64,000 nucleotides of DNA from Thiosulfatimonas sediminis (GTDB lineage: Bacteria > Pseudomonadota > Gammaproteobacteria > Thiomicrospirales > Thiomicrospiraceae), in assembly GCF_011398355.1 (NCBI RefSeq), contig NZ_AP021889.1, forward strand, positions 1,364,001 to 1,428,000, read 5' to 3'. Each line of letters begins with the position of its first letter. Position 1 is the first letter of the stretch. The notes beneath the pieces are model-generated. The model did no database searches, was not told where the DNA came from, and worked only from the letters and a program-made list of their open reading frames with translations. The translations under genes were made by a program, and so were the position numbers. Shown in pieces: positions 1 through 64,000 of this stretch.

Positions 1-54
1 AAAGTTTTGCATTTCGGCCGCTTGTGGTTTTGGCGACTGGTTTTCTTGTTCCAT
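1..54 (-). CDS. N-terminal fragment of an unidentified protein
   Basis: A minus-strand reading frame starts with ATG at 54-52 and runs off the left edge with no stop. It has an AAAGGA ribosome binding site 7 bases upstream and encodes MEQENQSPKPQAAEMQNF. It is divergent from uvrC, with about 60 bases between the two starts. Eighteen residues are too few to identify a family. That it is a gene rests on the ribosome binding site and the divergent layout. Confidence 0.5.
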   Translation of the reverse strand, partial: MEQENQSPKPQAAEMQNF

Positions 55-77
55 CTTAATTCCTTTGCTCAATTCGC

Positions 78-83
78 TATAAT
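78..83 (+). promoter_or_regulatory. -10 element upstream of uvrC
   Basis: A perfect TATAAT lies 33 bases before the uvrC ATG at 116. No good -35 hexamer is visible at the usual 16-18 base distance, so this is a tentative promoter. Confidence 0.4.
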
Positions 84-115
84 AGATTGCTCCGCATTTT
101 ACCCGTTTATTGTTT

Positions 116-2017
116 ATGACCCAAGCTAAGACAGGCTCGAAAGCGCCACTACAAAGTGAAAACATCGTGGATAAGTCAGAAAAAAGTGATGCAAGCCCAA
201 TTGAGTTTGCGATAGATGAATTTCTCAAGCACCTTACCGAGCGGCCGGGTGTCTATCAGATGTTTGATAAGCAGCAGCAAATTATCTATGTGGGTAAGGC
301 CAAGAATCTAAAACGCCGCGTCAGCAGCTATTTTAAAAAGCGCCATGATGACATAAAAACCACCACCATGGTTGAGCAGGTAGCGCGTATTGAAGTGACG
401 ATTACCGATACTGAATCGGAAGCGTTTATTTTAGAAAACACGCTGATTAAACGCCATAAACCCAAATATAACATTCTCTTTCGGGATGATAAGTCTTATC
501 CCTATATCTATGTTTCGACAGAAAAAAAGCACCCTGCGTTGGGTTATCATCGCGGAGTTAAACGGCGTAAAGGTGAATATTTTGGTCCTTTTCCCAACGC
601 TTCGGCGGTGCAGCATACGTTGCATACTTTGCAGAAGATTTTTCCGGTACGCCAGTGTGCCGAGACGGTCTATCAACATCGCTCGCGCCCGTGTTTGCAA
701 TATCAGATAAAGCGCTGTTCTGGCCCTTGTGTCGCAGGATTGGTCGATGATGAGGCTTATCAGCGTGATGTGCGGCATACGTTGATGTTTCTGCAAGGCA
801 AAAGCTTTGAGGTTGTTGAGGAACTGGCTGAGCAGATGCAAGCAGCGGCTGAAACCCTCGAATTTGAAGCGGCAGGGTTGCTGCGCGATCGGATTTCGGC
901 ACTGCGTTCCATTCAGTCGCAACATCTGATTAATCAGCCTGGAAGTCGCGACTTGGATGTTTTGGCGTTGGCGCAAAATGGCGACCAAGTCTGCCTGTGT
1001 TTGATGATGTATCGCGCGGGCAATCTTTGGGGTAGCGAGACGTATTACCCAAAACTCGCGGTGGTCACCGCCCCCGACGAAGTTCTGCTGGCGTTCATGA
1101 CTCAGCATTATCAACAACATCCTACTCCGCAGAGTATTTTGCTGGCGCAAAAACTTAACGACCTAAATGCACTGCAAGCACTTTGGCAGGAAAAATATCA
1201 GCGCCGCACTGTGTTTAAAGAACCCAAGCTCCAGCATGAAAAAAGTTTATTTGCGCTAGCCAAAACCAATGCAGAAGCAGGGTTAAAACAGCATTTGACG
1301 CAAAAAGTTAATCAACAAGCCCGGCTGCAAGCTTTGCAAGAAATTCTGAATTTGCCGGCCATTCCACAGGTAATGGAGTGTTTCGACATCAGTCATACCC
1401 AAGGTGAATTGACCATTGCCAGTTGTGTGGTGTTTAAGGATGGCATTGCCAGTACCCGCGATTACCGTAAATTTAATATAGAAGGGATTACGCCAGGGGA
1501 CGACTATGCGGCTATGCACCAGGTTCTCAGTCGGCGCTACGCGCGGCTTAAGCAAGAGCACGCTAAATTTCCGGACTTAATTGTGGTTGATGGTGGCAAA
1601 GGGCAACTTAATCAAGCGATTGACGTGCTTAAGTCGCTGGAATTGGAGTTTTTGCCTTTGGTCTCAGTTGCCAAGGGCGAAGGGCGAAAAGCGGGTTTAG
1701 AAATTCTTTATACGCCACACAATATGGATGGCATTGATTTAGATGCGGATGACAGTGCTTTACATTTAATCAATCATATTCGCGACGAAGCACATCGGTT
1801 CGCGATAACCGCCCATCGTGCTAAACGTGGGAAGGCGATGATGCACTCGCGTTTGGAAGACATTCCAGGAATCGGCCCAAAAACGCGCAAAACCTTGCTA
1901 TTGCATTTTGGCGGCTTAACTGAAGTTAAAAATGCCGCACCGACTGAACTGCAAAAAGTGAAAGGGATTAGCCCGAGTAAAGCGCAGAGTATTTACGATT
2001 TTTTTCACGGAGAATAA
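116..2017 (+). CDS. uvrC: Excinuclease ABC subunit C
   Basis: UvrC makes the dual incisions around a DNA lesion after UvrA and UvrB load. Domains are visible in order: the GIY-YIG nuclease for the 3' cut (GVYQMF...YVGKAKNLKRRV, about residues 45-70), a UVR domain that binds UvrB (LEFEAAGLLRDRI, about 250), the RNase H-like 5' nuclease (MECFDISHTQG, about 425) and tandem HhH motifs at the C terminus (IPGIGPKTRKTLLLHFGGL). The 633-residue length is normal. A TTG two codons upstream of the chosen ATG keeps the frame open but has no better ribosome binding site. pgsA follows, as in E. coli. Confidence 0.97.
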   Translation: MTQAKTGSKAPLQSENIVDKSEKSDASPIEFAIDEFLKHLTERPGVYQMFDKQQQIIYVGKAKNLKRRVSSYFKKRHDDIKTTTMVEQVARIEVTITDTESEAFILENTLIKRHKPKYNILFRDDKSYPYIYVSTEKKHPALGYHRGVKRRKGEYFGPFPNASAVQHTLHTLQKIFPVRQCAETVYQHRSRPCLQYQIKRCSGPCVAGLVDDEAYQRDVRHTLMFLQGKSFEVVEELAEQMQAAAETLEFEAAGLLRDRISALRSIQSQHLINQPGSRDLDVLALAQNGDQVCLCLMMYRAGNLWGSETYYPKLAVVTAPDEVLLAFMTQHYQQHPTPQSILLAQKLNDLNALQALWQEKYQRRTVFKEPKLQHEKSLFALAKTNAEAGLKQHLTQKVNQQARLQALQEILNLPAIPQVMECFDISHTQGELTIASCVVFKDGIASTRDYRKFNIEGITPGDDYAAMHQVLSRRYARLKQEHAKFPDLIVVDGGKGQLNQAIDVLKSLELEFLPLVSVAKGEGRKAGLEILYTPHNMDGIDLDADDSALHLINHIRDEAHRFAITAHRAKRGKAMMHSRLEDIPGIGPKTRKTLLLHFGGLTEVKNAAPTELQKVKGISPSKAQSIYDFFHGE

Positions 2018-2106
2018 GAACAGGCCGCGTATTTTTATAAAATCGGCTGGGTGAAAATGTGTTAGTATTTTTTTCCACTTCCTAAGATCGAAAATTAAGA
2101 TACCCC

Positions 2107-2688
2107 ATGAATTTGCAATCGTTGCCAATGATGATGACTTGGAGCCGAGTCGTTTTAATCCCAGTTTTTTTAATCTGTTATTATGCGCCGATTGAAGACG
2201 CTCGTTTTTGGGGTGCGCTTGCGTTTATGATTGCAGCGATTACCGACTGGTTTGATGGTTACTTAGCTCGAAAAATGGGTTCTTCCAGCAAATTAGGCGC
2301 ATTTTTGGATCCGGTTGCCGATAAGCTGATTGTTGCGGCCGCATTGATCGTCGTTGCCGCTGAATACAATGACAATTTATGGGTGATTATTTCTGCAGTG
2401 GTCATTATGATGCGAGAAGTGGCAATTTCCGCATTACGAGAGTGGATGGCGGAAAATAATGCACGTGATGTGGTTGCGGTATCTAATTTAGGCAAAGTCA
2501 AAACCGCATCGCAATTGGCTGCCTTAACGTGGTTGCTGTATGGCGGTGAGCTTTGGGGTGTGGATTGGGGGCAACTTGGTTTCCCGATGTTGTATTTTGC
2601 TGCGGCCTTGACTTTAATTACTTGGGTGCAATACACCAAAGCGGCTTTGCCACAAATTATTGCCTCAACTAAAACACCACAAGACTAA
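2107..2688 (+). CDS. pgsA: CDP-diacylglycerol--glycerol-3-phosphate 3-phosphatidyltransferase
   Basis: This integral membrane enzyme makes phosphatidylglycerol phosphate, the committed step to phosphatidylglycerol and cardiolipin. The CDP-alcohol phosphotransferase signature DG-x2-AR-x8-G-x3-D-x3-D is complete: D50, G51, R55, G64, D68 and D72 within DWFDGYLARKM...LGAFLDPVADK. Hydrophobic segments lie on both sides of it. The 193-residue length is typical. uvrC-pgsA-tRNA order matches E. coli uvrC-pgsA-glyW-cysT-leuZ. Confidence 0.96.
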   Translation: MNLQSLPMMMTWSRVVLIPVFLICYYAPIEDARFWGALAFMIAAITDWFDGYLARKMGSSSKLGAFLDPVADKLIVAAALIVVAAEYNDNLWVIISAVVIMMREVAISALREWMAENNARDVVAVSNLGKVKTASQLAALTWLLYGGELWGVDWGQLGFPMLYFAAALTLITWVQYTKAALPQIIASTKTPQD

Positions 2689-2755
2689 GTTTGCGATTGC
2701 CGTTAAGCGTGAAAAAACAACTACAAAAAAAGTAAAAAAAATTGCTGTTTAACGC

Positions 2756-2783
2756 TTGACCTTTTATGGGCAACCCCTATAAT
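2756..2783 (+). promoter_or_regulatory. Promoter of the tRNA-Gly/Cys/Leu cluster
   Basis: TTGACC at 2756-2761 and a perfect TATAAT at 2778-2783 are separated by 16 bases. They are followed by a GC-rich discriminator (ACGCCGC) just before tRNA-Gly. This is the usual form of a strong, stringently controlled stable-RNA promoter. Confidence 0.75.
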
Positions 2784-2796
2784 ACGCCGCATCCAA

Positions 2797-2872
2797 GCGG
2801 GAATAGCTCAGCTGGTAGAGCGCAACCTTGCCAAGGTTGAGGTCGCGAGTTCGAACCTCGTTTCCCGCTCCA
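2797..2872 (+). tRNA. tRNA-Gly (GCC)
   Basis: A complete cloverleaf reads directly: acceptor GCGGGAA/TTCCCGC, D-arm, anticodon stem CAACC/GGTTG with loop TTGCCAA (anticodon GCC at 2830-2832), T-loop TTCGAAC, discriminator T and encoded CCA. It is the first of three co-transcribed tRNA genes. Confidence 0.96.
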
Positions 2873-2878
2873 GATTAT

Positions 2879-2952
2879 GGCGCGATGGCAGAGTGGCTAT
2901 GCAGCGGATTGCAAATCCGTGGACCTCGGTTCGACTCCGGGTCGCGCCTCCA
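2879..2952 (+). tRNA. tRNA-Cys (GCA)
   Basis: Acceptor GGCGCGA/TCGCGCC, anticodon arm CGGAT-TGCAAAT with anticodon GCA at 2911-2913, T-loop TTCGACT and encoded CCA are all present. It starts 6 bases after tRNA-Gly. Confidence 0.95.
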
Positions 2953-3023
2953 CTTTACAAGTTTTGTAGATGTATCATGCTTCTGCAAAAAACTCGAAAA
3001 AACCAAGGTTTTTTCGGACACCT

Positions 3024-3110
3024 GCCCAGGTGGCGAAATTGGTAGACGCAGGGGACTTAAAATCCCCCGGTGGAAACACTGTGCCGGTTCGACTCCGGCC
3101 CTGGGCACCA
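3024..3110 (+). tRNA. tRNA-Leu (UAA), attachment site of the integrated element
   Basis: This is a class II tRNA with a long variable arm. The acceptor GCCCAGG/CCTGGGC, anticodon stem GGGGA/TCCCC with anticodon TAA at 3058-3060, T-loop TTCGACT and encoded CCA are intact. Its last bases (3095-3112) recur at 13316-13333, so it is the site where the integrase inserted the adjacent element. The insertion left the tRNA functional. Confidence 0.96.
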
Positions 3111-3112
3111 TT
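3095..3112 (+). repeat. attL: left copy of the attachment-site direct repeat
   Basis: CCGGCCCTGGGCACCATT overlaps the T-arm/acceptor end of tRNA-Leu. It matches 13316-13333 at 17 of 18 bases. An integrase gene starts 218 bases further in. tRNA 3' ends are standard targets of this recombinase class. Confidence 0.85.
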
Positions 3113-3236
3113 CTTACGTTTCAGCAAGTTTCAAATCATCCCTGATAACCCATTCAAACCCTTGTCTATACGTCGTTTCAGCGTTTTAGTTGTTTCGTAG
3201 TGTTTCACGTTGTACCATAAAAGCACGGGATTTTAT

Positions 3237-3259
3237 GGGGTAAAAAGTGGGGTAAATTT
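3237..3259 (+). repeat. Candidate integrase arm-type sites, left end
   Basis: Two direct GGGGTAAA units lie 13 bases apart here. An inverted unit (TTTACCCCATTTTTA, 3284-3298) lies closer to the integrase start. The same two-unit block occurs at 13249-13272 near the right end, as expected for integrase or excisionase arm sites. Function is inferred from placement. Confidence 0.6.
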
Positions 3260-3329
3260 CTAACCCCATTCGATTCACCCCCTTATTTACCCCATTTTTA
3301 CTAATTCCACCGTTATTAGGGGGTTAGCA

Positions 3330-4595
3330 ATGGCGCTTACCGATACCAAAATCAGAAAGACTAAGCCCACCGGTAAAGTTCAAAAGCTAGCGGACGGGGG
3401 CGGCTTGCGTTTGGAAATCACTAAGGCCGGTACCAAGGTTTTTAAATACCGTTTCAAGATGGACGGCAAAGACACCAATCACACTATTGGTGAATATCCG
3501 GCTGTTAGTCTACTTGAAGCCCGTACACTTCGAGACGAAGCCCGCCAATTAGTGAAGATGGGTATTAACCCGAATGACCATAAGCGCCACCAAAAGCAAG
3601 CCATAGCTAAAGAAACCGCAAAGCAACAGGCCGAAAGTGATTTGATGACCTTTGCCCAGTTGTTGAATGAGTTCTACAGCCATAAGACGAAAAGCTATGG
3701 TGACCGTAAACCCGAATGGGCATTAAGTACCTATCAAAAGCATAAGCTTAGATTTGATAAGCACGTTTTGCCCATGCTTGGGGGCGTGCCGGTAGTGCAG
3801 ATCACCGAGCAACAGCTAGAGGATTGCTTGTTAAGAATCCAAGAACACGGCACCCTAGAGAATCGGGATAAGGTCTACAGCGTGTTTAAGTTGCTATTCG
3901 AGTACGCCAAGGGTAAACGCTACTTAGACCGCGACCCCGCCTTATACATTTCACGGGCGCTATTCGTTAAACACGTTGCCAAGCAGTTAAAGCACGTTAC
4001 CACCCCCAAAGAACTAAAAACCGTTCTCACAAAACTGGATACCATGCGCGGTACCTTCGAGGTTTTAAGCTGTTTACGGCTTGGGCTTCACGTTTTCCTT
4101 AGACCGAGCGAATTAGTGGCGATGCGTTGGGATGAAGTCGATTTCAAAGCAAAGGAAATACACCGGACCACCACCAAGGGAGACCAAACAGGGGAAGGGA
4201 AAATAATCATTATTCCAATGAGCCGCCAAGTTGAAACCATGCTCAATGAATTGCACGCCTTAACCGGTGAAACTCCGTATGTCTTCAAATCCCCAATGAC
4301 CAACAGCCATATAACAAGCGGTTCGATAAACAAGAATGTAAGGGATAACGGCCTTAATACGCTGATAGTTCCCCATGGCTTTAGACATACGGCTAGCACC
4401 ATGCTGAACGAAATCGGGTTCAATGCCGATGAAATCGAATTGCAGTTAAATCATGTTATCGGAGGTGTTCGGGGCGTATATAACAAGGCTCAGAAACTCG
4501 AACCAAGGCGAAAAATGTTACAGCATTGGAGTGATTACCTTGACGGAATAAAGGCCGGTGGTGACGTTATCCCCATTAATAGAGCTACTTCCTAA
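3330..4595 (+). CDS. Tyrosine recombinase/integrase of the DUF4102 type
   Basis: The protein catalyses site-specific insertion and excision of the element at tRNA-Leu. An N-terminal DUF4102 arm-binding region (about 1-85, including KLADGGGLRLEI), a SAM-like core-binding region (about 105-205) and the catalytic domain are recognisable. Catalytic residues appear as R258 (LRPSELVAMRW), H349-x-x-R352 (HGFRHTAS), H375 and the nucleophile Y384 (GVYNKAQ). The 421-residue length is normal and the frame is intact. It points away from the tRNA, with arm-type repeats in its upstream region, so it may be self-regulated. Confidence 0.95.
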   Translation: MALTDTKIRKTKPTGKVQKLADGGGLRLEITKAGTKVFKYRFKMDGKDTNHTIGEYPAVSLLEARTLRDEARQLVKMGINPNDHKRHQKQAIAKETAKQQAESDLMTFAQLLNEFYSHKTKSYGDRKPEWALSTYQKHKLRFDKHVLPMLGGVPVVQITEQQLEDCLLRIQEHGTLENRDKVYSVFKLLFEYAKGKRYLDRDPALYISRALFVKHVAKQLKHVTTPKELKTVLTKLDTMRGTFEVLSCLRLGLHVFLRPSELVAMRWDEVDFKAKEIHRTTTKGDQTGEGKIIIIPMSRQVETMLNELHALTGETPYVFKSPMTNSHITSGSINKNVRDNGLNTLIVPHGFRHTASTMLNEIGFNADEIELQLNHVIGGVRGVYNKAQKLEPRRKMLQHWSDYLDGIKAGGDVIPINRATS

Positions 4596-4944
4596 ACAGG
4601 TTAAATTTAGGCGGGATTTATCGGGTATTTCTGGTTTTTTCCGGTCATATTAGGGCGGTTCTAATAGTGCCTTAATTTCTGTCTGGTACCGGAGAAACTA
4701 ACGGAGCTTATAGTTGAAAGGGCTATGCGCCTAGTGACAGGCACCGCCGACGGTTAGTTAGCTTCACAGTGGTCACTCACTCAGCAGGTCAACCCCGAAG
4801 AATTTCATTATAGCCACGATGTTTGGTAATCAAAAGAACAATATTGGCACGGCCTAGGGCAGATCACCCGAACCGGCGGACTATCCACCCGCCCCCGACC
4901 GCGCCACCTTATTCAGTAGTGGATAGGCTGGGAGGCCGTACAAA
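4596..4944 (+). other. 349-base non-coding leader with two structured segments
   Basis: No reading frame of note is present. The first part pairs AACTAAC (4696-4702) with GTTAGTT (4753-4759) around several small hairpins. The second part is the nested hairpin at 4849-4939, described separately. The conserved look of these stems and the lack of coding potential suggest an untranslated regulatory leader for the gene at 4945. Confidence 0.5.
4849..4939 (+). promoter_or_regulatory. Nested hairpin that sequesters the Shine-Dalgarno of the 4945 gene
   Basis: ACGGCCT (4849-4855) is perfectly complementary to AGGCCGT (4933-4939). Inside, CTATCCAC (4881-4888) pairs perfectly with GTGGATAG (4919-4926). 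The outer 3' arm covers the AGG of the Shine-Dalgarno GGGAGG (4930-4935), which is 9 bases before the GTG start. The layout predicts translational repression that a protein, antisense RNA or transcription dynamics could relieve. The pairing is read directly; the regulation is inferred. Confidence 0.55.
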
Positions 4945-5874
4945 GTGAAAGAGGTTAAGCTAATCAAGGACCATTACAGCCTTGAGGACGTGGCGAGCAT
5001 TTTAAGCAAATACGACCATAGTGGTGCCGTGACGGTTGAAGATGTTAAGCGTCTTATCAACTCAAGAAGCTTAAAGGCAGGGGTGTTATTAAGGGGAGTT
5101 ACTCTTTTAAAAAATGATTCTAAAGGCTACAACTTAGAAACATTTAACGACATCAACGACCTTGAAACGAATCACAATGAGCTATTTCAGTATTTAAAGG
5201 AACCAAGCACCTTAGGCGATATCACAGAAAACCTAGGAATAATTTCTTTATTCGCAAAGTTTTGCACTCTTAAACAAGGTTATCAATTCTATTTAGACGG
5301 GGATGAAGAGCCAACGCAACAAGATGAACAAGATCCAGATGGCGTTTATTTGTGGTTAAAAGATGATCAGTTTATTGCCTATCCAGCGACAAAAAGTTTT
5401 GTCACAGGTGAATACAACACCATACCGGCAACCGATCTTAGCCTTGAGTTTTTACCGACTGTAAGCATTGAATATAAAGGCAAGTTTTACAGGTTGATGA
5501 AAGGGCTTCACAAACCTTTTACGGATGTTTTTGCGCTTACCAATTCATTCAATCGTTTTGGCTTGTTTGTAGAGCGTGAAGAACTAGCCGCCTACCTTGA
5601 AGCACCAAAGCCCACCGATCAGCAAGCCGACACACCCCCTTATCTTGACCAAAATAGCCCGTATTACTCGCTAGAGTTGGATATAGCGATTCAAGCGCAT
5701 AAGGCTTTTTATATCGACAAAACATCAAGATCAATCAAAGACTTTGCTGACCAAGCGGCAATTTCGCACGGTGTGCCAGAGGATAAAACAAACACCTTTG
5801 CAAGCCGTGTGCAGACGATTGCAACCGCTAGAAAAGACTTGACCCATGTGACTAGAACCAAGTCAAAAAAATAA
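4945..5874 (+). CDS. Hypothetical protein of the element
   Basis: The gene starts with GTG behind a GGGAGG ribosome binding site and encodes 309 residues. No family is recognised. The N terminus (YSLEDVASILSKYD...VTVEDVKRLINSRSLKAG) reads like a small helix-turn-helix or MerR-like DNA-binding segment. The middle is soluble and acidic (DGDEEPTQQDEQDPDG) and the C terminus is basic (TRTKSKK). There is no signal peptide or membrane segment. A hairpin leader precedes it and a terminator follows, so it is probably a monocistronic unit under its own control. Confidence 0.75.
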   Translation: MKEVKLIKDHYSLEDVASILSKYDHSGAVTVEDVKRLINSRSLKAGVLLRGVTLLKNDSKGYNLETFNDINDLETNHNELFQYLKEPSTLGDITENLGIISLFAKFCTLKQGYQFYLDGDEEPTQQDEQDPDGVYLWLKDDQFIAYPATKSFVTGEYNTIPATDLSLEFLPTVSIEYKGKFYRLMKGLHKPFTDVFALTNSFNRFGLFVEREELAAYLEAPKPTDQQADTPPYLDQNSPYYSLELDIAIQAHKAFYIDKTSRSIKDFADQAAISHGVPEDKTNTFASRVQTIATARKDLTHVTRTKSKK

Positions 5875-5900
5875 TTTCAACTTTCTAGCCGCCTTACCTT

Positions 5901-5924
5901 AAGCCCCAATCCATGGGGCTTTTG
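5901..5924 (+). terminator. Rho-independent terminator after the 4945 gene
   Basis: AAGCCCC and GGGGCTT form a 7-bp stem with a 7-base loop. A T-rich stretch follows, 27 bases after the stop codon. Confidence 0.75.
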
Positions 5925-6161
5925 TGTTTCTACACCCCCTTAAAAATCATCAAGCCGGCTTAAGCGGCCTTTCTAACCCGTTTTAGATTTTTGTTACCAC
6001 TAGAACAATAACCACCAAGCCGACACGGTACTAAGCGGGGCAAATAGGGCTTTATTGGTATTCCTTCTCAAACACTTGAAATACAACCCTACCGGCACCG
6101 CTTTTACACTCTTGAAACATGGCTTGAGGCGCACCAATCCATTCAAAAGCAAGGTAATACC

Positions 6162-6587
6162 GTGGCAAATATCGAAGTAGCAGGACTGTCTAAAGAAGAA
6201 ATTGAAGAGCATGAGGAGGGCTTGAAGCTATTAGCGGAAGCCTATCAAAACGTGCACTTGAAGTTGTGGCCTAGCCGCATCCAAGAGTTTTACGAGGTGG
6301 CGCTAAACGAGATTGAGAAAAGCGGCTTAGATCAAGGTGAAAAGGGTAAGGCCTTAGCCGCTTCTATATGCACAGCAATTTCACTTTATATGGGCGGTAA
6401 ATCGTTTTATTTACCGGCATCGAGCGGCCTTAAACAGGCTATTCAGGACTTGCGCATAGCTAAAGACTTTACCGGCTTTAACTACCCTGAGTTAGCCAAG
6501 AAATACAGGGTTTCTGAAATGACGATCAGAACCAGTTTAAAACGCCAAAAGGCACTAATGACAGAAGTAAGAAAAGGGGGGCGATGA
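6162..6587 (+). CDS. Mor-family transcriptional activator
   Basis: The gene starts with GTG behind AAGGTAA and encodes 141 residues. The central and C-terminal part (ALAASICTAISLYMGGKSFY, then a C-terminal helix-turn-helix around YPELAKKYRVSEMTIRTSL, about 110-128) matches the Mor/C activator family of phage Mu. Such proteins bind as dimers at middle or late phage promoters and recruit RNA polymerase. It probably switches on element genes downstream. It overlaps the AlpA-like gene by 4 bases (ATGA), so the two are translationally coupled. Confidence 0.88.
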   Translation: MANIEVAGLSKEEIEEHEEGLKLLAEAYQNVHLKLWPSRIQEFYEVALNEIEKSGLDQGEKGKALAASICTAISLYMGGKSFYLPASSGLKQAIQDLRIAKDFTGFNYPELAKKYRVSEMTIRTSLKRQKALMTEVRKGGR

Positions 6588-6778
6588 TGAGCCAAGCCAA
6601 GATTATGCGACTTAAAGAAGTCATTGAAGTAACAGGGCTTTCTCGAACAACGATCTACCGAAAAGTGAAGGCGGGGGAGTTCCCACAGCGCAAGCAACTT
6701 AGTGCGCGTTCGGTGGGATGGCTTGAAAGCGATGTAACGGCATGGATTAACCAATGTTCAACCGTTGGAGCCGCTTAA
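6584..6778 (+). CDS. AlpA-family regulator/excisionase-like protein
   Basis: This 64-residue protein is nearly all one MerR-like winged helix: MRLKEVIEVTGLSRTTIYRK (about 7-26), then GEFPQRKQL and GWLESDVTAWI. That is the AlpA pattern. AlpA proteins of P4-like elements activate integrase transcription or serve as excisionases. The start overlaps the stop of the Mor-type gene. An alternative ATG is the next codon. Confidence 0.88.
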   Translation: MMSQAKIMRLKEVIEVTGLSRTTIYRKVKAGEFPQRKQLSARSVGWLESDVTAWINQCSTVGAA

Positions 6779-6901
6779 AACAGCGGTTAAAGACCATTTA
6801 AACAGCTTGAAGGCAATCAGATGAGAACAGCAATAAAAAGCGCGCTATGTAGCCAAATGGGCTTGCATGGAACAAGCAAAGCCGCTAATATTGACGGCAC
6901 T

Positions 6902-6916
6902 ACTAAAACCACTAGA
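6902..6916 (+). promoter_or_regulatory. First target site of the C4-like RNA
   Basis: ACTA-AAA-CCACTAGA followed by GGCC can pair with TCTAGTGG-CGG-TAGT at 7072-7086: 8 bp, a 3-base internal loop, then 4 bp. The same motif recurs at 7133-7145. Two targets per antisense RNA is the arrangement known for P1 c4. Confidence 0.5.
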
Positions 6917-7017
6917 GGCCTACGCACAGCCTTAAACCGTGCTTTTTTTATGCCCAAAATCCGCGCATTTCTTTGCGCTATGGGTATGAAAAACCGTATC
7001 CGTATTCTTAAAAATGC

Positions 7018-7098
7018 GGACGGGTTGAGAGGACTTAATACAAGACCCTTTACGGGGAATAAGTCCCGCCGTCTAGTGGCGGTAGTTGATGCCCGTCC
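7018..7098 (+). ncRNA. C4/CI-like phage antisense (immunity) RNA candidate
   Basis: Perfect helices form a three-way junction. P1 is GGACGGG (7018-7024) with CCCGTCC (7092-7098). P2 is GACTTA (7032-7037) with TAAGTC (7060-7065), enclosing a CCC/GGG hairpin. P3 is CCGCC (7066-7070) with GGCGG (7078-7082) and loop GTCTAGT. The P3 loop and 3' arm are complementary to two sites on the same transcript, one touching the Shine-Dalgarno of the 7157 gene. P1 c4 and P4 CI RNAs act this way. The family assignment is from memory of layout, not a search. Confidence 0.6.
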
Positions 7099-7132
7099 AC
7101 CTGTTTCAGTTGAAGCAAGTGGACACGAACTG

Positions 7133-7148
7133 ACTAAACCACTAGGAG
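7133..7148 (+). promoter_or_regulatory. Second target site of the C4-like RNA, overlapping a Shine-Dalgarno
   Basis: ACTA-AA-CCACTAG is complementary to the P3 loop/arm at 7073-7086. It runs directly into the GGAGG that serves the ATG at 7157, so pairing would block ribosome access. CCACT can also pair locally with AGTGG at 7118-7122, giving a competing fold. Confidence 0.5.
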
Positions 7149-7156
7149 GCCACTAC

Positions 7157-7450
7157 ATGGCTAATACTTCCCAAACACGCGGCAAATTCACCCCCGCGGA
7201 CTTTTCTTTTTCTATCGAACTCCCACAACACAGCTTTATCAAGCGGTTTATTGCCGTCTATTCGCCTGCTTGCGGATGGTCGCTAATGCTTGAGACCGAG
7301 GCCGGCCAAATCGCCACGATCTGCAACCCATCTAACGGCTTTACGCGTTACTTTGAAGACCTCGATAGCCTAGCCTTATGGCTTTCTACCCAAGGCGTGC
7401 CAGAAATGACCGTTTTCCTACCTGCGTTAAGCATGGGAGGGCGCGACTAA
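7157..7450 (+). CDS. Hypothetical protein under C4-like RNA control
   Basis: The start is ATG 7157 because a strong AGGAGG lies 7 bases upstream. The product has 97 residues. The sequence (FSFSIELPQHSFIKRFIAVYSPACGWSLMLETEAGQIATICNPSNG...) looks like a compact beta-rich soluble domain with no family I recognise. The stop overlaps the start of the next gene (TAATG). In P1 and P4 the genes behind this RNA type encode cell-division inhibitors or antirepressors, but this protein shows no clear resemblance to either. Confidence 0.65.
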   Translation: MANTSQTRGKFTPADFSFSIELPQHSFIKRFIAVYSPACGWSLMLETEAGQIATICNPSNGFTRYFEDLDSLALWLSTQGVPEMTVFLPALSMGGRD

Positions 7451-7716
7451 TGAGCCGTTTAATTGAATTTGCCGAACTCTACAACTCCAAAGAACCGCAC
7501 CACCGCGAACAGCTAACCGAACTAAGCCGCTTAATGCTTGTGGATAACCTAACCGCGATTAAGGCGATTAGTTGCGATATTTCGGATATGTCACTGCATA
7601 CCACCGCGCAACAGATCAAAGTAAGCGAACACGCCTACCACCTTAACCGTTTGGCAATGGATAGCCGCGAATTGCTAGAGATTATTGCCCCTGAAAACGT
7701 TGAGGGGGTGGCGTAA
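7450..7716 (+). CDS. Small helical hypothetical protein
   Basis: ATG 7450 overlaps the previous stop as TAATG and the gene encodes 88 residues, mostly predicted helix (EFAELYNSKEPHHREQLTEL...). No domain is recognised. It overlaps the next gene in the same TAATG way, so 7157, 7450 and 7716 form a translationally coupled set and may act together. An upstream in-frame start at 7378 would lie inside the preceding gene and is unlikely. Confidence 0.65.
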   Translation: MSRLIEFAELYNSKEPHHREQLTELSRLMLVDNLTAIKAISCDISDMSLHTTAQQIKVSEHAYHLNRLAMDSRELLEIIAPENVEGVA

Positions 7717-8216
7717 TGGATTGGTTTAAATTTGCTGAATTAGTCCGCAAGGTTAATTTTGACGTTTTGGACGGCACGATGACCGAGGCCGAACTACAAA
7801 AGCGCATCGACAACAGAGAGCCCATATTCACCTCCCTTGAAGAATATCAAGCGGCGTTTGCCTTGCGAAAACTTGCACTTAAAGAGATTGAAGACGCTCT
7901 AACCTACACAATTCAAAGCCTAGGAAAGTTACAGGGTGGCCTTAACTACGGTGTAACACATGGCAAAGACTTAAGCCGCGCTGATTTGATGAATGTCATT
8001 GAATTATCAGAGGATGACACAAAGCTAGAAATCGACCGCCTAATGACCGCCTTGCAACTGTTTCAAATGATAGAGCCGTTAAGCCAAGCCCTTGCGAGAG
8101 AGGCCGCGGTTTTGATGGATGAAGATATTTATTTAGCGGTAAAAGGGCAAATGCTCAAGAATTTTGCGAGTTTGAAAGATGTAGGGAAGGAAGCACCATG
8201 CAAAGCAAAACACTAA
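7716..8216 (+). CDS. Helical hypothetical protein of the element
   Basis: The gene encodes 166 residues, start-stop coupled to 7450 by TAATG. The protein is acidic and mostly helical (MTEAELQKRIDNREPIFTSL, ALKEIEDALTYTIQSL), with no signal peptide, membrane segment or motif I recognise. Its 3' end overlaps the PriCT_2-like gene by 19 bases. Function unknown. Confidence 0.68.
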   Translation: MDWFKFAELVRKVNFDVLDGTMTEAELQKRIDNREPIFTSLEEYQAAFALRKLALKEIEDALTYTIQSLGKLQGGLNYGVTHGKDLSRADLMNVIELSEDDTKLEIDRLMTALQLFQMIEPLSQALAREAAVLMDEDIYLAVKGQMLKNFASLKDVGKEAPCKAKH

Positions 8217-8470
8217 CCCCCCAACAGCTTGAAGGCGTTCTTGATTATACCCCGATACCGAATGACCACAACCGATTTGTAGCCATACTGACGGCGATTA
8301 AATCCGAGTTTGGTATCAGCGGCAAGACCGCCGCCCACCAATGGGCTAGACGCGCCCCCAATTTCCACTCAGCGAACTTTTCTACCACTTGGCAGAACAT
8401 ACAGCCGGTGGACGGTGTGACCTGTGCCGGCTTGTACTATGAAGCCAAGGCGAACGGCTGGGAGGGCTAA
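8198..8470 (+). CDS. Stand-alone PriCT_2-like domain protein
   Basis: The 90 residues resemble the PriCT_2 domain found at the C side of phage and plasmid primases: an N-terminal segment LDYTPIPNDHNRFVAILTAI, KSEFGISGKTAAHQWARR, then the W...GVTCAGLYYEAKANGW ending. Primase-polymerase and helicase domains that normally accompany it are absent. It may be a relic or a separate adaptor for a host or helper-phage replisome. The start ATG has GGAAG upstream. Assignment is from motif resemblance. Confidence 0.65.
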   Translation: MQSKTLTPQQLEGVLDYTPIPNDHNRFVAILTAIKSEFGISGKTAAHQWARRAPNFHSANFSTTWQNIQPVDGVTCAGLYYEAKANGWEG

Positions 8471-8473
8471 TGC

Positions 8474-8893
8474 ATGGCTAGCATGAGTAAGCGCGAAAAG
8501 CTAACAGGTAGAAAAGGTTCAGCACCTTTTTATCAAGCATTTCACTATATCCATGATTCAGCCGCATACAAGGGCTTAAGCCCTAGTGCAAAAGCGTTAT
8601 TGCATGAACTATGTAGACGTTATAACGGTTCAAATAATGGGGATTTGAGCGCGCCTTACTCAGAACTAAAGGAGTGCGGCTGGAAGTCAGACAAGACACT
8701 GGCAAACCATCTTAGAGAACTCCAAGAAAGCGGCCTAGTGATTCAAACTAGACACGGCGGCACTGGTCGAATTTGTAACCTGTACGGGCTTACATGGTTG
8801 CGACTCGATGAATCATCAAAATATGACGCTGGCATGAATAAACATATCGGCAAAATTTTAAGCACATGGAAGCAATTAAAAGCGGTGAATTAG
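8474..8893 (+). CDS. Winged helix-turn-helix DNA-binding protein
   Basis: The gene begins 3 bases after the previous stop with GGGAGG upstream and encodes 139 residues. The segment SAKALLHELCRRYNGSNNGDLSAPYSEL...KSDKTLANHLRELQESGLVIQ (about 37-90) is a winged helix of the replication-regulator/GntR-like kind. A basic beta hairpin (TRHGGTGRICNLY) follows. Five copies of a palindrome lie immediately downstream, which suggests it binds them as initiator or repressor. This link is inference. Confidence 0.75.
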   Translation: MASMSKREKLTGRKGSAPFYQAFHYIHDSAAYKGLSPSAKALLHELCRRYNGSNNGDLSAPYSELKECGWKSDKTLANHLRELQESGLVIQTRHGGTGRICNLYGLTWLRLDESSKYDAGMNKHIGKILSTWKQLKAVN

Positions 8894-9248
8894 ACGGTAA
8901 TTTTTACGGGCTGAAAAATAAAAGTGAGGGGTATTTTTTACGACCTATTACCGTAATTTTTACGACCTATTGATTATTTTTTAATCAAAAAAGGGTAATA
9001 GACCGTAATTTTTACGGGTCTAAACACATTTTTATCACGAAATAGCCCGTAAAAATTACGACCCTTTATATATCTGCCATAGGGGGCAGGTAAAAAGAAC
9101 GGTTTAGAAGAATTTGAAATCTCAAAACAGAAATTAAAAACCACTAACTCAAATCAGAGGAATTGAAACAAAAAAATAGGGTAAGTGGTCATCTACTGAA
9201 TTGTTACTAATCAAACTGAAATTAGTAATTGAAACGAGGATTAAAAAA
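8894..9248 (+). repeat. Iteron-like palindromic repeat region (candidate origin or operator)
   Basis: The AT-rich, gene-free 355 bases contain a 13-mer CGTAATTTTTACG (arms CGTAA/TTACG, 3-base centre). Copies lie at 8896-8908 (first base G), 8930-8942 (two mismatches), 8952-8964 (perfect), 9004-9016 (perfect) and inverted at 9048-9060 (perfect). TTTTACGACCTATT is also repeated at 8937 and 8958. A TTGATTA/TAATCAA hairpin sits at 8970-8988. The ssb gene follows. Confidence 0.7.
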
Positions 9249-9770
9249 ATGGCATTCATTAGCGCAAATATTCGATTAGCAAAAGAGCCCCAGAGCCGAA
9301 CAACTCGAAATAACAATTTCATGGCTACCGGTTTCGGGTTTGCCAAGTTAGGGGAAGATTCCAAAGACCTAGCCCTATCACTGGTTGCCTTTGGTGATGT
9401 GGCGAACGAGTTAATGACCTATGCAAAGGGTGACGGCTTAAACGTGGCCGGTACGCTCAAGATCAACAGTTACACCAATCAGCAAAACCAAGAAGTGGAG
9501 CAAATCCAAATTACGCTTGATGGTATTGCCGGTCATAACAGCACAAAACAGGTGCAAAACGAAAATAAACAGGGGTACACGCCGCAAACGCTCCCGAACA
9601 TGAATAACCACAACCAAAACCAAAACGGAGGCCATACAGCGCATGCTATGCGCTCGAACCAAAACACCGGTTTTCATAATCCACAACATCAAGCCGCCTA
9701 TCAGAATCAGCAACCGCCCCCAATGAACAGCGGTTATAACGATTTTGAAGACGATGACGTGAATTTTTAA
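9249..9770 (+). CDS. ssb: Single-stranded DNA-binding protein
   Basis: The start ATG 9249 follows ACGAGGA. An upstream in-frame ATG at 9201 is unlikely because the extension (MLLIKLKLVIETRIKK) is not SSB-like. The product has 173 residues: an N-terminal OB fold (about 1-100, with VAFGDVANELMTYAKGDGLNVAGTLKI), a Gln/Asn-rich linker (about 105-160) and an acidic tip ending DDDVNF, which resembles the partner-binding tail of bacterial SSB. It coats ssDNA made during element replication or recombination. It leads a recombination gene set (annealing protein, Gp157, RusA). Confidence 0.9.
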   Translation: MAFISANIRLAKEPQSRTTRNNNFMATGFGFAKLGEDSKDLALSLVAFGDVANELMTYAKGDGLNVAGTLKINSYTNQQNQEVEQIQITLDGIAGHNSTKQVQNENKQGYTPQTLPNMNNHNQNQNGGHTAHAMRSNQNTGFHNPQHQAAYQNQQPPPMNSGYNDFEDDDVNF

Positions 9771-9781
9771 GGGGGTGAACG

Positions 9782-10570
9782 ATGCAACCAACACAGCAAC
9801 AACACTCAAAGCAGGCCGACAACTTGGCGTTATGGGATTCCGTCAGTAAGACCGACCCAGATTACACCAAGTTCAACAAACAGCGCGGCGGGTTTACGTC
9901 CATCGACCCGATGTACCAACTTAAGACCGCGACCAAGGTTTTCGGCTTGTATGGCTCCACATGGGGGCTAAGAGACATCCACCACGATTACCGCTTAGTA
10001 GAGCCTTTGGGTTTGGTAACGCTTAAGGCGGTTTTCTGGTATCCGTGGGGCGCGTTTGAAATCGGTAACGCCATTCAGATTCGACAGCAAACCCGCAACG
10101 GTGAATTTGTGGACGCGGACGCGCTCAAGAAACTGGAAACCAACACCCTAAGCAAGGCGCTTTCAAAGCTTGGGTTTAATGCCGATGTTTACTTGGGGAT
10201 GTTTGAGGATGCCGCCTACACAGAGCACCGAGCACAAGAGGCCAAGGCTGAAAAGGCAATTGACCAAGAAGCGGAAAAGTTGAAACAGGCGCAAGCATTC
10301 GAGACAGAGTTAGCCGATCTACTGCAACGTGTGACCACCGCCCCGAGCATGGGAGAGCTAAAAGGGCTTTACACGATGGCGGTAAGAAAGGCCAATCTGA
10401 AAAAGGCGAATCAATGGCTAATCAAACTCGAACGCGCCAAGGATAAACGAAAGGCTGAACTTGAAGCCGTAACGGATGAATCAAAACCCGATCAAGAAAC
10501 AACCGATTCTAAGGCCGTGCACGGCGAATTAATAGCAAACCAAGGCAATGAGCAACCGGCGGCACATTAA
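9782..10570 (+). CDS. Probable ssDNA-annealing recombinase (Rad52-like)
   Basis: The protein has 262 residues. The N-terminal half (W-D-SVSKTDP, GGFTSIDPMYQLKTATKVFG, GSTWGLRDI, then LETNTLSKALSKLGFNADVYLGMFED, about 15-140) has the layout of phage annealing proteins of the Rad52-like superfamily. The C-terminal half is charged coiled coil and linker. Its place directly after ssb and before gp157 and rusA fits homology-directed recombination. I am confident of a recombination role and less so of the exact family. Confidence 0.65.
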   Translation: MQPTQQQHSKQADNLALWDSVSKTDPDYTKFNKQRGGFTSIDPMYQLKTATKVFGLYGSTWGLRDIHHDYRLVEPLGLVTLKAVFWYPWGAFEIGNAIQIRQQTRNGEFVDADALKKLETNTLSKALSKLGFNADVYLGMFEDAAYTEHRAQEAKAEKAIDQEAEKLKQAQAFETELADLLQRVTTAPSMGELKGLYTMAVRKANLKKANQWLIKLERAKDKRKAELEAVTDESKPDQETTDSKAVHGELIANQGNEQPAAH

Positions 10571-10611
10571 CGCCCCCACACCCTACAGAAAGACCGGAAA
10601 GGATTAAGAAA

Positions 10612-11115
10612 ATGACCAAACTCTATGAACTCACCACCGAACTAAACGAACTGTCACACCTAGCCTTTGAAGCCGAAGACGATCAGAGTTTTGCGATCGC
10701 CATTGCCGACACTATGGAAGGTTTGCAGATGCAGTTTAACGACAAGGCCGAAGCCTTGGTAAAAGTGGCTGAAACACTGGGGGCGAATACCACCGCCATT
10801 GATGCCGAAATCAATCGACTACAGGCGCGTAAAAAGACCATTATCAACCGACAAACGGCCTTAAAAGACTACCTGCGCCACAACATGGAAGCCAGTGAAA
10901 TCACCAAGATAGAAAGCCCGTTATTTACTATTTCACTGGTAAAAGGGCGTGTTATCTGTGAAGTAACTGACGAAGCCGCGCTACCCGATGAATACATGAG
11001 CGTTAAGACCGAAATCAAACCGGATAAGGCGGCATTAACCAAGGCGCTAAAGGATGGGCTAGAGATTGCCGGCGCACGCCTGACCATGAGCAAACCAAGC
11101 CTAAGAATCAAATAA
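10612..11115 (+). CDS. Siphovirus Gp157-family protein
   Basis: The 167-residue protein matches the Gp157 family: MTKLYELTTELNELSHLAFE at the N terminus, a long coiled coil (about 45-95, DAEINRLQARKKTIINRQTALKDYL) and the C-terminal beta segment (IESPLFTISLVKG...VPDEYMSVKTEIKPDKAALTKALKDG-type pattern, here LPDEY). The family occurs in phage recombination cassettes and is annotated as host-nuclease inhibitor or phage-resistance related. Here it sits between the annealing protein and rusA, as in phages. Confidence 0.88.
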   Translation: MTKLYELTTELNELSHLAFEAEDDQSFAIAIADTMEGLQMQFNDKAEALVKVAETLGANTTAIDAEINRLQARKKTIINRQTALKDYLRHNMEASEITKIESPLFTISLVKGRVICEVTDEAALPDEYMSVKTEIKPDKAALTKALKDGLEIAGARLTMSKPSLRIK

Positions 11116-11127
11116 GGGGGCGTAAAT

Positions 11128-11388
11128 ATGACCGAAAACGACATTCAAACGATCAAATCGGCCTGTGTTGCCGCAACAAGTGAACCACTAGCGCAATTAT
11201 TCCAACGAGTGGCACAGCTTGAAAAGAGTAACGAGCGCCTAGAGGAGCAATGCAAAGTGCTACGGGAAGCCGTTTTTATCAAACAAGGTGAAAAGCAAGA
11301 TGCAGAGCGAGAGTTATTCAAGCTATCAAACCGCCTGAGCATCATAGAAAGCTATTTACGGGGTGAGGGATTGCCTATTGAGCCGTGA
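11128..11388 (+). CDS. Small coiled-coil hypothetical protein
   Basis: The gene encodes 86 residues starting at ATG 11128 behind AAGGGGG. Most of the protein is one coiled coil (LFQRVAQLEKSNERLEEQCKVLREAVF..., about 24-75). No family is recognised. It overlaps the start of rusA. Confidence 0.7.
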   Translation: MTENDIQTIKSACVAATSEPLAQLFQRVAQLEKSNERLEEQCKVLREAVFIKQGEKQDAERELFKLSNRLSIIESYLRGEGLPIEP

Positions 11389-11746
11389 ATACCGCCTAAC
11401 CATTGGCTGGCCTCCCACGGCAAATACCTATTACCGGCGTGCCGGTACCGTGATCTATTTAAGCGCCAAGGGGCGGCTATTCAAGAAACAAGTAGCCCAA
11501 CAGCTTAAAGCCCTTAATCTACACGGAGAGGGGCTTAAATGCCGGTTATCGGTAACTATTGGACTCTATCCACCGAATAGACGGGCGTTTGATATTGATA
11601 ACCGTGTAAAGCCGGTACTGGATGCCTTGCAGGACGGCGGCTTAATTGTCGATGATGGGCAAATCGACCGGCTAACGGTAGAACGCTTTGAGAAAGACCC
11701 AAATAAGGCCGGTTACTGTCATGTCTGGTTAAGAGAGGCGGGATAA
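11378..11746 (+). CDS. rusA: RusA-family Holliday junction resolvase
   Basis: RusA cleaves four-way junctions in a Mg-dependent way. The family's active-site pattern is visible: FDIDNRVKPVLDAL with two Asp and a Lys, then GLIVDDGQI with the third Asp. The start is probably TTG 11378, because GAGG lies 8 bases upstream and the family usually begins just before the PP-x-x-N motif (here WPPTANTYY). GTG 11363 is the alternative. It closes the ssb-recombinase-gp157 set, so the element carries its own recombination and resolution module. Confidence 0.88.
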   Translation: MSREYRLTIGWPPTANTYYRRAGTVIYLSAKGRLFKKQVAQQLKALNLHGEGLKCRLSVTIGLYPPNRRAFDIDNRVKPVLDALQDGGLIVDDGQIDRLTVERFEKDPNKAGYCHVWLREAG

Positions 11747-11863
11747 GCTAGCCTTCACCAAGGCGGTAACTTAATGAGGCGTGCCAACTATGCGGGAATG
11801 CATTCGCCTGTTAATGGATTAGGGGCATAGAAAACCTAATCTACCGCCCCCAATTTTACGGCT

Positions 11864-12199
11864 TTAATGCAAAACGACCTTGGACAGGTTTTCCTCAATC
11901 CACTGGTTAAGGCTTTTGTTTTCAGCCACGGCAATAGCGGCTATTTTCGCGTGCAGATCAGATGCAATGCGCACGTTAAAACGCCCTGAATACTGTTTCT
12001 TAGGCTCAATGCCTTTTTCTTTGCACATATCCAGAAAAGCGGTTAGGGACTGTTTAGCCTCAGTTTTTAAACCCTCAATATCCGAGGCGTAAAAGTCCGC
12101 CCCCCCATTCAGGCCGATAAATTCCCCGCGGAATAGTTCAATATCTGAGTCGTAATCAATATGGGCTTTGTAGCCGTCGATTTCTAAAATATTCTTCAT
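11864..12199 (-). CDS. hicB: HicB-family antitoxin
   Basis: The gene encodes 111 residues on the minus strand. The N-terminal HicB fold (KAHIDYDSDIELFRGEFIGLNGGADFYASDIEGLKTEAKQSL, about 10-52) is followed by a ribbon-helix-helix domain (GRFNVRIASDLHAKIAAIAVAENKSLNQWIEENL). It neutralises HicA and usually represses its own operon. Its ATG overlaps the hicA stop by 4 bases (ATGA), giving toxin-first order. Confidence 0.92.
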   Translation of the reverse strand: MKNILEIDGYKAHIDYDSDIELFRGEFIGLNGGADFYASDIEGLKTEAKQSLTAFLDMCKEKGIEPKKQYSGRFNVRIASDLHAKIAAIAVAENKSLNQWIEENLSKVVLH

Positions 12200-12450
12200 G
12201 GTTTCACCCCGTTTGATTCAAGCCATTTTCTAACACTGGCAACCGCGCCCTTATCCGTATTAGGTGACGGATGGGGCCGGTGGAAAATACGCACTTCATT
12301 AAACAGAAACACGCCAACCCGAGAGCCTTCACGTTCTTCAACTTCACCCCCAAGCGCAATAAAAAGGACTTCAATATCCTTCCACTTGATATTGGCGCTA
12401 ACAGGGCGTTTAAAAATTAATTCAATGGTTTTTTGGTGTTTTGCTTTCAT
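12196..12450 (-). CDS. hicA: HicA-family toxin (mRNA interferase)
   Basis: The gene encodes 84 residues. Features of the longer HicA subtype are present: RPVSANIKWKDIEVLFIALGGEV, GSRVGVFLFN and IFHRPHPSPNTDKGAVASVRKWLE. The fold is dsRNA-binding-like and cleaves mRNA when free of HicB. It is the cargo or stabilisation module of the element and is transcribed against the recombination operon. Confidence 0.92.
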   Translation of the reverse strand: MKAKHQKTIELIFKRPVSANIKWKDIEVLFIALGGEVEEREGSRVGVFLFNEVRIFHRPHPSPNTDKGAVASVRKWLESNGVKP

Positions 12451-12468
12451 TGGTTAATGGTACTAAAT

Positions 12469-12480
12469 AGTGGTACCACT
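12469..12480 (-). promoter_or_regulatory. Palindromic operator candidate upstream of hicAB
   Basis: AGTGGTACCACT is a perfect 12-bp palindrome 19 bases upstream of the hicA start. A related half (GGTAC at 12459-12463) lies between it and the gene. The RHH domain of HicB is the natural candidate to bind it. Confidence 0.5.
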
Positions 12481-12702
12481 GTAAACTAATTAAGGTGAGG
12501 TTATTGGCTTTCGGAGGTGGATTTATTGGTTATAGATTGCCAATCTGAAACCGATTAACCGGAAAATGGAGGCGGTGTTACAGTTTTCAAGTTGCCTAAA
12601 ATTACCTGAAAGGCGGAATTATAGGCACTTTAACGAATACACCAACAGGGTTCAAAACTGGATTAGGTGACTAGAAAAATCCAAAAACCACCAAGCTAGG
12701 CA

Positions 12703-12725
12703 TAAAAAAGCCGTCAAAATCCGGC
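12703..12725 (-). terminator. Terminator of the small membrane protein gene
   Basis: Read on the minus strand, GCCG and CGGC flank an 8-base loop and are followed by TTTTTT. The hairpin begins directly after the stop codon of the 12726 gene. Confidence 0.6.
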
Positions 12726-12938
12726 CTAAAATTGTGTTTTTGCTATTTCCCGCCGGTTATTCCGCTCAATTCTGGCATTAAAAAACCATATGGCCGCCAC
12801 AATAACCGCCACGATCAACAGCAAAGCAAACACCGGCACACCGGGAAACAGCTTAAGTAAGAAACCACCGATCACCAAAATAGCAATAATTCTGATCACG
12901 GTATAGAACATGGTTCCGAGTAATTGAAGTAAATACAC
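12726..12938 (-). CDS. Small two-helix membrane protein
   Basis: From GTG 12938 it has 70 residues; from ATG 12911 it has 61. Two hydrophobic segments (about 10-30 and 35-52: IIAILVIGGFLLKLF and VFALLLIVAVIVAAIWFF) are followed by a charged tail. An adjacent terminator on the same strand supports expression. Function is unknown. It lies upstream of hicA on the same strand, with 275 bases between them. Confidence 0.55.
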   Translation of the reverse strand: MYLLQLLGTMFYTVIRIIAILVIGGFLLKLFPGVPVFALLLIVAVIVAAIWFFNARIERNNRREIAKTQF

Positions 12939-13315
12939 AAGACACCACAGAATAAAAAAGGCCGCTACCCTTCAAGAATAACCGCCTATGCCTGTCAAAT
13001 ATCGTACGTATTTGCACAGAGTGGGCAACCCACCTAAAAGCCAATTTAAGAGAGTAGCGCCTGTGCACCGGCTCTACACTCGATGCTGATTTATAGCAGT
13101 GCACCGCAAATCAAACACCCAGTTAATGAAAAGCTTACCGATTAACCCAAATAAACGCAATCCCACCAAGAACCGAAAATACCCAAAATATCCCGCCTAA
13201 AAAAGAAACCCCGCACTAACACCGGAAAATCAAAATTTTGGATTAAATGGGGTAAAAATCGGGGTAAATTTTGAGTTTTATTATTTAAGCCCTTTATATA
13301 TGGTAATGTTTGGTG
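12939..13315. other. Gene-free right end of the element
   Basis: I see no convincing gene. GTGCACC occurs twice (13062 and 13102). The integrase arm-type block lies at 13249-13272. Confidence 0.5.
13249..13272 (+). repeat. Candidate integrase arm-type sites, right end
   Basis: GGGGTAAAAATC-GGGGTAAATTTT repeats the block at 3237-3259 almost exactly and in the same orientation. Such paired ends are expected of one element mobilised by one integrase. Confidence 0.6.
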
Positions 13316-13333
13316 CCGGCCCTGGGCATCATT
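13316..13333 (+). repeat. attR: right copy of the attachment-site direct repeat
   Basis: CCGGCCCTGGGCATCATT matches the end of tRNA-Leu except C to T inside the CCA. The remaining tRNA is not present here, so this copy is not a gene. Confidence 0.82.
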
Positions 13334-13519
13334 TCATTTCTTTAATTTTTCTTATTAATCACTCATTTGTTTTCGTTTTTACGGTTTTATTTTTCCGTTA
13401 ATCCATTATTTTGGCTTCGATTTTCTGCGCCTTACATCATGTTTTCCTACTCATAAATGATTCTTTTTCAAGGTAATAAAATTCCTTGTTATGATGAGTG
13501 CCATTTAGAGGAAAGTATA

Positions 13520-14146
13520 ATGAAAAGAAATTCTATTTTGGCCGGACTGGTAGTGTTAGTCGGCGTTTTCATGACAGCTTATGTTTTGCAGAGCTCTGAT
13601 ACGACCGATTTGGTAGAGGACAGTTTGGTTCGACCTTATTCGCCAGTAATTGGTCCTGCGGATGCAAAGGTGACTTTAGTTGAGTTTATTGACCCAGCTT
13701 GCGAAGCTTGTCGTGCTATGTATCCTTATGTGAAAGAAATTCTCAGTGAGAATCCCGAACAGATTCGTTTGGTTATCCGTTACGTTGATTTTCATGCTCA
13801 GTCCAAACAGGCAATTGAAATTTTGGAAGCCGCACGCAAGCAAAACCAGTTTTCTGAGACTTTGGAGTTGTTACTTGGATTTCAGCCGGTTTGGGCGCCA
13901 CATGGACATGAAGGGGTGGATTTGTGGGAAATCTTGCCGCGCGGTAATTTAGATTTAAGCCAAGCCAGAGTTGATGTCCAGTCCGCTGAAATTGCGTTGC
14001 GTATTGCCCAAGATGAACAAGATCGCTTGGCCAATGGCGTTAAAAAAACACCTGGTTTCTTTGTTAATGGCAAGCCGTTGACCATCATGCATCCGGACGT
14101 ATTGCGCGAGATGATTGCGGCTGAGTTGGCGGCAAGTACTTTATAA
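13520..14146 (+). CDS. DsbA-like thioredoxin-fold protein, membrane anchored
   Basis: ATG 13520 follows AGAGGAAAG and gives 208 residues. An in-frame ATG 21 codons upstream lacks a ribosome binding site and would bury the anchor. An N-terminal hydrophobic segment (ILAGLVVLVGVFMTAYVL) places the rest in the periplasm. The thioredoxin domain has the active-site CxxC as PACEACRAM (about 58-66) and a cis-Pro region KKTPGFFVNGKPL (about 176-188). It resembles DsbA/DsbG-like oxidoreductases. The redox direction cannot be told from sequence. Confidence 0.85.
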   Translation: MKRNSILAGLVVLVGVFMTAYVLQSSDTTDLVEDSLVRPYSPVIGPADAKVTLVEFIDPACEACRAMYPYVKEILSENPEQIRLVIRYVDFHAQSKQAIEILEAARKQNQFSETLELLLGFQPVWAPHGHEGVDLWEILPRGNLDLSQARVDVQSAEIALRIAQDEQDRLANGVKKTPGFFVNGKPLTIMHPDVLREMIAAELAASTL

Positions 14147-14410
14147 GTATAGTTAGAATAAATTTCTAATGACTTCAGGCACAGAAGAATTGGCAGTTGT
14201 TTTTGCCATTTTAAGACCTGACAGAAACAAGCAACAGAGTGCAATCGAATTGTTTAAAACCCCTATGGGTGTGGCTTGTACGAGCAACCTCGTTGATCCC
14301 TCTCTCATCCATCGCTTTGGTTCTCTATGAGAGGGGGCTGGAGTTTGCTGTTTAGAACTGTTTTCTGATGTTAATTGGAATCATTCTGGGATGTATTCTG
14401 TGTCTCCCTA
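14145..14410 (+). repeat. Member A of a dispersed inverted-terminus repeat family
   Basis: The left end AAGTATAGTTAGAATAAATTTC and right end ATGTATTCTGTGTCTCCCTA resemble the ends of the better preserved copy at 49508-49649. It shares the CAGGCAC core 30 bases in. It begins within the stop codon of the preceding gene. The copy is degenerate and includes a CTCTCAT/ATGAGAG hairpin. Confidence 0.4.
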
Positions 14411-14416
14411 CAGAGG

Positions 14417-14605
14417 TTATGGTGTTTTCTGCACAACACCATCTTTGACTTTAAATTTAAAGCTGCCCGCATTGTCGGTTACTTCGATAATATCCCAGCG
14501 TTTTTGCAGATAAAGATCCATGATGATTTCATCTAACCCTTTGTAAGAGATGACAGGGATCTGCGTGCCGGCAGCATCTTTTATAAGAATCGAGAGCATT
14601 GACAT
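14417..14605 (-). CDS. Small hypothetical protein
   Basis: The gene encodes 62 residues with AAGGTG 6 bases before the ATG. The sequence SYKGLDEIIMDLYLQKRWDIIEVTDNAGSFKFKVKDG reads as one small alpha/beta domain. No family is recognised. It precedes nothing on its strand and lies downstream of the chemoreceptor's 3' side. Confidence 0.6.
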   Translation of the reverse strand: MSMLSILIKDAAGTQIPVISYKGLDEIIMDLYLQKRWDIIEVTDNAGSFKFKVKDGVVQKTP

Positions 14606-14713
14606 AACTGCACCTTTTTAGCGGTATTTAAAAGAGTCTAGTCTACTGTAATCCGTCAAGATGATGCAAAAATGGCGCATTCAAAGCGCCATTTATTTGA
14701 AGAGAATTATTTT

Positions 14714-16426
14714 TCAGTGATGTGATAAGCGGTGGCTGGTGTTAATTTGGAACTGTTGTAGCACTTCGAGCACATCGTGTGCTTGTCCAGAGAGACTTTC
14801 TGCGGTAGCGGATGTTTCTTCGACAAAAGCGGCATTCTCTTGGGTTGAGCTGTCGATATTGGAAATTTCTTGACCAATACGATTAACGCTTTGCGACTGA
14901 CTTTCTGCCAGGGAACCAACGGTATCAATGATATGACTGACTTCGGTGGATTTCTGGCGGATTTGGTTTAGGTTGTCTGCCAAACGCCCGACAACTTCAA
15001 CGCCTGATTGTGATTGCACAACGGCTTTCTCAATTAAGTTTTTAATCTCTTTGGCTGCATCCGCAGATTTTTGTGCCAGATTTCGTACTTCACCCGCTAC
15101 CACGGCAAAGCCTCGCCCATGTTCGCCAGCACGTGCAGCTTCGACTGCGGCGTTTAAGGCCAATAGGTTGGTTTGGAAAGCGATGCCGTCAATTAACGAA
15201 ACAATTTGTGTAATCTGTTCTGAGGAGTTTTTAATTTGCTCCATCGATTGCAGTGAAATGGCCATTAACTCGTCTCCGGCTTTGATGAGCGTCTGTTGTT
15301 CTTCGGTCGATATGCGCGCTTCTAACACTTTGTTGCGTGTTTGATGAACCTGATCCATGGTTTCTTGCATCACAGAGACGGTTTGTTCGACTGAGTGTGC
15401 GGTCTGCTGCGTCCGTTCAGACAGACTCATTGAAGCGGTCGATACTTCGCTGGCGGAGTTTGAAACAGCACGTACCGATTGATTGATTTCATTCATGGCT
15501 TGTGCAAGATTGACAACGCTGAGGTTTAAGGCATTTTTGAGTTTGACCAAGTCGCCGTCATACTCGCCGTTTACCGAGAGTGTTAAGTCGCCACTGCTCA
15601 TTGCTTGCAGCACGGTACCTGCTTCGTTCACCATACGAGCGAGATTCATCTCTTGGTATTTTTGTTCGGTGATGTCGGTGGCAATTTTAATGACTTTATG
15701 CGGCGCTTGGTTTGGGTGAGCGACAGGAATATAGGCGGCTTGAATCCAGATTTCACGACCATCTTTGCCAATGCGTTTAAAGTTGCCGCTCTGCTCACTG
15801 CCACTTGCCAAGGCTTGCCAGAACACTTGGTATTCAGACGAAGCGGCGTAATCGGGTTCGACAAATAGACTGTGTTTGCGTTGTTTAATCTCGTCGAGAG
15901 AGTACCCTAAGGTGTGGCAGAAATTGGGGTTAGCATCGAGGATGGTGCCGTCGGGAGTAAATTCAATCACTGCAAAAGAGCTGTCAATCGCGCGTAGCTT
16001 GGCTTGTGCTTCAATTTCTTGTGCTTTTTGCGCGCTGATGTCTGATGCGAACTTAACCACCTTATAAGGTGTGCCATGTTCGTCTAAAATAGGATTGTAG
16101 GTCGCCTCTAGCCAGATGCGCTTGCCGTTTTTTCCGATGCGTTGAAACTGCCCAGAGAAAAATTCACCTTGGTTTAAGCGCTGCCAAAATTGTTGATATT
16201 CTTGGTTATTGGCGGCATTGTCAGGCATAAAAATCGCGTGTTTTTTGTTTTGAATTTCCGACAAGCTGTAGCCAACGGTTTTTAAGAAATTGTCATTTGC
16301 GCTTAGAATGTTGCCTTGCAGGTCAAATTCGATCATTGCCATGGAGCGCTGGATGGCATTCATCGTCTGGCTAAGCTGTTGTTTTTCTTGTACGACTTCT
16401 TGGTGGTGTTTTTTGCTGACAAACAT
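14714..16426 (-). CDS. Soluble methyl-accepting chemotaxis protein with two PAS domains
   Basis: The 570-residue protein has no signal peptide or membrane helix. Two consecutive PAS/PAC modules (about 20-145 and 146-265) share near-identical motifs ([28 protein letters not shown]). A HAMP-like linker (about 265-310) and the MCP signalling domain follow, whose tip reads [20 protein letters not shown] (about 440-460). It is expected to sense redox state or a cytoplasmic ligand and to control CheA. Aer- or BdlA-like sensing are the closest precedents. The C terminus has no CheR-binding pentapeptide. Confidence 0.9.
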
Positions 16427-16676
16427 ACTTTTTTCCTCTCAGTAGCGCCACATATTTTTATTATGCGGATTACATCAAGAGAAAAAAATAAGCAAAAAAA
16501 GTTAGCTGCTTTGGTAAATGCCGCACTGATTACTGTCTTGTGGCAAGTAAACAGTGCGTACCTCGTATTTATTGGTCTGTTCTGTTGCGCTTTAAGCGAG
16601 AATCAAGTGCGTAGAATTTGCGTGACTGAACATAAGCATCTTATTCTTATTAAAAAAATTTACTAAATCAGTTTGT

Positions 16677-16922
16677 TTAGCCTTGGTCAAGCCGCTGTAT
16701 AGGGAAGAGAGTATCAAACACAAAGCCAATCCCGTACACAAAAATAAAAATTAAAATAAATACAATCAAAATCGAGCGTGCTGTTTTGTTTTCGATAAAC
16801 TTCGCTTTCCACTGCTCGCTTTTGACCAGTGGCCAGACAAAATACAGAAAAATCAGCAGGGCGATAATTTGTAGGCTAATCAGAAGATATTGTATGCCTA
16901 GGGGTAAGTCGTTCTCTTGCAT
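16677..16922 (-). CDS. Small membrane protein downstream of dapE
   Basis: The 81 residues contain two transmembrane helices (QYLLISLQIIALLIFLYFVW and ARSILIVFILIFIFVYGIGF). It starts 8 bases after dapE on the same strand and is probably co-transcribed. No family is recognised. Confidence 0.65.
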   Translation of the reverse strand: MQENDLPLGIQYLLISLQIIALLIFLYFVWPLVKSEQWKAKFIENKTARSILIVFILIFIFVYGIGFVFDTLFPIQRLDQG

Positions 16923-16930
16923 ACCTAAAC

Positions 16931-18064
16931 CTATTTAATTAAGAGATTAATCATCGTTTGATAATAGATGTCGGTTAGCTTGTGCAAATCGCTGACACTG
17001 ACGCACTCGTCCACCTTGTGGATGGTCGCATTTAATGGACCGAGTTCAATGGTTTGTGCGCCGGTCGGTGCAATAAAACGCCCATCTGAAGTTCCGCCGC
17101 CTGTGGAGAGTTGTGGTTGGTAGCCAACAATCGCTTCACAGGCTTGACTGATAGCGGTAATCAGTTCGCCATCGGCTTCGGTGATAAATGGATTGCCGGA
17201 TAGGTTCCAGGTTAACTCGTAATTCAGGTTGTGATGGTCCAGTATCGCGTGCACACTCTGTTGCAGGCTTTCCGCAGTGTGTTCAGTAGAGAAGCGGAAG
17301 TTAAAGAGTACGGTCGTTTCGCCAGGAATCACATTGGTTGCGCCAGTGCCAGCGTGGATGTTTGAGATTTGAAACGAGGTCGGTGGGAAATAGTCATTAC
17401 CGTGGTCCCAAACCACATTGACCAATTGCTCCAATGCGGGTGCGACGTTGTGAATTGGGTTGTCGGCTAAATCAGGATAGGCGATATGTCCTTGAATGCC
17501 TTTTACTGCCAGTTTGCCGTTGAGTGAGCCGCGACGACCATTTTTAATGGAGTCGCCCAGTTTATGTGAGCTGGATGGTTCGCCGACAATACAGTATTCA
17601 AAGGTTTCGTTTCGCGCTTGCAGTGTTTCGATCACTTTGACGGTGCCGTCAATTGCCGGACCTTCTTCATCACTAGTAATTAGATACGCAATTGAGCCTT
17701 TGTGGTTTGGGTAGGTTTCCACAAAACGTTTACTGGCGGCCATAAAGCAGGCAATAGAGCTTTTCATGTCGGCCGCGCCGCGGCCGTAGAGCATGTCACC
17801 TTCGATATGCGCTGCAAAGGGCGGAAAGGTCCAAGCTTCTTGTGGGCCAGTTGGAACGACATCGGTGTGACCGGCAAAGACTAAACAAGGGCTTTCGCTG
17901 CCACGACGAGCCCAAAGATTGCTGACTTCGCCAAACGGCAGAGATTCACTAACAAAGCCCAATGGATGAAGGTAGTCACAAATCATCTGTTGACAGCCTT
18001 TATCATTCGGCGTGATGGAATCGATACGGATTAATGCTTGGGCTAAATCAAGGGTTTCGCTCAT
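16931..18064 (-). CDS. dapE: Succinyl-diaminopimelate desuccinylase
   Basis: DapE is a di-zinc M20 hydrolase that releases succinate from N-succinyl-LL-diaminopimelate in lysine and peptidoglycan synthesis. Metal ligands are visible: H in [13 protein letters not shown] in [10 protein letters not shown], the EE pair in [13 protein letters not shown] in VGEPSSS and H in [10 protein letters not shown]. The 377-residue length is normal. It sits with an ArsC-like gene, and dapD is divergent, as in the dapD-arsC-dapE clusters of pseudomonads. Confidence 0.96.
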
Positions 18065-18133
18065 GGGGGTCTCAGTATTGCTCGTTTGCGTTTATAGGGC
18101 GCAACTTACTTTACAGTAAGCCTTGGCTGTTTG

Positions 18134-18484
18134 TTAAATATGTTGTTGGTATTGCACAGGGTCAAAACCAAAGAGTATTCCTTGTTCGGTCTGCAGCACC
18201 GGACGTTTAATCAGGGTCGGTTCAGTAATTAATAGAGCGATGGCCTCTGCAGAGGGCGTTGTTGAGTTGAGTAATTCTTTTTGAGTCTCATCGAGTGCTC
18301 GCCAGCTGGTGCTACGCTTGTTTACGAGTGTTGGCCAGTCGCTGTGTGTCAACCATTGCTGGATAATGTCTGGATTTAAAGGGGTTTTGCGAAAATCAAT
18401 AAATTCAACTTCACACGCGTGTGCTGCCAGATACTTACGTGCTTTACGCACGGTGTCGCAATTGCTAATTCCGAACAGTTTCAT
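18134..18484 (-). CDS. ArsC/Spx-family protein (YffB type)
   Basis: The start is the ATG at 18484, giving MKLFGISNCDTVRKARKYL, the family's usual N terminus. A start 10 codons upstream is possible but less likely. The 116-residue thioredoxin-like protein has a single Cys in NCDTV and the C-terminal RPVL...GF motif. YffB-like proteins are glutathione-linked reductases of unsettled substrate and are usually found beside dapE. Confidence 0.88.
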   Translation of the reverse strand: MKLFGISNCDTVRKARKYLAAHACEVEFIDFRKTPLNPDIIQQWLTHSDWPTLVNKRSTSWRALDETQKELLNSTTPSAEAIALLITEPTLIKRPVLQTEQGILFGFDPVQYQQHI

Positions 18485-18645
18485 TTTTCGCCCTTTTAAA
18501 TGCCGGTCTATCAAAATAAAATTCGCCTAATTATATCGGTTTATGGAGTGTTTTGTCTCATGGCTTTGTATCTATTTCTACAAGAGGGTATACTTTCGCT
18601 TTTATAAAATTTAACCCGAATACCCATCTTAGAGAGAAAGAATTT

Positions 18646-19545
18646 ATGACCATTAAGCGAATTGGCCACCGTTACACCGATGCAAAATCTGGCACAACCT
18701 TAGATGTTTGGTTTCCTCGTTCAAATCAACAAATCGCGCGTAACTGCCTTGCCTTGCAAGCGGGTATTATCAAAAGTGATTTTGTCACCGTTGAAATTGC
18801 ATCTGTAGACGATGCGCCGCAATCTGCTGAAGACGCCTATTTGCGTCTGCATCTTTTGTCAGAATGTGCTTACAAGCCACATCAGATTAACTTAGAGGGG
18901 GTATTCGGTTTATTGGCCAATGTGGCTTGGACGAATGCTGGGCCAGTCCTTCCGGCAGAGGTTGAGAATCTACGCTCGGCCATTCAACAAGAACCGTTGC
19001 AGTTGATGATTACCTCAATTGATAAATTTCCGCGAATGGTTGACTATGTGGTTCCGGAGGGTGTGCGTATTGGTGATGCGGATCGTGTTCGTTTAGGCGC
19101 GCATTTGGCACCGGGCACCACGATCATGCACGAAGGTTTTGTCAATTTTAACGCCGGTACTTTAGGGCACTCAATGGTTGAAGGGCGTATTTCTGCCGGT
19201 GTGGTGGTTGATGATCATACTGACATTGGTGGCGGTGCGTCGATTATGGGAACCTTGTCCGGTGGTGGCAAGCAAGTGATTTCTATGGGGCAGCGTAATC
19301 TGTTAGGAGCAAACGCTGGGCTTGGAATCTCTTTAGGCGATGACTGTATTGTTGAGTCAGGTCTGTATTTAACCGCTGGAACTAAGGTGCAAATGCCGGA
19401 TGGTTCGGTTATTTCGGCACGCGATTTATCAGGTCAGTCCAAGCTGTTATTCCGTCGCCATAGCCAGACTGGGCAAGTGCAAGCGATTATGACCGATGGC
19501 ACTTTATGGGGTGGTCTAAACTCTGAATTACATAAAAACGACTAA
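18646..19545 (+). CDS. dapD: 2,3,4,5-tetrahydropyridine-2,6-dicarboxylate N-succinyltransferase
   Basis: ATG 18646 follows AGAGAGAAAG and gives 299 residues. The upstream in-frame frame from 18553 lacks a ribosome binding site. The C-terminal half is a left-handed beta helix (GVRIGDADRVRLGAHLAPGTTIMHEGF..., hexapeptide repeats). The middle contains the succinyl-CoA-binding pattern of the longer pseudomonad-type DapD. It makes N-succinyl-2-amino-6-ketopimelate, two steps before DapE. Its promoter lies in the divergent space shared with the arsC-dapE operon. Confidence 0.92.
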   Translation: MTIKRIGHRYTDAKSGTTLDVWFPRSNQQIARNCLALQAGIIKSDFVTVEIASVDDAPQSAEDAYLRLHLLSECAYKPHQINLEGVFGLLANVAWTNAGPVLPAEVENLRSAIQQEPLQLMITSIDKFPRMVDYVVPEGVRIGDADRVRLGAHLAPGTTIMHEGFVNFNAGTLGHSMVEGRISAGVVVDDHTDIGGGASIMGTLSGGGKQVISMGQRNLLGANAGLGISLGDDCIVESGLYLTAGTKVQMPDGSVISARDLSGQSKLLFRRHSQTGQVQAIMTDGTLWGGLNSELHKND

Positions 19546-19614
19546 GGAGACATTGGAATTAGTTTCCATTGACCTCTGTGCCTGGGCGAATTGGACTTGT
19601 TCTATATCTGCCTA
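19546..19614 (-). repeat. Member B of the dispersed repeat family (inverted)
   Basis: Read on the minus strand it begins GGCAGATATAGAACAAGTCC and then carries CGCCCAGGCACAGAGG. This parallels AATAAGTTCAAATCACCCCAGGCACG in the 49508 copy. It starts directly after the dapD stop codon. Confidence 0.45.
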
Positions 19615-19638
19615 AGTCATTCAGTCGCTTATTTAAAG

Positions 19639-19664
19639 ACCCAGCTTTTTGGCTGGGTTTTTTG
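19639..19664 (+). terminator. Rho-independent terminator after dapD
   Basis: ACCCAGC/GCTGGGT forms a perfect 7-bp stem followed by TTTTTT. Confidence 0.85.
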
Positions 19665-19696
19665 TCCTTTAAAGATGACTAATAAGGATTCTTAGA

Positions 19697-20089
19697 ATGC
19701 CGAACCTTTTACAAACTGTTTTGGGTGTTGACCATGTGAGTGTGATTGTGACCGACACTCAAGCGGCTTGCGAGTTTTATCAGCATGCGCTTGGATTGGC
19801 GGTTTTGGATCGTCCAAATTTGGGTTTTCCTGGCGCGTGGCTCGATTTGGGCGCAGGGCAGACATTGCATTTATTGGAGGTAAAGCGCGCACATATTGAC
19901 GCTCAGTATCTTCCGGAACACGGAGGGAGAGACTTTCATTTTGCCTTAAAAGTCAAAAAGATAGAGCCGTTTGTTACAAATTTAGAGCGAATGGGTGTGG
20001 CATACAATAAAAGCCGTTCCGGAAGGCAGGCGCTATTTTTTCGTGATCCAGACGGCAATGCGATTGAATTGAGTGAAGTGTCGGCTTAA
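19697..20089 (+). CDS. VOC-family (glyoxalase/dioxygenase-like) protein
   Basis: The 130-residue single VOC domain reads GVDHVSVIVTDTQAACEFYQHALGL at the N terminus and ALFFRDPDGNAIELSEV at the C terminus. These provide the usual metal-ligand His and Glu positions. The substrate cannot be assigned. The gene stands alone between a terminator and the convergent glnD. Confidence 0.9.
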   Translation: MPNLLQTVLGVDHVSVIVTDTQAACEFYQHALGLAVLDRPNLGFPGAWLDLGAGQTLHLLEVKRAHIDAQYLPEHGGRDFHFALKVKKIEPFVTNLERMGVAYNKSRSGRQALFFRDPDGNAIELSEVSA

Positions 20090-20111
20090 GTTTTTAAGCC
20101 GGCACAACCGC

Positions 20112-22751
20112 TTATTTTTCCAAATTTTCAATTAGGCTTTCGCGCAAACGCGTTTTGAGTTCATTGGTGTTGACGGCCTGGTTCTCAGTGTCACTGATCA
20201 CAAACCAATCTTCTGCTTTTTCTCCGACCGTGGTGATGCGTGCATCGTGCAGGCGTATTTTGCAATTACGCAGTGCGCAACCAATCCGTGACAATAGGCC
20301 TGGGCTGTCTTTGGTGGTAATGTGCAATTCACTGCGGTGTTCGTTGAGTTGGACAAACTGGATTTCGGTTGGGGTTTCAAAGCAGCGCATCCGGCGATTC
20401 AAAAAGTTATTCGGTTGCATTGGCTGTACTTCTTCGCGCAGCATCTGCTCGCGAATCGTATCGCATATCAACTGGCTCTTCTCTTTATTAATCGACTGAT
20501 GGTCTTCACGATTTAGGAAGTACATTAACACTAAAGTCATTCCGTCGTTGCTGGCGAAAATTCGCGCTTCCATAATGTCCTGCTTGAGCTTGTCCAGCGC
20601 ATGGGTAATGTGTGCAAACAGATAATCTCGGTCGGGCATATACATCATCAGTTCAGATGCGCCACGGGCGCTTTTTGCTCGGACTTTAATTAGAGTTTGT
20701 GTTTTGTCTGCTTGGTACAGTTCTTGGGTAATACGCGCGACTTCTTGCGGGCTCTGGCGGCTGAAAAATGCGCTATCGGCCATTGAATCCCAAAAACGTT
20801 GGTAGTCCGCTGCTTTAATCTCGCGTTTAGAAAGGTGTTCTTTGGCTTTTTCTTGAGTTTGCAGCGCTTTCATCGCCTTGTTTTTTGGGATGTTGGAAGT
20901 GAGTTCTAGCGCTTTGTAGGTCTCGTGGTACAGTTCGAGGAATAGCGAGTTTTTCCAGTCGTTCCAGACATCTTCAGAGGTAGCGCAAACATCGGCAACC
21001 GTCAATAGATAGAGATGATTAAGATGGTTTTGGTCGCCGATGAGCTTGGCAAATTCATTGATGATTTGTGGGTCGCTTAAATCCTTACGTTGCGCGACAT
21101 GAGAAAATTCCAGATGGTGGCGCACTAGCCACTCTATCATCTCTTGGTCTTTTTTTGGCAGGTTGTGTTGTTTGGCAAACTCAGCAGCGTCGATTGCGCC
21201 AAGCACTTCATGTGCGCCGCTGCGTCCTTTGGCGATATCGTGAAAGAGACCGGCTAAAAATAGGACTTCTGGGCGGCAAATCTGTTTGGATATCTGATGT
21301 GCCGTTGGAAATTCGTAGGCGTACTCTTCAACAAAAAAACGCCGCAGATTGCGAATTACTAAAATAGTGTGGTCATCAACCGTGTATGCATGAAAGATGT
21401 TAAATTGCATCAGGCCGCTGATTTTCTTAAAAACCGGCAGGTAGCTGTCTAAGATGCCATAACTGTGCATTCGGCGTACTGAGGCATTCACCCCGCTCGG
21501 TTGTCGGAAAATCTCAATAAACAAGGCGCGGTTGATTGGGTCGGCGCGGAACGAGTCATTAATAAAATGTAGGTGGTCACGTATTGAGCGAATGGCGTTA
21601 GAACGTAACCCTTTAATTTCCGGTAGGTTGGCGAGGGCGACAAACACTTCAAGCAGCGCTGTTGGGTTGATTTCAAAGACTGCCGGATGCGTGATGTCTA
21701 AATAGTCGTTACGAATGCAAAAGCGATTATTGATTGGGATAATGTGATTTTTACCGTCCTCAAATAGGGTTTCGCGGAAGTGTTGTAATAAGATTTCGTT
21801 GAGTTTGGCGACACTCTGAACATTGCGGTAGTAGCCGCTCATAAACTGCTCAACCGCCATTTTTTCAGGGTTGTCTTCGTAGCCGAAAAGTTCCGCAATT
21901 TGCTGTTGATAGTCAAATTGCAAGCGGTCTTCGCGACGGCGACGCAGGTGTTGCAGCGCAAAGCGAATGCGGTTTAGGTATTTATTGGCCGCTTCCATCT
22001 CAACGTATTCTTCAATCGAGAGGAAGTTACGTTGCACGAGTTCGTGCAACGACTTTACCCTAAAGTAGCGCTTTGCTACCCAGTTAATCATGTGGATGTC
22101 GCGTAAACCGCCTGGGCTCTCTTTGATATTGGGCTCAAGTTGATAGGTGGTGTCTTGAAAGCGGTTATGGCGTTGTTGCTGTTCTTCTGTTTTGGCGCTA
22201 AAAAAGTCTTTAATTGGCCAGAAATCTTTACGCGCCCAGAGGCTAATCAACCCTTGAAAAGCTTGGTATTCACCGGTTATCCAACGCGCTTCGAGTAAAT
22301 TGGTGGCGGTGGTAACGTCTTTCATCCCTTCTTCAAAGCACTCGTCCAAGGTGCGGATGGCATGCCCGACATCAAAGCCTAAATCCCATAACAGAGTAAT
22401 AAAGGCGGACAACGGCTCTTGGAGTTGATTGGGCGTTTCGGTCAACACGAGTAGATCAATATCCGAGTAAGGATGGAGTTCGCCTCGACCATAACCCCCA
22501 ACGGCAATTAAAGCCGCATCGGGATCCATGATGAAATGTCCCCAGATTTTTTTGAGAAACTGGTCAACAAATGTCGCCCTTTCTTTAATCAGTTCAGCGA
22601 CTGGCGCGCCTTCTTCATATTGTGTGAATTGATAATCCGTAAAGCGTTTGATGACGTTACGGCCCGCCTTGATTTTGTCTTTCAAGGGGATTTCTGCATC
22701 ATTCAAGGCATTCACAAATTGTGGTAAAGAAGGACGGTTTAGTTCGCTCAT
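20112..22751 (-). CDS. glnD: Bifunctional uridylyltransferase/uridylyl-removing enzyme of PII
   Basis: GlnD modifies PII proteins in response to glutamine and so sets nitrogen control. The 879-residue protein has a nucleotidyltransferase domain (AVGGYGRGELHPYSDIDLLVL, about 82-102), an HD domain for uridylyl removal (LAGLFHDIAKGRSGAHE, about 505-520) and two C-terminal ACT domains (about 700-870, last one RSELHITTKDSPGLLSRIG). Key Asp and His residues are intact. map is 32 bases upstream on the same strand. Confidence 0.96.
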   Translation of the reverse strand: MSELNRPSLPQFVNALNDAEIPLKDKIKAGRNVIKRFTDYQFTQYEEGAPVAELIKERATFVDQFLKKIWGHFIMDPDAALIAVGGYGRGELHPYSDIDLLVLTETPNQLQEPLSAFITLLWDLGFDVGHAIRTLDECFEEGMKDVTTATNLLEARWITGEYQAFQGLISLWARKDFWPIKDFFSAKTEEQQQRHNRFQDTTYQLEPNIKESPGGLRDIHMINWVAKRYFRVKSLHELVQRNFLSIEEYVEMEAANKYLNRIRFALQHLRRRREDRLQFDYQQQIAELFGYEDNPEKMAVEQFMSGYYRNVQSVAKLNEILLQHFRETLFEDGKNHIIPINNRFCIRNDYLDITHPAVFEINPTALLEVFVALANLPEIKGLRSNAIRSIRDHLHFINDSFRADPINRALFIEIFRQPSGVNASVRRMHSYGILDSYLPVFKKISGLMQFNIFHAYTVDDHTILVIRNLRRFFVEEYAYEFPTAHQISKQICRPEVLFLAGLFHDIAKGRSGAHEVLGAIDAAEFAKQHNLPKKDQEMIEWLVRHHLEFSHVAQRKDLSDPQIINEFAKLIGDQNHLNHLYLLTVADVCATSEDVWNDWKNSLFLELYHETYKALELTSNIPKNKAMKALQTQEKAKEHLSKREIKAADYQRFWDSMADSAFFSRQSPQEVARITQELYQADKTQTLIKVRAKSARGASELMMYMPDRDYLFAHITHALDKLKQDIMEARIFASNDGMTLVLMYFLNREDHQSINKEKSQLICDTIREQMLREEVQPMQPNNFLNRRMRCFETPTEIQFVQLNEHRSELHITTKDSPGLLSRIGCALRNCKIRLHDARITTVGEKAEDWFVISDTENQAVNTNELKTRLRESLIENLEK

Positions 22752-22783
22752 TAGTTAGGGGCTCGATTGATAATCCATGAAAG

Positions 22784-23566
22784 TTACGGTAAAAACGGCT
22801 GTTCGTCCGTGCGTAAGGTAAAGATTTCATAACCGTCATCAGTGACGGCTAGGGTATGCTCCCATTGAGCTGAAAGCTTGCGGTCTTTGGTGACGACCGT
22901 CCAGTTATCCGGCAGGAGTTTAATATGGGGTTTACCGAGATTAATCATCGGCTCGACAGTAAAAACCATGCCCGGTTTAAGGACAATGTTTTTTAATTCC
23001 TCGGCGGCATAATGCAACACTTGCGGTTCTTCATGGAAATCTGCACCGATACCGTGTCCGCAATATTCGCGCACCACCGAATAATTATTCGCTTCGGCGT
23101 GGGTTTGAATCGCTAATGCGACATCATAAAGAGTGGCTCCGGGTTTGACTTGTTGAATGCCCAGCCATAGACATTCCCTAGCCACTTGGCATAAACGTGA
23201 CGCAAAAGGTTTAACCTCATCCACTGTAAACATCATGCTGGTATCGCCGTGGTAACCGTCTTTAATTACGGTAACGTCAATATTGACGATATCCCCTTTT
23301 TTGAGTTTTTTAGTGTCTTCCGGAATGCCATGACAGACCACTTGGTTGATCGAAATGCAGCTTGATGCTGGAAAACCGTGATAGTTTAGCGTGGCAGGAA
23401 TGGTGCCTTGTTGATTAACCATGTAGTCGTGCATGATGCGGTTGAGTTCCCCTGTGCTGACGCCGGGAATAACATACGGAGCAATCATCTCTAAAACGTC
23501 GGCAGCGAGTTTGCCGGCGACGCGCATTTTTTGTATTTCTTCTGCAGTTTTAATCTTAATGGTCAT
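22784..23566 (-). CDS. map: Methionine aminopeptidase, type I
   Basis: Map removes the initiator Met from nascent proteins. The five metal ligands are visible: D in VNIDVTV, D in YHGDTSMMF, H in CGHGIGADFH, E in FTVEPMIN and E in QWEHTLAV. The substrate-binding H is in CHGIPED. The 260-residue length is normal. It is divergent from rpsB and followed by glnD, an arrangement common in gammaproteobacteria. Confidence 0.96.
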   Translation of the reverse strand: MTIKIKTAEEIQKMRVAGKLAADVLEMIAPYVIPGVSTGELNRIMHDYMVNQQGTIPATLNYHGFPASSCISINQVVCHGIPEDTKKLKKGDIVNIDVTVIKDGYHGDTSMMFTVDEVKPFASRLCQVARECLWLGIQQVKPGATLYDVALAIQTHAEANNYSVVREYCGHGIGADFHEEPQVLHYAAEELKNIVLKPGMVFTVEPMINLGKPHIKLLPDNWTVVTKDRKLSAQWEHTLAVTDDGYEIFTLRTDEQPFLP

Positions 23567-23652
23567 TACAACTTAATCTTTTGGTTAATTTAGCCGAGCC
23601 GGAGTTTGGTCAGGGCTAGGGCGGAAATTATCGGAGTGACTGGCTTTTTTCA

Positions 23653-23681
23653 TTGAGCAAATAGACAAAATGTGATATAAA
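23653..23681 (+). promoter_or_regulatory. rpsB promoter
   Basis: TTGAGC (23653-23658) and TATAAA (23676-23681) are 17 bases apart, with a GC-rich discriminator (TGCCGCGCC) as in ribosomal-protein promoters. Confidence 0.65.
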
Positions 23682-23689
23682 TGCCGCGC

Positions 23690-23825
23690 CTCTCAAATGA
23701 GGTAAATTTTAACAGAAAATCCGCACGTTTACCGGCACATAAAACGGGGTGCTTTGGCTTTTATTGCCATGGTTCGTTTCTATGGGTATTCGGAGGCTTA
23801 ACCCCACTATTTGGAGAATTAAAAC
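23690..23825 (+). ncRNA. rpsB 5' leader, candidate S2 autoregulatory RNA
   Basis: About 135 untranslated bases separate the promoter from rpsB. GGGGT (23746-23750) pairs with ACCCC (23801-23805) around a GGC/GCC hairpin, just before the GGAG ribosome binding site. Gammaproteobacterial rpsB leaders are known to bind S2 and repress rpsB-tsf. I infer homology by position and fold only. Confidence 0.45.
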
Positions 23826-24566
23826 ATGGCAAAAGTTACCATGCGTGAAATGTTGGAAGCTGGTGTTCACTTCGGTCACCAGACTCGTTATTGGAATCCT
23901 AAAATGTCTGAGTACATTTTTGGTGAGCGTAACAAAATCCATATCGTTAACTTAGAAAAAACACTTCCTTTGTTCAACGATGCGCTAAATTTTATGGGTG
24001 GCATTGCTGCGCATAAAGGTAAAGTTCTTTTTGTTGGTACTAAAAAAGCAGCAAGCGAAATCGTTAAGCAAGAAGCGATGCGTTGTGGCATGCCATACGT
24101 TGATTACCGTTGGTTAGGCGGTATGTTGACAAACTTCAAAACCATCAAGCAATCCATCAAGCGTCTAAAAGAACTTGAAGTAATGGAGCAAGATGGGACT
24201 TTTGAAAAAGTAACCAAAAAAGAAGCACTAATGCTGACTCGTCAAAAGCAAAAACTAGAGCTTTCTTTGGGTGGTATCAAAGATATGCGCGCTATGCCAG
24301 ATGCAATCTTCATCATCGATACCGGTAATGAAAAAATTGCAATCCAAGAAGCGAAAACACTAGGTATTCCAGTAGTTGGTGTTGTTGATACCAACAACGA
24401 CCCACGTGGTGTTGACTATGTTATCCCAGGTAATGATGATGCGATTCGTGCGATCAAACTTTACCTAGGTGCTGCAGCCGACGCAATTAACGAAGGTGTT
24501 GCTTCAATCACTACTGCAGTTGAAGGCGATGATTTTGTTGAAGCTGAAGAACAAGCAGCTGAATAA
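23826..24566 (+). CDS. rpsB: 30S ribosomal protein S2
   Basis: The 246-residue protein begins [25 protein letters not shown] and contains the S2 signatures [16 protein letters not shown] and [15 protein letters not shown]. The C terminus is acidic, as usual. GGAG precedes the ATG. It leads the rpsB-tsf-pyrH-frr cluster and codon use is strongly biased, as expected of a highly expressed gene. Confidence 0.98.
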
Positions 24567-24577
24567 TTTCTAAGCTT

Positions 24578-24618
24578 GATTGTCTGTTCATTGATTTAAT
24601 GGGCAGACAGTTTTATCC
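24578..24618 (+). terminator. Attenuator/terminator between rpsB and tsf
   Basis: GTCTGTTC and GGGCAGAC pair (with two G-T pairs) around about 15 bases, followed by TTTT. It probably lowers tsf transcription relative to rpsB. Confidence 0.5.
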
Positions 24619-24695
24619 CGTTTTTTTTAAATCGGTTGTTTATCAGATAGGCAACGGGTTTTAAACCCTCTTTTAAAGATCTAAGGAATATATAC

Positions 24696-25607
24696 ATGGC
24701 AATTACGGCTGCAATGGTAAAAGAGCTGCGCGAAATCACAAGCGCAGGGATGATGGACTGTAAAAAAGCATTGACTGAAACCGATGGTGACATGGAAGCT
24801 GCGATTGAGTTCTTGCGTAAAAAAGGAATGGCTGGTGCGGATAAGAAAGCGGGCCGTGTTGCGGCAGAAGGCGTTATCGCAATCGCTATTTCGGGTGACA
24901 AGAAAACAGCAGCTATCGCTGAAGTAAACTGTGAAACTGATTTCGTTGCCAAAGGTGATGAGTTCAAGTCGTTTGCAGATGAAATCGCGCAAATCGCATT
25001 GGCGAATAAAACCACTGATATTGAAGCGGTTCTTGCTGCGACCATGGCTTCTGGTAAAACCGTTGACGAGCGTCGTCGCGAACTTATCGCCAAAATCGGT
25101 GAGAACATGGGCGTGCGTCGTTTAGAAATCGTTGAAACAAACGGTGAGATCGGTCAATACCAGCACGGTGAGAAAATCGGTGTCGTTGTTGCAATGGAAG
25201 GCGGTAATGACGCGCTTATCCGTGATGTTGCGATGCACGTTGCTGCGGTAAAACCACAAGCGATTTCAACAGACGACCTAGATCAAGCGGTTGTTGAGAA
25301 AGAGCGTGCTTTCCAAATTGAGAAAGCGCAAGAAGATAATGCAAATCTTCCAGAAGATAAGCGTAAGCCATTGGAAATTATCGAGAAGATGATTGAAGGT
25401 CGTATGCGTAAGTTTGCAAGTGATATTACTCTGTTAGAGCAAGAGTTTGTTAAGGATCCTAGTCAAAAAGTTAAGGACCTTTTAAAATCGAACTCAGCAA
25501 ACGTCGCTTGTTTCATTCGTTTGGAAGTGGGTGAAGGGATTGAAATCCAAGAAACTAACTTTGCTGACGAAGTAGCAGAAGCTGCACGTATCGCACAAGG
25601 TAAATAA
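24696..25607 (+). CDS. tsf: Elongation factor Ts
   Basis: EF-Ts recycles EF-Tu-GDP to EF-Tu-GTP. The N-terminal UBA-like domain (ELREITSAGMMDCKKALTE, about 9-27), the EF-Tu-disrupting motif TDFVAK (about 80-85) and two core subdomains are present. The 303 residues are slightly longer than E. coli's. AAGGA precedes the ATG. Confidence 0.97.
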   Translation: MAITAAMVKELREITSAGMMDCKKALTETDGDMEAAIEFLRKKGMAGADKKAGRVAAEGVIAIAISGDKKTAAIAEVNCETDFVAKGDEFKSFADEIAQIALANKTTDIEAVLAATMASGKTVDERRRELIAKIGENMGVRRLEIVETNGEIGQYQHGEKIGVVVAMEGGNDALIRDVAMHVAAVKPQAISTDDLDQAVVEKERAFQIEKAQEDNANLPEDKRKPLEIIEKMIEGRMRKFASDITLLEQEFVKDPSQKVKDLLKSNSANVACFIRLEVGEGIEIQETNFADEVAEAARIAQGK

Positions 25608-25622
25608 TCTTGTTGTAAAAGA

Positions 25623-25661
25623 CCATGGCAGGGTAGCAATACCTTGCTGTGGTTTTTTTGT
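25623..25661 (+). terminator. Terminator after tsf
   Basis: An extended stem (CCATGGCAGGGTA/TACCTTGCTGTGG with small mismatches) around GCAA ends in TTTTTTT. pyrH therefore probably has its own promoter or depends on readthrough. Confidence 0.75.
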
Positions 25662-25733
25662 AACTGAAAATTATTTTTAAAAGGCTGTTTAATACAGTGA
25701 TTTTAAAAATGGTTTTACTTACCAGGACGGAAA

Positions 25734-26456
25734 ATGACACTTAAATACAAACGTATATTACTTAAATTTAGTGGCGAAGCTTTAATGGGTGAAGGGGAGT
25801 TTGGTCTGTGTGCCAGCACCTTGCGTAAAGTGGTTCAGCAAGTCAAAGATTTGCGCGACCTCGGCGTCGAAGTCGGTATCGTTGTTGGCGGCGGCAACAT
25901 TTTCCGTGGCGCGCAAATTCAAGGTTCCGGAATCGCGCGTACCACTGGCGATCACATGGGGATGATGGCGACCGTCATTAATGCGCTGGCATTACGCGAT
26001 GTGATTGAATCGATGGGAATGAAAGCGCAAGTGCTTTCAGCTATGTCGATTGAGGGAATTGCTACCGACGGTTTTAACGCGAATGTTGCTAAAAAATTAT
26101 TGAGTGCCGGTGAAGTGGTTATTTTTGCAGCCGGAACCGGTAGTCCGTTTTTTACTACAGATACTGCTGCCGCCTTGCGTGGTGTTGAAATCGATGCAGA
26201 TATCGTATTGAAAGCGACTAAAGTGGACGGTATTTACAGTGCTGACCCGAAAAAAGATCCAGCTGCCGTGCGTTACAGTGTGCTGAGTTACGATCAAGTG
26301 ATTCAACAAAACTTACAAGTTATGGACATGACGGCTTTTGTATTGTGTCGCGATCACAAAATGCCGATTCGCGTGTTTGATATGTTTAAGGACCAAGCTG
26401 TCATTCGCATTGTAAAAGGTGAAGACGAAGGGACTTTGGTCAGTACAGGAGAATAA
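25734..26456 (+). CDS. pyrH: UMP kinase
   Basis: The hexameric enzyme phosphorylates UMP to UDP. The amino-acid-kinase fold shows [28 protein letters not shown] and the C-terminal DPKKDPAA nucleotide loop. The 240-residue length is standard. AGGA lies before the ATG. frr follows 4 bases after the stop. Confidence 0.97.
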
Positions 26457-26460
26457 TGAA

Positions 26461-27018
26461 ATGTTACAAGATATTCAAAAAGATGCGCAGCAGCGTATGC
26501 AAAAATCTTTTGAGAGCTTAGAAGTTAACTTCGCTAAAATTCGTACCGGACGTGCGCATCCTTCTATTTTGGATAGCGTTATGGTCGATTACTATGGCTC
26601 GGATGTGCCTTTAAGTCAGGTTGCCAACATTGGTCTTGAAGATGCGCGCACTCTAACCGTTCAACCTTGGGAATATCCGATGGTGGCGAAAGTCGAGAAA
26701 GCGATTATGATGTCTGATCTTGGGGTGAATCCAAACACCAATGGTAGTTTGATTCGTATTCCAATGCCGCCATTAACTGAAGAACGTCGCCGTGATTTAA
26801 CCAAAGTGGCACGTAACGATGCTGAGCAAGCTCGTGTGGCCATTCGTAATGTCCGTCGTGATGCGAATAGTGATATAAAAGCTCTGTTAAAAGAGAAAGA
26901 AATTACCGAAGATGAAGCGCGTGGTGCGGAAGATGCGATTCAAAAAATAACCGATGAAGTCGTTAAACGTGTCGATGCCTTGCTTGCAGAGAAAGAAGCA
27001 TCCTTGATGGAAGTCTAA
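26461..27018 (+). CDS. frr: Ribosome recycling factor
   Basis: RRF splits post-termination ribosomes with EF-G. ATG 26461 behind AGGAG gives [18 protein letters not shown] and 185 residues, the family norm. A 14-codon in-frame extension overlapping pyrH has no support. Signatures include [13 protein letters not shown] and [21 protein letters not shown] terminator follows, and the dxr gene usually found next is absent here. Confidence 0.97.
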
Positions 27019-27126
27019 GTTTTGTTAGACCCAGATAATTCACCGCTTGCTTAATGATTTGTCATTGAGAGCATTCGCTATTTAACCCGAAATAGGGCAT
27101 AATTAGCGTCTTTGGTGGCGTCTATA

Positions 27127-27163
27127 AAAGCCAAAAATCGCTACGGTTTTTGGCTTTTTTTAT
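27127..27163 (+). terminator. Strong terminator after frr
   Basis: AAAGCCAAAAATC pairs with GGTTTTTGGCTTT around GCTAC, followed by a run of T. It separates the translation genes from the uppS-cdsA-rseP-bamA genes. Confidence 0.85.
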
Positions 27164-27220
27164 TTGAAGAACTGCGCGTTTGACCAAGTTGATACATTAC
27201 TCATTCATAAGGACCGTGTT

Positions 27221-27952
27221 TTGTCTGAAAGTACCGCCGCACAGATTCCAAAGCATATTGCGATTATTATGGATGGCAACGGACGCTGGGCTAAAAAGCG
27301 TTTTTTGCCGCGTTTTATCGGCCATCAGAAGGGCCTGAATGCGGTTAAAAGGGTGATTACTCATTGTGCTAAGCGTCAAATTCAAGCCTTGACACTGTTT
27401 GCGTTCAGTACCGAAAATTGGCGTCGTCCAGAAGATGAAGTGAATAAGTTAATGGCGATGTTTTTGGCTGCACTGCAAAAAGAGGTAAAAAAACTGCATG
27501 ATAATAATGTGCAATTGCGCATCATTGGTGAACGCAGCGCTTTCAGTGAGCAAATTCAACAACACATCGCGCAAGCCGAAGCTCTGACCGAAAAGAATAC
27601 CGGGTTGGTTCTCAATATCGCTGCAAACTACGGTGGACAATGGGATGTTATCGAAGCGGTTAAAGCTTGGGTTAAAAATAATCCACATAAAAGCATTGAT
27701 GAGCTTAGCGTAGAGGGTGTGAATCAACATATTGCAAATGCCGATTTGCCGCTGCCTGATTTGTTAATCCGTACCGGCGGTGAACAGCGCATCAGTAATT
27801 TTCTAATTTGGCAGATGGCTTATTCTGAACTCTATTTTACGCCCGCCTTATGGCCAGATTTTGGCGCTGAACAAATCGATCAGGCGATAGATTCTTACGC
27901 CGCACGAGAACGCCGTTTTGGTAAAACGAGCGAGCAGGTGCAGTCGTGTTAA
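27221..27952 (+). CDS. uppS: Undecaprenyl diphosphate synthase
   Basis: UppS makes the C55 lipid carrier for cell-wall and LPS building blocks. I choose TTG 27221 because AAGGAC lies about 7 bases upstream. The frame is open from a TTG at 27164 inside the terminator. The 243-residue product has the catalytic IAIIMDGNGRWAKKR (about 12-26), the hydrophobic tunnel and the C-terminal RTGGEQRISNFLIWQMAYSEL signature. It overlaps cdsA by 7 bases. Confidence 0.95.
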   Translation: MSESTAAQIPKHIAIIMDGNGRWAKKRFLPRFIGHQKGLNAVKRVITHCAKRQIQALTLFAFSTENWRRPEDEVNKLMAMFLAALQKEVKKLHDNNVQLRIIGERSAFSEQIQQHIAQAEALTEKNTGLVLNIAANYGGQWDVIEAVKAWVKNNPHKSIDELSVEGVNQHIANADLPLPDLLIRTGGEQRISNFLIWQMAYSELYFTPALWPDFGAEQIDQAIDSYAARERRFGKTSEQVQSC

Positions 27953-28761
27953 TTTCTCGAATAGTAACAGCCCTGTTTTTGGTGGCCATTGTTTTAGGTG
28001 GTGTTTTTAGTGCTTCACCAAAAGTCTGGCAGGTTGGGGTTTATGTTGCCGCGTTTTTAGCGTTGCTGGAAGCCGTCAAATTAGCGCGCGTAAATCAGTT
28101 GGTGCTGCAGTGGTTTTTGGCCATAGTTGCTTTGTTGGGTTTGTATTGGGTAGCACCATTTGTCACCGAAATGGTTTATCTGGTTTTGACAGTCGTAACG
28201 TTGATGGCGGTTTTTGGAATCGTGATTCGTTATCAAATAACTCAAGCAAAACAAGGTGTTGAAGGTAAGACTTTAATCTTGTTGTTAAGCTTTGGTCTAA
28301 TTGCCTTGTTTACATTGGCGTTAATTGAATTGCAACAAATGCTGAGCGCAGGTTTGTTGTTATTGAGCATGGCAATGGTTTGGGCGATGGATACAGGTGC
28401 TTATTTCTTTGGTCGCGCTTTGGGGCGTCGTAAATTAGCCAATTTTGTGAGTCCTGGAAAGAGCTGGGAAGGGGTTTGGGGCGGCGCTTTAAGTGCTTTG
28501 GTCTTGAGTCTTGTTGGTTTGCATTTTTTGCTAGCGGATGCCACGCTTATCGAGCGTTTAATTTTGTCGCTGGGATTGACTTTAATTGCTCTGCTTTCAG
28601 TGTTTGGAGACTTGTTTGAAAGTGTTTTAAAGCGCCAAGCGAATCTAAAGGACAGTGGACGAATTTTGCCTGGACATGGCGGGATATTAGATCGCATTGA
28701 CAGCTTGTTGGTTGCTATGCCATTAAGTTTGCTATTGTGGATGGGCTTTTATTATGCGTAA
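27946..28761 (+). CDS. cdsA: Phosphatidate cytidylyltransferase
   Basis: CdsA makes CDP-diacylglycerol, the substrate of PgsA. The gene starts with GTG behind a CAGG and encodes 271 residues with about seven or eight membrane helices. The C-terminal signature SVFGDLFESVLKRQANLKDSG then LPGHGGILDRIDSL is intact, including the catalytic Asp and Lys residues. It overlaps uppS, indicating coupling. Confidence 0.96.
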   Translation: MLISRIVTALFLVAIVLGGVFSASPKVWQVGVYVAAFLALLEAVKLARVNQLVLQWFLAIVALLGLYWVAPFVTEMVYLVLTVVTLMAVFGIVIRYQITQAKQGVEGKTLILLLSFGLIALFTLALIELQQMLSAGLLLLSMAMVWAMDTGAYFFGRALGRRKLANFVSPGKSWEGVWGGALSALVLSLVGLHFLLADATLIERLILSLGLTLIALLSVFGDLFESVLKRQANLKDSGRILPGHGGILDRIDSLLVAMPLSLLLWMGFYYA

Positions 28762-28780
28762 CGCAATAATCGAGTAAGTC

Positions 28781-30181
28781 ATGGATTTTATCTGGTCTTT
28801 TATTGGCTTTGTCATTGTTATTGGGATTTTGGTGAGTATCCATGAATGGGGCCATTTCCAAGTTGCTCGTTGGTTTGATATCAAGGTATTAGAATTTTCA
28901 ATTGGGTTTGGCAAAACCCTTTGGCAAAGACAGCGCGGTGAAACCCTTTACAAAGTTTGTGCTATTCCGCTTGGCGGCTTTGTTCGCTTTGTGGATGAGC
29001 GTGAGGGTAATGTGAGTGCCGAAGATTTACCAAGGGCCTTTAACCGTCAAAGTGTTTACAAGCGTATCGCAGTGGTTGCCGCAGGGCCGCTCATTAATCT
29101 GATTTTTGCTTGGTTGGTCTTTATCGTGATTTTTTTACTGGGGATATCCAGTTTGAAACCGATTATTCAAGATGTGCCAGCCAATACCCCGTTGGCGCAA
29201 GTCTTGAGTACCGCGACACTGCAAGAGAATGCCAAAGGTGAGACGCTTCAATGGGAATTAGTCAGCTTCAATAACCAGCCGATTCAGGCGTGGAACGAAG
29301 TGAACCAGCGTTTAATGCGCTTATTGGTTGACCAGCAGAGCCAAGTTGATTTGGAGTTGAAAGAGTTGACTAGCGGCACCATTTTATCGGTTAAAGATCT
29401 CTCAATCCGCGGGTTGGATTTAAACAAGCCGGATGAGAATTGGTTAACTGCATTAGGATTTCATCCCGCAGCTCCGAAAGTTCCGGCATTCGTAGGTCAT
29501 ATTGCTGCAGATTCGCCGGCTGCACACAGTAATCTGCAGCTCGGTGATCAGATTACACAATTAAACATGATGCCAATTGCTAATTGGTCACAGTTTGTCA
29601 ATGCCGTCCAGCAACTACCAGGACAGACAGTGCAACTGGGTTATCAACGCAACGGTGCGGTTTTTTCTGAAATAATCACCTTAGATTCTTTAGTTCAAGA
29701 AGGGCAAACAATTGGTCGTATCGGTCTAGGTTTACAAGTAAATCGCGATACTATGGCGCCGTTTAGTAATTTGATTCAGTATGATTTTAGCGAAGCCATT
29801 TTAAAAGGTTGGCAGCGCATGGAAGATTTGACCTATATGAGCTTGCAAATGCTCAAGAAAATGTTGTTTGGTGAAGTGAGTTTACAGCATCTTTCTGGCC
29901 CCTTAACCATCGCTCAAATGTCTGGACAAGCGGTACAAACCGGCTTAATCAGTTTTCTAGGTCTATTGGGCTTGTTAAGTTTAAGTATTGGCATTCTTAA
30001 TTTACTGCCAATCCCTGTTTTAGATGGCGGGCATTTGCTATATTACCTCGTCGAAATTATCAAAGGTTCGCCGGTTAGCGAGCGTATAATGCTGTATGGT
30101 CAATCAATCGGACTCTTCTTAATTATTAGTCTGACCCTGCTGGCCGTTTTCAATGACATTTTAAGAATATCCAATGGTTAA
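28781..30181 (+). CDS. rseP: Regulator of sigma-E protease (site-2 protease)
   Basis: RseP cuts anti-sigma factors and signal-peptide remnants within the inner membrane. The zinc motif HEWGH is at residues 21-25 and the third ligand is in PVLDGGHLLYYL near residue 405. Two PDZ domains lie between (about 115-310, one ending in QLGYQRNGAV). The 466 residues contain four transmembrane segments. The last codons overlap the bamA start. Confidence 0.95.
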   Translation: MDFIWSFIGFVIVIGILVSIHEWGHFQVARWFDIKVLEFSIGFGKTLWQRQRGETLYKVCAIPLGGFVRFVDEREGNVSAEDLPRAFNRQSVYKRIAVVAAGPLINLIFAWLVFIVIFLLGISSLKPIIQDVPANTPLAQVLSTATLQENAKGETLQWELVSFNNQPIQAWNEVNQRLMRLLVDQQSQVDLELKELTSGTILSVKDLSIRGLDLNKPDENWLTALGFHPAAPKVPAFVGHIAADSPAAHSNLQLGDQITQLNMMPIANWSQFVNAVQQLPGQTVQLGYQRNGAVFSEIITLDSLVQEGQTIGRIGLGLQVNRDTMAPFSNLIQYDFSEAILKGWQRMEDLTYMSLQMLKKMLFGEVSLQHLSGPLTIAQMSGQAVQTGLISFLGLLGLLSLSIGILNLLPIPVLDGGHLLYYLVEIIKGSPVSERIMLYGQSIGLFLIISLTLLAVFNDILRISNG

Positions 30182-32477
30182 GATGAATCAACGTAATTTT
30201 AAGAAAACTGCACTTATCACCGCTCTTTCCGCAGCGCTTGTTATTCCTTCAATTGCCAACGCATTTGTTGTAGAGAAAATCACCGTTGAAGGGTCTAACC
30301 GTATCGGTTTTGAAACGATTAATAGTTATTTACCCATTACCAAAGGGCAGTTTCTAGACGCTGATTTGACCAAGCAAACCATCGAGCGCCTTTATAAAAC
30401 CGGTTTTTTTGACAATGTCGCCATCTATCAGCGTGGTCAAGGTGAACTGGTGATTGAAGTGGCCGAGCGTCCTTCGATTTCTGAAGTAAAAATTCAGGGC
30501 AATAAACTCATTGAAACGGAAGTGCTTGAAGATGCTTTAAAAAGTTTAGGAATCAAGCAGGGTCGTATTTACAATCAGTTGGATTTAGACCGCATTATTA
30601 TTGATTTGAAGCGTCGTTATCAAAACCAAGGGTATTATGCGGCAAGTGTCAGTATTGAGTCGACCGAACTGGCGCGTAACCGAGTGGATTTGCTGATTAA
30701 AATTGTCGAAGGCGAACCGGCTTCGATGGGACGTATCGCTCTCGTTGGTAATGAGGTTTTCACCGACCGTCGTCTAAAAGGATTAATGGACCTGTCAGAA
30801 ACAGGTGTGTTTGGTTTAGGTGACTCTTACTCAAAACCTAAATTGGAAGCGGATATGGAAAAAATCCGCTCTTTCTATCTGGATCGCGGTTATGCGCAAT
30901 TCAAAATAGCGTCTTCGCAAGTTTCTTTATCAACAGATAAAACCAAGGTTTTCACCACGATTAATCTGCAAGAAGGTGACCGTTTTACACTGAGTAAAGT
31001 GATTTTTACTGGCGAAACCATTCTCTCGCAAGAAGAGATTGATCGTATTACCGATGTGCAAGTAGGTGATGTGTTCTCGCGCAGTAAAATCATAGATGCG
31101 GTAAACATTATTCGTGAGCGCCTGAGCGAGGAAGGTTATGCGTTTGCTGAAGTGACGCCGGATACGATTATCAATCCGACTGAAAAAACCATGGACGTCA
31201 CCTTTAAAATTGAACCGAAAGACCGCGTTTATATTCGCTATATCGATTTTGAAGGCAATACGCGTACTCGTGATCATGTTGTCCGTCGTGAATTGCGTCA
31301 GTTAGAAAGTGCGCCTTATTCACTGAAAGCAGTGCGCCAGTCGCAAACTCGACTAGAACGTTTGGGGTTTTTTAAATCCAGTAAAATTGAGACCAAACGG
31401 GTCTCGGATGACCAAGTGGATTTAATTGTTAAGATTGAGGAACAGCCAACCGGGTCATTTACCGCAGGCGTCGGTTTCTCTCAAGTTGATGGCATCAGCT
31501 TCAACGTCGGCTTGTCGGAACGTAACTTCATTGGTAGCGGTAATAAACTGGATTTACAGATTAATACCTCTGCGGCTCGTAAAACCGCTGACATCGGTAT
31601 CACTAACCCATATTTCACTGAAGATAATGTCAGCTTGGGGATGGGCTTATATTTCCGCGAAATTGACGCTGAGGAGTTGGAAATTGCCGATTTCACAACT
31701 AATAACTTTGGTGTGCGTGCCAGTTTAGGCTATCCATTGAGTGAGAATAATACCATTCGTTATGGTTTGAAAGCTGATTCGCAAGAGTTGGTCTGTGCGG
31801 CCGATTTTAATGCCTGTTTTGACCATATTGATCAATACGGCGATAAGACCAACTCTTTACAAGCGTCAATTAGTTGGATTCATAACACCACGAATAGTTT
31901 TTACTTCCCAAGTAAAGGTCAGAAAACGACGTTTACTATTGAAACTGTTGTTCCGGGTACCTCCAACTCACCTTTTTACAAAGTCTTTGCTGAAGAAAAC
32001 CTCTATCTGCCGATGACAAAAAATCTTTCTTTACATCTTAAAGGCGGGTTAGCTTATGGCAACGGTTATGGCGATATTGATGTTCTGCCGTTCTATGAGA
32101 ATTTCTATGCGGGCGGGATTGGCACTGTGCGCGGTTACGAGCCAAACTCCTTGAGTGCGAAATACGATCTAAATACGGACGGCAGTGACCGTCCGATCGG
32201 TGGTAATACTCGTGTTCTAGCGACCGCAGAAATCATCTCACCTGTGCCGTTTATTGAAGATTCATCGAACCAACGAATCAGCTGGTTCTTTGATGCGGGT
32301 TATGCGTTTGATGGCATTGATCAAGTGAAGTTTAATGATTTACGCGCCGCAGTGGGGGTTGGCTATTCATGGATTACGCCAGTTGGTCCTTTAACCTTTA
32401 GTTTTGCTCGGCCGCTTAATGCCCAAGAAAATGACGACACCCAAGCGTTCCAGTTCACGTTGGGCACTGCTTTCTAG
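30174..32477 (+). CDS. bamA: Outer membrane assembly factor BamA
   Basis: BamA inserts beta-barrel proteins into the outer membrane. A signal peptide (LITALSAALVIPSIANA) is followed by five POTRA repeats (about 25-430) and a 16-strand Omp85 barrel with the VRGYEPNSLS lid motif and a terminal aromatic-type ending FQFTLGTAF. The 767-residue length is normal. The start at 30174 overlaps rseP; ATG 30183 is an alternative that drops three residues. Confidence 0.96.
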   Translation: MVKMNQRNFKKTALITALSAALVIPSIANAFVVEKITVEGSNRIGFETINSYLPITKGQFLDADLTKQTIERLYKTGFFDNVAIYQRGQGELVIEVAERPSISEVKIQGNKLIETEVLEDALKSLGIKQGRIYNQLDLDRIIIDLKRRYQNQGYYAASVSIESTELARNRVDLLIKIVEGEPASMGRIALVGNEVFTDRRLKGLMDLSETGVFGLGDSYSKPKLEADMEKIRSFYLDRGYAQFKIASSQVSLSTDKTKVFTTINLQEGDRFTLSKVIFTGETILSQEEIDRITDVQVGDVFSRSKIIDAVNIIRERLSEEGYAFAEVTPDTIINPTEKTMDVTFKIEPKDRVYIRYIDFEGNTRTRDHVVRRELRQLESAPYSLKAVRQSQTRLERLGFFKSSKIETKRVSDDQVDLIVKIEEQPTGSFTAGVGFSQVDGISFNVGLSERNFIGSGNKLDLQINTSAARKTADIGITNPYFTEDNVSLGMGLYFREIDAEELEIADFTTNNFGVRASLGYPLSENNTIRYGLKADSQELVCAADFNACFDHIDQYGDKTNSLQASISWIHNTTNSFYFPSKGQKTTFTIETVVPGTSNSPFYKVFAEENLYLPMTKNLSLHLKGGLAYGNGYGDIDVLPFYENFYAGGIGTVRGYEPNSLSAKYDLNTDGSDRPIGGNTRVLATAEIISPVPFIEDSSNQRISWFFDAGYAFDGIDQVKFNDLRAAVGVGYSWITPVGPLTFSFARPLNAQENDDTQAFQFTLGTAF

Positions 32478-32489
32478 AAAAATTTTAAA

Positions 32490-32523
32490 AAAGCCATTTA
32501 ACTCTTTGAATTTAAATGGCTGG
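32490..32523 (-). terminator. Hairpin after bamA, terminator-like on the minus strand
   Basis: AGCCATTTA and TAAATGGCT form a 9-bp stem. The T tract follows it only when read on the minus strand, so it would stop antisense transcription more efficiently than bamA transcription. Confidence 0.45.
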
Positions 32524-32600
32524 AAACCGAGTCAATTTTTTGGCTTGTTGTTTTCTAAAATGCGGTAAAATCCCCAAAACTATTCAAACAGGACAGATTA

Positions 32601-33140
32601 ATGTTTAAATCTCTATTTGTATCGCTAGCAATGGCTGTTGCCGTGCTTTTTTCTACGGCATACGCCGATGATGCGCCTGTTAAATTGGGTGTGGTGAATG
32701 TCGCCTTGTTATTAGAACAAGCGCCGCAAGCCGGTGTTGCTACCGATAAGTTGAAACAAGAGTTCGCAAAAGAACAGTCAGAACTGAAAGATTTAGCGAC
32801 CAAGCTCGATGGTGAGCAAAAAAATTACGAAAAAAACAAAAGTGTCATGAGTAACACGCAACGCGCAACTAAGGAACGTGAGTTAACCATGATGACTCGT
32901 GAAATACAGCGTCGTCGTAATGATGTGCAAGAATTGATTAACCTTCGTCGTAATGAAGAGTTGGCTAAAATTCAAACCTTGGTTAATGAAGCGATTCAAA
33001 CGATTGGTGAAAAACAAGGCTTTGACCTAATCATGTATGAAGGTATTGCTTATACGAACAATCGTATTGATGTGACTAAAGACGTTCTGGATTACCTAAA
33101 AAGTGAATCTCAGAAGAAACGCTCTGATTTCAATAAGTAA
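32601..33140 (+). CDS. skp: Periplasmic chaperone Skp/OmpH
   Basis: Skp is a trimeric holdase for unfolded outer-membrane proteins on the way to BamA. A signal peptide (SLAMAVAVLFSTAYA) precedes a 158-residue mature region with a beta core (VKLGVVNVALLLEQAP) and long coiled-coil arms (about 50-130). AGGA precedes the ATG. Its place between bamA and lpxD is canonical. Confidence 0.93.
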   Translation: MFKSLFVSLAMAVAVLFSTAYADDAPVKLGVVNVALLLEQAPQAGVATDKLKQEFAKEQSELKDLATKLDGEQKNYEKNKSVMSNTQRATKERELTMMTREIQRRRNDVQELINLRRNEELAKIQTLVNEAIQTIGEKQGFDLIMYEGIAYTNNRIDVTKDVLDYLKSESQKKRSDFNK

Positions 33141-33155
33141 AAGTAGGGTTACTTT

Positions 33156-34184
33156 GTGCGCATAGACTCTCTGCTCGAGGTATTGGACCAACACCAAGTC
33201 AAATACCACTTTAATGGTGATGCAACTAAGGAAATTCACAGTGTTGCATCCCTTGATAACGCAAGTGCTGAAAGTCTGAGTTTTTTAAACTCACCAAAGT
33301 TTGTTACTGCTCTGAGCAGTACCCAAGCCGGTCTCGTCATTCTGTCTGAAAAATTTGTTGCTGATTGTCCGCAAGCATTTATTGCAGTTCAAGACCCTTA
33401 TTACGTTTATTCTCTGTTGGCGCAAGTTCTCTATCCGGTTACTCCGCCATTCTTAGGTGTTGCAGACAATGCGACCGTTTCTTTGACGGCTAAAGTAGCC
33501 GACAATATCTGTGTTGAAGCCAATTGTGTGTTACAGGACAATGTTGTTGTTGGTGAGTATTCTTGGCTGGCTCCCGGTTGCGTCTTGTATCCTGACGTGC
33601 AAATTGGTAAACATTGCCGAATTGGCGCCAATGTGGTTATTCATAAAGAGTGCCGGATTGGGGATTATGTGCAGATTGAATCCGGAACCGTCATCGGTGG
33701 TGACGGTTTTGGTTGGGCTCCGCAAGATGGAAAATGGTCTAAAATCCCTCAAATCGGGCGCGTCATTATTGGTAATCATGTTGCCATTGGTAATAATTGC
33801 ACTATTGATCGTGGAGCCATCGAGGACACGATTATTGAAGACCATTGTATTATCGATAATCTAGTTCATATCGCACACAATGTCTTAATTGGAGAGGGTT
33901 CGGCGATTGCTGGTCAAGTTGGTTTTGCCGGTACCACTCAGTTAGGTAAATACAATATTGTGGCAGGGCAAGTTGGTTTTGCCGGGCATTTAAGCACGGT
34001 CGACCATTGTCATTTTGCCGCCAAATCCGGCGTGACTCATAACATTAATCAGCCCGGCTCCTATTCCGGTTTTCCGACACAAGAAACCAGTAAATGGCAA
34101 AAGCAGATTGTTCGTCAAAGAACGCTCGACAAACTTGCCCGCCAAGTGGCAGCCCTACAAAAGCAAATTGCCGAAATAGAATAA
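33156..34184 (+). CDS. lpxD: UDP-3-O-(3-hydroxyacyl)glucosamine N-acyltransferase
   Basis: LpxD adds the N-linked acyl chain in the third step of lipid A synthesis. The gene starts with GTG behind TAGGG. The 342 residues have an N-terminal uridine-binding domain (about 1-100), a left-handed beta helix of hexapeptide repeats (about 105-300, with the catalytic His in LVHIAHNV) and a C-terminal helix for ACP (LARQVAALQKQI). Confidence 0.96.
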   Translation: MRIDSLLEVLDQHQVKYHFNGDATKEIHSVASLDNASAESLSFLNSPKFVTALSSTQAGLVILSEKFVADCPQAFIAVQDPYYVYSLLAQVLYPVTPPFLGVADNATVSLTAKVADNICVEANCVLQDNVVVGEYSWLAPGCVLYPDVQIGKHCRIGANVVIHKECRIGDYVQIESGTVIGGDGFGWAPQDGKWSKIPQIGRVIIGNHVAIGNNCTIDRGAIEDTIIEDHCIIDNLVHIAHNVLIGEGSAIAGQVGFAGTTQLGKYNIVAGQVGFAGHLSTVDHCHFAAKSGVTHNINQPGSYSGFPTQETSKWQKQIVRQRTLDKLARQVAALQKQIAEIE

Positions 34185-34212
34185 TTAAAACACTCAGAGA
34201 AACTGGATTTTT

Positions 34213-34650
34213 ATGATGGAAGTGAAAGACATTTTTGAATATTTACCGCATCGCTACCCGTTTTTGTTAGTCGATCGAGTCACGGAATTCACAGCAAACG
34301 AAAGTCTAAAGGGCTATAAAAACGTTACCTTTAACGAACCTCAATTTACGGGGCATTTCCCGAACAATCCAATTATGCCGGGTGTGATGATTATTGAAGC
34401 GATGGCGCAATGCACTGGAATTTTGGCGTTCCGCAGTCAAGAAGGTAAACCTGACGGTTCATCAATGTATTATTTAGCCGCGGTTGATAATGCGCGTTTC
34501 CGTAAGCCGGCTGTCCCCGGCGATCGCTTGGATTTTGAAGTCAAAGCACTAGGTCATAAACGCGGGATCTGGAAATTTGAATGTACCACCATGGTCGATG
34601 GAAAAATCATCGCATCGGCGGATTTAATGTGTGCAGAACGTAAGGTTTAA
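34213..34650 (+). CDS. fabZ: 3-hydroxyacyl-[ACP] dehydratase
   Basis: FabZ dehydrates 3-hydroxyacyl-ACP in fatty-acid elongation and competes with LpxA for substrate. The hot-dog fold shows [11 protein letters not shown], the catalytic His in [14 protein letters not shown] and the Glu in IIEAMAQ. The 145-residue length is normal. It is co-transcribed with lpxD and lpxA. Confidence 0.97.
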
Positions 34651-34652
34651 GT

Positions 34653-35423
34653 TTGATACATCCAACTGCTATTATTGATGCGCAGGCGCGCATTGCCGCC
34701 GATGTGGAAATTGGCCCGTTTTGTGTGATTGAAGGCGATGTAGTGATTGATTCCGGTTCTAAGCTTGACTCTCACGTTGTCGTTTCTGGGCCAACACGAA
34801 TTGGTAAAAATAACCGTTTTTATCCATTTGGTTCAATTGGGGCGGCCCCACAAGATAAAAAGTATGCTGGCGAGCCGACAATGTTAATCATTGGCGATAA
34901 TAATACTTTTCGCGAAAATGTGACCTTAAACCGAGGCACCGTTCAAGACATTGCAAAAACGGTTATTGGTAATGATAACTGGATCATGGCTGGAGTGCAT
35001 ATTGCCCACGATTGCATTGTAGGCAACCATTGTATTATGGCGAATAATGTCGCTTTGGCAGGACACGTCGAAGTCCAAGATTGGGCGATTTTGGGTGGCT
35101 ATACATTGGTTCACCAGTTTTGTCGTATTGGTGAACATGCTTTCTGTGGTATGGGTAGCGTGATTAACCAAGATGTACCAGATTTTGTGGTTGTCTCAGG
35201 CAATATTGCAGAAGCGAAATCGGTGAATTTAGAAGGGTTAAAGCGTCGCAATTTCGATAGTGTTCAACGTACTTTAGTCAAGCGCGCCTTTAAGATTATT
35301 TATCGTAATCAGCTCAGTATTAAAGCGGCGATTAGTGAACTGCAAGCTCAAAATGATGAAAAGGGTACTTTAGACCATTTAATTGCCTTTTTAGAAAGCT
35401 CAACGCGCGGCATTACGCGCTAA
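34653..35423 (+). CDS. lpxA: UDP-N-acetylglucosamine O-acyltransferase
   Basis: LpxA catalyses the first step of lipid A synthesis. The gene starts with TTG 2 bases after the fabZ stop. The 256-residue product is a hexapeptide beta helix starting IHPTAIIDAQARIAADVEIG, with the catalytic His in GVHIAHDCIVG (about 124) and a helical C-terminal domain. Confidence 0.96.
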   Translation: MIHPTAIIDAQARIAADVEIGPFCVIEGDVVIDSGSKLDSHVVVSGPTRIGKNNRFYPFGSIGAAPQDKKYAGEPTMLIIGDNNTFRENVTLNRGTVQDIAKTVIGNDNWIMAGVHIAHDCIVGNHCIMANNVALAGHVEVQDWAILGGYTLVHQFCRIGEHAFCGMGSVINQDVPDFVVVSGNIAEAKSVNLEGLKRRNFDSVQRTLVKRAFKIIYRNQLSIKAAISELQAQNDEKGTLDHLIAFLESSTRGITR

Positions 35424-35446
35424 GTATCTTGTTCTGTTTTATCAAT

Positions 35447-35473
35447 AACGCAGTCTTAAAGCTGCGTTTTTTT
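35447..35473 (+). terminator. Terminator between lpxA and lpxB
   Basis: AACGCAG/CTGCGTT encloses 8 bases and is followed by a T tract. lpxB starts 17 bases later, so this may act as an attenuator. Confidence 0.7.
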
Positions 35474-35490
35474 GTTTAAGAAGCCGTCTA

Positions 35491-36714
35491 ATGAATTTGA
35501 TCCAAGAAATAACGGATTCCGCACATCACGCGATGTCCAACAATCTGACCATTGCCTTGGTTGCGGGCGAAATGTCCGGTGATACGCTGGGCGCAAATTT
35601 ACTGCAAGCGCTTAAAAGCCGTTATCCGCATGCGCGATTTATTGGGATTGGCGGTCCCAAAATGATTGCCGAGGGGATGCAATCTTGGTATCCGATGGAG
35701 CGCTTATCGGTTATGGGATTTTTTGAGGTATTAAAACGGCTACGCGAACTTTTAGTGTTGCGTAAACAGTTAATTCAACGCTTGATAGTAGAAAAACCGG
35801 ATGTATTTATCGGTATTGATGCGCCGGACTTTAATTTTACAGTTGAAAAGAAATTAAAAGCCCATGGAATTACGACCGTGCATTATGTTGGGCCGTCGGT
35901 TTGGGCGTGGCGTGAAAAACGTTTGGCAAAAATCAAACAAGCAGTTGATGGCGTCTTAGTACTCTTTCCATTTGAACCAGCCTATTATCACCGCTATGCC
36001 ATTCCAGTTGCGTTTGTGGGCCATCCTTTAGCGCAACAGGTACCTGAAATACCCGATAAGGCGCGCGCTCGAACGCAGCTGGGGTTCGCTGTCGATTTGC
36101 CATTGACCGCAATTTTACCCGGTTCGCGGATGAGTGAAATCAATCAAATGACAACGCCTTATTTACTTGCTGCGGCGCAAGTGTCGCATACTTGTCCGAG
36201 GATGCATTTTGTGATTCCGGTTGTCCATCAAACCGCAATGGCTGCGATTCAACAGGCGATAGAAATATTGTTAAAAACTGAAGAAATAAGCGCAGAATTT
36301 GTCGCCAAATTGCATTTGTTAGATGGGCAAGCACAATTAGCATTAGAAGCGTGCGATCAAGCGTTGGTGACTTCTGGCACCGCCACCTTAGAATGTGCTT
36401 TGATGCGCCGCCCATTGATTTTGGCGATTAAGGTACATCCACTGTCTTATTGGATTATGTCTAAATTGGCCACAACTCAATGGATTGGTTTGCCCAACAT
36501 TTTGGCCAACCGCAGCATCGTTCCTGAGCTTATCCAAGCGCAAGCGACTGCTCCTAAAATAGCCCAGTCGTTGTTGGCGTTAATAGATTCTGTGCCCCTT
36601 CGTCAACAGCAATGCTCAGCTTTTGAAATTCAATATCAACAACTAAAGCAGCCAAGTGCAGACTTAGCCGTAGAGGCGCTGCGTAAATGGAGTCGGTTGG
36701 ACGCCGTACGATGA
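35491..36714 (+). CDS. lpxB: Lipid-A-disaccharide synthase
   Basis: LpxB joins UDP-diacylglucosamine and lipid X. The GT19 fold is recognised by [38 protein letters not shown] and the second-domain [10 protein letters not shown] and [11 protein letters not shown] motifs. From ATG 35491 it has 407 residues. ATG 35533 starts closer to the family N terminus ([13 protein letters not shown]) but has no visible ribosome binding site. Confidence 0.95.
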
Positions 36715-37328
36715 ATAAGCAAATTGATTTATTTCCAATAACGAGTCGACAAGTCATTGTTGGGGTGGATGAAGTTGGGCGGGGGCCTTTGATTGGCGAC
36801 GTGGTTGCGGCGGCGGTGATACTGCCGGAAGATTGTTCGTTGCTGCTAGCGGACTCTAAAAAACTGTCTGAAAAAAAACGCGAACTCTTGTTTGAGCGTA
36901 TTACAGAACAGGCCTTGGCTTACAGTATTCAAGTCGCCACTCCAGCAGAAATTGATGCCTTAAACATTTTACAAGCGACCATGTTAGCGATGCGCCGCGC
37001 GATTGAGGATGTGGCTCGTCAACACCCTTTTGATATGGCGATGGTTGACGGCAATCGTTGTCCCAAAATTGCGCATCCTTGTACGGCGATTATAAAAGGT
37101 GACAGTAAAGTGGCGGCTATTTCAGCGGCGTCGATTCTGGCAAAAGTATATCGTGATCGGCAGATGTATCAACTAGACCAATTACATCCGCAATACGGTT
37201 TTGCTCAGCACAAAGGTTACCCAACCGCCGCACATCTTAAAATATTGCAAACCCTACCGCTATTAGACGGTTATCGCGCCTCTTTCAAACCGGTGAAAGC
37301 TCTGCTTGAAGCCCGTCAAGGAAATTAA
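36711..37328 (+). CDS. rnhB: Ribonuclease HII
   Basis: RNase HII cuts at ribonucleotides in DNA. ATG 36711 overlaps the lpxB stop (ATGA) and gives 205 residues. Acidic catalytic residues are seen in [18 protein letters not shown] (Asp, Glu) and MVDGNRCP (Asp). The tail [10 protein letters not shown] is typical. Confidence 0.96.
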
Positions 37329-37463
37329 GATTTATTGGTTTGCGTCAAGTGTCGGATAGTTAAACGCGCTTGGCGTAGGATTTATTGTTTCATTCCGTTA
37401 AAATCGGGCTAAACCAAATCTTTAATTCAATACCGTTACTTCCGAAATTGGAGCCTTTTGCTC

Positions 37464-38438
37464 ATGAGTACTACGCTAGAACAAGTCGAAAAAACCGCTC
37501 AGTTAAGTAAAAACAATCAGCTTAGTTTGATGATTTTCCAAGTACAGTTTGCAAAAGAAGATTATCATCCGCCGTATTACGGGATGAATGTCTTTAAAGT
37601 GCGCGAAGTGCTCGAAGGGCGCAGCTACCCAGTGGCTCCGATGCCGGACACCAATGATTTAATCGAAGGGATGATTGAATTGCGTGGCGTTTATTTGCCG
37701 GTTATCGATTTACCGCACTGGATGGGTTTTCCGATGACACCAGAAGAGCGAGAAAAGTCGATTATTATCGTTTCTGATTTTAGCCATAATTTTGTTGGTT
37801 TACGTGTGTCACATATCTTCGGGGTTGAAGAAAAAAATTGGTCTGATATTCATCCTGCATCAAATTACAACGTAAATGTAAATACCAATCAGATTATTAA
37901 CCATACCTACTTAGAAAATAGCAAAACGCTTTGTTTTATTCTTGATATTGAAAAATTGCTGATTGAGGCGATGCCGACGATGGCAGAGAAGATTTTTACC
38001 TCAGCACGAGAAATTGACCCTTCGGCAAATTCGTTTTCAGATGACATCACTAGTCGAACTATTCTTTTTGCTGAAGACTCTAAGTCGATTCAGAAATACA
38101 TGGGGATGGTATTTGACCAGCTTGGCTTAAGATACCTACCGTTCAATAATGGCCGTTTGTTATTGGATTATGTCGACAAATTGGATGATATGAGCGAGAT
38201 TTCGATGGTTTTTACCGATCTCGAAATGCCAGTTGCGTCTGGCCACACGGTCATTAAAGAACTGCGGAGTAAACCTAAAACGCGAAATATTCCGATTATT
38301 GTGCATACCTCAATGACCAGTGAAAATAACTCGCGTGAAGTGCTTGAGCTTGGTGCCAGCTATTTTATTGGTAAAGTTGATACCGATTTAATTGTCGACA
38401 CCATTAATAAAGTACAAGAAGCTTTTTATAAAAAATAA
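37464..38438 (+). CDS. cheV: Chemotaxis coupling protein CheV
   Basis: CheV couples chemoreceptors to CheA and is modulated by phosphorylation. ATG 37464 follows GGAG at 37450. An N-terminal CheW domain (about 20-175, with VREVLEGRSYPVAPMP and GMIELRGVYLPVIDL) is joined to a receiver domain (about 205-320). The receiver has the acidic pair in FAEDS, the phospho-Asp in FTDLEMP, the Thr in HTSMT and the Lys in IGKVD. Protein length 324. It stands apart from any che operon in this window. Confidence 0.93.
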   Translation: MSTTLEQVEKTAQLSKNNQLSLMIFQVQFAKEDYHPPYYGMNVFKVREVLEGRSYPVAPMPDTNDLIEGMIELRGVYLPVIDLPHWMGFPMTPEEREKSIIIVSDFSHNFVGLRVSHIFGVEEKNWSDIHPASNYNVNVNTNQIINHTYLENSKTLCFILDIEKLLIEAMPTMAEKIFTSAREIDPSANSFSDDITSRTILFAEDSKSIQKYMGMVFDQLGLRYLPFNNGRLLLDYVDKLDDMSEISMVFTDLEMPVASGHTVIKELRSKPKTRNIPIIVHTSMTSENNSREVLELGASYFIGKVDTDLIVDTINKVQEAFYKK

Positions 38439-38455
38439 CCGAATTTATTGAACTC

Positions 38456-38484
38456 CGCCATGCAGAAAGCATAGCGGGTTTTAT
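38456..38484 (+). terminator. Terminator after cheV
   Basis: CCGCC-ATGC and GCAT-A-GCGGG pair around AGAAA, followed by TTTTAT. Confidence 0.7.
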
Positions 38485-38504
38485 CGTGAGCTTGTTAGAG
38501 TTTG

Positions 38505-38720
38505 TTAGGCTTTAGTGTTAATGTTTTGCCCAAGATTGGCTGGCAAACCTTGTGTATTTGAGGCTTGTGGTAAAGCGTCAAGTAATGCTAAAGCACCTTC
38601 GGTTTGCGTATCCAAAGCTTTTTTTAACATCGTCACTTGAACCTGTGCCTCTGTTCCCGCTTCTTTTTGCGCTAGTGCTGCAGACACTGCACCACCGGCG
38701 CTGATTCCTGAAATATCCAT
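38505..38720 (-). CDS. yjfB: YjfB-family putative motility protein
   Basis: The 71-residue protein begins MDISGISAGGAVSAALAQKEAGTE-like, which is the YjfB family N terminus, and is rich in Ala, Gln and Thr. A strong AGGAGG lies before the ATG and a sigma-28-like promoter lies 31-57 bases upstream. This fits an association with flagellar motility. Its molecular role is unknown. Confidence 0.85.
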   Translation of the reverse strand: MDISGISAGGAVSAALAQKEAGTEAQVQVTMLKKALDTQTEGALALLDALPQASNTQGLPANLGQNINTKA

Positions 38721-38750
38721 ATGTCCTCCTGATTAAAAGCATCAAAATCG

Positions 38751-38777
38751 TTAACGGCTGCTCTACCAAAAGCTTTA
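38751..38777 (-). promoter_or_regulatory. Sigma-28 (FliA) promoter of yjfB
   Basis: On the minus strand TAAAGCTT (38777-38770), an 11-base spacer and GCCGTTAA (38758-38751) match the FliA consensus TAAAGTTT-N11-GCCGATAA at 13 of 16 bases with exact spacing. Confidence 0.75.
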
Positions 38778-38884
38778 ATAAAATAATACCTGCTGCCATT
38801 TGGATTTGTCCTATATCTCCATAAGGTACAATTTGCCAACAACTTAAAAACATAAATCTTGGCTGCAATTAAATGGAGTGAACC

Positions 38885-40267
38885 ATGAATGAAATTAAAT
38901 GCCCGCATTGCGGTGAGGCTTTTAAAATTGACGAAGCCGGTTATGCCGATATTGTTAAACAGGTGCGCGACAGTGATTTTGAGCAGCAGATACAGCAGCG
39001 TCTGGAACTGGCCGAAAAAGAGAAGCACAGTGCGATTGAACTGGCTAAAGCACAAGTAATCCGCGCAATGGAAAAAACCACAGCGCAGCAAGAGACGCAG
39101 ATTCAAGCGTTACAAGCCAGATTAGATGCCGGTGAAAACCATAAAAAATTAGCCGTTGCCGAAGCCTTACAAAGCGTTGAAAAACAGCGTGATGCGCTGG
39201 CCATGCAGTTGCAGCAAACGCGCCACGAAATGGATATTGCTACGCAGTTAGCTAATGCACATTTACTTAGCGAACTGCAACAAGCAGAAGCGCAAAAAGC
39301 GGCAGAAATTGAACGTCTAAAAACGCAACTTGATGCCCAAGCCACAATGCAAAAGTTAGCGGTACAAGAAGCGTTAAGCGGAGTACTACAAGAGCGCAAT
39401 GCCTTACAGAATGCGCTAGAAAAATCCGCTTTGGAAAAACAAATTTCTGAAAAATCCTTAAAGGATAAATATGAAACGCAAATCAAAGACCGTGATGAAG
39501 CCATTGAGCGTTTAAAAGAGATGAAAGCGAAACTATCCACAAAAATGGTGGGTGAAACTTTAGAACAACACTGCGAAAACGAATTTAATCGTATCCGTGC
39601 GACCGCCTTTCAAAATGCCTATTTTGAAAAAGATAACGACGCCAGCAGTGGCAGTAAAGGCGACTACATTTTTCGGGATTTTGATACTGCCAAGACAGAG
39701 ATTGTTTCGATTATGTTCGAAATGAAAAATGAAAACGAAACAACGGTGGCCAAAAAGAAAAATGAAGATTTCTTAAAAGAGCTGGACCGTGACCGTAACG
39801 AAAAAGGATGTGAGTATGCGGTTTTGGTCTCATTACTAGAAGCGGATAACGAGTTTTACAATACCGGAATCGTTGATGTTTCCTACCGCTATCCTAAAAT
39901 GTATGTCATTCGCCCACAATTTTTTATTCCGATGATTACGCTGTTACGCAATGCGGCAATGAATTCAATGGCTTATAAATCTGAACTGGCTTTAGTTAAA
40001 GCACAAAATATTGACGTTACCAACTTTGAAAACGATTTAGAGAAATTTAAAGATGCTTTTGGCAAGAATTACGACCTAGCATCGCGTAAATTCCAAACGG
40101 CGATTGATGAAATTGATAAATCTATTACACACTTGCAAAAAACCAAAGACGCCCTGATCGGCGCAGATCGAAACCTAAGACTGGCTAATGACAAGGCACA
40201 AGACGTTACGGTTAAAAAACTTACGCGTAATAACCCAACCATGAAAGCGATGTTTGACGAACTCTAA
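38885..40267 (+). CDS. DUF2130 coiled-coil protein
   Basis: The 460-residue protein starts with a zinc-ribbon-like [10 protein letters not shown] (single CxxC), continues as a long coiled coil (about 30-235) and ends in the DUF2130 domain (about 240-400, KGDYIFRD...[19 protein letters not shown]...[20 protein letters not shown]). The domain resembles restriction-endonuclease-like folds, and I see acidic and Lys residues that could form such a site. Biological role unknown. Confidence 0.88.
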
Positions 40268-40309
40268 CGAGACACAAAACAAGTCCATGAGGGCTTGTTC
40301 TGTATCTCC
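40268..40309 (+). repeat. Member C of the dispersed repeat family (hairpin only)
   Basis: GAGACACAAAACAAGTCC and GGGCTTGTTCTGTATCTC pair over 18 positions (G-T pairs allowed) around ATGA. It equals the two termini of the family joined with no interior, and lies just after the DUF2130 stop. Confidence 0.55.
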
Positions 40310-40449
40310 TTAAAGCGCTATCTATGAATGTTTTAGAAAGTTTTTATAGTATTAAAACTCAAAAGGACACCAATTATTTGGTTTATTATCAATCAGGATA
40401 ATTCATGAAAAATACTATAATGATTTGACAGATTTAAAAGGTATTGCGT

Positions 40450-40868
40450 ATGTATGTACACTTGCTTAACTTGATGAGAGATCCCGCTTTCCTGCACGAT
40501 GACGAATACCATATTATTTTTGCAAATCGTGCGTATTTGGCATTAACCTCCAGTCTTTTGGAAGAGGTTGTTGGAAAACCTTACTATACGATTTTCCCTA
40601 AACGCGATGCTCCTTTACAGAGTTGTCGGGAGGCGATTAAAGAGGAAGGAGCCGAGGAGCATACCGAAACCTCATAGAAAACGGTGAAGCCTATCTAAAC
40701 CGCTCTTTATCACTTATTCCAAAAAGTGAAGGCGACATTCTTAATGTTCATATCTTCGAGAATATCAAATTTCCACTTCAGCTTGAAGAACTGCTCAATC
40801 ACCTTCCCCAAAAGATGTTTGTCAAAGACAAAGAGAGTAAGTGCCAAATTAAAGGGATAACGTTGTAA
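40450..40868 (+). pseudogene. Broken PAS-domain sensor gene
   Basis: The first frame (from ATG 40450, stop 40675-40677) encodes a PAS start: MRDPAFLHDDEYHIIFANRAYL then VVGKPYYTIFP. After one frame change near 40665 the reading continues as IENGEAYLNRSLSLIPKSEG and then LLNHLPQKMFVKDKESKCQ, the start of a second PAS domain, ending at 40868. Another remnant, VFELETLRYGQDAELEKSL, lies at about 40873-40945. The output domain is missing, so this is a decayed multi-PAS regulator. Confidence 0.75.
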
Positions 40869-40954
40869 AGTGCGTGTTTGAGTTAGAAACTTTACGGTAC
40901 GGGCAAGATGCGGAATTAGAAAAGTCTTTAAAAAACAGGGTGTTATAAACGAAA

Positions 40955-40982
40955 AAAAGCGCCTGATCAGGGCGCTTTTTCA
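40955..40982. terminator. Bidirectional terminator between the PAS pseudogene and rpmJ
   Basis: AGCGCCC-type stem (AGCGCC/GGCGCT around CTGATCAG) is flanked by A7 on one side and T5 on the other, so it works on both strands. It is 26 bases past the rpmJ stop. Confidence 0.8.
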
Positions 40983-41007
40983 TCTGCAGCTTACGCTAAC
41001 CGAAGTA

Positions 41008-41133
41008 TTAACGCTGACGCGCTTTGAACTTAGGGTTAGTTTTATTGATCACGTAAACTTTACCGCGACGTTTTACAACTTGGCAGTCTTTATGACGAGT
41101 TTTAGCAGATTTTAGTGAAGATAAGATTTTCAT
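41008..41133 (-). CDS. rpmJ: 50S ribosomal protein L36, type B (zinc-independent)
   Basis: The minus-strand frame encodes 41 residues: [31 protein letters not shown] and [10 protein letters not shown]. This matches the longer YkgO-type L36. Only one Cys remains, so the zinc-ribbon ligands of classical L36 are absent. In many bacteria this paralogue replaces the zinc-binding L36 under zinc starvation and is Zur-controlled. No classical Zur box is obvious here; a palindrome lies upstream at 41185-41198. Confidence 0.93.
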
Positions 41134-41184
41134 CAGATATATCCATTTTGCGTGCCGAATATTTCAAAACCAATTCGACTTAAG

Positions 41185-41198
41185 TTCAAATATTTGAA
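41185..41198. promoter_or_regulatory. Perfect palindrome upstream of rpmJ
   Basis: TTCAAATATTTGAA is a perfect 14-bp palindrome 52 bases before the rpmJ start, with a related partial copy (AATATTTCAAAA, 41158-41169). It may be an operator for rpmJ. The protein is not known. Confidence 0.4.
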
Positions 41199-41429
41199 GC
41201 GCCGGATTATAGGGGAAACTCCGTCTAATGTCCAGCCTACTGATGTGCTTTATTTTTTGGGGCTTATCCTTGAGCTATCAACAGCTTTACCCACAGCGAA
41301 TAGCGCGTTGCATGGTGTGGATACTCCGATTGTGATGGCGATGATTTGGATTCGTTTGTTGGCTGCAATCGAATAGAAGAGGATTTGCAGTATAATGGCG
41401 CGAATTTATACAAACTGTGACGGACAAGA

Positions 41430-43367
41430 ATGGCGGCCAAAAAAAACTCCAGCAGTAAACCCCTTTTAACTCTCGATGCAGTGATGGGCGAAGGTGGGGT
41501 TTTAAGTAATCTTGTGGAAGGCTATTCGCCGCGCCAAGCGCAGCTTGAAATGGCGCAGGAGGTGGTTGATCTTATTGCCGCGCAAGAGACGTTATTGGCC
41601 GAAGCAGGAACGGGAACAGGTAAGACCTTTGCTTATTTAGTGCCCGCGTTATTAAGCGGTAAAAAAGTGATTGTGTCCACCGCAACGAAAACCTTACAAG
41701 AGCAGTTAGTTCAGAAAGATTTACCAATGCTCTTTGGTGCTTGTCAAATTAAAGGCAAGCCACATTTGCTCAAAGGGCGTGACAATTATGTCTGTCCGCA
41801 GCGTTTGGAAATTACCGAGACCGTTGAGCAACATTCCAAAGACGATTGGAAGAAACTCGCTCTGATTCGTAGCTGGGTTGAGGACAGTACCACAAGTGGC
41901 GATAGAGCTGAGTTAGCCGACGTGCCTGAATCGGATCCGATTTGGCGCAAAACCTGTGCGCGTCTGGAGTTTTGTCAAGCAGCGGAGTGTTCCAGTGATT
42001 TAGGTTGTTTTTATCCGCAACAGAAACAGCAAGCGCAAGATGCGCAAGTGCTGGTGGTTAATCATCATCTGTTTTGTGCTGACATTGCATTACGCGAGCA
42101 AGGCTTTGGTGAGTTATTGCCGCAAGCAGATATTTATATTTTTGACGAAGCGCATCAATTACCGGATATTGCCGCGCAGTTTTTGGGGTTTAGTTTGTCG
42201 CGCATCCAGTTGGAAGAGTTGGTGCGTGATATTGGTCAAGCGCAAAAAGCGGATGCGCCAGAGTCGCAATCCATCGTAGATCAAGCGCAGCAATTTTCAG
42301 AACAAATCAAATTGCTGAATGAGACTCTCGGCAAATGGGAAAAACGCTGGACTTGGGAACAATTGGAACAGCAAGTCGCGTTTCAAAATCAGTTAAAACG
42401 AGTGATACAAAGCCTAACGCAGTTGACCGATAGTTTAAAACAGCTGACCGAACGCGGTAAGCAAATAGCGTCGGTGCACAAGCGGAGCAAAGATTTTTTA
42501 GAGCAGTTGAATGATTGGCGCTCTGAAAGTGCTGAAAATAAAATTCGCTGGGTTGAGTCTTCAATGGGGCGTTTTCGGTTGCATTTAACCCCGTTGAATG
42601 TTTCAGGGCCTTTTAGTCGGCAACGTGATGCTCTTGGAGGCGCTTGGTTGTTTACTTCTGCTACTTTAAGTGTTCGTAATAACTTTGATTATTTCGCTAA
42701 GCGCTTGGGTTTGCTTGATGCTCGAACAGCTCATTGGGTCAGCCCATTTGATTATCCTCAACAAGCGGTGGTTTATCATCCAATTGGTTTACCAGAACCT
42801 AAAGACCCGCGTTATATAAAGATTTGTTTACGTGCGGCTTGGCCATTACTAAAGGCCAGTGATGGCAGAGCGTTTTTGCTATTTACAAGCCACCGCGCTT
42901 TACAAGAAGCGCGCGAGATTTTGAGTGAGCATTGGTATGGGACTTTACTGGTTCAAGGCGACCAGCCAAAGTCCGTTTTATTACAGCGTTTTCGCGAGGT
43001 TCAGTCCCCGATATTATTGGGCACCAGTAGTTTTTGGGAGGGGGTTGACGTTAAAGGGGAAGCGCTTAAGTTTGTTTTAATTGACCGAATCCCATTTGCG
43101 CCACCGGACGACCCGATTGTTAAGGCACGCGAAGAGTATCTAAAAGAGAAAGGACTAAATGGTTTTGTGCATTTTCAACTGCCCGAAGCGGTGATCGCCA
43201 TGAAACAGGGCGCAGGGCGCTTAATACGAGATACGCAAGATCGTGGCGTATTAATGCTTTGTGACCCACGCCTTTCCTCTAAAGGCTACGGCAAGACCAT
43301 TAGCGACAGTTTGCCAGCGTTTAAATGGGTGTATCGCTCAGAAGACGCACTGCCTTTTTTAGAATAA
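41430..43367 (+). CDS. DinG/YoaA-family ATP-dependent DNA helicase
   Basis: The 645-residue SF2 XPD-like helicase has Walker A AEAGTGTGKT (about 57-66), four Cys of the Fe-S cluster (NYVCPQR, CARLEFC, CSSDLGC region, about 110-200), DEAH in IFDEAHQLPD and late motifs FWEGVDVKGE and KQGAGRLIRD. Such helicases unwind forked DNA and R-loops. YoaA is the nearer relative, because tsaB follows as it does beside yoaA in E. coli. TATAAT at 41391-41396 is a plausible -10. Confidence 0.93.
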   Translation: MAAKKNSSSKPLLTLDAVMGEGGVLSNLVEGYSPRQAQLEMAQEVVDLIAAQETLLAEAGTGTGKTFAYLVPALLSGKKVIVSTATKTLQEQLVQKDLPMLFGACQIKGKPHLLKGRDNYVCPQRLEITETVEQHSKDDWKKLALIRSWVEDSTTSGDRAELADVPESDPIWRKTCARLEFCQAAECSSDLGCFYPQQKQQAQDAQVLVVNHHLFCADIALREQGFGELLPQADIYIFDEAHQLPDIAAQFLGFSLSRIQLEELVRDIGQAQKADAPESQSIVDQAQQFSEQIKLLNETLGKWEKRWTWEQLEQQVAFQNQLKRVIQSLTQLTDSLKQLTERGKQIASVHKRSKDFLEQLNDWRSESAENKIRWVESSMGRFRLHLTPLNVSGPFSRQRDALGGAWLFTSATLSVRNNFDYFAKRLGLLDARTAHWVSPFDYPQQAVVYHPIGLPEPKDPRYIKICLRAAWPLLKASDGRAFLLFTSHRALQEAREILSEHWYGTLLVQGDQPKSVLLQRFREVQSPILLGTSSFWEGVDVKGEALKFVLIDRIPFAPPDDPIVKAREEYLKEKGLNGFVHFQLPEAVIAMKQGAGRLIRDTQDRGVLMLCDPRLSSKGYGKTISDSLPAFKWVYRSEDALPFLE

Positions 43368-43441
43368 AATCGTTAATTTGTGTTAGTCGGCAATGGCTTC
43401 GACCTGCGCAGTCAATTTATTGAGAATTTGGAATCACTACT

Positions 43442-44209
43442 ATGGTTATAGACTCCGCGCCACAAACCCTTTTGGCGCTTGACACCTCTACGGCAAATTG
43501 TTCGGTCGCTTTGCTGCATCAGCAGGAAATCTATGCGATTCACGAAATGACACCGCAACAACATGCGCACCGGATTTTACCGATGATCGACGAACTGCTT
43601 CAACAAGCAGGAATCGACGGTTCACAAATTGATTTGATTGCTTTTGGCGAAGGACCTGGCGCTTTCACGGGCATCCGTATTGCGGCAGGGGTCGTTCAGG
43701 GACTGGCGCTGGGTTGGAATACGCCGTTTTTAGCGATTTCATCTTTAGAAGCGATGGCGTATCAATTGGTTAAGGCTGAAGCTGGAAACCAAGCGGTTAT
43801 CTGGGTGGCGTTAATGGATGCGCGAATGAATGAACTTTACTGGCAACAGGGAACGTTTAATCCGAATATTAGCGTGCCTTGGCAAGCTGAGGTTTGCCAA
43901 CTCCTTAGCCCACTGGCGGTAAACGAACGTTTGATGGACTTGCAGCAACAAGTACAGGCTTCTGGTCAAGTGATGATTGTGGTCGGAGATATAGAAAAAG
44001 CGTATCCAGAAATTGCCCAAGCGCAAGCGCTTTATCATGACACCTTGCCGAATGCCCACGCCATGCTGCGTTTGGCGCAGCAATACTATCCCAATAGATT
44101 AGGTTTGGAGCAAGGCTTACCAATGCCATTGTATTTGCGGAATGAGGTTGCCGAAACCATTGAGCAGCGCCAAGCGCGCCGTATTATGGAAGAGAATAAT
44201 CCAAATTAG
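43442..44209 (+). CDS. tsaB: tRNA threonylcarbamoyladenosine synthesis protein TsaB
   Basis: TsaB is the inactive Hsp70/actin-fold partner that holds TsaD and TsaE in t6A37 synthesis. The N terminus LLALDTSTANCSVAL, the FGEGPGAFTGIRIAAGVVQGLA segment and the LEAMAYQ motif identify it. The 255-residue length is typical. It is co-directional with the YoaA-like helicase. Confidence 0.94.
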   Translation: MVIDSAPQTLLALDTSTANCSVALLHQQEIYAIHEMTPQQHAHRILPMIDELLQQAGIDGSQIDLIAFGEGPGAFTGIRIAAGVVQGLALGWNTPFLAISSLEAMAYQLVKAEAGNQAVIWVALMDARMNELYWQQGTFNPNISVPWQAEVCQLLSPLAVNERLMDLQQQVQASGQVMIVVGDIEKAYPEIAQAQALYHDTLPNAHAMLRLAQQYYPNRLGLEQGLPMPLYLRNEVAETIEQRQARRIMEENNPN

Positions 44210-44369
44210 TTAATCCAAGTTAGTAAAGCTAGTGAGAAGTGCAACGGAAGTTTCATACTTTTTCAATGTTGAATTTGGTTACGCACGCGCTGCTTAAAAT
44301 ATAATCAATGCTTGAAAAGTGTTTGATGTAAAAGGCTTTTGTAAGATTACAAAACCATTACACACACGC

Positions 44370-44378
44370 TTATCCACA
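44370..44378 (+). promoter_or_regulatory. Perfect DnaA-box sequence upstream of uspA
   Basis: TTATCCACA matches the DnaA box consensus. It lies 39 bases before the uspA start. A single box may regulate transcription or titrate DnaA, or be chance. Confidence 0.35.
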
Positions 44379-44416
44379 GATATTGTGTACAACTCATACC
44401 GATTACTGGAGTGTTT

Positions 44417-44896
44417 ATGTTCACTCAATCACAACGGCCTTATCAACATCTGTTGGTGGCGCTGGATTTTTCACCCTCGGGTTACGCGGCTTTTGCACGC
44501 GCACAATCGATGGCTGCGCAACATTCAACCAGGATATCGGTGCTTCACGTAGTTGAGCTTCCTGTCAATCACGTACTGGAAGATAATGCGGTCATCGGTT
44601 TACCGGGGATTTGGGATTCATCCTTAATCGAAAGTCTGCAGCAGGGCGCGCAGCACAAAATGCAGCAGCTTGCTCAGCAGGTCGCACATGGTGATCTCAA
44701 TATTCATTTTGAAATGGTGATTGGTCATCCTGCAGATGAAATTTGTCAGTACAGTACGCAATACAATGTGGATTGTATTTTAATGGGTTTTCACGGCCAT
44801 TCGCCTTTGCGAGCTTTGCTTGGCAGTACCAGTCATTCGGTCTTACAGATGGCGCATTGCGATGTGCTTAATGTAAAACAGCATAATAAAGAGTAA
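44417..44896 (+). CDS. Universal stress protein (UspA family)
   Basis: ATG 44417 behind CTGGAG gives 159 residues. The fold begins QHLLVALDFSPSGYAAFARA. The ATP-binding pattern G-x2-G-x9-G-S/T is present in MGFHGHSPLRALLGSTSHSVL (about 128-148). Partner and stimulus are unknown. It is 3 bases upstream of the exported-protein gene. Confidence 0.92.
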   Translation: MFTQSQRPYQHLLVALDFSPSGYAAFARAQSMAAQHSTRISVLHVVELPVNHVLEDNAVIGLPGIWDSSLIESLQQGAQHKMQQLAQQVAHGDLNIHFEMVIGHPADEICQYSTQYNVDCILMGFHGHSPLRALLGSTSHSVLQMAHCDVLNVKQHNKE

Positions 44897-44899
44897 AAA

Positions 44900-45781
44900 A
44901 TGTTTTTAACCTCATCCTTATTTAATCTTCAAAAAATTCTGCTTGTCCTGTTTAGTGTGGTTTTCATTTTTGGTGCTGCACAGAGTCGTGCGGCTGAGCA
45001 CCTTTTTCAAGCCGGCGACCATGTGTTTGTTGCTTTTCCTGCTGGAAATGTCAAAGACGATGCGTTTATTGTCGGCCAGGTCAAGCGGGTGCAGCCGAAT
45101 GGCGACTATTTGGTGGAAGTGGAAAGTTATGTTGAAGGACATGATTACGGCAGTTCGTGCATACCAATGATAAAAAAAGAAGACCCTGAAGCCACTGCCT
45201 TGGGCTATGACGTGGGTTGGACGGTATGGAAAGATACCACCAAGCTGGACACCCAGCGTTTAGATTACGTTGTTCCTAAGCGTCTAACCATGCGGATTGA
45301 TGAAGGCAAGCACTACTTTGTTGAGCGCAATAATTTGTATATTGTGTTTGGACGTTGGAAATCTGACGCACCGGTCATGACGTTAGATCGCATCGAGCGC
45401 GCCCAGCGTGAAGCAAAAGCGATTAGACTTGATGGTTTTATTCCGGTGTTTGAGCTAGTAAAGTACCATCGTAAGACGTTCTACCATGAAAGCAATCGTC
45501 CGCTTTATGCGTCAGAGCGTATTGAACCGGCCATCGCGATGCTCGAATACCTACAAACTATTTTGCAACAAGATGCCACTCTGCATGCTTTGTGGGCCGC
45601 TAAACAGCGAGACTGGCCAAAGATTGGTCAAAGCAGTTACCATTATTTTATGATTGAAGCGCTGGATAAGGCTTTGGCCGATGCCAAAGATCAGTTGTAC
45701 GAAGAAGGGATTGAAATGGCCGGTGTAGAGCGTGTACAACGTTTAAGAGACTTAACAGAGACCATTAAGCGCAATTCCTAA
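44900..45781 (+). CDS. Exported hypothetical protein
   Basis: The 293 residues begin with a signal peptide (ILLVLFSVVFIFGAAQSRAA). The first mature segment (FQAGDHVFVAFPAGNVKDDAFIVGQVKRVQPNGDYLVEVESYV) looks like a small SH3-like beta barrel. The rest is helical and charged (ERIEPAIAMLEYLQTIL...). A lone Cys lies in GSSCIPM. No family is recognised. It follows uspA by 3 bases and ends at a strong terminator, so the two form an operon. Confidence 0.78.
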   Translation: MFLTSSLFNLQKILLVLFSVVFIFGAAQSRAAEHLFQAGDHVFVAFPAGNVKDDAFIVGQVKRVQPNGDYLVEVESYVEGHDYGSSCIPMIKKEDPEATALGYDVGWTVWKDTTKLDTQRLDYVVPKRLTMRIDEGKHYFVERNNLYIVFGRWKSDAPVMTLDRIERAQREAKAIRLDGFIPVFELVKYHRKTFYHESNRPLYASERIEPAIAMLEYLQTILQQDATLHALWAAKQRDWPKIGQSSYHYFMIEALDKALADAKDQLYEEGIEMAGVERVQRLRDLTETIKRNS

Positions 45782-45801
45782 CGTCTATTTTATTATGTAA
45801 T

Positions 45802-45836
45802 AAAAAAGCCATACTACTGAGTATGGCTTTTTTGTT
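45802..45836. terminator. Bidirectional terminator after the exported protein gene
   Basis: AAAAAGCCATACT and AGTATGGCTTTTT form a 13-bp stem around ACTG. The A and T runs serve the convergent cytochrome gene as well. Confidence 0.88.
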
Positions 45837-45900
45837 GCTACCAATGATCGATTGCAAATCTTATTTTTTTATATTTTTATCGTACAGCAAAAAGATTCAA

Positions 45901-46179
45901 TTACGGTTTAGGGTGCTTGTAATAAGCTTGGTTGAGATAATCCGCTAATTGTTCTACTTCGTCTTCAAACATACCGGTATTAAGATTGTCATTACAAAAA
46001 CTGACTGCTTTGACTAATTTTTCATAGGTTGGGGTCTTTTGTGGCGAGTAGGGTTTATCGGTGTGACATTTCATGCAATTGGCCGAATCGTGAAACGCCT
46101 TACCCGGATGTTCGGCCATAGCCGATGTGGAAAGAGAAAATGCCGCAATGGAAAATAGAGCGATCATAGGTTTCTTCAT
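45901..46179 (-). CDS. Small periplasmic monohaem cytochrome c-like protein
   Basis: The 92-residue protein has a signal peptide (MIALFSIAAFSLSTSAMA) and one haem-attachment motif CMKCH (about 35-39). The remainder (FCNDNLNTGMFEDEVEQLADYLNQAYY) forms the helix typical of a class I cytochrome C terminus. No Met ligand is as well placed as in classical cytochromes; M in NTGMF is a candidate. The role is probably short-range electron transfer. Confidence 0.85.
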   Translation of the reverse strand: MKKPMIALFSIAAFSLSTSAMAEHPGKAFHDSANCMKCHTDKPYSPQKTPTYEKLVKAVSFCNDNLNTGMFEDEVEQLADYLNQAYYKHPKP

Positions 46180-46311
46180 AGTGCCTCCAAGCTAAAATTT
46201 TGAAGAAAAGTAAGCAAAATTCATTGTACCGATTACTTAAAAATACACTCATTAAAATTATTTAACCAAAGCACAGTTTGTTTTATTTTGAAATTTAATT
46301 AGGGAGCCCTT

Positions 46312-48072
46312 GTGAGCGAACAGACGTTTATTAAAGGAAAAGAGCGTAGTTTAGAAGAGTCCATTCAGAACTTAGAATCAATCACCCAAGAGATTGGTTT
46401 TAACCTTCAGCAAGGACTAAAACTGCATCCTGTGCCGCATATCCATTCGCTGCACATTTACGAACAGAGTTGTCCGGGTATTTTTACCAACGGCAAGGGC
46501 GCATCCGAAAAAGCGTGTTATGCCAGTGCGTTAGGTGAGTTTTTAGAGCGGTTATCTACGAATTATTTCTTTTCTGATTACTGGCTAGAAGAAGAGGTAG
46601 CCAGCAGTCAAGGCCAGTGGTTGTATTATCCGAACGAAAAGAGCTTTTCCCCAGATAATTTCCGTGAAATGCTAAGTCCTGAATTATGGGCGTTTTATGC
46701 TGATTTAAGTGCTTCAGATGACTATGCAGATTTTGCCGAAAGCGAGTTTGAATTTGATAGTTTTTTGAGTTTTAACGACCATGTTGAAGAGATTCGTGCC
46801 TTACCGATGACGGCGCAAAAAACCGGCAAGGTGCATTATTTTCCAATGAACTTATTCTCCAACCTTTACGCAAGTAATGGTTTAGCCGCTGGTAATACCG
46901 CGCTTGAAGCACAGGTTCAAGGGCTTTCAGAAGTGTTCGAGCGTTGGGTTAAAAACCGTATTTTACGAGAGAATTTATGTATACCGATTGTGCCCGCTGA
47001 GGTGCTAAATCAGTATCCGGCAATCGTTCAAGCAATTGCGGCCTTACAGGAAGAAGGGATTTTTATTGAAGTGCGCGATGCCTCTTTAGGTGGTCGGTTT
47101 CCAGTGATTAACGTCACCCTCTATCATCAAGCCACTGGATTGTGTTTCGCATCTTTTGGTGCCCATCCTATTTTCGAAGTGGCGGTAGAGCGTACCCTGA
47201 CCGAATCTTTGCAGGGACGTCATCTAAAAGAATTAGATGGTTTTCAAATGCCAAGTTTTGATGCGTTTATGGTTGCTTCCGATGAAAATATTGAAAATCA
47301 CTTTATTGATTCGAGTGGTCTGATCCACGCCAATTTTGTCAGCCATAATTTCGATTATGAATTTGAGGCTTGGGACTTTAGTGGGGATGTCGCGCAACAA
47401 TGGCAGCATCTTTGCGAATTGGTTTATCAGCAAGGCACGGACGTCTATATCGCGAATTACCAACAATTTGGTTTTGCAGCCTGTCGCCTTGTGGTGCCTG
47501 GAATGTCCGAAGTTTATCCAAAGCATGAATTGTTGGATGCTAATCAGAATTTCGGGCGCTTATTAAGACTTGCGTTGCTGAGTTATCCGCAACAGCAGAA
47601 TCCATTAGAAATTGTCGATTTAATTGACGAGCTAGGCTTTAGTGACCACCAAGGTGTTGCGAGTTTAATCGGTCTTATGCCGGACGCGGGTAGTTTCTGG
47701 GGCAGCGTAAATTGTTTGCAGTTGAAGTTCTGGTGTTTCTTGGCCGCAAAAGATTATTCGGCGGCACTGGATTGTTTGTTGGATATTCGCCATTTCCTGA
47801 ACCCGCAAACGCCTTGGTATGGCATCTATCGCGCATTTGAATTTGCTTTGGAAGGAATGCTTGAAGAAGATCAGGTCTTCTTGCATGACAGTACCGGATT
47901 GCAGGCATTATTCACCCAAGATACGGTAAACAAAATACTGGCGCATCTACAGGGCGAAATGCAGTTTTGGAATGCACCGCAAGGGGTTGATATTTTCAAG
48001 CAATCGCAAGCACACCAAACCTTACTGGGGATTTATCACAATATAAGAAAATATAAGCAAAAACAGAGTTAA
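46312..48072 (+). CDS. ycaO: YcaO-domain protein (E. coli YcaO orthologue)
   Basis: The gene starts with GTG and encodes 586 residues, equal to my memory of E. coli YcaO length. The sequence tracks it: TNGKGASEKACYASALGEFLERLSTNYFF, GLAAGNTALEAQVQGLSEVFERWVKNRI, CFASFGAHPIFEVAVERTLTE and HFIDSSGLI. YcaO enzymes use ATP to activate amide backbones. E. coli YcaO is implicated in RimO-dependent methylthiolation of ribosomal protein S12. No RiPP precursor or partner genes lie nearby. Confidence 0.93.
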   Translation: MSEQTFIKGKERSLEESIQNLESITQEIGFNLQQGLKLHPVPHIHSLHIYEQSCPGIFTNGKGASEKACYASALGEFLERLSTNYFFSDYWLEEEVASSQGQWLYYPNEKSFSPDNFREMLSPELWAFYADLSASDDYADFAESEFEFDSFLSFNDHVEEIRALPMTAQKTGKVHYFPMNLFSNLYASNGLAAGNTALEAQVQGLSEVFERWVKNRILRENLCIPIVPAEVLNQYPAIVQAIAALQEEGIFIEVRDASLGGRFPVINVTLYHQATGLCFASFGAHPIFEVAVERTLTESLQGRHLKELDGFQMPSFDAFMVASDENIENHFIDSSGLIHANFVSHNFDYEFEAWDFSGDVAQQWQHLCELVYQQGTDVYIANYQQFGFAACRLVVPGMSEVYPKHELLDANQNFGRLLRLALLSYPQQQNPLEIVDLIDELGFSDHQGVASLIGLMPDAGSFWGSVNCLQLKFWCFLAAKDYSAALDCLLDIRHFLNPQTPWYGIYRAFEFALEGMLEEDQVFLHDSTGLQALFTQDTVNKILAHLQGEMQFWNAPQGVDIFKQSQAHQTLLGIYHNIRKYKQKQS

Positions 48073-48173
48073 CTAAATTGTATTTTTAGCGATTAAAAGC
48101 ATATAATGATTCGCTTATTTTTAGGGTAAACAAGTACTTAGAAAGTATTTAGACAAGTATAAGCTGTTTACCT

Positions 48174-48243
48174 AAGGCAATGCAGAACAAGTCGCCATTG
48201 ATTTTAGCGACAGATAGCAATGCGCACATTCTAGGCTTGCCTT
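48174..48243 (+). repeat. Weak member of the dispersed repeat family
   Basis: AAGGCAATGCAGAACAAGTC at the left and ATTCTAGGCTTGCCTT at the right are partly inverted and resemble the family ends. It lacks the CAGGCAC core. Confidence 0.3.
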
Positions 48244-48523
48244 GAAACTCATAGTAATCCCCATGTTGTTTGCTTGAGCAAACGTTTACAAAATTGATCA
48301 GATAATTTGATGAAATGTAGGACAGGAGTCTTTAGAATAACTGGAATTCACTTTGTATTTGGTGAAATTCAGCAAGAATTAGCGAGGAAAAAGCTAGTTT
48401 TTGAGCGAATTTTAGGATTTCAGGTCAGATGATCAGGGAAGATGACTTATTCTGTTTTTCCTGAAGGATTGTTTAGGCATCGTTCATTTTTAGGTTAGTT
48501 TTTGATGCGTTATTTTATCCTAA

Positions 48524-48549
48524 AAGGACGCTCAATTGCGTCCTTTAAA
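48524..48549 (-). terminator. Terminator of the DUF481 gene
   Basis: AAAGGACGC/GCGTCCTTT is a perfect 9-bp stem with a TCAATT loop, about 55 bases past the stop codon on the minus strand. Confidence 0.7.
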
Positions 48550-48601
48550 GAAAATATTGATAGGCATTGTCAATGCCATCAACAGAGGAATTAATCAAAT
48601 G

Positions 48602-49348
48602 TTAGAAATCAAACACCAGTGTCAGCAAGGTTTGCTTGTCCACTTTACGCGCGCCGGTCGCTGGGTCTGAATTATAGCGGTATTTAAATCCGGCACTTAA
48701 TCGCATTTTCTCAGCTAATTTCACTTTTAAAGCACTGTTCGCTTCAATTTTGGTGTTATTGTCACTGAGCGTTGTGGTTAAATCTTGCCCAAAGTCGACA
48801 TTTTCATTGAACTTGTGTGCAAGGTCGGCTTTAACGCGACCAATAAGTTGGTCTTCACTGCCATTACCAAAAGTAGCGGTATACTCGATGTTTTGGTAAC
48901 CAGCACCTAATTCTGCAGTAAGCTTGGTTGCATCGGTTTTATAAAGAGTTTTCCCTAAACCAGCGGTTAAGGTTGAATCCAGCGCGATACCTTCAAATTT
49001 ACTTTTTTCTAAACGCGCACCGGCAAAGCTGTAATAGCTTCTGCTGGCGTTGTAATAACGGTTGCCTTGTAAATCAAACAGATAACGCTCTTGAGTTTGT
49101 ACTTGGCTTTCTTCTTGGTAATTGGCTTCCAGAAGGGATTTAATTTCCCAAGCATCAAGGTTGTAAGTCAGCTTTAGTGAGGCATACAAAGAGGTGCTTT
49201 CAGTATTGCCAGACGTATCGCTATAGCCTAACTCACCGCTGCCTTTTAGGCCGTTATCAGCAAAGCTGACTGCACTTACGCTAAACATTGCGCCAGCTAA
49301 AATGGCTTTTGTGATCGGAGATTGAGAGTATTTTGCTACTGCTTTCAT
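48602..49348 (-). CDS. DUF481 outer-membrane protein
   Basis: The 248-residue protein has a signal peptide (ILAGAMFSVSAVSFA) and then GELGYSDTSGNTESTSLYASLKLTYN. It continues as alternating amphipathic strands to a terminal Phe (LTLVFDF), the usual outer-membrane barrel ending. This is the YdiY/DUF481 family, probably a small beta barrel of unknown function. Confidence 0.88.
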   Translation of the reverse strand: MKAVAKYSQSPITKAILAGAMFSVSAVSFADNGLKGSGELGYSDTSGNTESTSLYASLKLTYNLDAWEIKSLLEANYQEESQVQTQERYLFDLQGNRYYNASRSYYSFAGARLEKSKFEGIALDSTLTAGLGKTLYKTDATKLTAELGAGYQNIEYTATFGNGSEDQLIGRVKADLAHKFNENVDFGQDLTTTLSDNNTKIEANSALKVKLAEKMRLSAGFKYRYNSDPATGARKVDKQTLLTLVFDF

Positions 49349-49678
49349 CTGACTGTCCTTAACTTTAATGTATTAATATGAGTTGTAAGGCGTATTATTA
49401 AGCATTTGCTTATAAAGGTAAAATCTCATTTTTAAAATCGTCTTTTTTAGGTGGTTGTTAATCACAAATTTCATACGCAGCCGCCAACTTTGTTAAAATG
49501 CGCGCTCAAGGAAACACTGAATAAGTTCAAATCACCCCAGGCACGCAATAAATTAGCTTTGCATAGCGTCCTATTTGCGGCTATCTCGAGCGCTGATAAT
49601 GACTGCCAGCCCTCGCTGAAATGAATCGGGGCTTATTCTGTGTATCCTTAAATAAGCCTTGTCTTGAGATGGAAAATG
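49349..49678. other. 330-base spacer between the DUF481 gene and accA
   Basis: It holds divergent promoter space and the best-preserved copy of the dispersed repeat (49508-49649). No gene is seen. Confidence 0.5.
49508..49649 (+). repeat. Member D of the dispersed repeat family (best copy)
   Basis: The left end AAGGAAACACTGAATAAG and the inverted right end CTTATTCTGTGTATCCTT match at 16 of 18 positions. The 142-base unit carries CCCCAGGCACG near its left end and no coding sequence. Size and termini suit a MITE mobilised by a transposase elsewhere in the genome. Confidence 0.6.
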
Positions 49679-50632
49679 ATGAAATTAGATTTTTTGGATT
49701 TTGAACAGCCGATTGCCGAACTCGAAGCAAAGATTGAAGAGCTTCGACATTTAGAGGGCGAAGACATGGATTTAATTCAGGAGATCTCGGCCCTAGAAGA
49801 AAAAAGCGCCAACCTGACCAAGTCTATATTCAGCAAATTGACTGACGTGCAAATCGCCAAAGTCTCGCGCCACCCTCAACGTCCTTATACGATGGATTAC
49901 ATTCCCATGGTCTTTGATGAATTTAAAGAGCTGCATGGTGACCGTGCGTTCGCTGATGATGAGGCGATTGTCGGCGGTTTAGGGCGTATTGATGGTCATG
50001 CTGTGATGTTGATTGCACAAGAGAAAGGGCGTGATACTAAAGAAAAGATTCGTCGTAACTTTGGAATGCCTCGCCCAGAAGGTTATCGTAAAGCCCTTCG
50101 TTTAATGAAGATGGCCGAGCGTTTTAACCTGCCGATTGTCACGTTTATTGACACACCTGGCGCTTATCCAGGGATTAATGCTGAAGAACGTGGTCAAAGC
50201 GAAGCGATTGCTCGCAATCTCATTGAGATGGCAGAATTGAAAGTACCGATTATTTGTACCGTTATCGGTGAGGGTGGTTCTGGTGGCGCACTTGCAATTG
50301 GTGTTGGTGATGTCACCATGATGTTGGAATATTCCACTTATTCGGTTATTTCGCCAGAAGGGTGTGCATCGATTTTATGGAAAAACGCTGCAAATGCGGC
50401 GGATGCAGCAGAAGCCTTGGGAATTACGGCAACACGTTTAAAAGAGTTGGGGCTTATTGATAAAATCATCAGTGAGCCTTTGGGTGGCGCACACCGCAGT
50501 CACCAACAAGCGGCCAGTAATCTAAAAGCGGCGTTGTTAGCACAAATTTCCGAACTTAAAACCCGTTCGAGTGATGAGCTGGTCACCAAACGTTATAATC
50601 GCTATATGAGTTATGGCAACTTTGAAGGTTAA
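49679..50632 (+). CDS. accA: Acetyl-CoA carboxylase carboxyltransferase, alpha subunit
   Basis: AccA pairs with AccD to move the carboxyl group from biotin to acetyl-CoA. I choose ATG 49679 ([19 protein letters not shown], 317 residues), which matches the family N terminus. An ATG one codon earlier is equally possible. Motifs include [37 protein letters not shown] and [16 protein letters not shown]. tilS follows, as in E. coli, but dnaE does not precede it. Confidence 0.97.
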
Positions 50633-50659
50633 GTTGTCACGCTCCGTTTAACATAATTT

Positions 50660-52147
50660 ATGTCCCGCACGAACTTGTACGCATTGTCTCAAGCTATTCC
50701 TAGTTATTGTCTGCACAATGCGTACTCTTTAACCTCTGACGAAGAAGGTTTTACTCTCCCAATAGCGGATTTCTCCATTCGCACTTTTAATGCCACATTT
50801 GATACGAATCTAACAGCACTTTTACATACTGTTCAGCTTTCGGTATCCACGCCAAAATTGTGCATTGCTTTTAGCGGTGGCATGGATTCTTTGGTGCTAT
50901 TGCACCTATGTCATCAATGGCAAATGCAGGATACTTCTCGGCAAATTCGCGCAGTTTACGTTAATCACAATCTTCATGACCAGGCGTTGGCATGGCAGCG
51001 TTTTTGTAGTGATTTCTGTGAACAGCATGGCATTGCGTTTCAGCATTTAAGTATTGAACTATGCGCCACGCATCGCCAAGGCTTGGAAGACACGGCGCGT
51101 CGTCTTCGCTATCAAGCGCTGTTTGCTCAGTTAAGTGTGGATGAGGTGTTATTGACGGCACATCACCAAAATGATCAAGCAGAAACCTTCTTATTGAATG
51201 CCCTGCGCCAAAGCGGTGTGCGTGGTCTGGGGGCTATGCAGGCTGTTCAGAAAAAGCAGGCGCATTGGCATTTACGTCCTTTGCTCAATACGGCTAAAAA
51301 ACAGCTTATTGCTTATGCAGCGCTGCATGATTTGTGCTGGATTGAAGACGAATCTAACCATGATATCCAATATCGCCGTAATTGGCTGCGCCATACCATC
51401 TTGCCCCAATTGGCTAAACAACAGCCTGCAGCGATTCAAAATTTGGCGGCCACCAGTGTTCACTTACAAGAAGCCGATCATTTATTGAATAAATTGGCGC
51501 AGTTGCAGTTGCGAGCCGGCGATGCCACTCCACTGTATTTAAGGCGTGATCCTTTGCTGGAGTGGGCCGAGCAAAAAAATGTTTTACGTTACTGGTTGAC
51601 TCAATGCAGCGCTTATTCGAGTCGCTTGAATAAAACCGTACTTGATTGGCTTGCAATTTACTGGCAGCCAGAGATCACAGGCAGTGCACAATTGCAACTT
51701 GGCAGAGGACGGTCTCTGCGTATTTTTCAGCAACGCCTTTATCTGCTGACAGAGATGCCGCCTAGTTTGCAGCAAACCTATGACTTTGCTTGGTTAAGTG
51801 GGCAACCACAAATTGACGTTGCTGACACGCACGTGTGGCATTGGCACTTACCTAAACCATTCAATCCAGATAATGCCCAAATCCTAAGCTTGGCGTATAT
51901 TCAGCAAAACCATGCTGACTGGTATCAAATCAATAAAAAAGCACTAAAACGTTTTTTTCAGAGCAGTCAAATTCCTCCATGGGAGCGTGATCTATGGCCA
52001 GTGATTCAATATAAAGACAGCTTGTCGATTTACCCACTAGGGCTGGCAAGAGCAAAAAACCACTCCCAAATTGCGTGTGAGTCAGTCCTTTCACTCAATC
52101 AAATACAGTGCTGGCGACTATGCGGTCTCTTGAAAGACTCCTTATAA
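50660..52147 (+). CDS. tilS: tRNA(Ile)-lysidine synthase
   Basis: TilS converts the wobble C of tRNA-Ile(CAU) to lysidine. The PP-loop SGGMDS lies near residue 74, after an N-terminal extension of about 60 residues that is longer than usual. The family motifs TAHHQNDQAETFLLNALRQSGVRGLG and WIEDESN...RRNWLRH follow. The 495 residues include the C-terminal tRNA-binding domain (KKALKRFFQSSQIPPWER). A later start is possible but none has a clear ribosome binding site. Confidence 0.94.
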   Translation: MSRTNLYALSQAIPSYCLHNAYSLTSDEEGFTLPIADFSIRTFNATFDTNLTALLHTVQLSVSTPKLCIAFSGGMDSLVLLHLCHQWQMQDTSRQIRAVYVNHNLHDQALAWQRFCSDFCEQHGIAFQHLSIELCATHRQGLEDTARRLRYQALFAQLSVDEVLLTAHHQNDQAETFLLNALRQSGVRGLGAMQAVQKKQAHWHLRPLLNTAKKQLIAYAALHDLCWIEDESNHDIQYRRNWLRHTILPQLAKQQPAAIQNLAATSVHLQEADHLLNKLAQLQLRAGDATPLYLRRDPLLEWAEQKNVLRYWLTQCSAYSSRLNKTVLDWLAIYWQPEITGSAQLQLGRGRSLRIFQQRLYLLTEMPPSLQQTYDFAWLSGQPQIDVADTHVWHWHLPKPFNPDNAQILSLAYIQQNHADWYQINKKALKRFFQSSQIPPWERDLWPVIQYKDSLSIYPLGLARAKNHSQIACESVLSLNQIQCWRLCGLLKDSL

Positions 52148-54094
<1,947 letters not shown>

Positions 54095-54095
<1 letters not shown>

Positions 54096-54934
54096 TGCAA
54101 CTTTGTCATTTTCATGCCGGTTTAGATAAGCCACTGTTTTTAATTGCTGGGCCTTGCGTCATTGAATCCGAAGCGATGGCAATGAACACTGCCGCCGCTC
54201 TGAAGACCTTGACCGATGAGTTGGGTATTCCGTTTATTTACAAGTCGTCTTTTGATAAAGCCAATCGTTCTTCGACAAAAAGCTTTCGTGGCTTAGGAAT
54301 CGAAGAAGGATTGCGTATTTTGCAAAAAGTGAAAGACGAAATTGGCGTTCCAGTGTTAACCGATGTCCACGAAGACAGTCCGTTGGATGAAGTCGCTTCA
54401 GTGGTGAATGTTATGCAGACACCGGCGTTTTTAGTGCGCCAAACGAACTTTATTCAAAATGTTTGTAAGCAAGGGTTGCCTGTCAATATCAAAAAAGGGC
54501 AGTTCCAAGCGCCTTGGGATATGGAGCAAGTCGTTGCCAAAGCGCGTGAAGTGGGCAATGAAAATATCATGGTCTGTGATCGTGGGACATCATTTGGTTA
54601 CAACACCTTGGTTTCGGATATGCGTGGTTTGGCGCAAATGCGCTCAACCGGTTGTCCTGTGGTATTTGATGCAACTCATTCAGTGCAACAGCCTGGTGGT
54701 CAGGGGATGACTTCCGGCGGACAACGTGAGATGGTTCCTGTATTGGCGCGCGCGGCAATTGCGGCGGGTATCAGCGGTCTTTTTATGGAAACACATCCAG
54801 ACCCTTCAAAGGCACTGAGTGACGGCCCAAATATGTGGCCGCTAGGCAACCTTAGACCGCTATTGGAAACGATGAAAGAGCTTGACGATGTCGTCAAAAA
54901 GCACGGATTCATCGAAAATAGCCTATTAGGTTAA
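54095..54934 (+). CDS. kdsA: 3-deoxy-8-phosphooctulonate synthase
   Basis: KdsA makes KDO-8-phosphate for the LPS inner core. The 279-residue TIM barrel reads [32 protein letters not shown] and [13 protein letters not shown]. The Asn in FDKANRSS is the residue found in metal-independent KdsA enzymes. It is translationally coupled to pyrG. Confidence 0.96.
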
Positions 54935-54943
54935 AGCGTTACA

Positions 54944-54978
54944 TTAAGCCCTGAAATGTGTTTTCGGGGCTTTATTTT
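54944..54978 (+). terminator. Terminator after kdsA
   Basis: AAGCCCTGAAA and TTTCGGGGCTT pair around TGTGT (one mismatch), followed by TATTTT. Confidence 0.75.
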
Positions 54979-55003
54979 GTGAATTAATCTGGCTGTCATT
55001 TAA

Positions 55004-56374
<1,371 letters not shown>

Positions 56375-56572
56375 TTTACTTTGGAAAAGATGGAATAAAT
56401 TGCCCATTGGGCTAAGGGCTTTGTAAAATTTGCTTTGCTTGAATGACTGTGGTTTGATTACTTGCTTTTGTCAAGTTTGAATCGGCTGTTAAAGTTGTCC
56501 TGTCGCAAATTTTGCCCTAGCCAAACAAAGCTCCCTTGGACTTTTTTTGTATTTTCTGAGTGAATGATGCGC

Positions 56573-56612
56573 AAAGCGCCAAGAGATTTAAGGCTCTTGG
56601 CGCTTTTTCTTT
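56573..56612 (+). terminator. Strong terminator between eno and ftsB
   Basis: AAAGCGCCAAGAG and CTCTTGGCGCTTT form a 13-bp stem around ATTTAAGG, followed by T-rich sequence. Confidence 0.88.
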
Positions 56613-56654
56613 TTTTGGTAGAATTTCACTTTGCTAGGGAAATAGTTGAAGGCG

Positions 56655-57041
56655 ATGAAAAGAAAATTCATTATTATTGGTTTAGCGGTTTTATGTGTCT
56701 ACTTCTTACTGCGTTTATTGTTTGCGGACAGTGGGTTTTCTGGCTTATGGAGTAATCAGCAAGATGTACAGGCGATCAAACAAGAATTGGCAAAACTAGA
56801 GGCGGAGAACATTCGTTTAAAGCAAAAAATCAACGCGTTGCATAACTCGACCGATGGCATAGAAACCTTAGCCAGAGAAAACCTCGGGATGATTAAAAAG
56901 AACGAAGTTTTTATTGAAGTCATTTCGGTCACGCCTTTAATGCCAAGTGCAGAAAAGCGTCCGCTCGATGCGGATGGCAACATTCTTGAAGAGGCGATTG
57001 AAGAAGAAAGCAGCGCGCCGCCAGAGGCGATTAAACCTTAA
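56655..57041 (+). CDS. ftsB: Cell division protein FtsB
   Basis: ATG 56655 behind GAAGG gives 128 residues. One N-terminal transmembrane helix (FIIIGLAVLCVYFLLRLLF) is followed by a leucine-zipper-like coiled coil (IKQELAKLEAENIRLKQKINAL, about 38-60) and the DivIC-type ETLARENLGMIKKNEVFIEV segment. FtsB joins FtsL and FtsQ at the divisome. The acidic C-terminal tail (about 100-128) is longer than in E. coli. ispD, its usual neighbour, is replaced by a convergent smr gene. Confidence 0.9.
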   Translation: MKRKFIIIGLAVLCVYFLLRLLFADSGFSGLWSNQQDVQAIKQELAKLEAENIRLKQKINALHNSTDGIETLARENLGMIKKNEVFIEVISVTPLMPSAEKRPLDADGNILEEAIEEESSAPPEAIKP

Positions 57042-57044
57042 CGT

Positions 57045-57584
57045 TCACGCTTTTAAGAGCACATTAACCGCGCCGACACCACCGTCTTTTTCCATCGCGG
57101 AGCTAAAGGCAATCACCTGTGGGCACTGGCGCAAGACTTCATTGGTTAAATTTTTTAAAATCGGAAATTCACTGTCGGAGTTATACCCTTTACCGTGCAC
57201 AATCCGCAAAAAACGCAGCCGATAAGCGATGGCTTCTGCTAAAAAGGCATTTAATTGGCACAACGCCTGCTCATGTGTGCAACCATGTAAATCCAATAAG
57301 GATTGCACGACAAAATCACCACTCTTCAGGCGTTTGATATCACGCAATTGCACCCCTTTTTGAGCGTATTGCACAGTTTCAAAGGCACCAACTTTAGCAA
57401 AGGTGACCGAACGATTTAAATGCAATGTTGGGGTGCTTTTCGGTTGCCGTTTAAGTTGTTTAATGGTTTTTCTTGCCGTTTGCTGTTGTTTTTCACGGCT
57501 GTAATGCTTGATCTTATTATTGTCTGGCAAGGGCGTTACATCGTGCATCGCCTCGGCAAATAAGTTTGTCTCTTGATCACTCAC
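57045..57584 (-). CDS. Smr-domain protein (SmrA/YdaL-like)
   Basis: The 179-residue protein has a basic Gln-rich N-terminal region (about 25-55) and a C-terminal Smr domain (LLDLHGCTHEQALCQLNAFL, then LRIVHGKGYNS, about 95-178). Smr domains are nucleases acting on RNA or DNA. The substrate is unknown. It is convergent with ftsB, with 3 bases between the stop codons. Confidence 0.9.
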   Translation of the reverse strand: MSDQETNLFAEAMHDVTPLPDNNKIKHYSREKQQQTARKTIKQLKRQPKSTPTLHLNRSVTFAKVGAFETVQYAQKGVQLRDIKRLKSGDFVVQSLLDLHGCTHEQALCQLNAFLAEAIAYRLRFLRIVHGKGYNSDSEFPILKNLTNEVLRQCPQVIAFSSAMEKDGGVGAVNVLLKA

Positions 57585-57722
57585 TGCTGATTATTCCTAT
57601 TACGATTCTGGCGTAGTCATTTTCAAGGCGCTTTTTTACCCCTTCCTTTGCTAAAGCGCGGACTTATCGGTATATTAACTGCCTAAAACTTAACTCGCAT
57701 TTAATGGGTATATTGTAACGGA

Positions 57723-58511
57723 ATGAAACTCCTAATCTCGAATGATGATGGCTACTTTGCCCCTGGCATCCAAACACTTTTTAATGCTTTACAGGCGTTG
57801 CCGCAGATTGAAACACTGACGCTTATCGCACCAGATCGCAACCGCAGCGCCGCCAGTAACTCTTTAACGCTGCTTAATCCGCTGCGTACGCAGTTAATCA
57901 GTGAATCGAGTGATCAAAAAATCAGCCAATATTCGGTTAACGGTACGCCAACCGATTGCGTGCACTTAGGAGTGAATGGGGCGCTTGGGTTTCAGCCTGA
58001 TATGGTTATTTCCGGAATCAATGCCGGTGCGAATATGGGCGATGATGTACTCTATTCCGGCACTGTGGCTGCGGCCACCGAAGGTCGTTTTCTGGGCAAG
58101 CCTTCGATAGCGATCTCTCTTTGCGGTCATCAGCACTTTGCGACAGCGGCACATTTTTTTCTCAAGATTTTCAACAGCCTAGAGCAACTTCGTTTAAGTG
58201 CAGACAGCATTTTAAATATCAATGTACCGGACTTGCCGATTACGCAAATCCGCGGCATTAAAATTACGCGTTTAGGGCGGCGGCACGCCTCAGAAGCGGT
58301 GGTAACTCAGTTGGATCCACGGGGATTGCCAATTCATTGGATTGGTCCTGCTGGTGTCGCTGCTGACGCCGCTGAAGATACTGATTTTCATGCCGTCGAG
58401 GCTGGGTACATCTCGATTACCCCTTTGACAATCGATTTAACCCATTATCAAACGCTTCAAGCATTACAGCAATGGGCGCATCTATTTGATGATTATGTTG
58501 GTCAATCATGA
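57723..58511 (+). CDS. surE: 5'/3'-nucleotidase SurE
   Basis: SurE dephosphorylates nucleoside monophosphates in stationary phase and stress. The metal site is in [17 protein letters not shown] (D8, D9), with N in [20 protein letters not shown] and S in [11 protein letters not shown]. The 262-residue length is typical. It begins surE-pcm-yqaA-nlpD. Confidence 0.95.
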
Positions 58512-58530
58512 TTAATCAGAGAGCTTTGCG

Positions 58531-59232
58531 ATGATGCCGCCTTATGCTGGTCAGCCTTTAAACGCGCAAATTTGCCAAGAATTTGATGGCGTTGGTATGA
58601 CGTCGCCACGCAGCCGTCAACGTCTTATCGACAGTTTATTACAACAAGGCATTTTGCATGATAGCCGGGTTGCGCAGGTGATGAACATGGTGCCACGGCA
58701 TCTTTTTGTTGATCCTGCTTTTGCACAGCGCTCGTATGAAGACTGTGCTTTGCCGATTGGCCATGAACAAACTATTTCACACCCATCGACGGTGGCGCTG
58801 ATGACTCAATGGTTGATTGCTGAACAGCCAATTCACAAAGTATTGGAGATTGGTACCGGTTCGGGTTATCAAACGGCACTGCTTTCCGCCCTTTGTTCGG
58901 AAGTCTATACGGTAGAACGCATTACCGAATTGAGTTACCAAGCGCAAAGTCGTCTCCATCAATTGCAAGTTGGTAATGTGCATTTCTTTACCGCTGATGG
59001 TCATTGGGGGTTGCCGGATTTGGCGCCGTTTGATGCCATTATCTCTGCGGCTTCGCCAGAAACTTTACCGCCAGAATTAGTCGCACAGTTAAAAGAGGGT
59101 GGGCGAATGGTAATTCCAATTGGTGCTGAGCCGCAGCATCTTTATGGCTTTGTTCGCCAAGGTGAGCAGTTACAACAATATCCATTGGGGGATGTTAGTT
59201 TTGTTCCAATGCGAAAAGGAGTCGCGCAATGA
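58531..59232 (+). CDS. pcm: Protein-L-isoaspartate O-methyltransferase
   Basis: Pcm repairs isoaspartyl residues by SAM-dependent methylation. Motif I is VLEIGTGSGYQTALLSALC (about 106-124). The acceptor region reads PRHLFVDPAFAQRSYEDCALPIGHEQTISHPS, and post-motif III contains LKEGGRMVIPIG. The 233-residue length fits. The stop overlaps the next start (ATGA). Confidence 0.95.
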   Translation: MMPPYAGQPLNAQICQEFDGVGMTSPRSRQRLIDSLLQQGILHDSRVAQVMNMVPRHLFVDPAFAQRSYEDCALPIGHEQTISHPSTVALMTQWLIAEQPIHKVLEIGTGSGYQTALLSALCSEVYTVERITELSYQAQSRLHQLQVGNVHFFTADGHWGLPDLAPFDAIISAASPETLPPELVAQLKEGGRMVIPIGAEPQHLYGFVRQGEQLQQYPLGDVSFVPMRKGVAQ

Positions 59233-59810
59233 AAATTTTCTCACCGCTGTACCGCGCCGTTTTACGCTGGTCAGCACATCCAAAAGCCCCTTATTATCTT
59301 GGTGGGATGAGTTTTGCCGAATCCTCATTTTTCCCGATTCCACCGGATATTATGCTAATGCCGATGAGTTTGGCTCGTCCTCAACAAGCATTTTGGTTTG
59401 CTTGGATCACCACGGTTTTTTCCGTTTTAGGTGGGCTATTAGGCTATGCAATTGGTTATTTTGCGATTGATGCGATTACCCCGTTGATTGTCGAGCTGGG
59501 TTACCAAGGTAAGTTAGATAGCGCCACGCAATTTTTTGCTGATTACGGCGTCTGGGTGGTGTTTATCGCCGGATTCAGTCCTATTCCGTATAAAGTATTC
59601 ACCATTACCGCTGGCGCCAGTTCGATGGCACTCTTGCCGTTTGTAATCGCTTCTTTCATTGGCCGCGGTGCGCGTTTTTATTTGGTCGCCGGCCTGATGA
59701 AGTGGGGTGGAGCGCCTTTAGAACCGCTCATCCAAAAATGGGTCGACTGGATTGGTTGGATCTTGGTTGCGATCATCGTGCTAGTCGTAGGTTGGCACTA
59801 TCTGTTTTAA
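59229..59810 (+). CDS. yqaA: YqaA-family DedA-like membrane protein
   Basis: The 193-residue membrane protein begins with an amphipathic KIFSPLYRAVLRWSAHPKAPYYLGG and has the family motif FAESSFFPIPPDIMLMPMSL (about 30-49). Several transmembrane segments follow, with the DedA-like FIAGFSPIPYKVFTITAGA (about 115-133). DedA relatives transport lipids such as undecaprenyl phosphate. AAGGAG lies 7 bases upstream and it is coupled to pcm. Confidence 0.92.
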   Translation: MKIFSPLYRAVLRWSAHPKAPYYLGGMSFAESSFFPIPPDIMLMPMSLARPQQAFWFAWITTVFSVLGGLLGYAIGYFAIDAITPLIVELGYQGKLDSATQFFADYGVWVVFIAGFSPIPYKVFTITAGASSMALLPFVIASFIGRGARFYLVAGLMKWGGAPLEPLIQKWVDWIGWILVAIIVLVVGWHYLF

Positions 59811-59871
59811 TGTAAAAATGCGATTTATAACGCCACTTTTACTGTATTAACTGTTTAAAAAGAACTGTATT

Positions 59872-60714
59872 ATGCTCAATTTAGCACCATCTAAACCTAA
59901 GATACTTATTGCTTCAATCTCGCTATTGCTGTTAAGCAGCCAGTTTTCTGGTTGCAGTTCGCAACTGAAATACGAGCCAACTGCACAGAATGATGGCCGC
60001 GAAAGCACAATTAAGGCGCAGACAACACGACAGGGCGAAAATCCCTGTGCAATAATTTATGTGGTCAGTCCTGGCGACAGCCTTGGCAAAATTGCCCGTA
60101 AATGCGATGTGCCACTCGAGTTATTGCAAGAAGCCAACAATATTAAACGCGCAGATTTGATTTATATTAATCAAGAACTGCGTATTCCCTATGCTGAGCC
60201 AGTTAATAGTGAGTCAAAAGAGAAAGAGGTTGTTCAGCAAACTCAAGAGACACCTGATAACTCGGTTGCCCAAGTTTTTAATCGCGATCAAGGCCAATAT
60301 CAATCGCAACCGATTGAGTCCGCAAAGGATCCGTCACAAAGCAGTTTTAATTGGATTTGGCCAATGAACAAACAGACTGATTATCGCTTTGTACGGGATG
60401 CAAAAGGGATTAGCGCTTTAGAAATTTACGGTTTTATTGGCCAAAGTGTGTATGCGATGGCGGATGGCGTTGTGGTTTTTGCGGGTGATGGGATTGCCGA
60501 TTTTGGCAATATGGTGATGTTACGCCACGCCGATGGCAAGCTGTCCGTCTATGCGCATAACCATAAATTACTGGTTCAAAAAGGGGAACAGGTCCAAGCT
60601 GGACAGCAGATTGCCGAAATGGGCGCGACAGGGGTAACCCAGCGGCCAAAACTGTATGTAGAAACGCGTTATCACGGTCAGAAGATTTCCATTAAAAACA
60701 TCTTAACCAATTGA
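59872..60714 (+). CDS. nlpD: NlpD-like LysM/LytM lipoprotein
   Basis: The lipobox-like LSSQFSGCSS (Cys about 27) follows a signal peptide. A LysM domain (IYVVSPGDSLGKIARKCDVPLELLQEANNI, about 62-92) and a C-terminal LytM/M23 domain (about 165-280) come next. The zinc-binding HxGxD of active M23 peptidases is replaced by RDAKGISALEIYG, so it is probably an amidase activator as NlpD is for AmiC. rpoS, which normally follows, is not in this window. Confidence 0.9.
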   Translation: MLNLAPSKPKILIASISLLLLSSQFSGCSSQLKYEPTAQNDGRESTIKAQTTRQGENPCAIIYVVSPGDSLGKIARKCDVPLELLQEANNIKRADLIYINQELRIPYAEPVNSESKEKEVVQQTQETPDNSVAQVFNRDQGQYQSQPIESAKDPSQSSFNWIWPMNKQTDYRFVRDAKGISALEIYGFIGQSVYAMADGVVVFAGDGIADFGNMVMLRHADGKLSVYAHNHKLLVQKGEQVQAGQQIAEMGATGVTQRPKLYVETRYHGQKISIKNILTN

Positions 60715-60907
60715 GGTTGGAATAAGTTTCCATCGGATTCTATAAGTTGTAGCAAGGGATTGTTTAGTCTTGACGAGATAACCGCAAACAGTCGCCTTGC
60801 TCAGCAAAAAGGCTCTATGCCCGAGAGCATTTGGGGTTTTATTGGGTCTATTTTCCAGTGAAAAATCAATTTAAAGGCTGTGCTAACTTACTGAACAATC
60901 AGATTTT

Positions 60908-61294
60908 TCAGTTAGTCTCTGCTTGCGAGAAGATTAACGCAAGTACCACATCGCGGTCCTCGGTAGTTAATACATTATAAGTGCGGCAGGCTGCATCATT
61001 CGCCATCACTTCCAGACCAATACCATGACAGGCACAATAAGAGAAAAAGCGTATATCTGGAAACACCTGTTTTTCACCCGTGCCTAAAATAATCACCTCT
61101 GGTTGCAGCGCCACAATCGGTTGTAAATGTTCGTCACTTAAATCTGCAATCTGTTGAATCGTCCAATCGCTGAAAATTTCATGCTGGGTAAAATACAGGC
61201 TTTGTTTAAAAACCTGCGCATTAATTCGTACCTCACCAGATTGATAGGTTTTTACTACATTGATATTTGAATCGCGGTGTTCGCTAAATTTCAT
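60908..61294 (-). CDS. Mth938/Xcc1710-like domain protein
   Basis: The 128-residue protein contains VQPEVIILGTGEKQVFPD-type core (here LQPEVIILGTGEKQVFPDI) and GLEVMANDAACRTYNVLTTEDRDVVLALI. This is the Mth938/NDUFAF3-like fold. Its bacterial function is unknown. A cluster of Cys (SYCACHG) is notable. It stands alone. Confidence 0.87.
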   Translation of the reverse strand: MKFSEHRDSNINVVKTYQSGEVRINAQVFKQSLYFTQHEIFSDWTIQQIADLSDEHLQPIVALQPEVIILGTGEKQVFPDIRFFSYCACHGIGLEVMANDAACRTYNVLTTEDRDVVLALIFSQAETN

Positions 61295-61555
61295 CGTTCT
61301 TCCTTTGTCCCCTGTTGGGGAAATATTTAAGCATCAATCTTCCCTGTAAAAATCATTCCAAAGTGAACGATGTTTCACCCAAATTTGCCTGTATTAAAGC
61401 GGATTCTGGCATTTTTTTCAATTGACGTAAAACTTTGATGCTGTATCATTATCCCCTTTAATAAAACCCATAATTTTCTTATTTTTTGGCTTGTTTGAGA
61501 GCGGTTGCGGCGCAACTAAAACGCGGCTCAACACTTGGTTGGAAAGGCATTTTTC

Positions 61556-62755
61556 GTGGCAGACGAATTTCAAAGAATTAAAAGACTCCCTCCTTATGTT
61601 TTTAACATCACTGGAGAACTCAAAGCAGAAGCGCGCCGTCGTGGTGAAGACATTATTGACTTTGGTATGGGCAATCCAGATCAGGACACGCCAAAACACA
61701 TCGTCGATAAACTTATTGAAGTTGTCCAGCGCGAGGGTACGCATCGCTACTCGGTTTCGCAAGGGATTCCGCGTCTGCGTAAGGCGATCTGTAACTGGTA
61801 TAAAACCAAGTTCGATGTTGAGCTAGATTCCGACAGTGAAGTCGTGGTTACCATCGGCTCTAAAGAAGGGCTGGCGCACTTAGCTTTAGCCACGGTGGAA
61901 AAGGGCGATACGGTATTAGTGCCAAATCCGGCTTATCCGATTCACCCATATGGCTTTGTGATTGCCGGTGCCGATATTCGCCATGTACGAATGACGCCTG
62001 ACGTTGATTTTTTCGAGGAACTGGAAAAAGCGATTAAGGATTCATGGCCAAAGCCGAAAATGCTGGTTTTGAACTTTCCTGGCAACCCAACAACGCAAAC
62101 CGTTGAATTGGATTTCTTTGAGAAAGTGGTGGCGATTGCGAAAGAACACAATATTTGGGTTATTCACGATTTGGCCTATGCCGACATCGCTTTTGATGGT
62201 TATAAAGCACCGTCGATTATGCAAGTAGAAGGCGCTAAAGATATTGCAGTTGAATTTTACACCCTATCAAAAAGCTACAATATGCCAGGCTGGCGTGTTG
62301 GGTTTATGGTTGGGAATCCAGAGCTGGTACACGCACTTAAACGGATGAAATCTTACTTGGATTACGGTACTTTTACGCCTATTCAAGTTGCGGCAATTAC
62401 CGCGTTAGAAGGGCCACAAGAATGCGTGCAGGAAATTTCCGACATGTATAAGTCACGTCGCGATGTACTATGCGCCGGTCTTAATGCGATTGGCTGGGAA
62501 GTTACGCCACCTAAAGCGACGATGTTCGTTTGGGCGAAAATTCCGCCAGAATATCTGGCAATGGGGTCGCTAGAGTTTTCTAAAAAATTGCTGACGGAAG
62601 CTAAAGTGGCGGTTGCTCCGGGTATCGGTTTTGGTGACTATGGCGACGACCATGTTCGTTTCGGTCTGATTGAAAATGAGCATCGTACGCGTCAAGCTAT
62701 CCGCGGTATTCGTGATATGTTCCGCAAAGATGGTTTAATCCAACAAAATAAATAA
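61556..62755 (+). CDS. alaC: Alanine-synthesising aminotransferase AlaC
   Basis: GTG 61556 behind GGAAAGG gives [23 protein letters not shown], which aligns with the E. coli AlaC N terminus, and 399 residues. An in-frame TTG 7 codons upstream is an alternative. The PLP-binding Lys is in [16 protein letters not shown] (about 237), and the [11 protein letters not shown] and NFPGNPTT motifs are intact. It makes alanine from pyruvate. hom lies directly downstream, a common pairing. Confidence 0.93.
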
Positions 62756-62818
62756 ACAGTAGCGCTCCAGCGGCACTATCCGGCTGCTGGACAAATTCCA
62801 CAGGATTACTAATACACT

Positions 62819-64000
62819 ATGAAAACCTTTAAGATTGGTCTACTTGGTCTTGGAACGGTTGGCGGCGGAACGCTCAACATCCTGCAAACCACGCTCACTG
62901 AAATCAAGCGTCGCATCGGCCACAATATTGAAGTCCGCATCATTGCTGTTCGAGATTTGAATCGAGCGCGCTCGGTTGATGTCAGCGGCATTCAAATGAC
63001 CACCAATCCAGAAGAGGTTGTTTCGCATCCAGATGTCGATATCGTGGTCGAGTTAATCGGCGGCACCAGTTACGCCAAAGACTTACTGATTACGGCGATT
63101 AACAACGGTAAGCATGTGGTGACAGCCAATAAGGCACTGATTGCCGAATATGGCAATGAGCTGTTTGCGTTGGCAAACCAAAATAACGTGATTGTTAATT
63201 ATGAAGCTGCGGTCGCTGGTGGTATCCCGATTATTAAAGCGGTACGTGAAGGTTTAGCGGCTAATAAAATCGAATGGCTAGCTGGAATTATTAACGGTAC
63301 AGGCAATTATATTCTGACTGAGATGGCCAAGCCAGGCGCGGATTTTGAACAGGTTTTGAAGACCGCGCAAGCGCTTGGTTATGCTGAAGCAGATCCAACC
63401 TTTGATGTTGAAGGGATTGATGCTGCGCATAAGCTGACCATCCTCGCGTCAATTGGGTTTGGCATTGAACTGCAGTTCAATAAAACCTACACCGAAGGGA
63501 TTAGCAAAATCACAGCGCAGGACATTCAATTTGCCAAGCAGTTGGGTTTTAAAATTAAACATCTCGGTATTGCCAATCGCACAGCCAGCGGCTACTCATT
63601 GCGCGTTCATCCGGCTTTAGTTGCCCAAGATGTGTTAATTGCAAATGTCGATGGCGTGATGAATGCTGTCATGGTCAAGGGTGATCATGTTGGTCCGACT
63701 ATGTATTATGGTCCAGGCGCTGGGGCTGGCCCAACGGCGAGTGCGGTGGTCGCAGACATTATTGATATCATTCGTGCGCAATCGCAAAATATCGAAGATC
63801 GCGTTCCAGGCTTAGGGTTTAAAGCTGAGCAGTTGGCGCAAGCTCCAGTTGAAGCGATTGACCAAATTTGTAGCAGATACTATCTGCGTTGTTCTGTTAA
63901 CGACCAAGCCGGCGCTTTAGCGCAAATCTCAGCCAAACTGGCGGATTTCCAAATAAGTGTTGATCAACTCCACCAAGAGCCTTCATTAGAGGACTCGGAA
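62819..64000 (+). CDS. hom: Homoserine dehydrogenase (3' end outside the window)
   Basis: The frame from ATG 62819 is open for 394 codons to the window edge. It begins MKTFKIGLLGLGTVGGGTLN (NAD(P) site) and contains GKHVVTANKALIA, the catalytic region VNYEAAVAGGIPIIKAVREGLAAN, GIINGTGNYILTEM and AEADPTFDVEGIDAAHKL. An ACT domain starts at about residue 355 (YYLRCSVNDQAGALAQISAKLADF) and is cut by the edge. It reduces aspartate semialdehyde to homoserine for Thr and Met. Confidence 0.96.
   Translation, partial: MKTFKIGLLGLGTVGGGTLNILQTTLTEIKRRIGHNIEVRIIAVRDLNRARSVDVSGIQMTTNPEEVVSHPDVDIVVELIGGTSYAKDLLITAINNGKHVVTANKALIAEYGNELFALANQNNVIVNYEAAVAGGIPIIKAVREGLAANKIEWLAGIINGTGNYILTEMAKPGADFEQVLKTAQALGYAEADPTFDVEGIDAAHKLTILASIGFGIELQFNKTYTEGISKITAQDIQFAKQLGFKIKHLGIANRTASGYSLRVHPALVAQDVLIANVDGVMNAVMVKGDHVGPTMYYGPGAGAGPTASAVVADIIDIIRAQSQNIEDRVPGLGFKAEQLAQAPVEAIDQICSRYYLRCSVNDQAGALAQISAKLADFQISVDQLHQEPSLEDSE

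Follow-up and report, generated by a model that had tools for sequence, protein, structure and literature searches.

The window analysed here is a stretch of 64,000 nt from Thiosulfatimonas sediminis (GCF_011398355.1, contig NZ_AP021889.1, 1,364,001-1,428,000, forward strand), to which all positions refer unless another genome is named. It contains an integrative element (Table 1) coding for an integrase, a Mor-type activator, AlpA, a 97-aa protein associated with an RNA module, PriCT_2 and HTH_36 proteins, and further for SSB, a recombination protein, Gp157, RusA and HicAB. A second repeat pair within the element (3228-3259/13240-13271) could represent the integrase arm sites. Phage satellites are recognised by an integrase, AlpA, replication genes, a length of 10-15 kb and the lack of a full structural gene set; here we find ~10.2 kb, an integrase, AlpA and replication genes, and no capsid gene was recognised between 3095 and 13333.

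The AlpA gene lies 5′ of the RNA in all nine elements compared. The order AlpA, RNA, 97-aa gene is kept in the element of Thiomicrorhabdus marina and in eight more loci of the Thiomicrorhabdus group, all but one of which also have the integrase and the PriCT protein. Among other features, a Mor-family (Mu-type activator-like) gene at 6162-6587 overlaps alpA and is a candidate late activator driving the eta-like frame. Short direct repeats of two types, TAGACGGTAATTTTTACGGG and GTAATTTTTACGACCTATT, separate the HTH_36 gene from ssb (8891-9018) and are candidate replication-origin iterons. Close to its right end (11864-12450), the element encodes a HicAB-type toxin-antitoxin pair on the minus strand. 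Elsewhere in the window, the Rfam t44 RNA model matches 23704-23802 with 46.8 bits (cut-off 44).

Table 1. Positions of the element, of the RNA module and of the neighbouring genes in the window
Feature	Position	Strand	Remarks
Integrative element, ~10.2 kb	3095..13333	+	18-bp direct repeats, 94%
Left 18-bp repeat	3095-3112		3′ end of tRNA-Leu 3024-3110; right copy 13316-13333
Tyrosine integrase	3330..4595	+	Phage_integrase, Arm-DNA-bind_3
AlpA-family regulator, immediately 5′ of the module	6584..6778	+	Phage_AlpA 5e-19
Eta-like frame of 209 codons, spanning leader, RNA and site B	6821..7450	+	In frame with the gene at 7157
Sigma-70-like promoter TTGCAT-17-TAATAT, just 5′ of site A	6863..6891	+	From sequence, moderate match
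Target site A, ACTA...CCACTAGA	6902..6916	+	Complement of 7072-7079 and 7083-7086; covaries with loop
Possible antiterminator helix GAGGC/GCCUU, adjoining site A	6915..6933	+	Predicted fold
Intrinsic-terminator-like hairpin GCAC/GTGC, then T7	6924..6949	+	Stem covaries in 12 relatives
sRNA-Xcc1 family antisense RNA (RF02221)	7018..7106	+	57.6 bits, E 1e-7 for the window
Bipartite recognition segment	7072..7086	+	TCTAGTGG at 7072-7079, then TAGT at 7083-7086
Target site B, ACTA...CCACTAG	7133..7145	+	Overlaps Shine-Dalgarno AGGAGG 7144-7149
Controlled gene (predicted), 97 aa, nested in the frame	7157..7450	+	Position of P4 kil; conserved family
Remaining genes of the operon (predicted): ORF88, ORF166, PriCT_2 protein, HTH_36 replication-initiator-like protein	7450..8893	+	Pfam, PHROGs

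An sRNA-Xcc1 RNA and its two complementary sites

The RNA belongs to the sRNA-Xcc1 family (RF02221), the model of which matches it over its full length with a score above the gathering cut-off of 53 bits. The original prediction had described a C4/CI-like antisense RNA and named a covariance search with the Rfam C4 model (RF01695) as a check. The mode of action it proposed is supported, with covarying helices and two targets that switch along with the loop, but membership of Rfam C4 does not: this model has no match at E<5 in 6500-8000, nor anywhere in the genome, and RF02221 was found instead. The C4 model detects both P1 c4 and P4 CI, while that of RF02221 detects neither, and C4 was ruled out as the identity of the RNA. 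The isrK (RF01394) and c4-a1b1 (RF03163) models were likewise tried for the leader and had no match in 6500-8000 at E<5 or in 10 homologous loci at E<0.5; apart from one chance match, no other Rfam family was found in 6500-8000.

The RNA folds into the predicted three-way junction (-33.7 kcal/mol, z -2.5). Its third helix, in the register kept among relatives, is formed by 7068-7072/7079-7083 (GCCGU/GCGGU, with the loop CUAGUG), two bases off the 7066-7070/7078-7082 drawn originally. The segment 7018-7101 has ends like those of an acceptor stem, with G at the 5′ end and ACC at the 3′ end, a hint of processing of the RNase P type.

The recognition segment is the part of the RNA that switches specificity across the RF02221 family. 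The complementarity of the loop segment and the following TAGT to two other places on the transcript, with the second touching the Shine-Dalgarno sequence of the next gene, was found just as predicted in site A (ACTAAAACCACTAGA) and site B (ACTAAACCACTAG), and the predicted duplexes of the RNA with either site have alike energies of about -23 kcal/mol.

We gathered RF02221 members from the family, class and phylum, comparing ~120 relatives overall, and searched for exact complements of at least 7 bases of the hairpin-2 loop region in the flanks of its own locus, with the flanks of other loci as control. Among 70 distinct homologues, the loop had a match in the upstream flank of its own locus in 49 (against 8.5% for swapped flanks, P 2e-36) and in the downstream flank in 42 (3.9%, P 6e-41), and the strand after the hairpin also matched upstream in 43 (11.4%); these locus counts are not fully independent, which is addressed by the swapped control, a distinct-loop filter and a held-out set. 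In that set of 50 loci, made up of 40 more fetched by coordinate and of phage and plasmid copies, the upstream match recurred 39 times (7.2% swapped) and the downstream match 18 times (3.0%). Ranking of duplex energies against swapped flanks is blunt because GC content dominates it, and the exact-match test and an anchored test were therefore used. In the latter, which covers 12 loci of the window's group, site B is set by the Shine-Dalgarno sequence and site A by the preceding ACTAAA. All 7 Watson-Crick pairs (7/7) form at site B in 12/12 loci and at site A in 11/12, over 10 distinct loops, while none of the 126 combinations with a non-cognate site B gives perfect 7/7 pairing.

With the alignment as its only input, RNAalifold predicts the helix between loop and site B unprompted, and 9/13 of its pairs change on both sides. 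Over the 17 tested pairs, 34 cells show two-sided changes as against 10.4 in shuffles, and the covariation score is 0.52 compared with 0.20 in shuffled alignments and at most 0.08 when slid. The alignment of homologues that had been named as a further check hence shows covarying helices and a loop that changes in concert with both targets. At the 7-nt threshold, one or both sites are missing in some family members; for example, L014 has no perfect site A, and L022, L035, L036 and L071 have neither site; loci of this kind may have decayed or use shorter pairing.

The T. marina element, which lies in the same tRNA cluster, is ~93% identical to that of the window over the module and 96% in the downstream protein, with the differences clustering in site A, the RNA and site B. 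In this order the window has CCACTAGA/UCUAGUGG/CCACTAG and T. marina has TCCCAAGA/UCUUGGGA/TCCCAAG, the T. marina key being TCTTGGGA. This concerted switch of loop and sites is the pattern expected for heteroimmune elements. The other proteins of the two elements are mostly 83-96% identical. Two have been swapped for distant versions, namely a 309-aa protein after the integrase (30%; window 4945-5874, T. marina 5775-6710) and the HTH_36 replication-initiator-like protein (41%; window 8474-8893, T. marina 9928-10308), and these may be co-evolving with the RNA key as a compatibility set. The genome of the window itself contains a second copy at position 422240 with a different key, GTTACTG, followed by a protein 65% identical to the 97-aa protein. 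Across multi-copy genomes, matches of a loop to site A of a co-resident copy are at background level (14/142). Phage and plasmid collections yielded no close DNA relatives of the module; in E. coli prophages only its RNA core was found.

The RNAalifold helix is drawn as an intramolecular one, and the RNA and its sites lie on one predicted transcript. This could also describe an attenuator-like element acting only in cis, with the RNA as a fixed 5′-leader structure whose loop folds onto its own site B (and A), and cis and trans pairing are indistinguishable from sequence. We judge this quite improbable. An sRNA-Xcc1 of ~88 nt has been detected in Xanthomonas with its ends mapped (PMC2996969), seven copies have been observed as transcripts in Xylella (PMC12189769), and P1 c4 and P4 CI, which have the same layout, are diffusible RNAs (PMC12197685, PMC4825925). 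Moreover, co-resident copies mostly differ in their key, as expected for an antisense RNA acting in trans.

Leader, open frame and nested gene

The pairing described in the original prediction holds; that prediction made no mention of the promoter, of the terminator that separates site A from the RNA, or of the eta-like frame. Most family members have a TTGAC-type -35 element at a near-constant distance 5′ of site A. The terminator hairpin of the window is weak (4 bp, -4.0 kcal/mol), and across the family a hairpin followed by a U-run lies between site A and the RNA in 95/122 loci as opposed to 4/121 control stretches. The loop of this leader hairpin carries a conserved CCCG[AT][CTA]AG across otherwise unlike members (e.g., L044 7940-7965).

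The presence of a terminator-like hairpin right after site A in most members is consistent with a decoy, whereby the short terminated leader with site A would be a stable RNA soaking up the antisense RNA and the terminator would set its free level; the IsrK leader is a stable short RNA of this kind (PMC4825925). We consider a decoy unlikely, as helices behind site A that compete with the hairpin or tie up its loop are over-represented (56 vs 26.8 expected), which suggests a switch, even if both ideas are compatible. In the alignment of the window's group, the 4-bp core of the antiterminator-like helix also varies in parallel (AGGC/GCCT, CGGC/GCCG, ACGC/GCGT and AGAC/GTCT). Taken together, the excess of competing helices and this parallel variation suggest an antiterminator that would be upset by antisense pairing.

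The eta-like frame has no stops in 108 codons 5′ of the 97-aa gene, whereas the other two frames have 11 and 8. A stop-free frame of more than 108 codons precedes this gene in 11/12 loci and is shifted by one in the twelfth, with 4-13 stops in the remaining two frames across the 12 loci. We rejected the idea that such a frame is general to RF02221: outside the Thiomicrorhabdus group it occurs at chance level (18/56 in the own frame vs 27/112 in other frames). A strongly conserved eta-like protein was likewise rejected, the constraint being weak (pN/pS ~0.64). The frame of the window has no Pfam or NCBIfam match that would point to Eta (Ash/Icd-like) homology, whereas the P4 frame matches Phage_ASH and phage_ICD_like.

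The 97-aa protein has 12 homologues downstream of the RNA. It had been said to be no recognisable Icd, Ant or Kil protein, which is correct by sequence: no match was found in Pfam, PHROGs, PADLOC or PDB sequences, and the AlphaFold model (pLDDT 68) has no significant Foldseek match. Its gene nevertheless has the position and the in-frame nesting of P4 kil.

The proposed immunity switch in relation to P4, P1 and IsrK

The P4 CI region shares with the window an alpA-type gene (vis/ORF88 is the counterpart of alpA directly upstream), a long frame with an internal promoter, an upstream site, a hairpin with a U-run, a three-way-junction RNA, a site at the Shine-Dalgarno sequence and a nested in-frame gene, followed by the replication operon (PMC10111431, PMC4825925). 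The dimensions are also alike: kil has 65 codons nested in a frame of 199, the window gene 97 in 209, and the RNA lies 47 codons before kil in P4 and 46 before the 97-aa gene here. In P4, CI pairs with seqA and seqC (PMC4825925). The early promoter of P4 lies inside eta, a frame that is coupled to the alpA homologue and whose translation overrides termination (PMC10111431). However, the P4 RNA belongs to Rfam C4 and its leader to isrK, neither of which matches the window, and the two nested proteins are unrelated by sequence. Further, P4 termination is described as Rho-dependent in the passage of PMC3349714 that cites Briani 1996, as against the intrinsic-type hairpin of the window, although the P4 leader also has a hairpin followed by T7.

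The c4 system of P1/P7 (a1/b1, a2/b2) likewise has two flanking bipartite sites, with a terminator-like hairpin after the upstream one; it controls an antirepressor operon and differs in specificity between relatives (PMC12197685). The P1 leader hairpin with its U-run, CCGCAGATTTCCGATATTGCGGTATTTTTGTGTCC, is close to those of many RF02221 leaders. Unlike in the window, the P1 RNA is of RF01695 and no open frame runs through it, and the window gene is not ant/icd by sequence. The original comparison of the two-site arrangement with P1 c4 and P4 CI is borne out, the same code giving two bipartite sites at similar spacing in both: in P4 CI the complements of CCTGTGA lie at -143 and +37 and those of the second segment at -160 and +5, while in P1 c4 the complements of CACTAAC lie at -68 and +30 and those of CTGTCAA at -82 and +1. 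Rfam recognises C4 and isrK on P4, C4 and c4-a1b1 on P1, and RF02221 on neither. Hence, the families are distinct even though their working parts and the order of these are alike.

The module in the window has an RNA above the RF02221 gathering score, two flanking sites of which the downstream one is at the Shine-Dalgarno sequence, and concerted change of loop and sites; on the P4 side it has alpA and an eta-like frame that holds both the RNA and a nested in-frame gene. We consider it highly probable that the region 6821-7450 constitutes an immunity module of the P4 type with an sRNA-Xcc1 RNA at its core, and its best reading is immunity/attenuation of the C4/CI kind. The sequence establishes the RNA family, both sites and the way they change in concert with the loop, as well as the terminator-like hairpin, the open frame and the synteny; from these we infer expression in this organism, processing, trans pairing, repression as the direction of control, the antiterminator switch and an immunity phenotype. 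Specifically, a constitutive promoter at 6863-6891 would give a transcript starting with site A that runs past the conditional terminator, the structured RNA and site B and on into the early operon. From it, the structured RNA would be cut out (or used) as an antisense RNA of ~88 nt, the loop and following strand of which would pair in trans with site A while later transcripts are still nascent. This pairing would disturb the antiterminator helix such that transcription stops at 6924-6949, while pairing with site B would mask the Shine-Dalgarno sequence of the 97-aa gene. The element would thereby silence its own early/replication operon along with that of incoming elements that share its 7-nt key. 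Through the eta-like frame, which begins behind alpA, a later transcript that is translated could probably escape this termination, as happens in P4.

The Gifsy-1 IsrK, a leader RNA that ends in a terminator before an antirepressor operon and has been linked to P4 seqA (PMC4825925), offers a model of the opposite sign. It lies in the same type of leader, its short form is reported to activate translation of the antirepressor transcript (PMC4825925), and the P4 leader matches isrK; by analogy, pairing in the window would open an inactive read-through transcript for translation. We regard an activator as very improbable here: C4 and CI, whose sites are laid out in the same way, act as repressors, and pairing at site B adjoins or includes the Shine-Dalgarno sequence and should therefore block ribosomes. 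On the annotation side, the P4 frame through the CI region (L126 8584-8168, minus strand) is listed as a protein named ‘transcriptional repressor cI’; entries of this sort may in many cases be signs of an RNA immunity region.

The sRNA-Xcc1 family at large

Among the 64 genes directly behind RF02221 RNAs, 14 are of the antirepressor type (Bro-N 5, Rha 4, AntA 2, KilA-N 2, P22_AR 1) and six code for SymE toxins, the rest being mostly short proteins without a family. Annotated copies precede ant, AntA, KilA-N, Rha or BRO genes in E. coli prophages. The same gene types stand behind copies in phages of Aggregatibacter, Pasteurella, Acinetobacter, Mannheimia and E. coli, and the same antirepressor-type genes behind copies on Providencia and Pseudomonas plasmids. 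Overall, the next gene is of the antirepressor type in most of the annotated phage, prophage and plasmid copies looked at. As to the toxin, a 2025 survey finds that sRNA-Xcc1 precedes symE in the integron cassette that is most widespread in Xanthomonas, and terms the regulation divergent from SymR while proposing no mechanism (PMC12444791); the cassette so described fits the model of flanking targets.

Found in 2010, sRNA-Xcc1 has so far been regarded as a trans-acting, integron-borne, virulence-linked sRNA without an Rfam clan, and its discussion has centred on a role in virulence regulation; its targets, many of them guesses, are predicted in the papers on it but left unproven. The abstract of the 2011 family paper by Chen et al. 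(RNA Biol 8:947) reportedly stresses integrons, transposons and HrpG/HrpX control. In the literature within our scope, to which that 2011 paper does not belong, we found no statement that sRNA-Xcc1 pairs with its flanks. If the RNA acted on host (virulence) mRNAs, the matches in its flanks would reflect only autoregulation. In the portion of PMC12189769 that cites Chen 2011, a Xanthomonas copy is placed under HrpG/HrpX control and host targets are predicted for Xylella copies. We nonetheless find host targets hardly credible as the main role: the RNA adjoins antirepressor or toxin genes in phages and plasmids, and its hypervariable loop follows the sites in its own flanks and no others, the opposite of what fixed host targets demand.

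We think it probable that RF02221 is a second large branch of C4/CI-type antisense switches spread over Proteobacteria, namely a portable module of promoter, site A, terminator, RNA and site B with a freely changing 7-nt key, placed before antirepressors, SymE toxins and early proteins of unknown function. As the key changes freely, co-resident copies would mostly not cross-react. The kind of system is known from P1 c4 and P4 CI, and we rate the functional reassignment of the whole family as the main value of the finding. If true, it would solve the target question for sRNA-Xcc1, naming the sites that flank the RNA on both sides as its likely targets, extend P4-type immunity to an RNA family without an Rfam clan, and give SymE in integron cassettes a control resembling that by type I antitoxins. 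It would also put on offer many mostly orthogonal RNA switches with a key of ~7 nt, and give annotators a rule, namely to seek the complement of the loop at the next Shine-Dalgarno sequence. Two phages, Mcat15 of Moraxella and Pmp14 of Pasteurella, have a gene annotated as hypothetical next to the RF02221 RNA on its downstream side.
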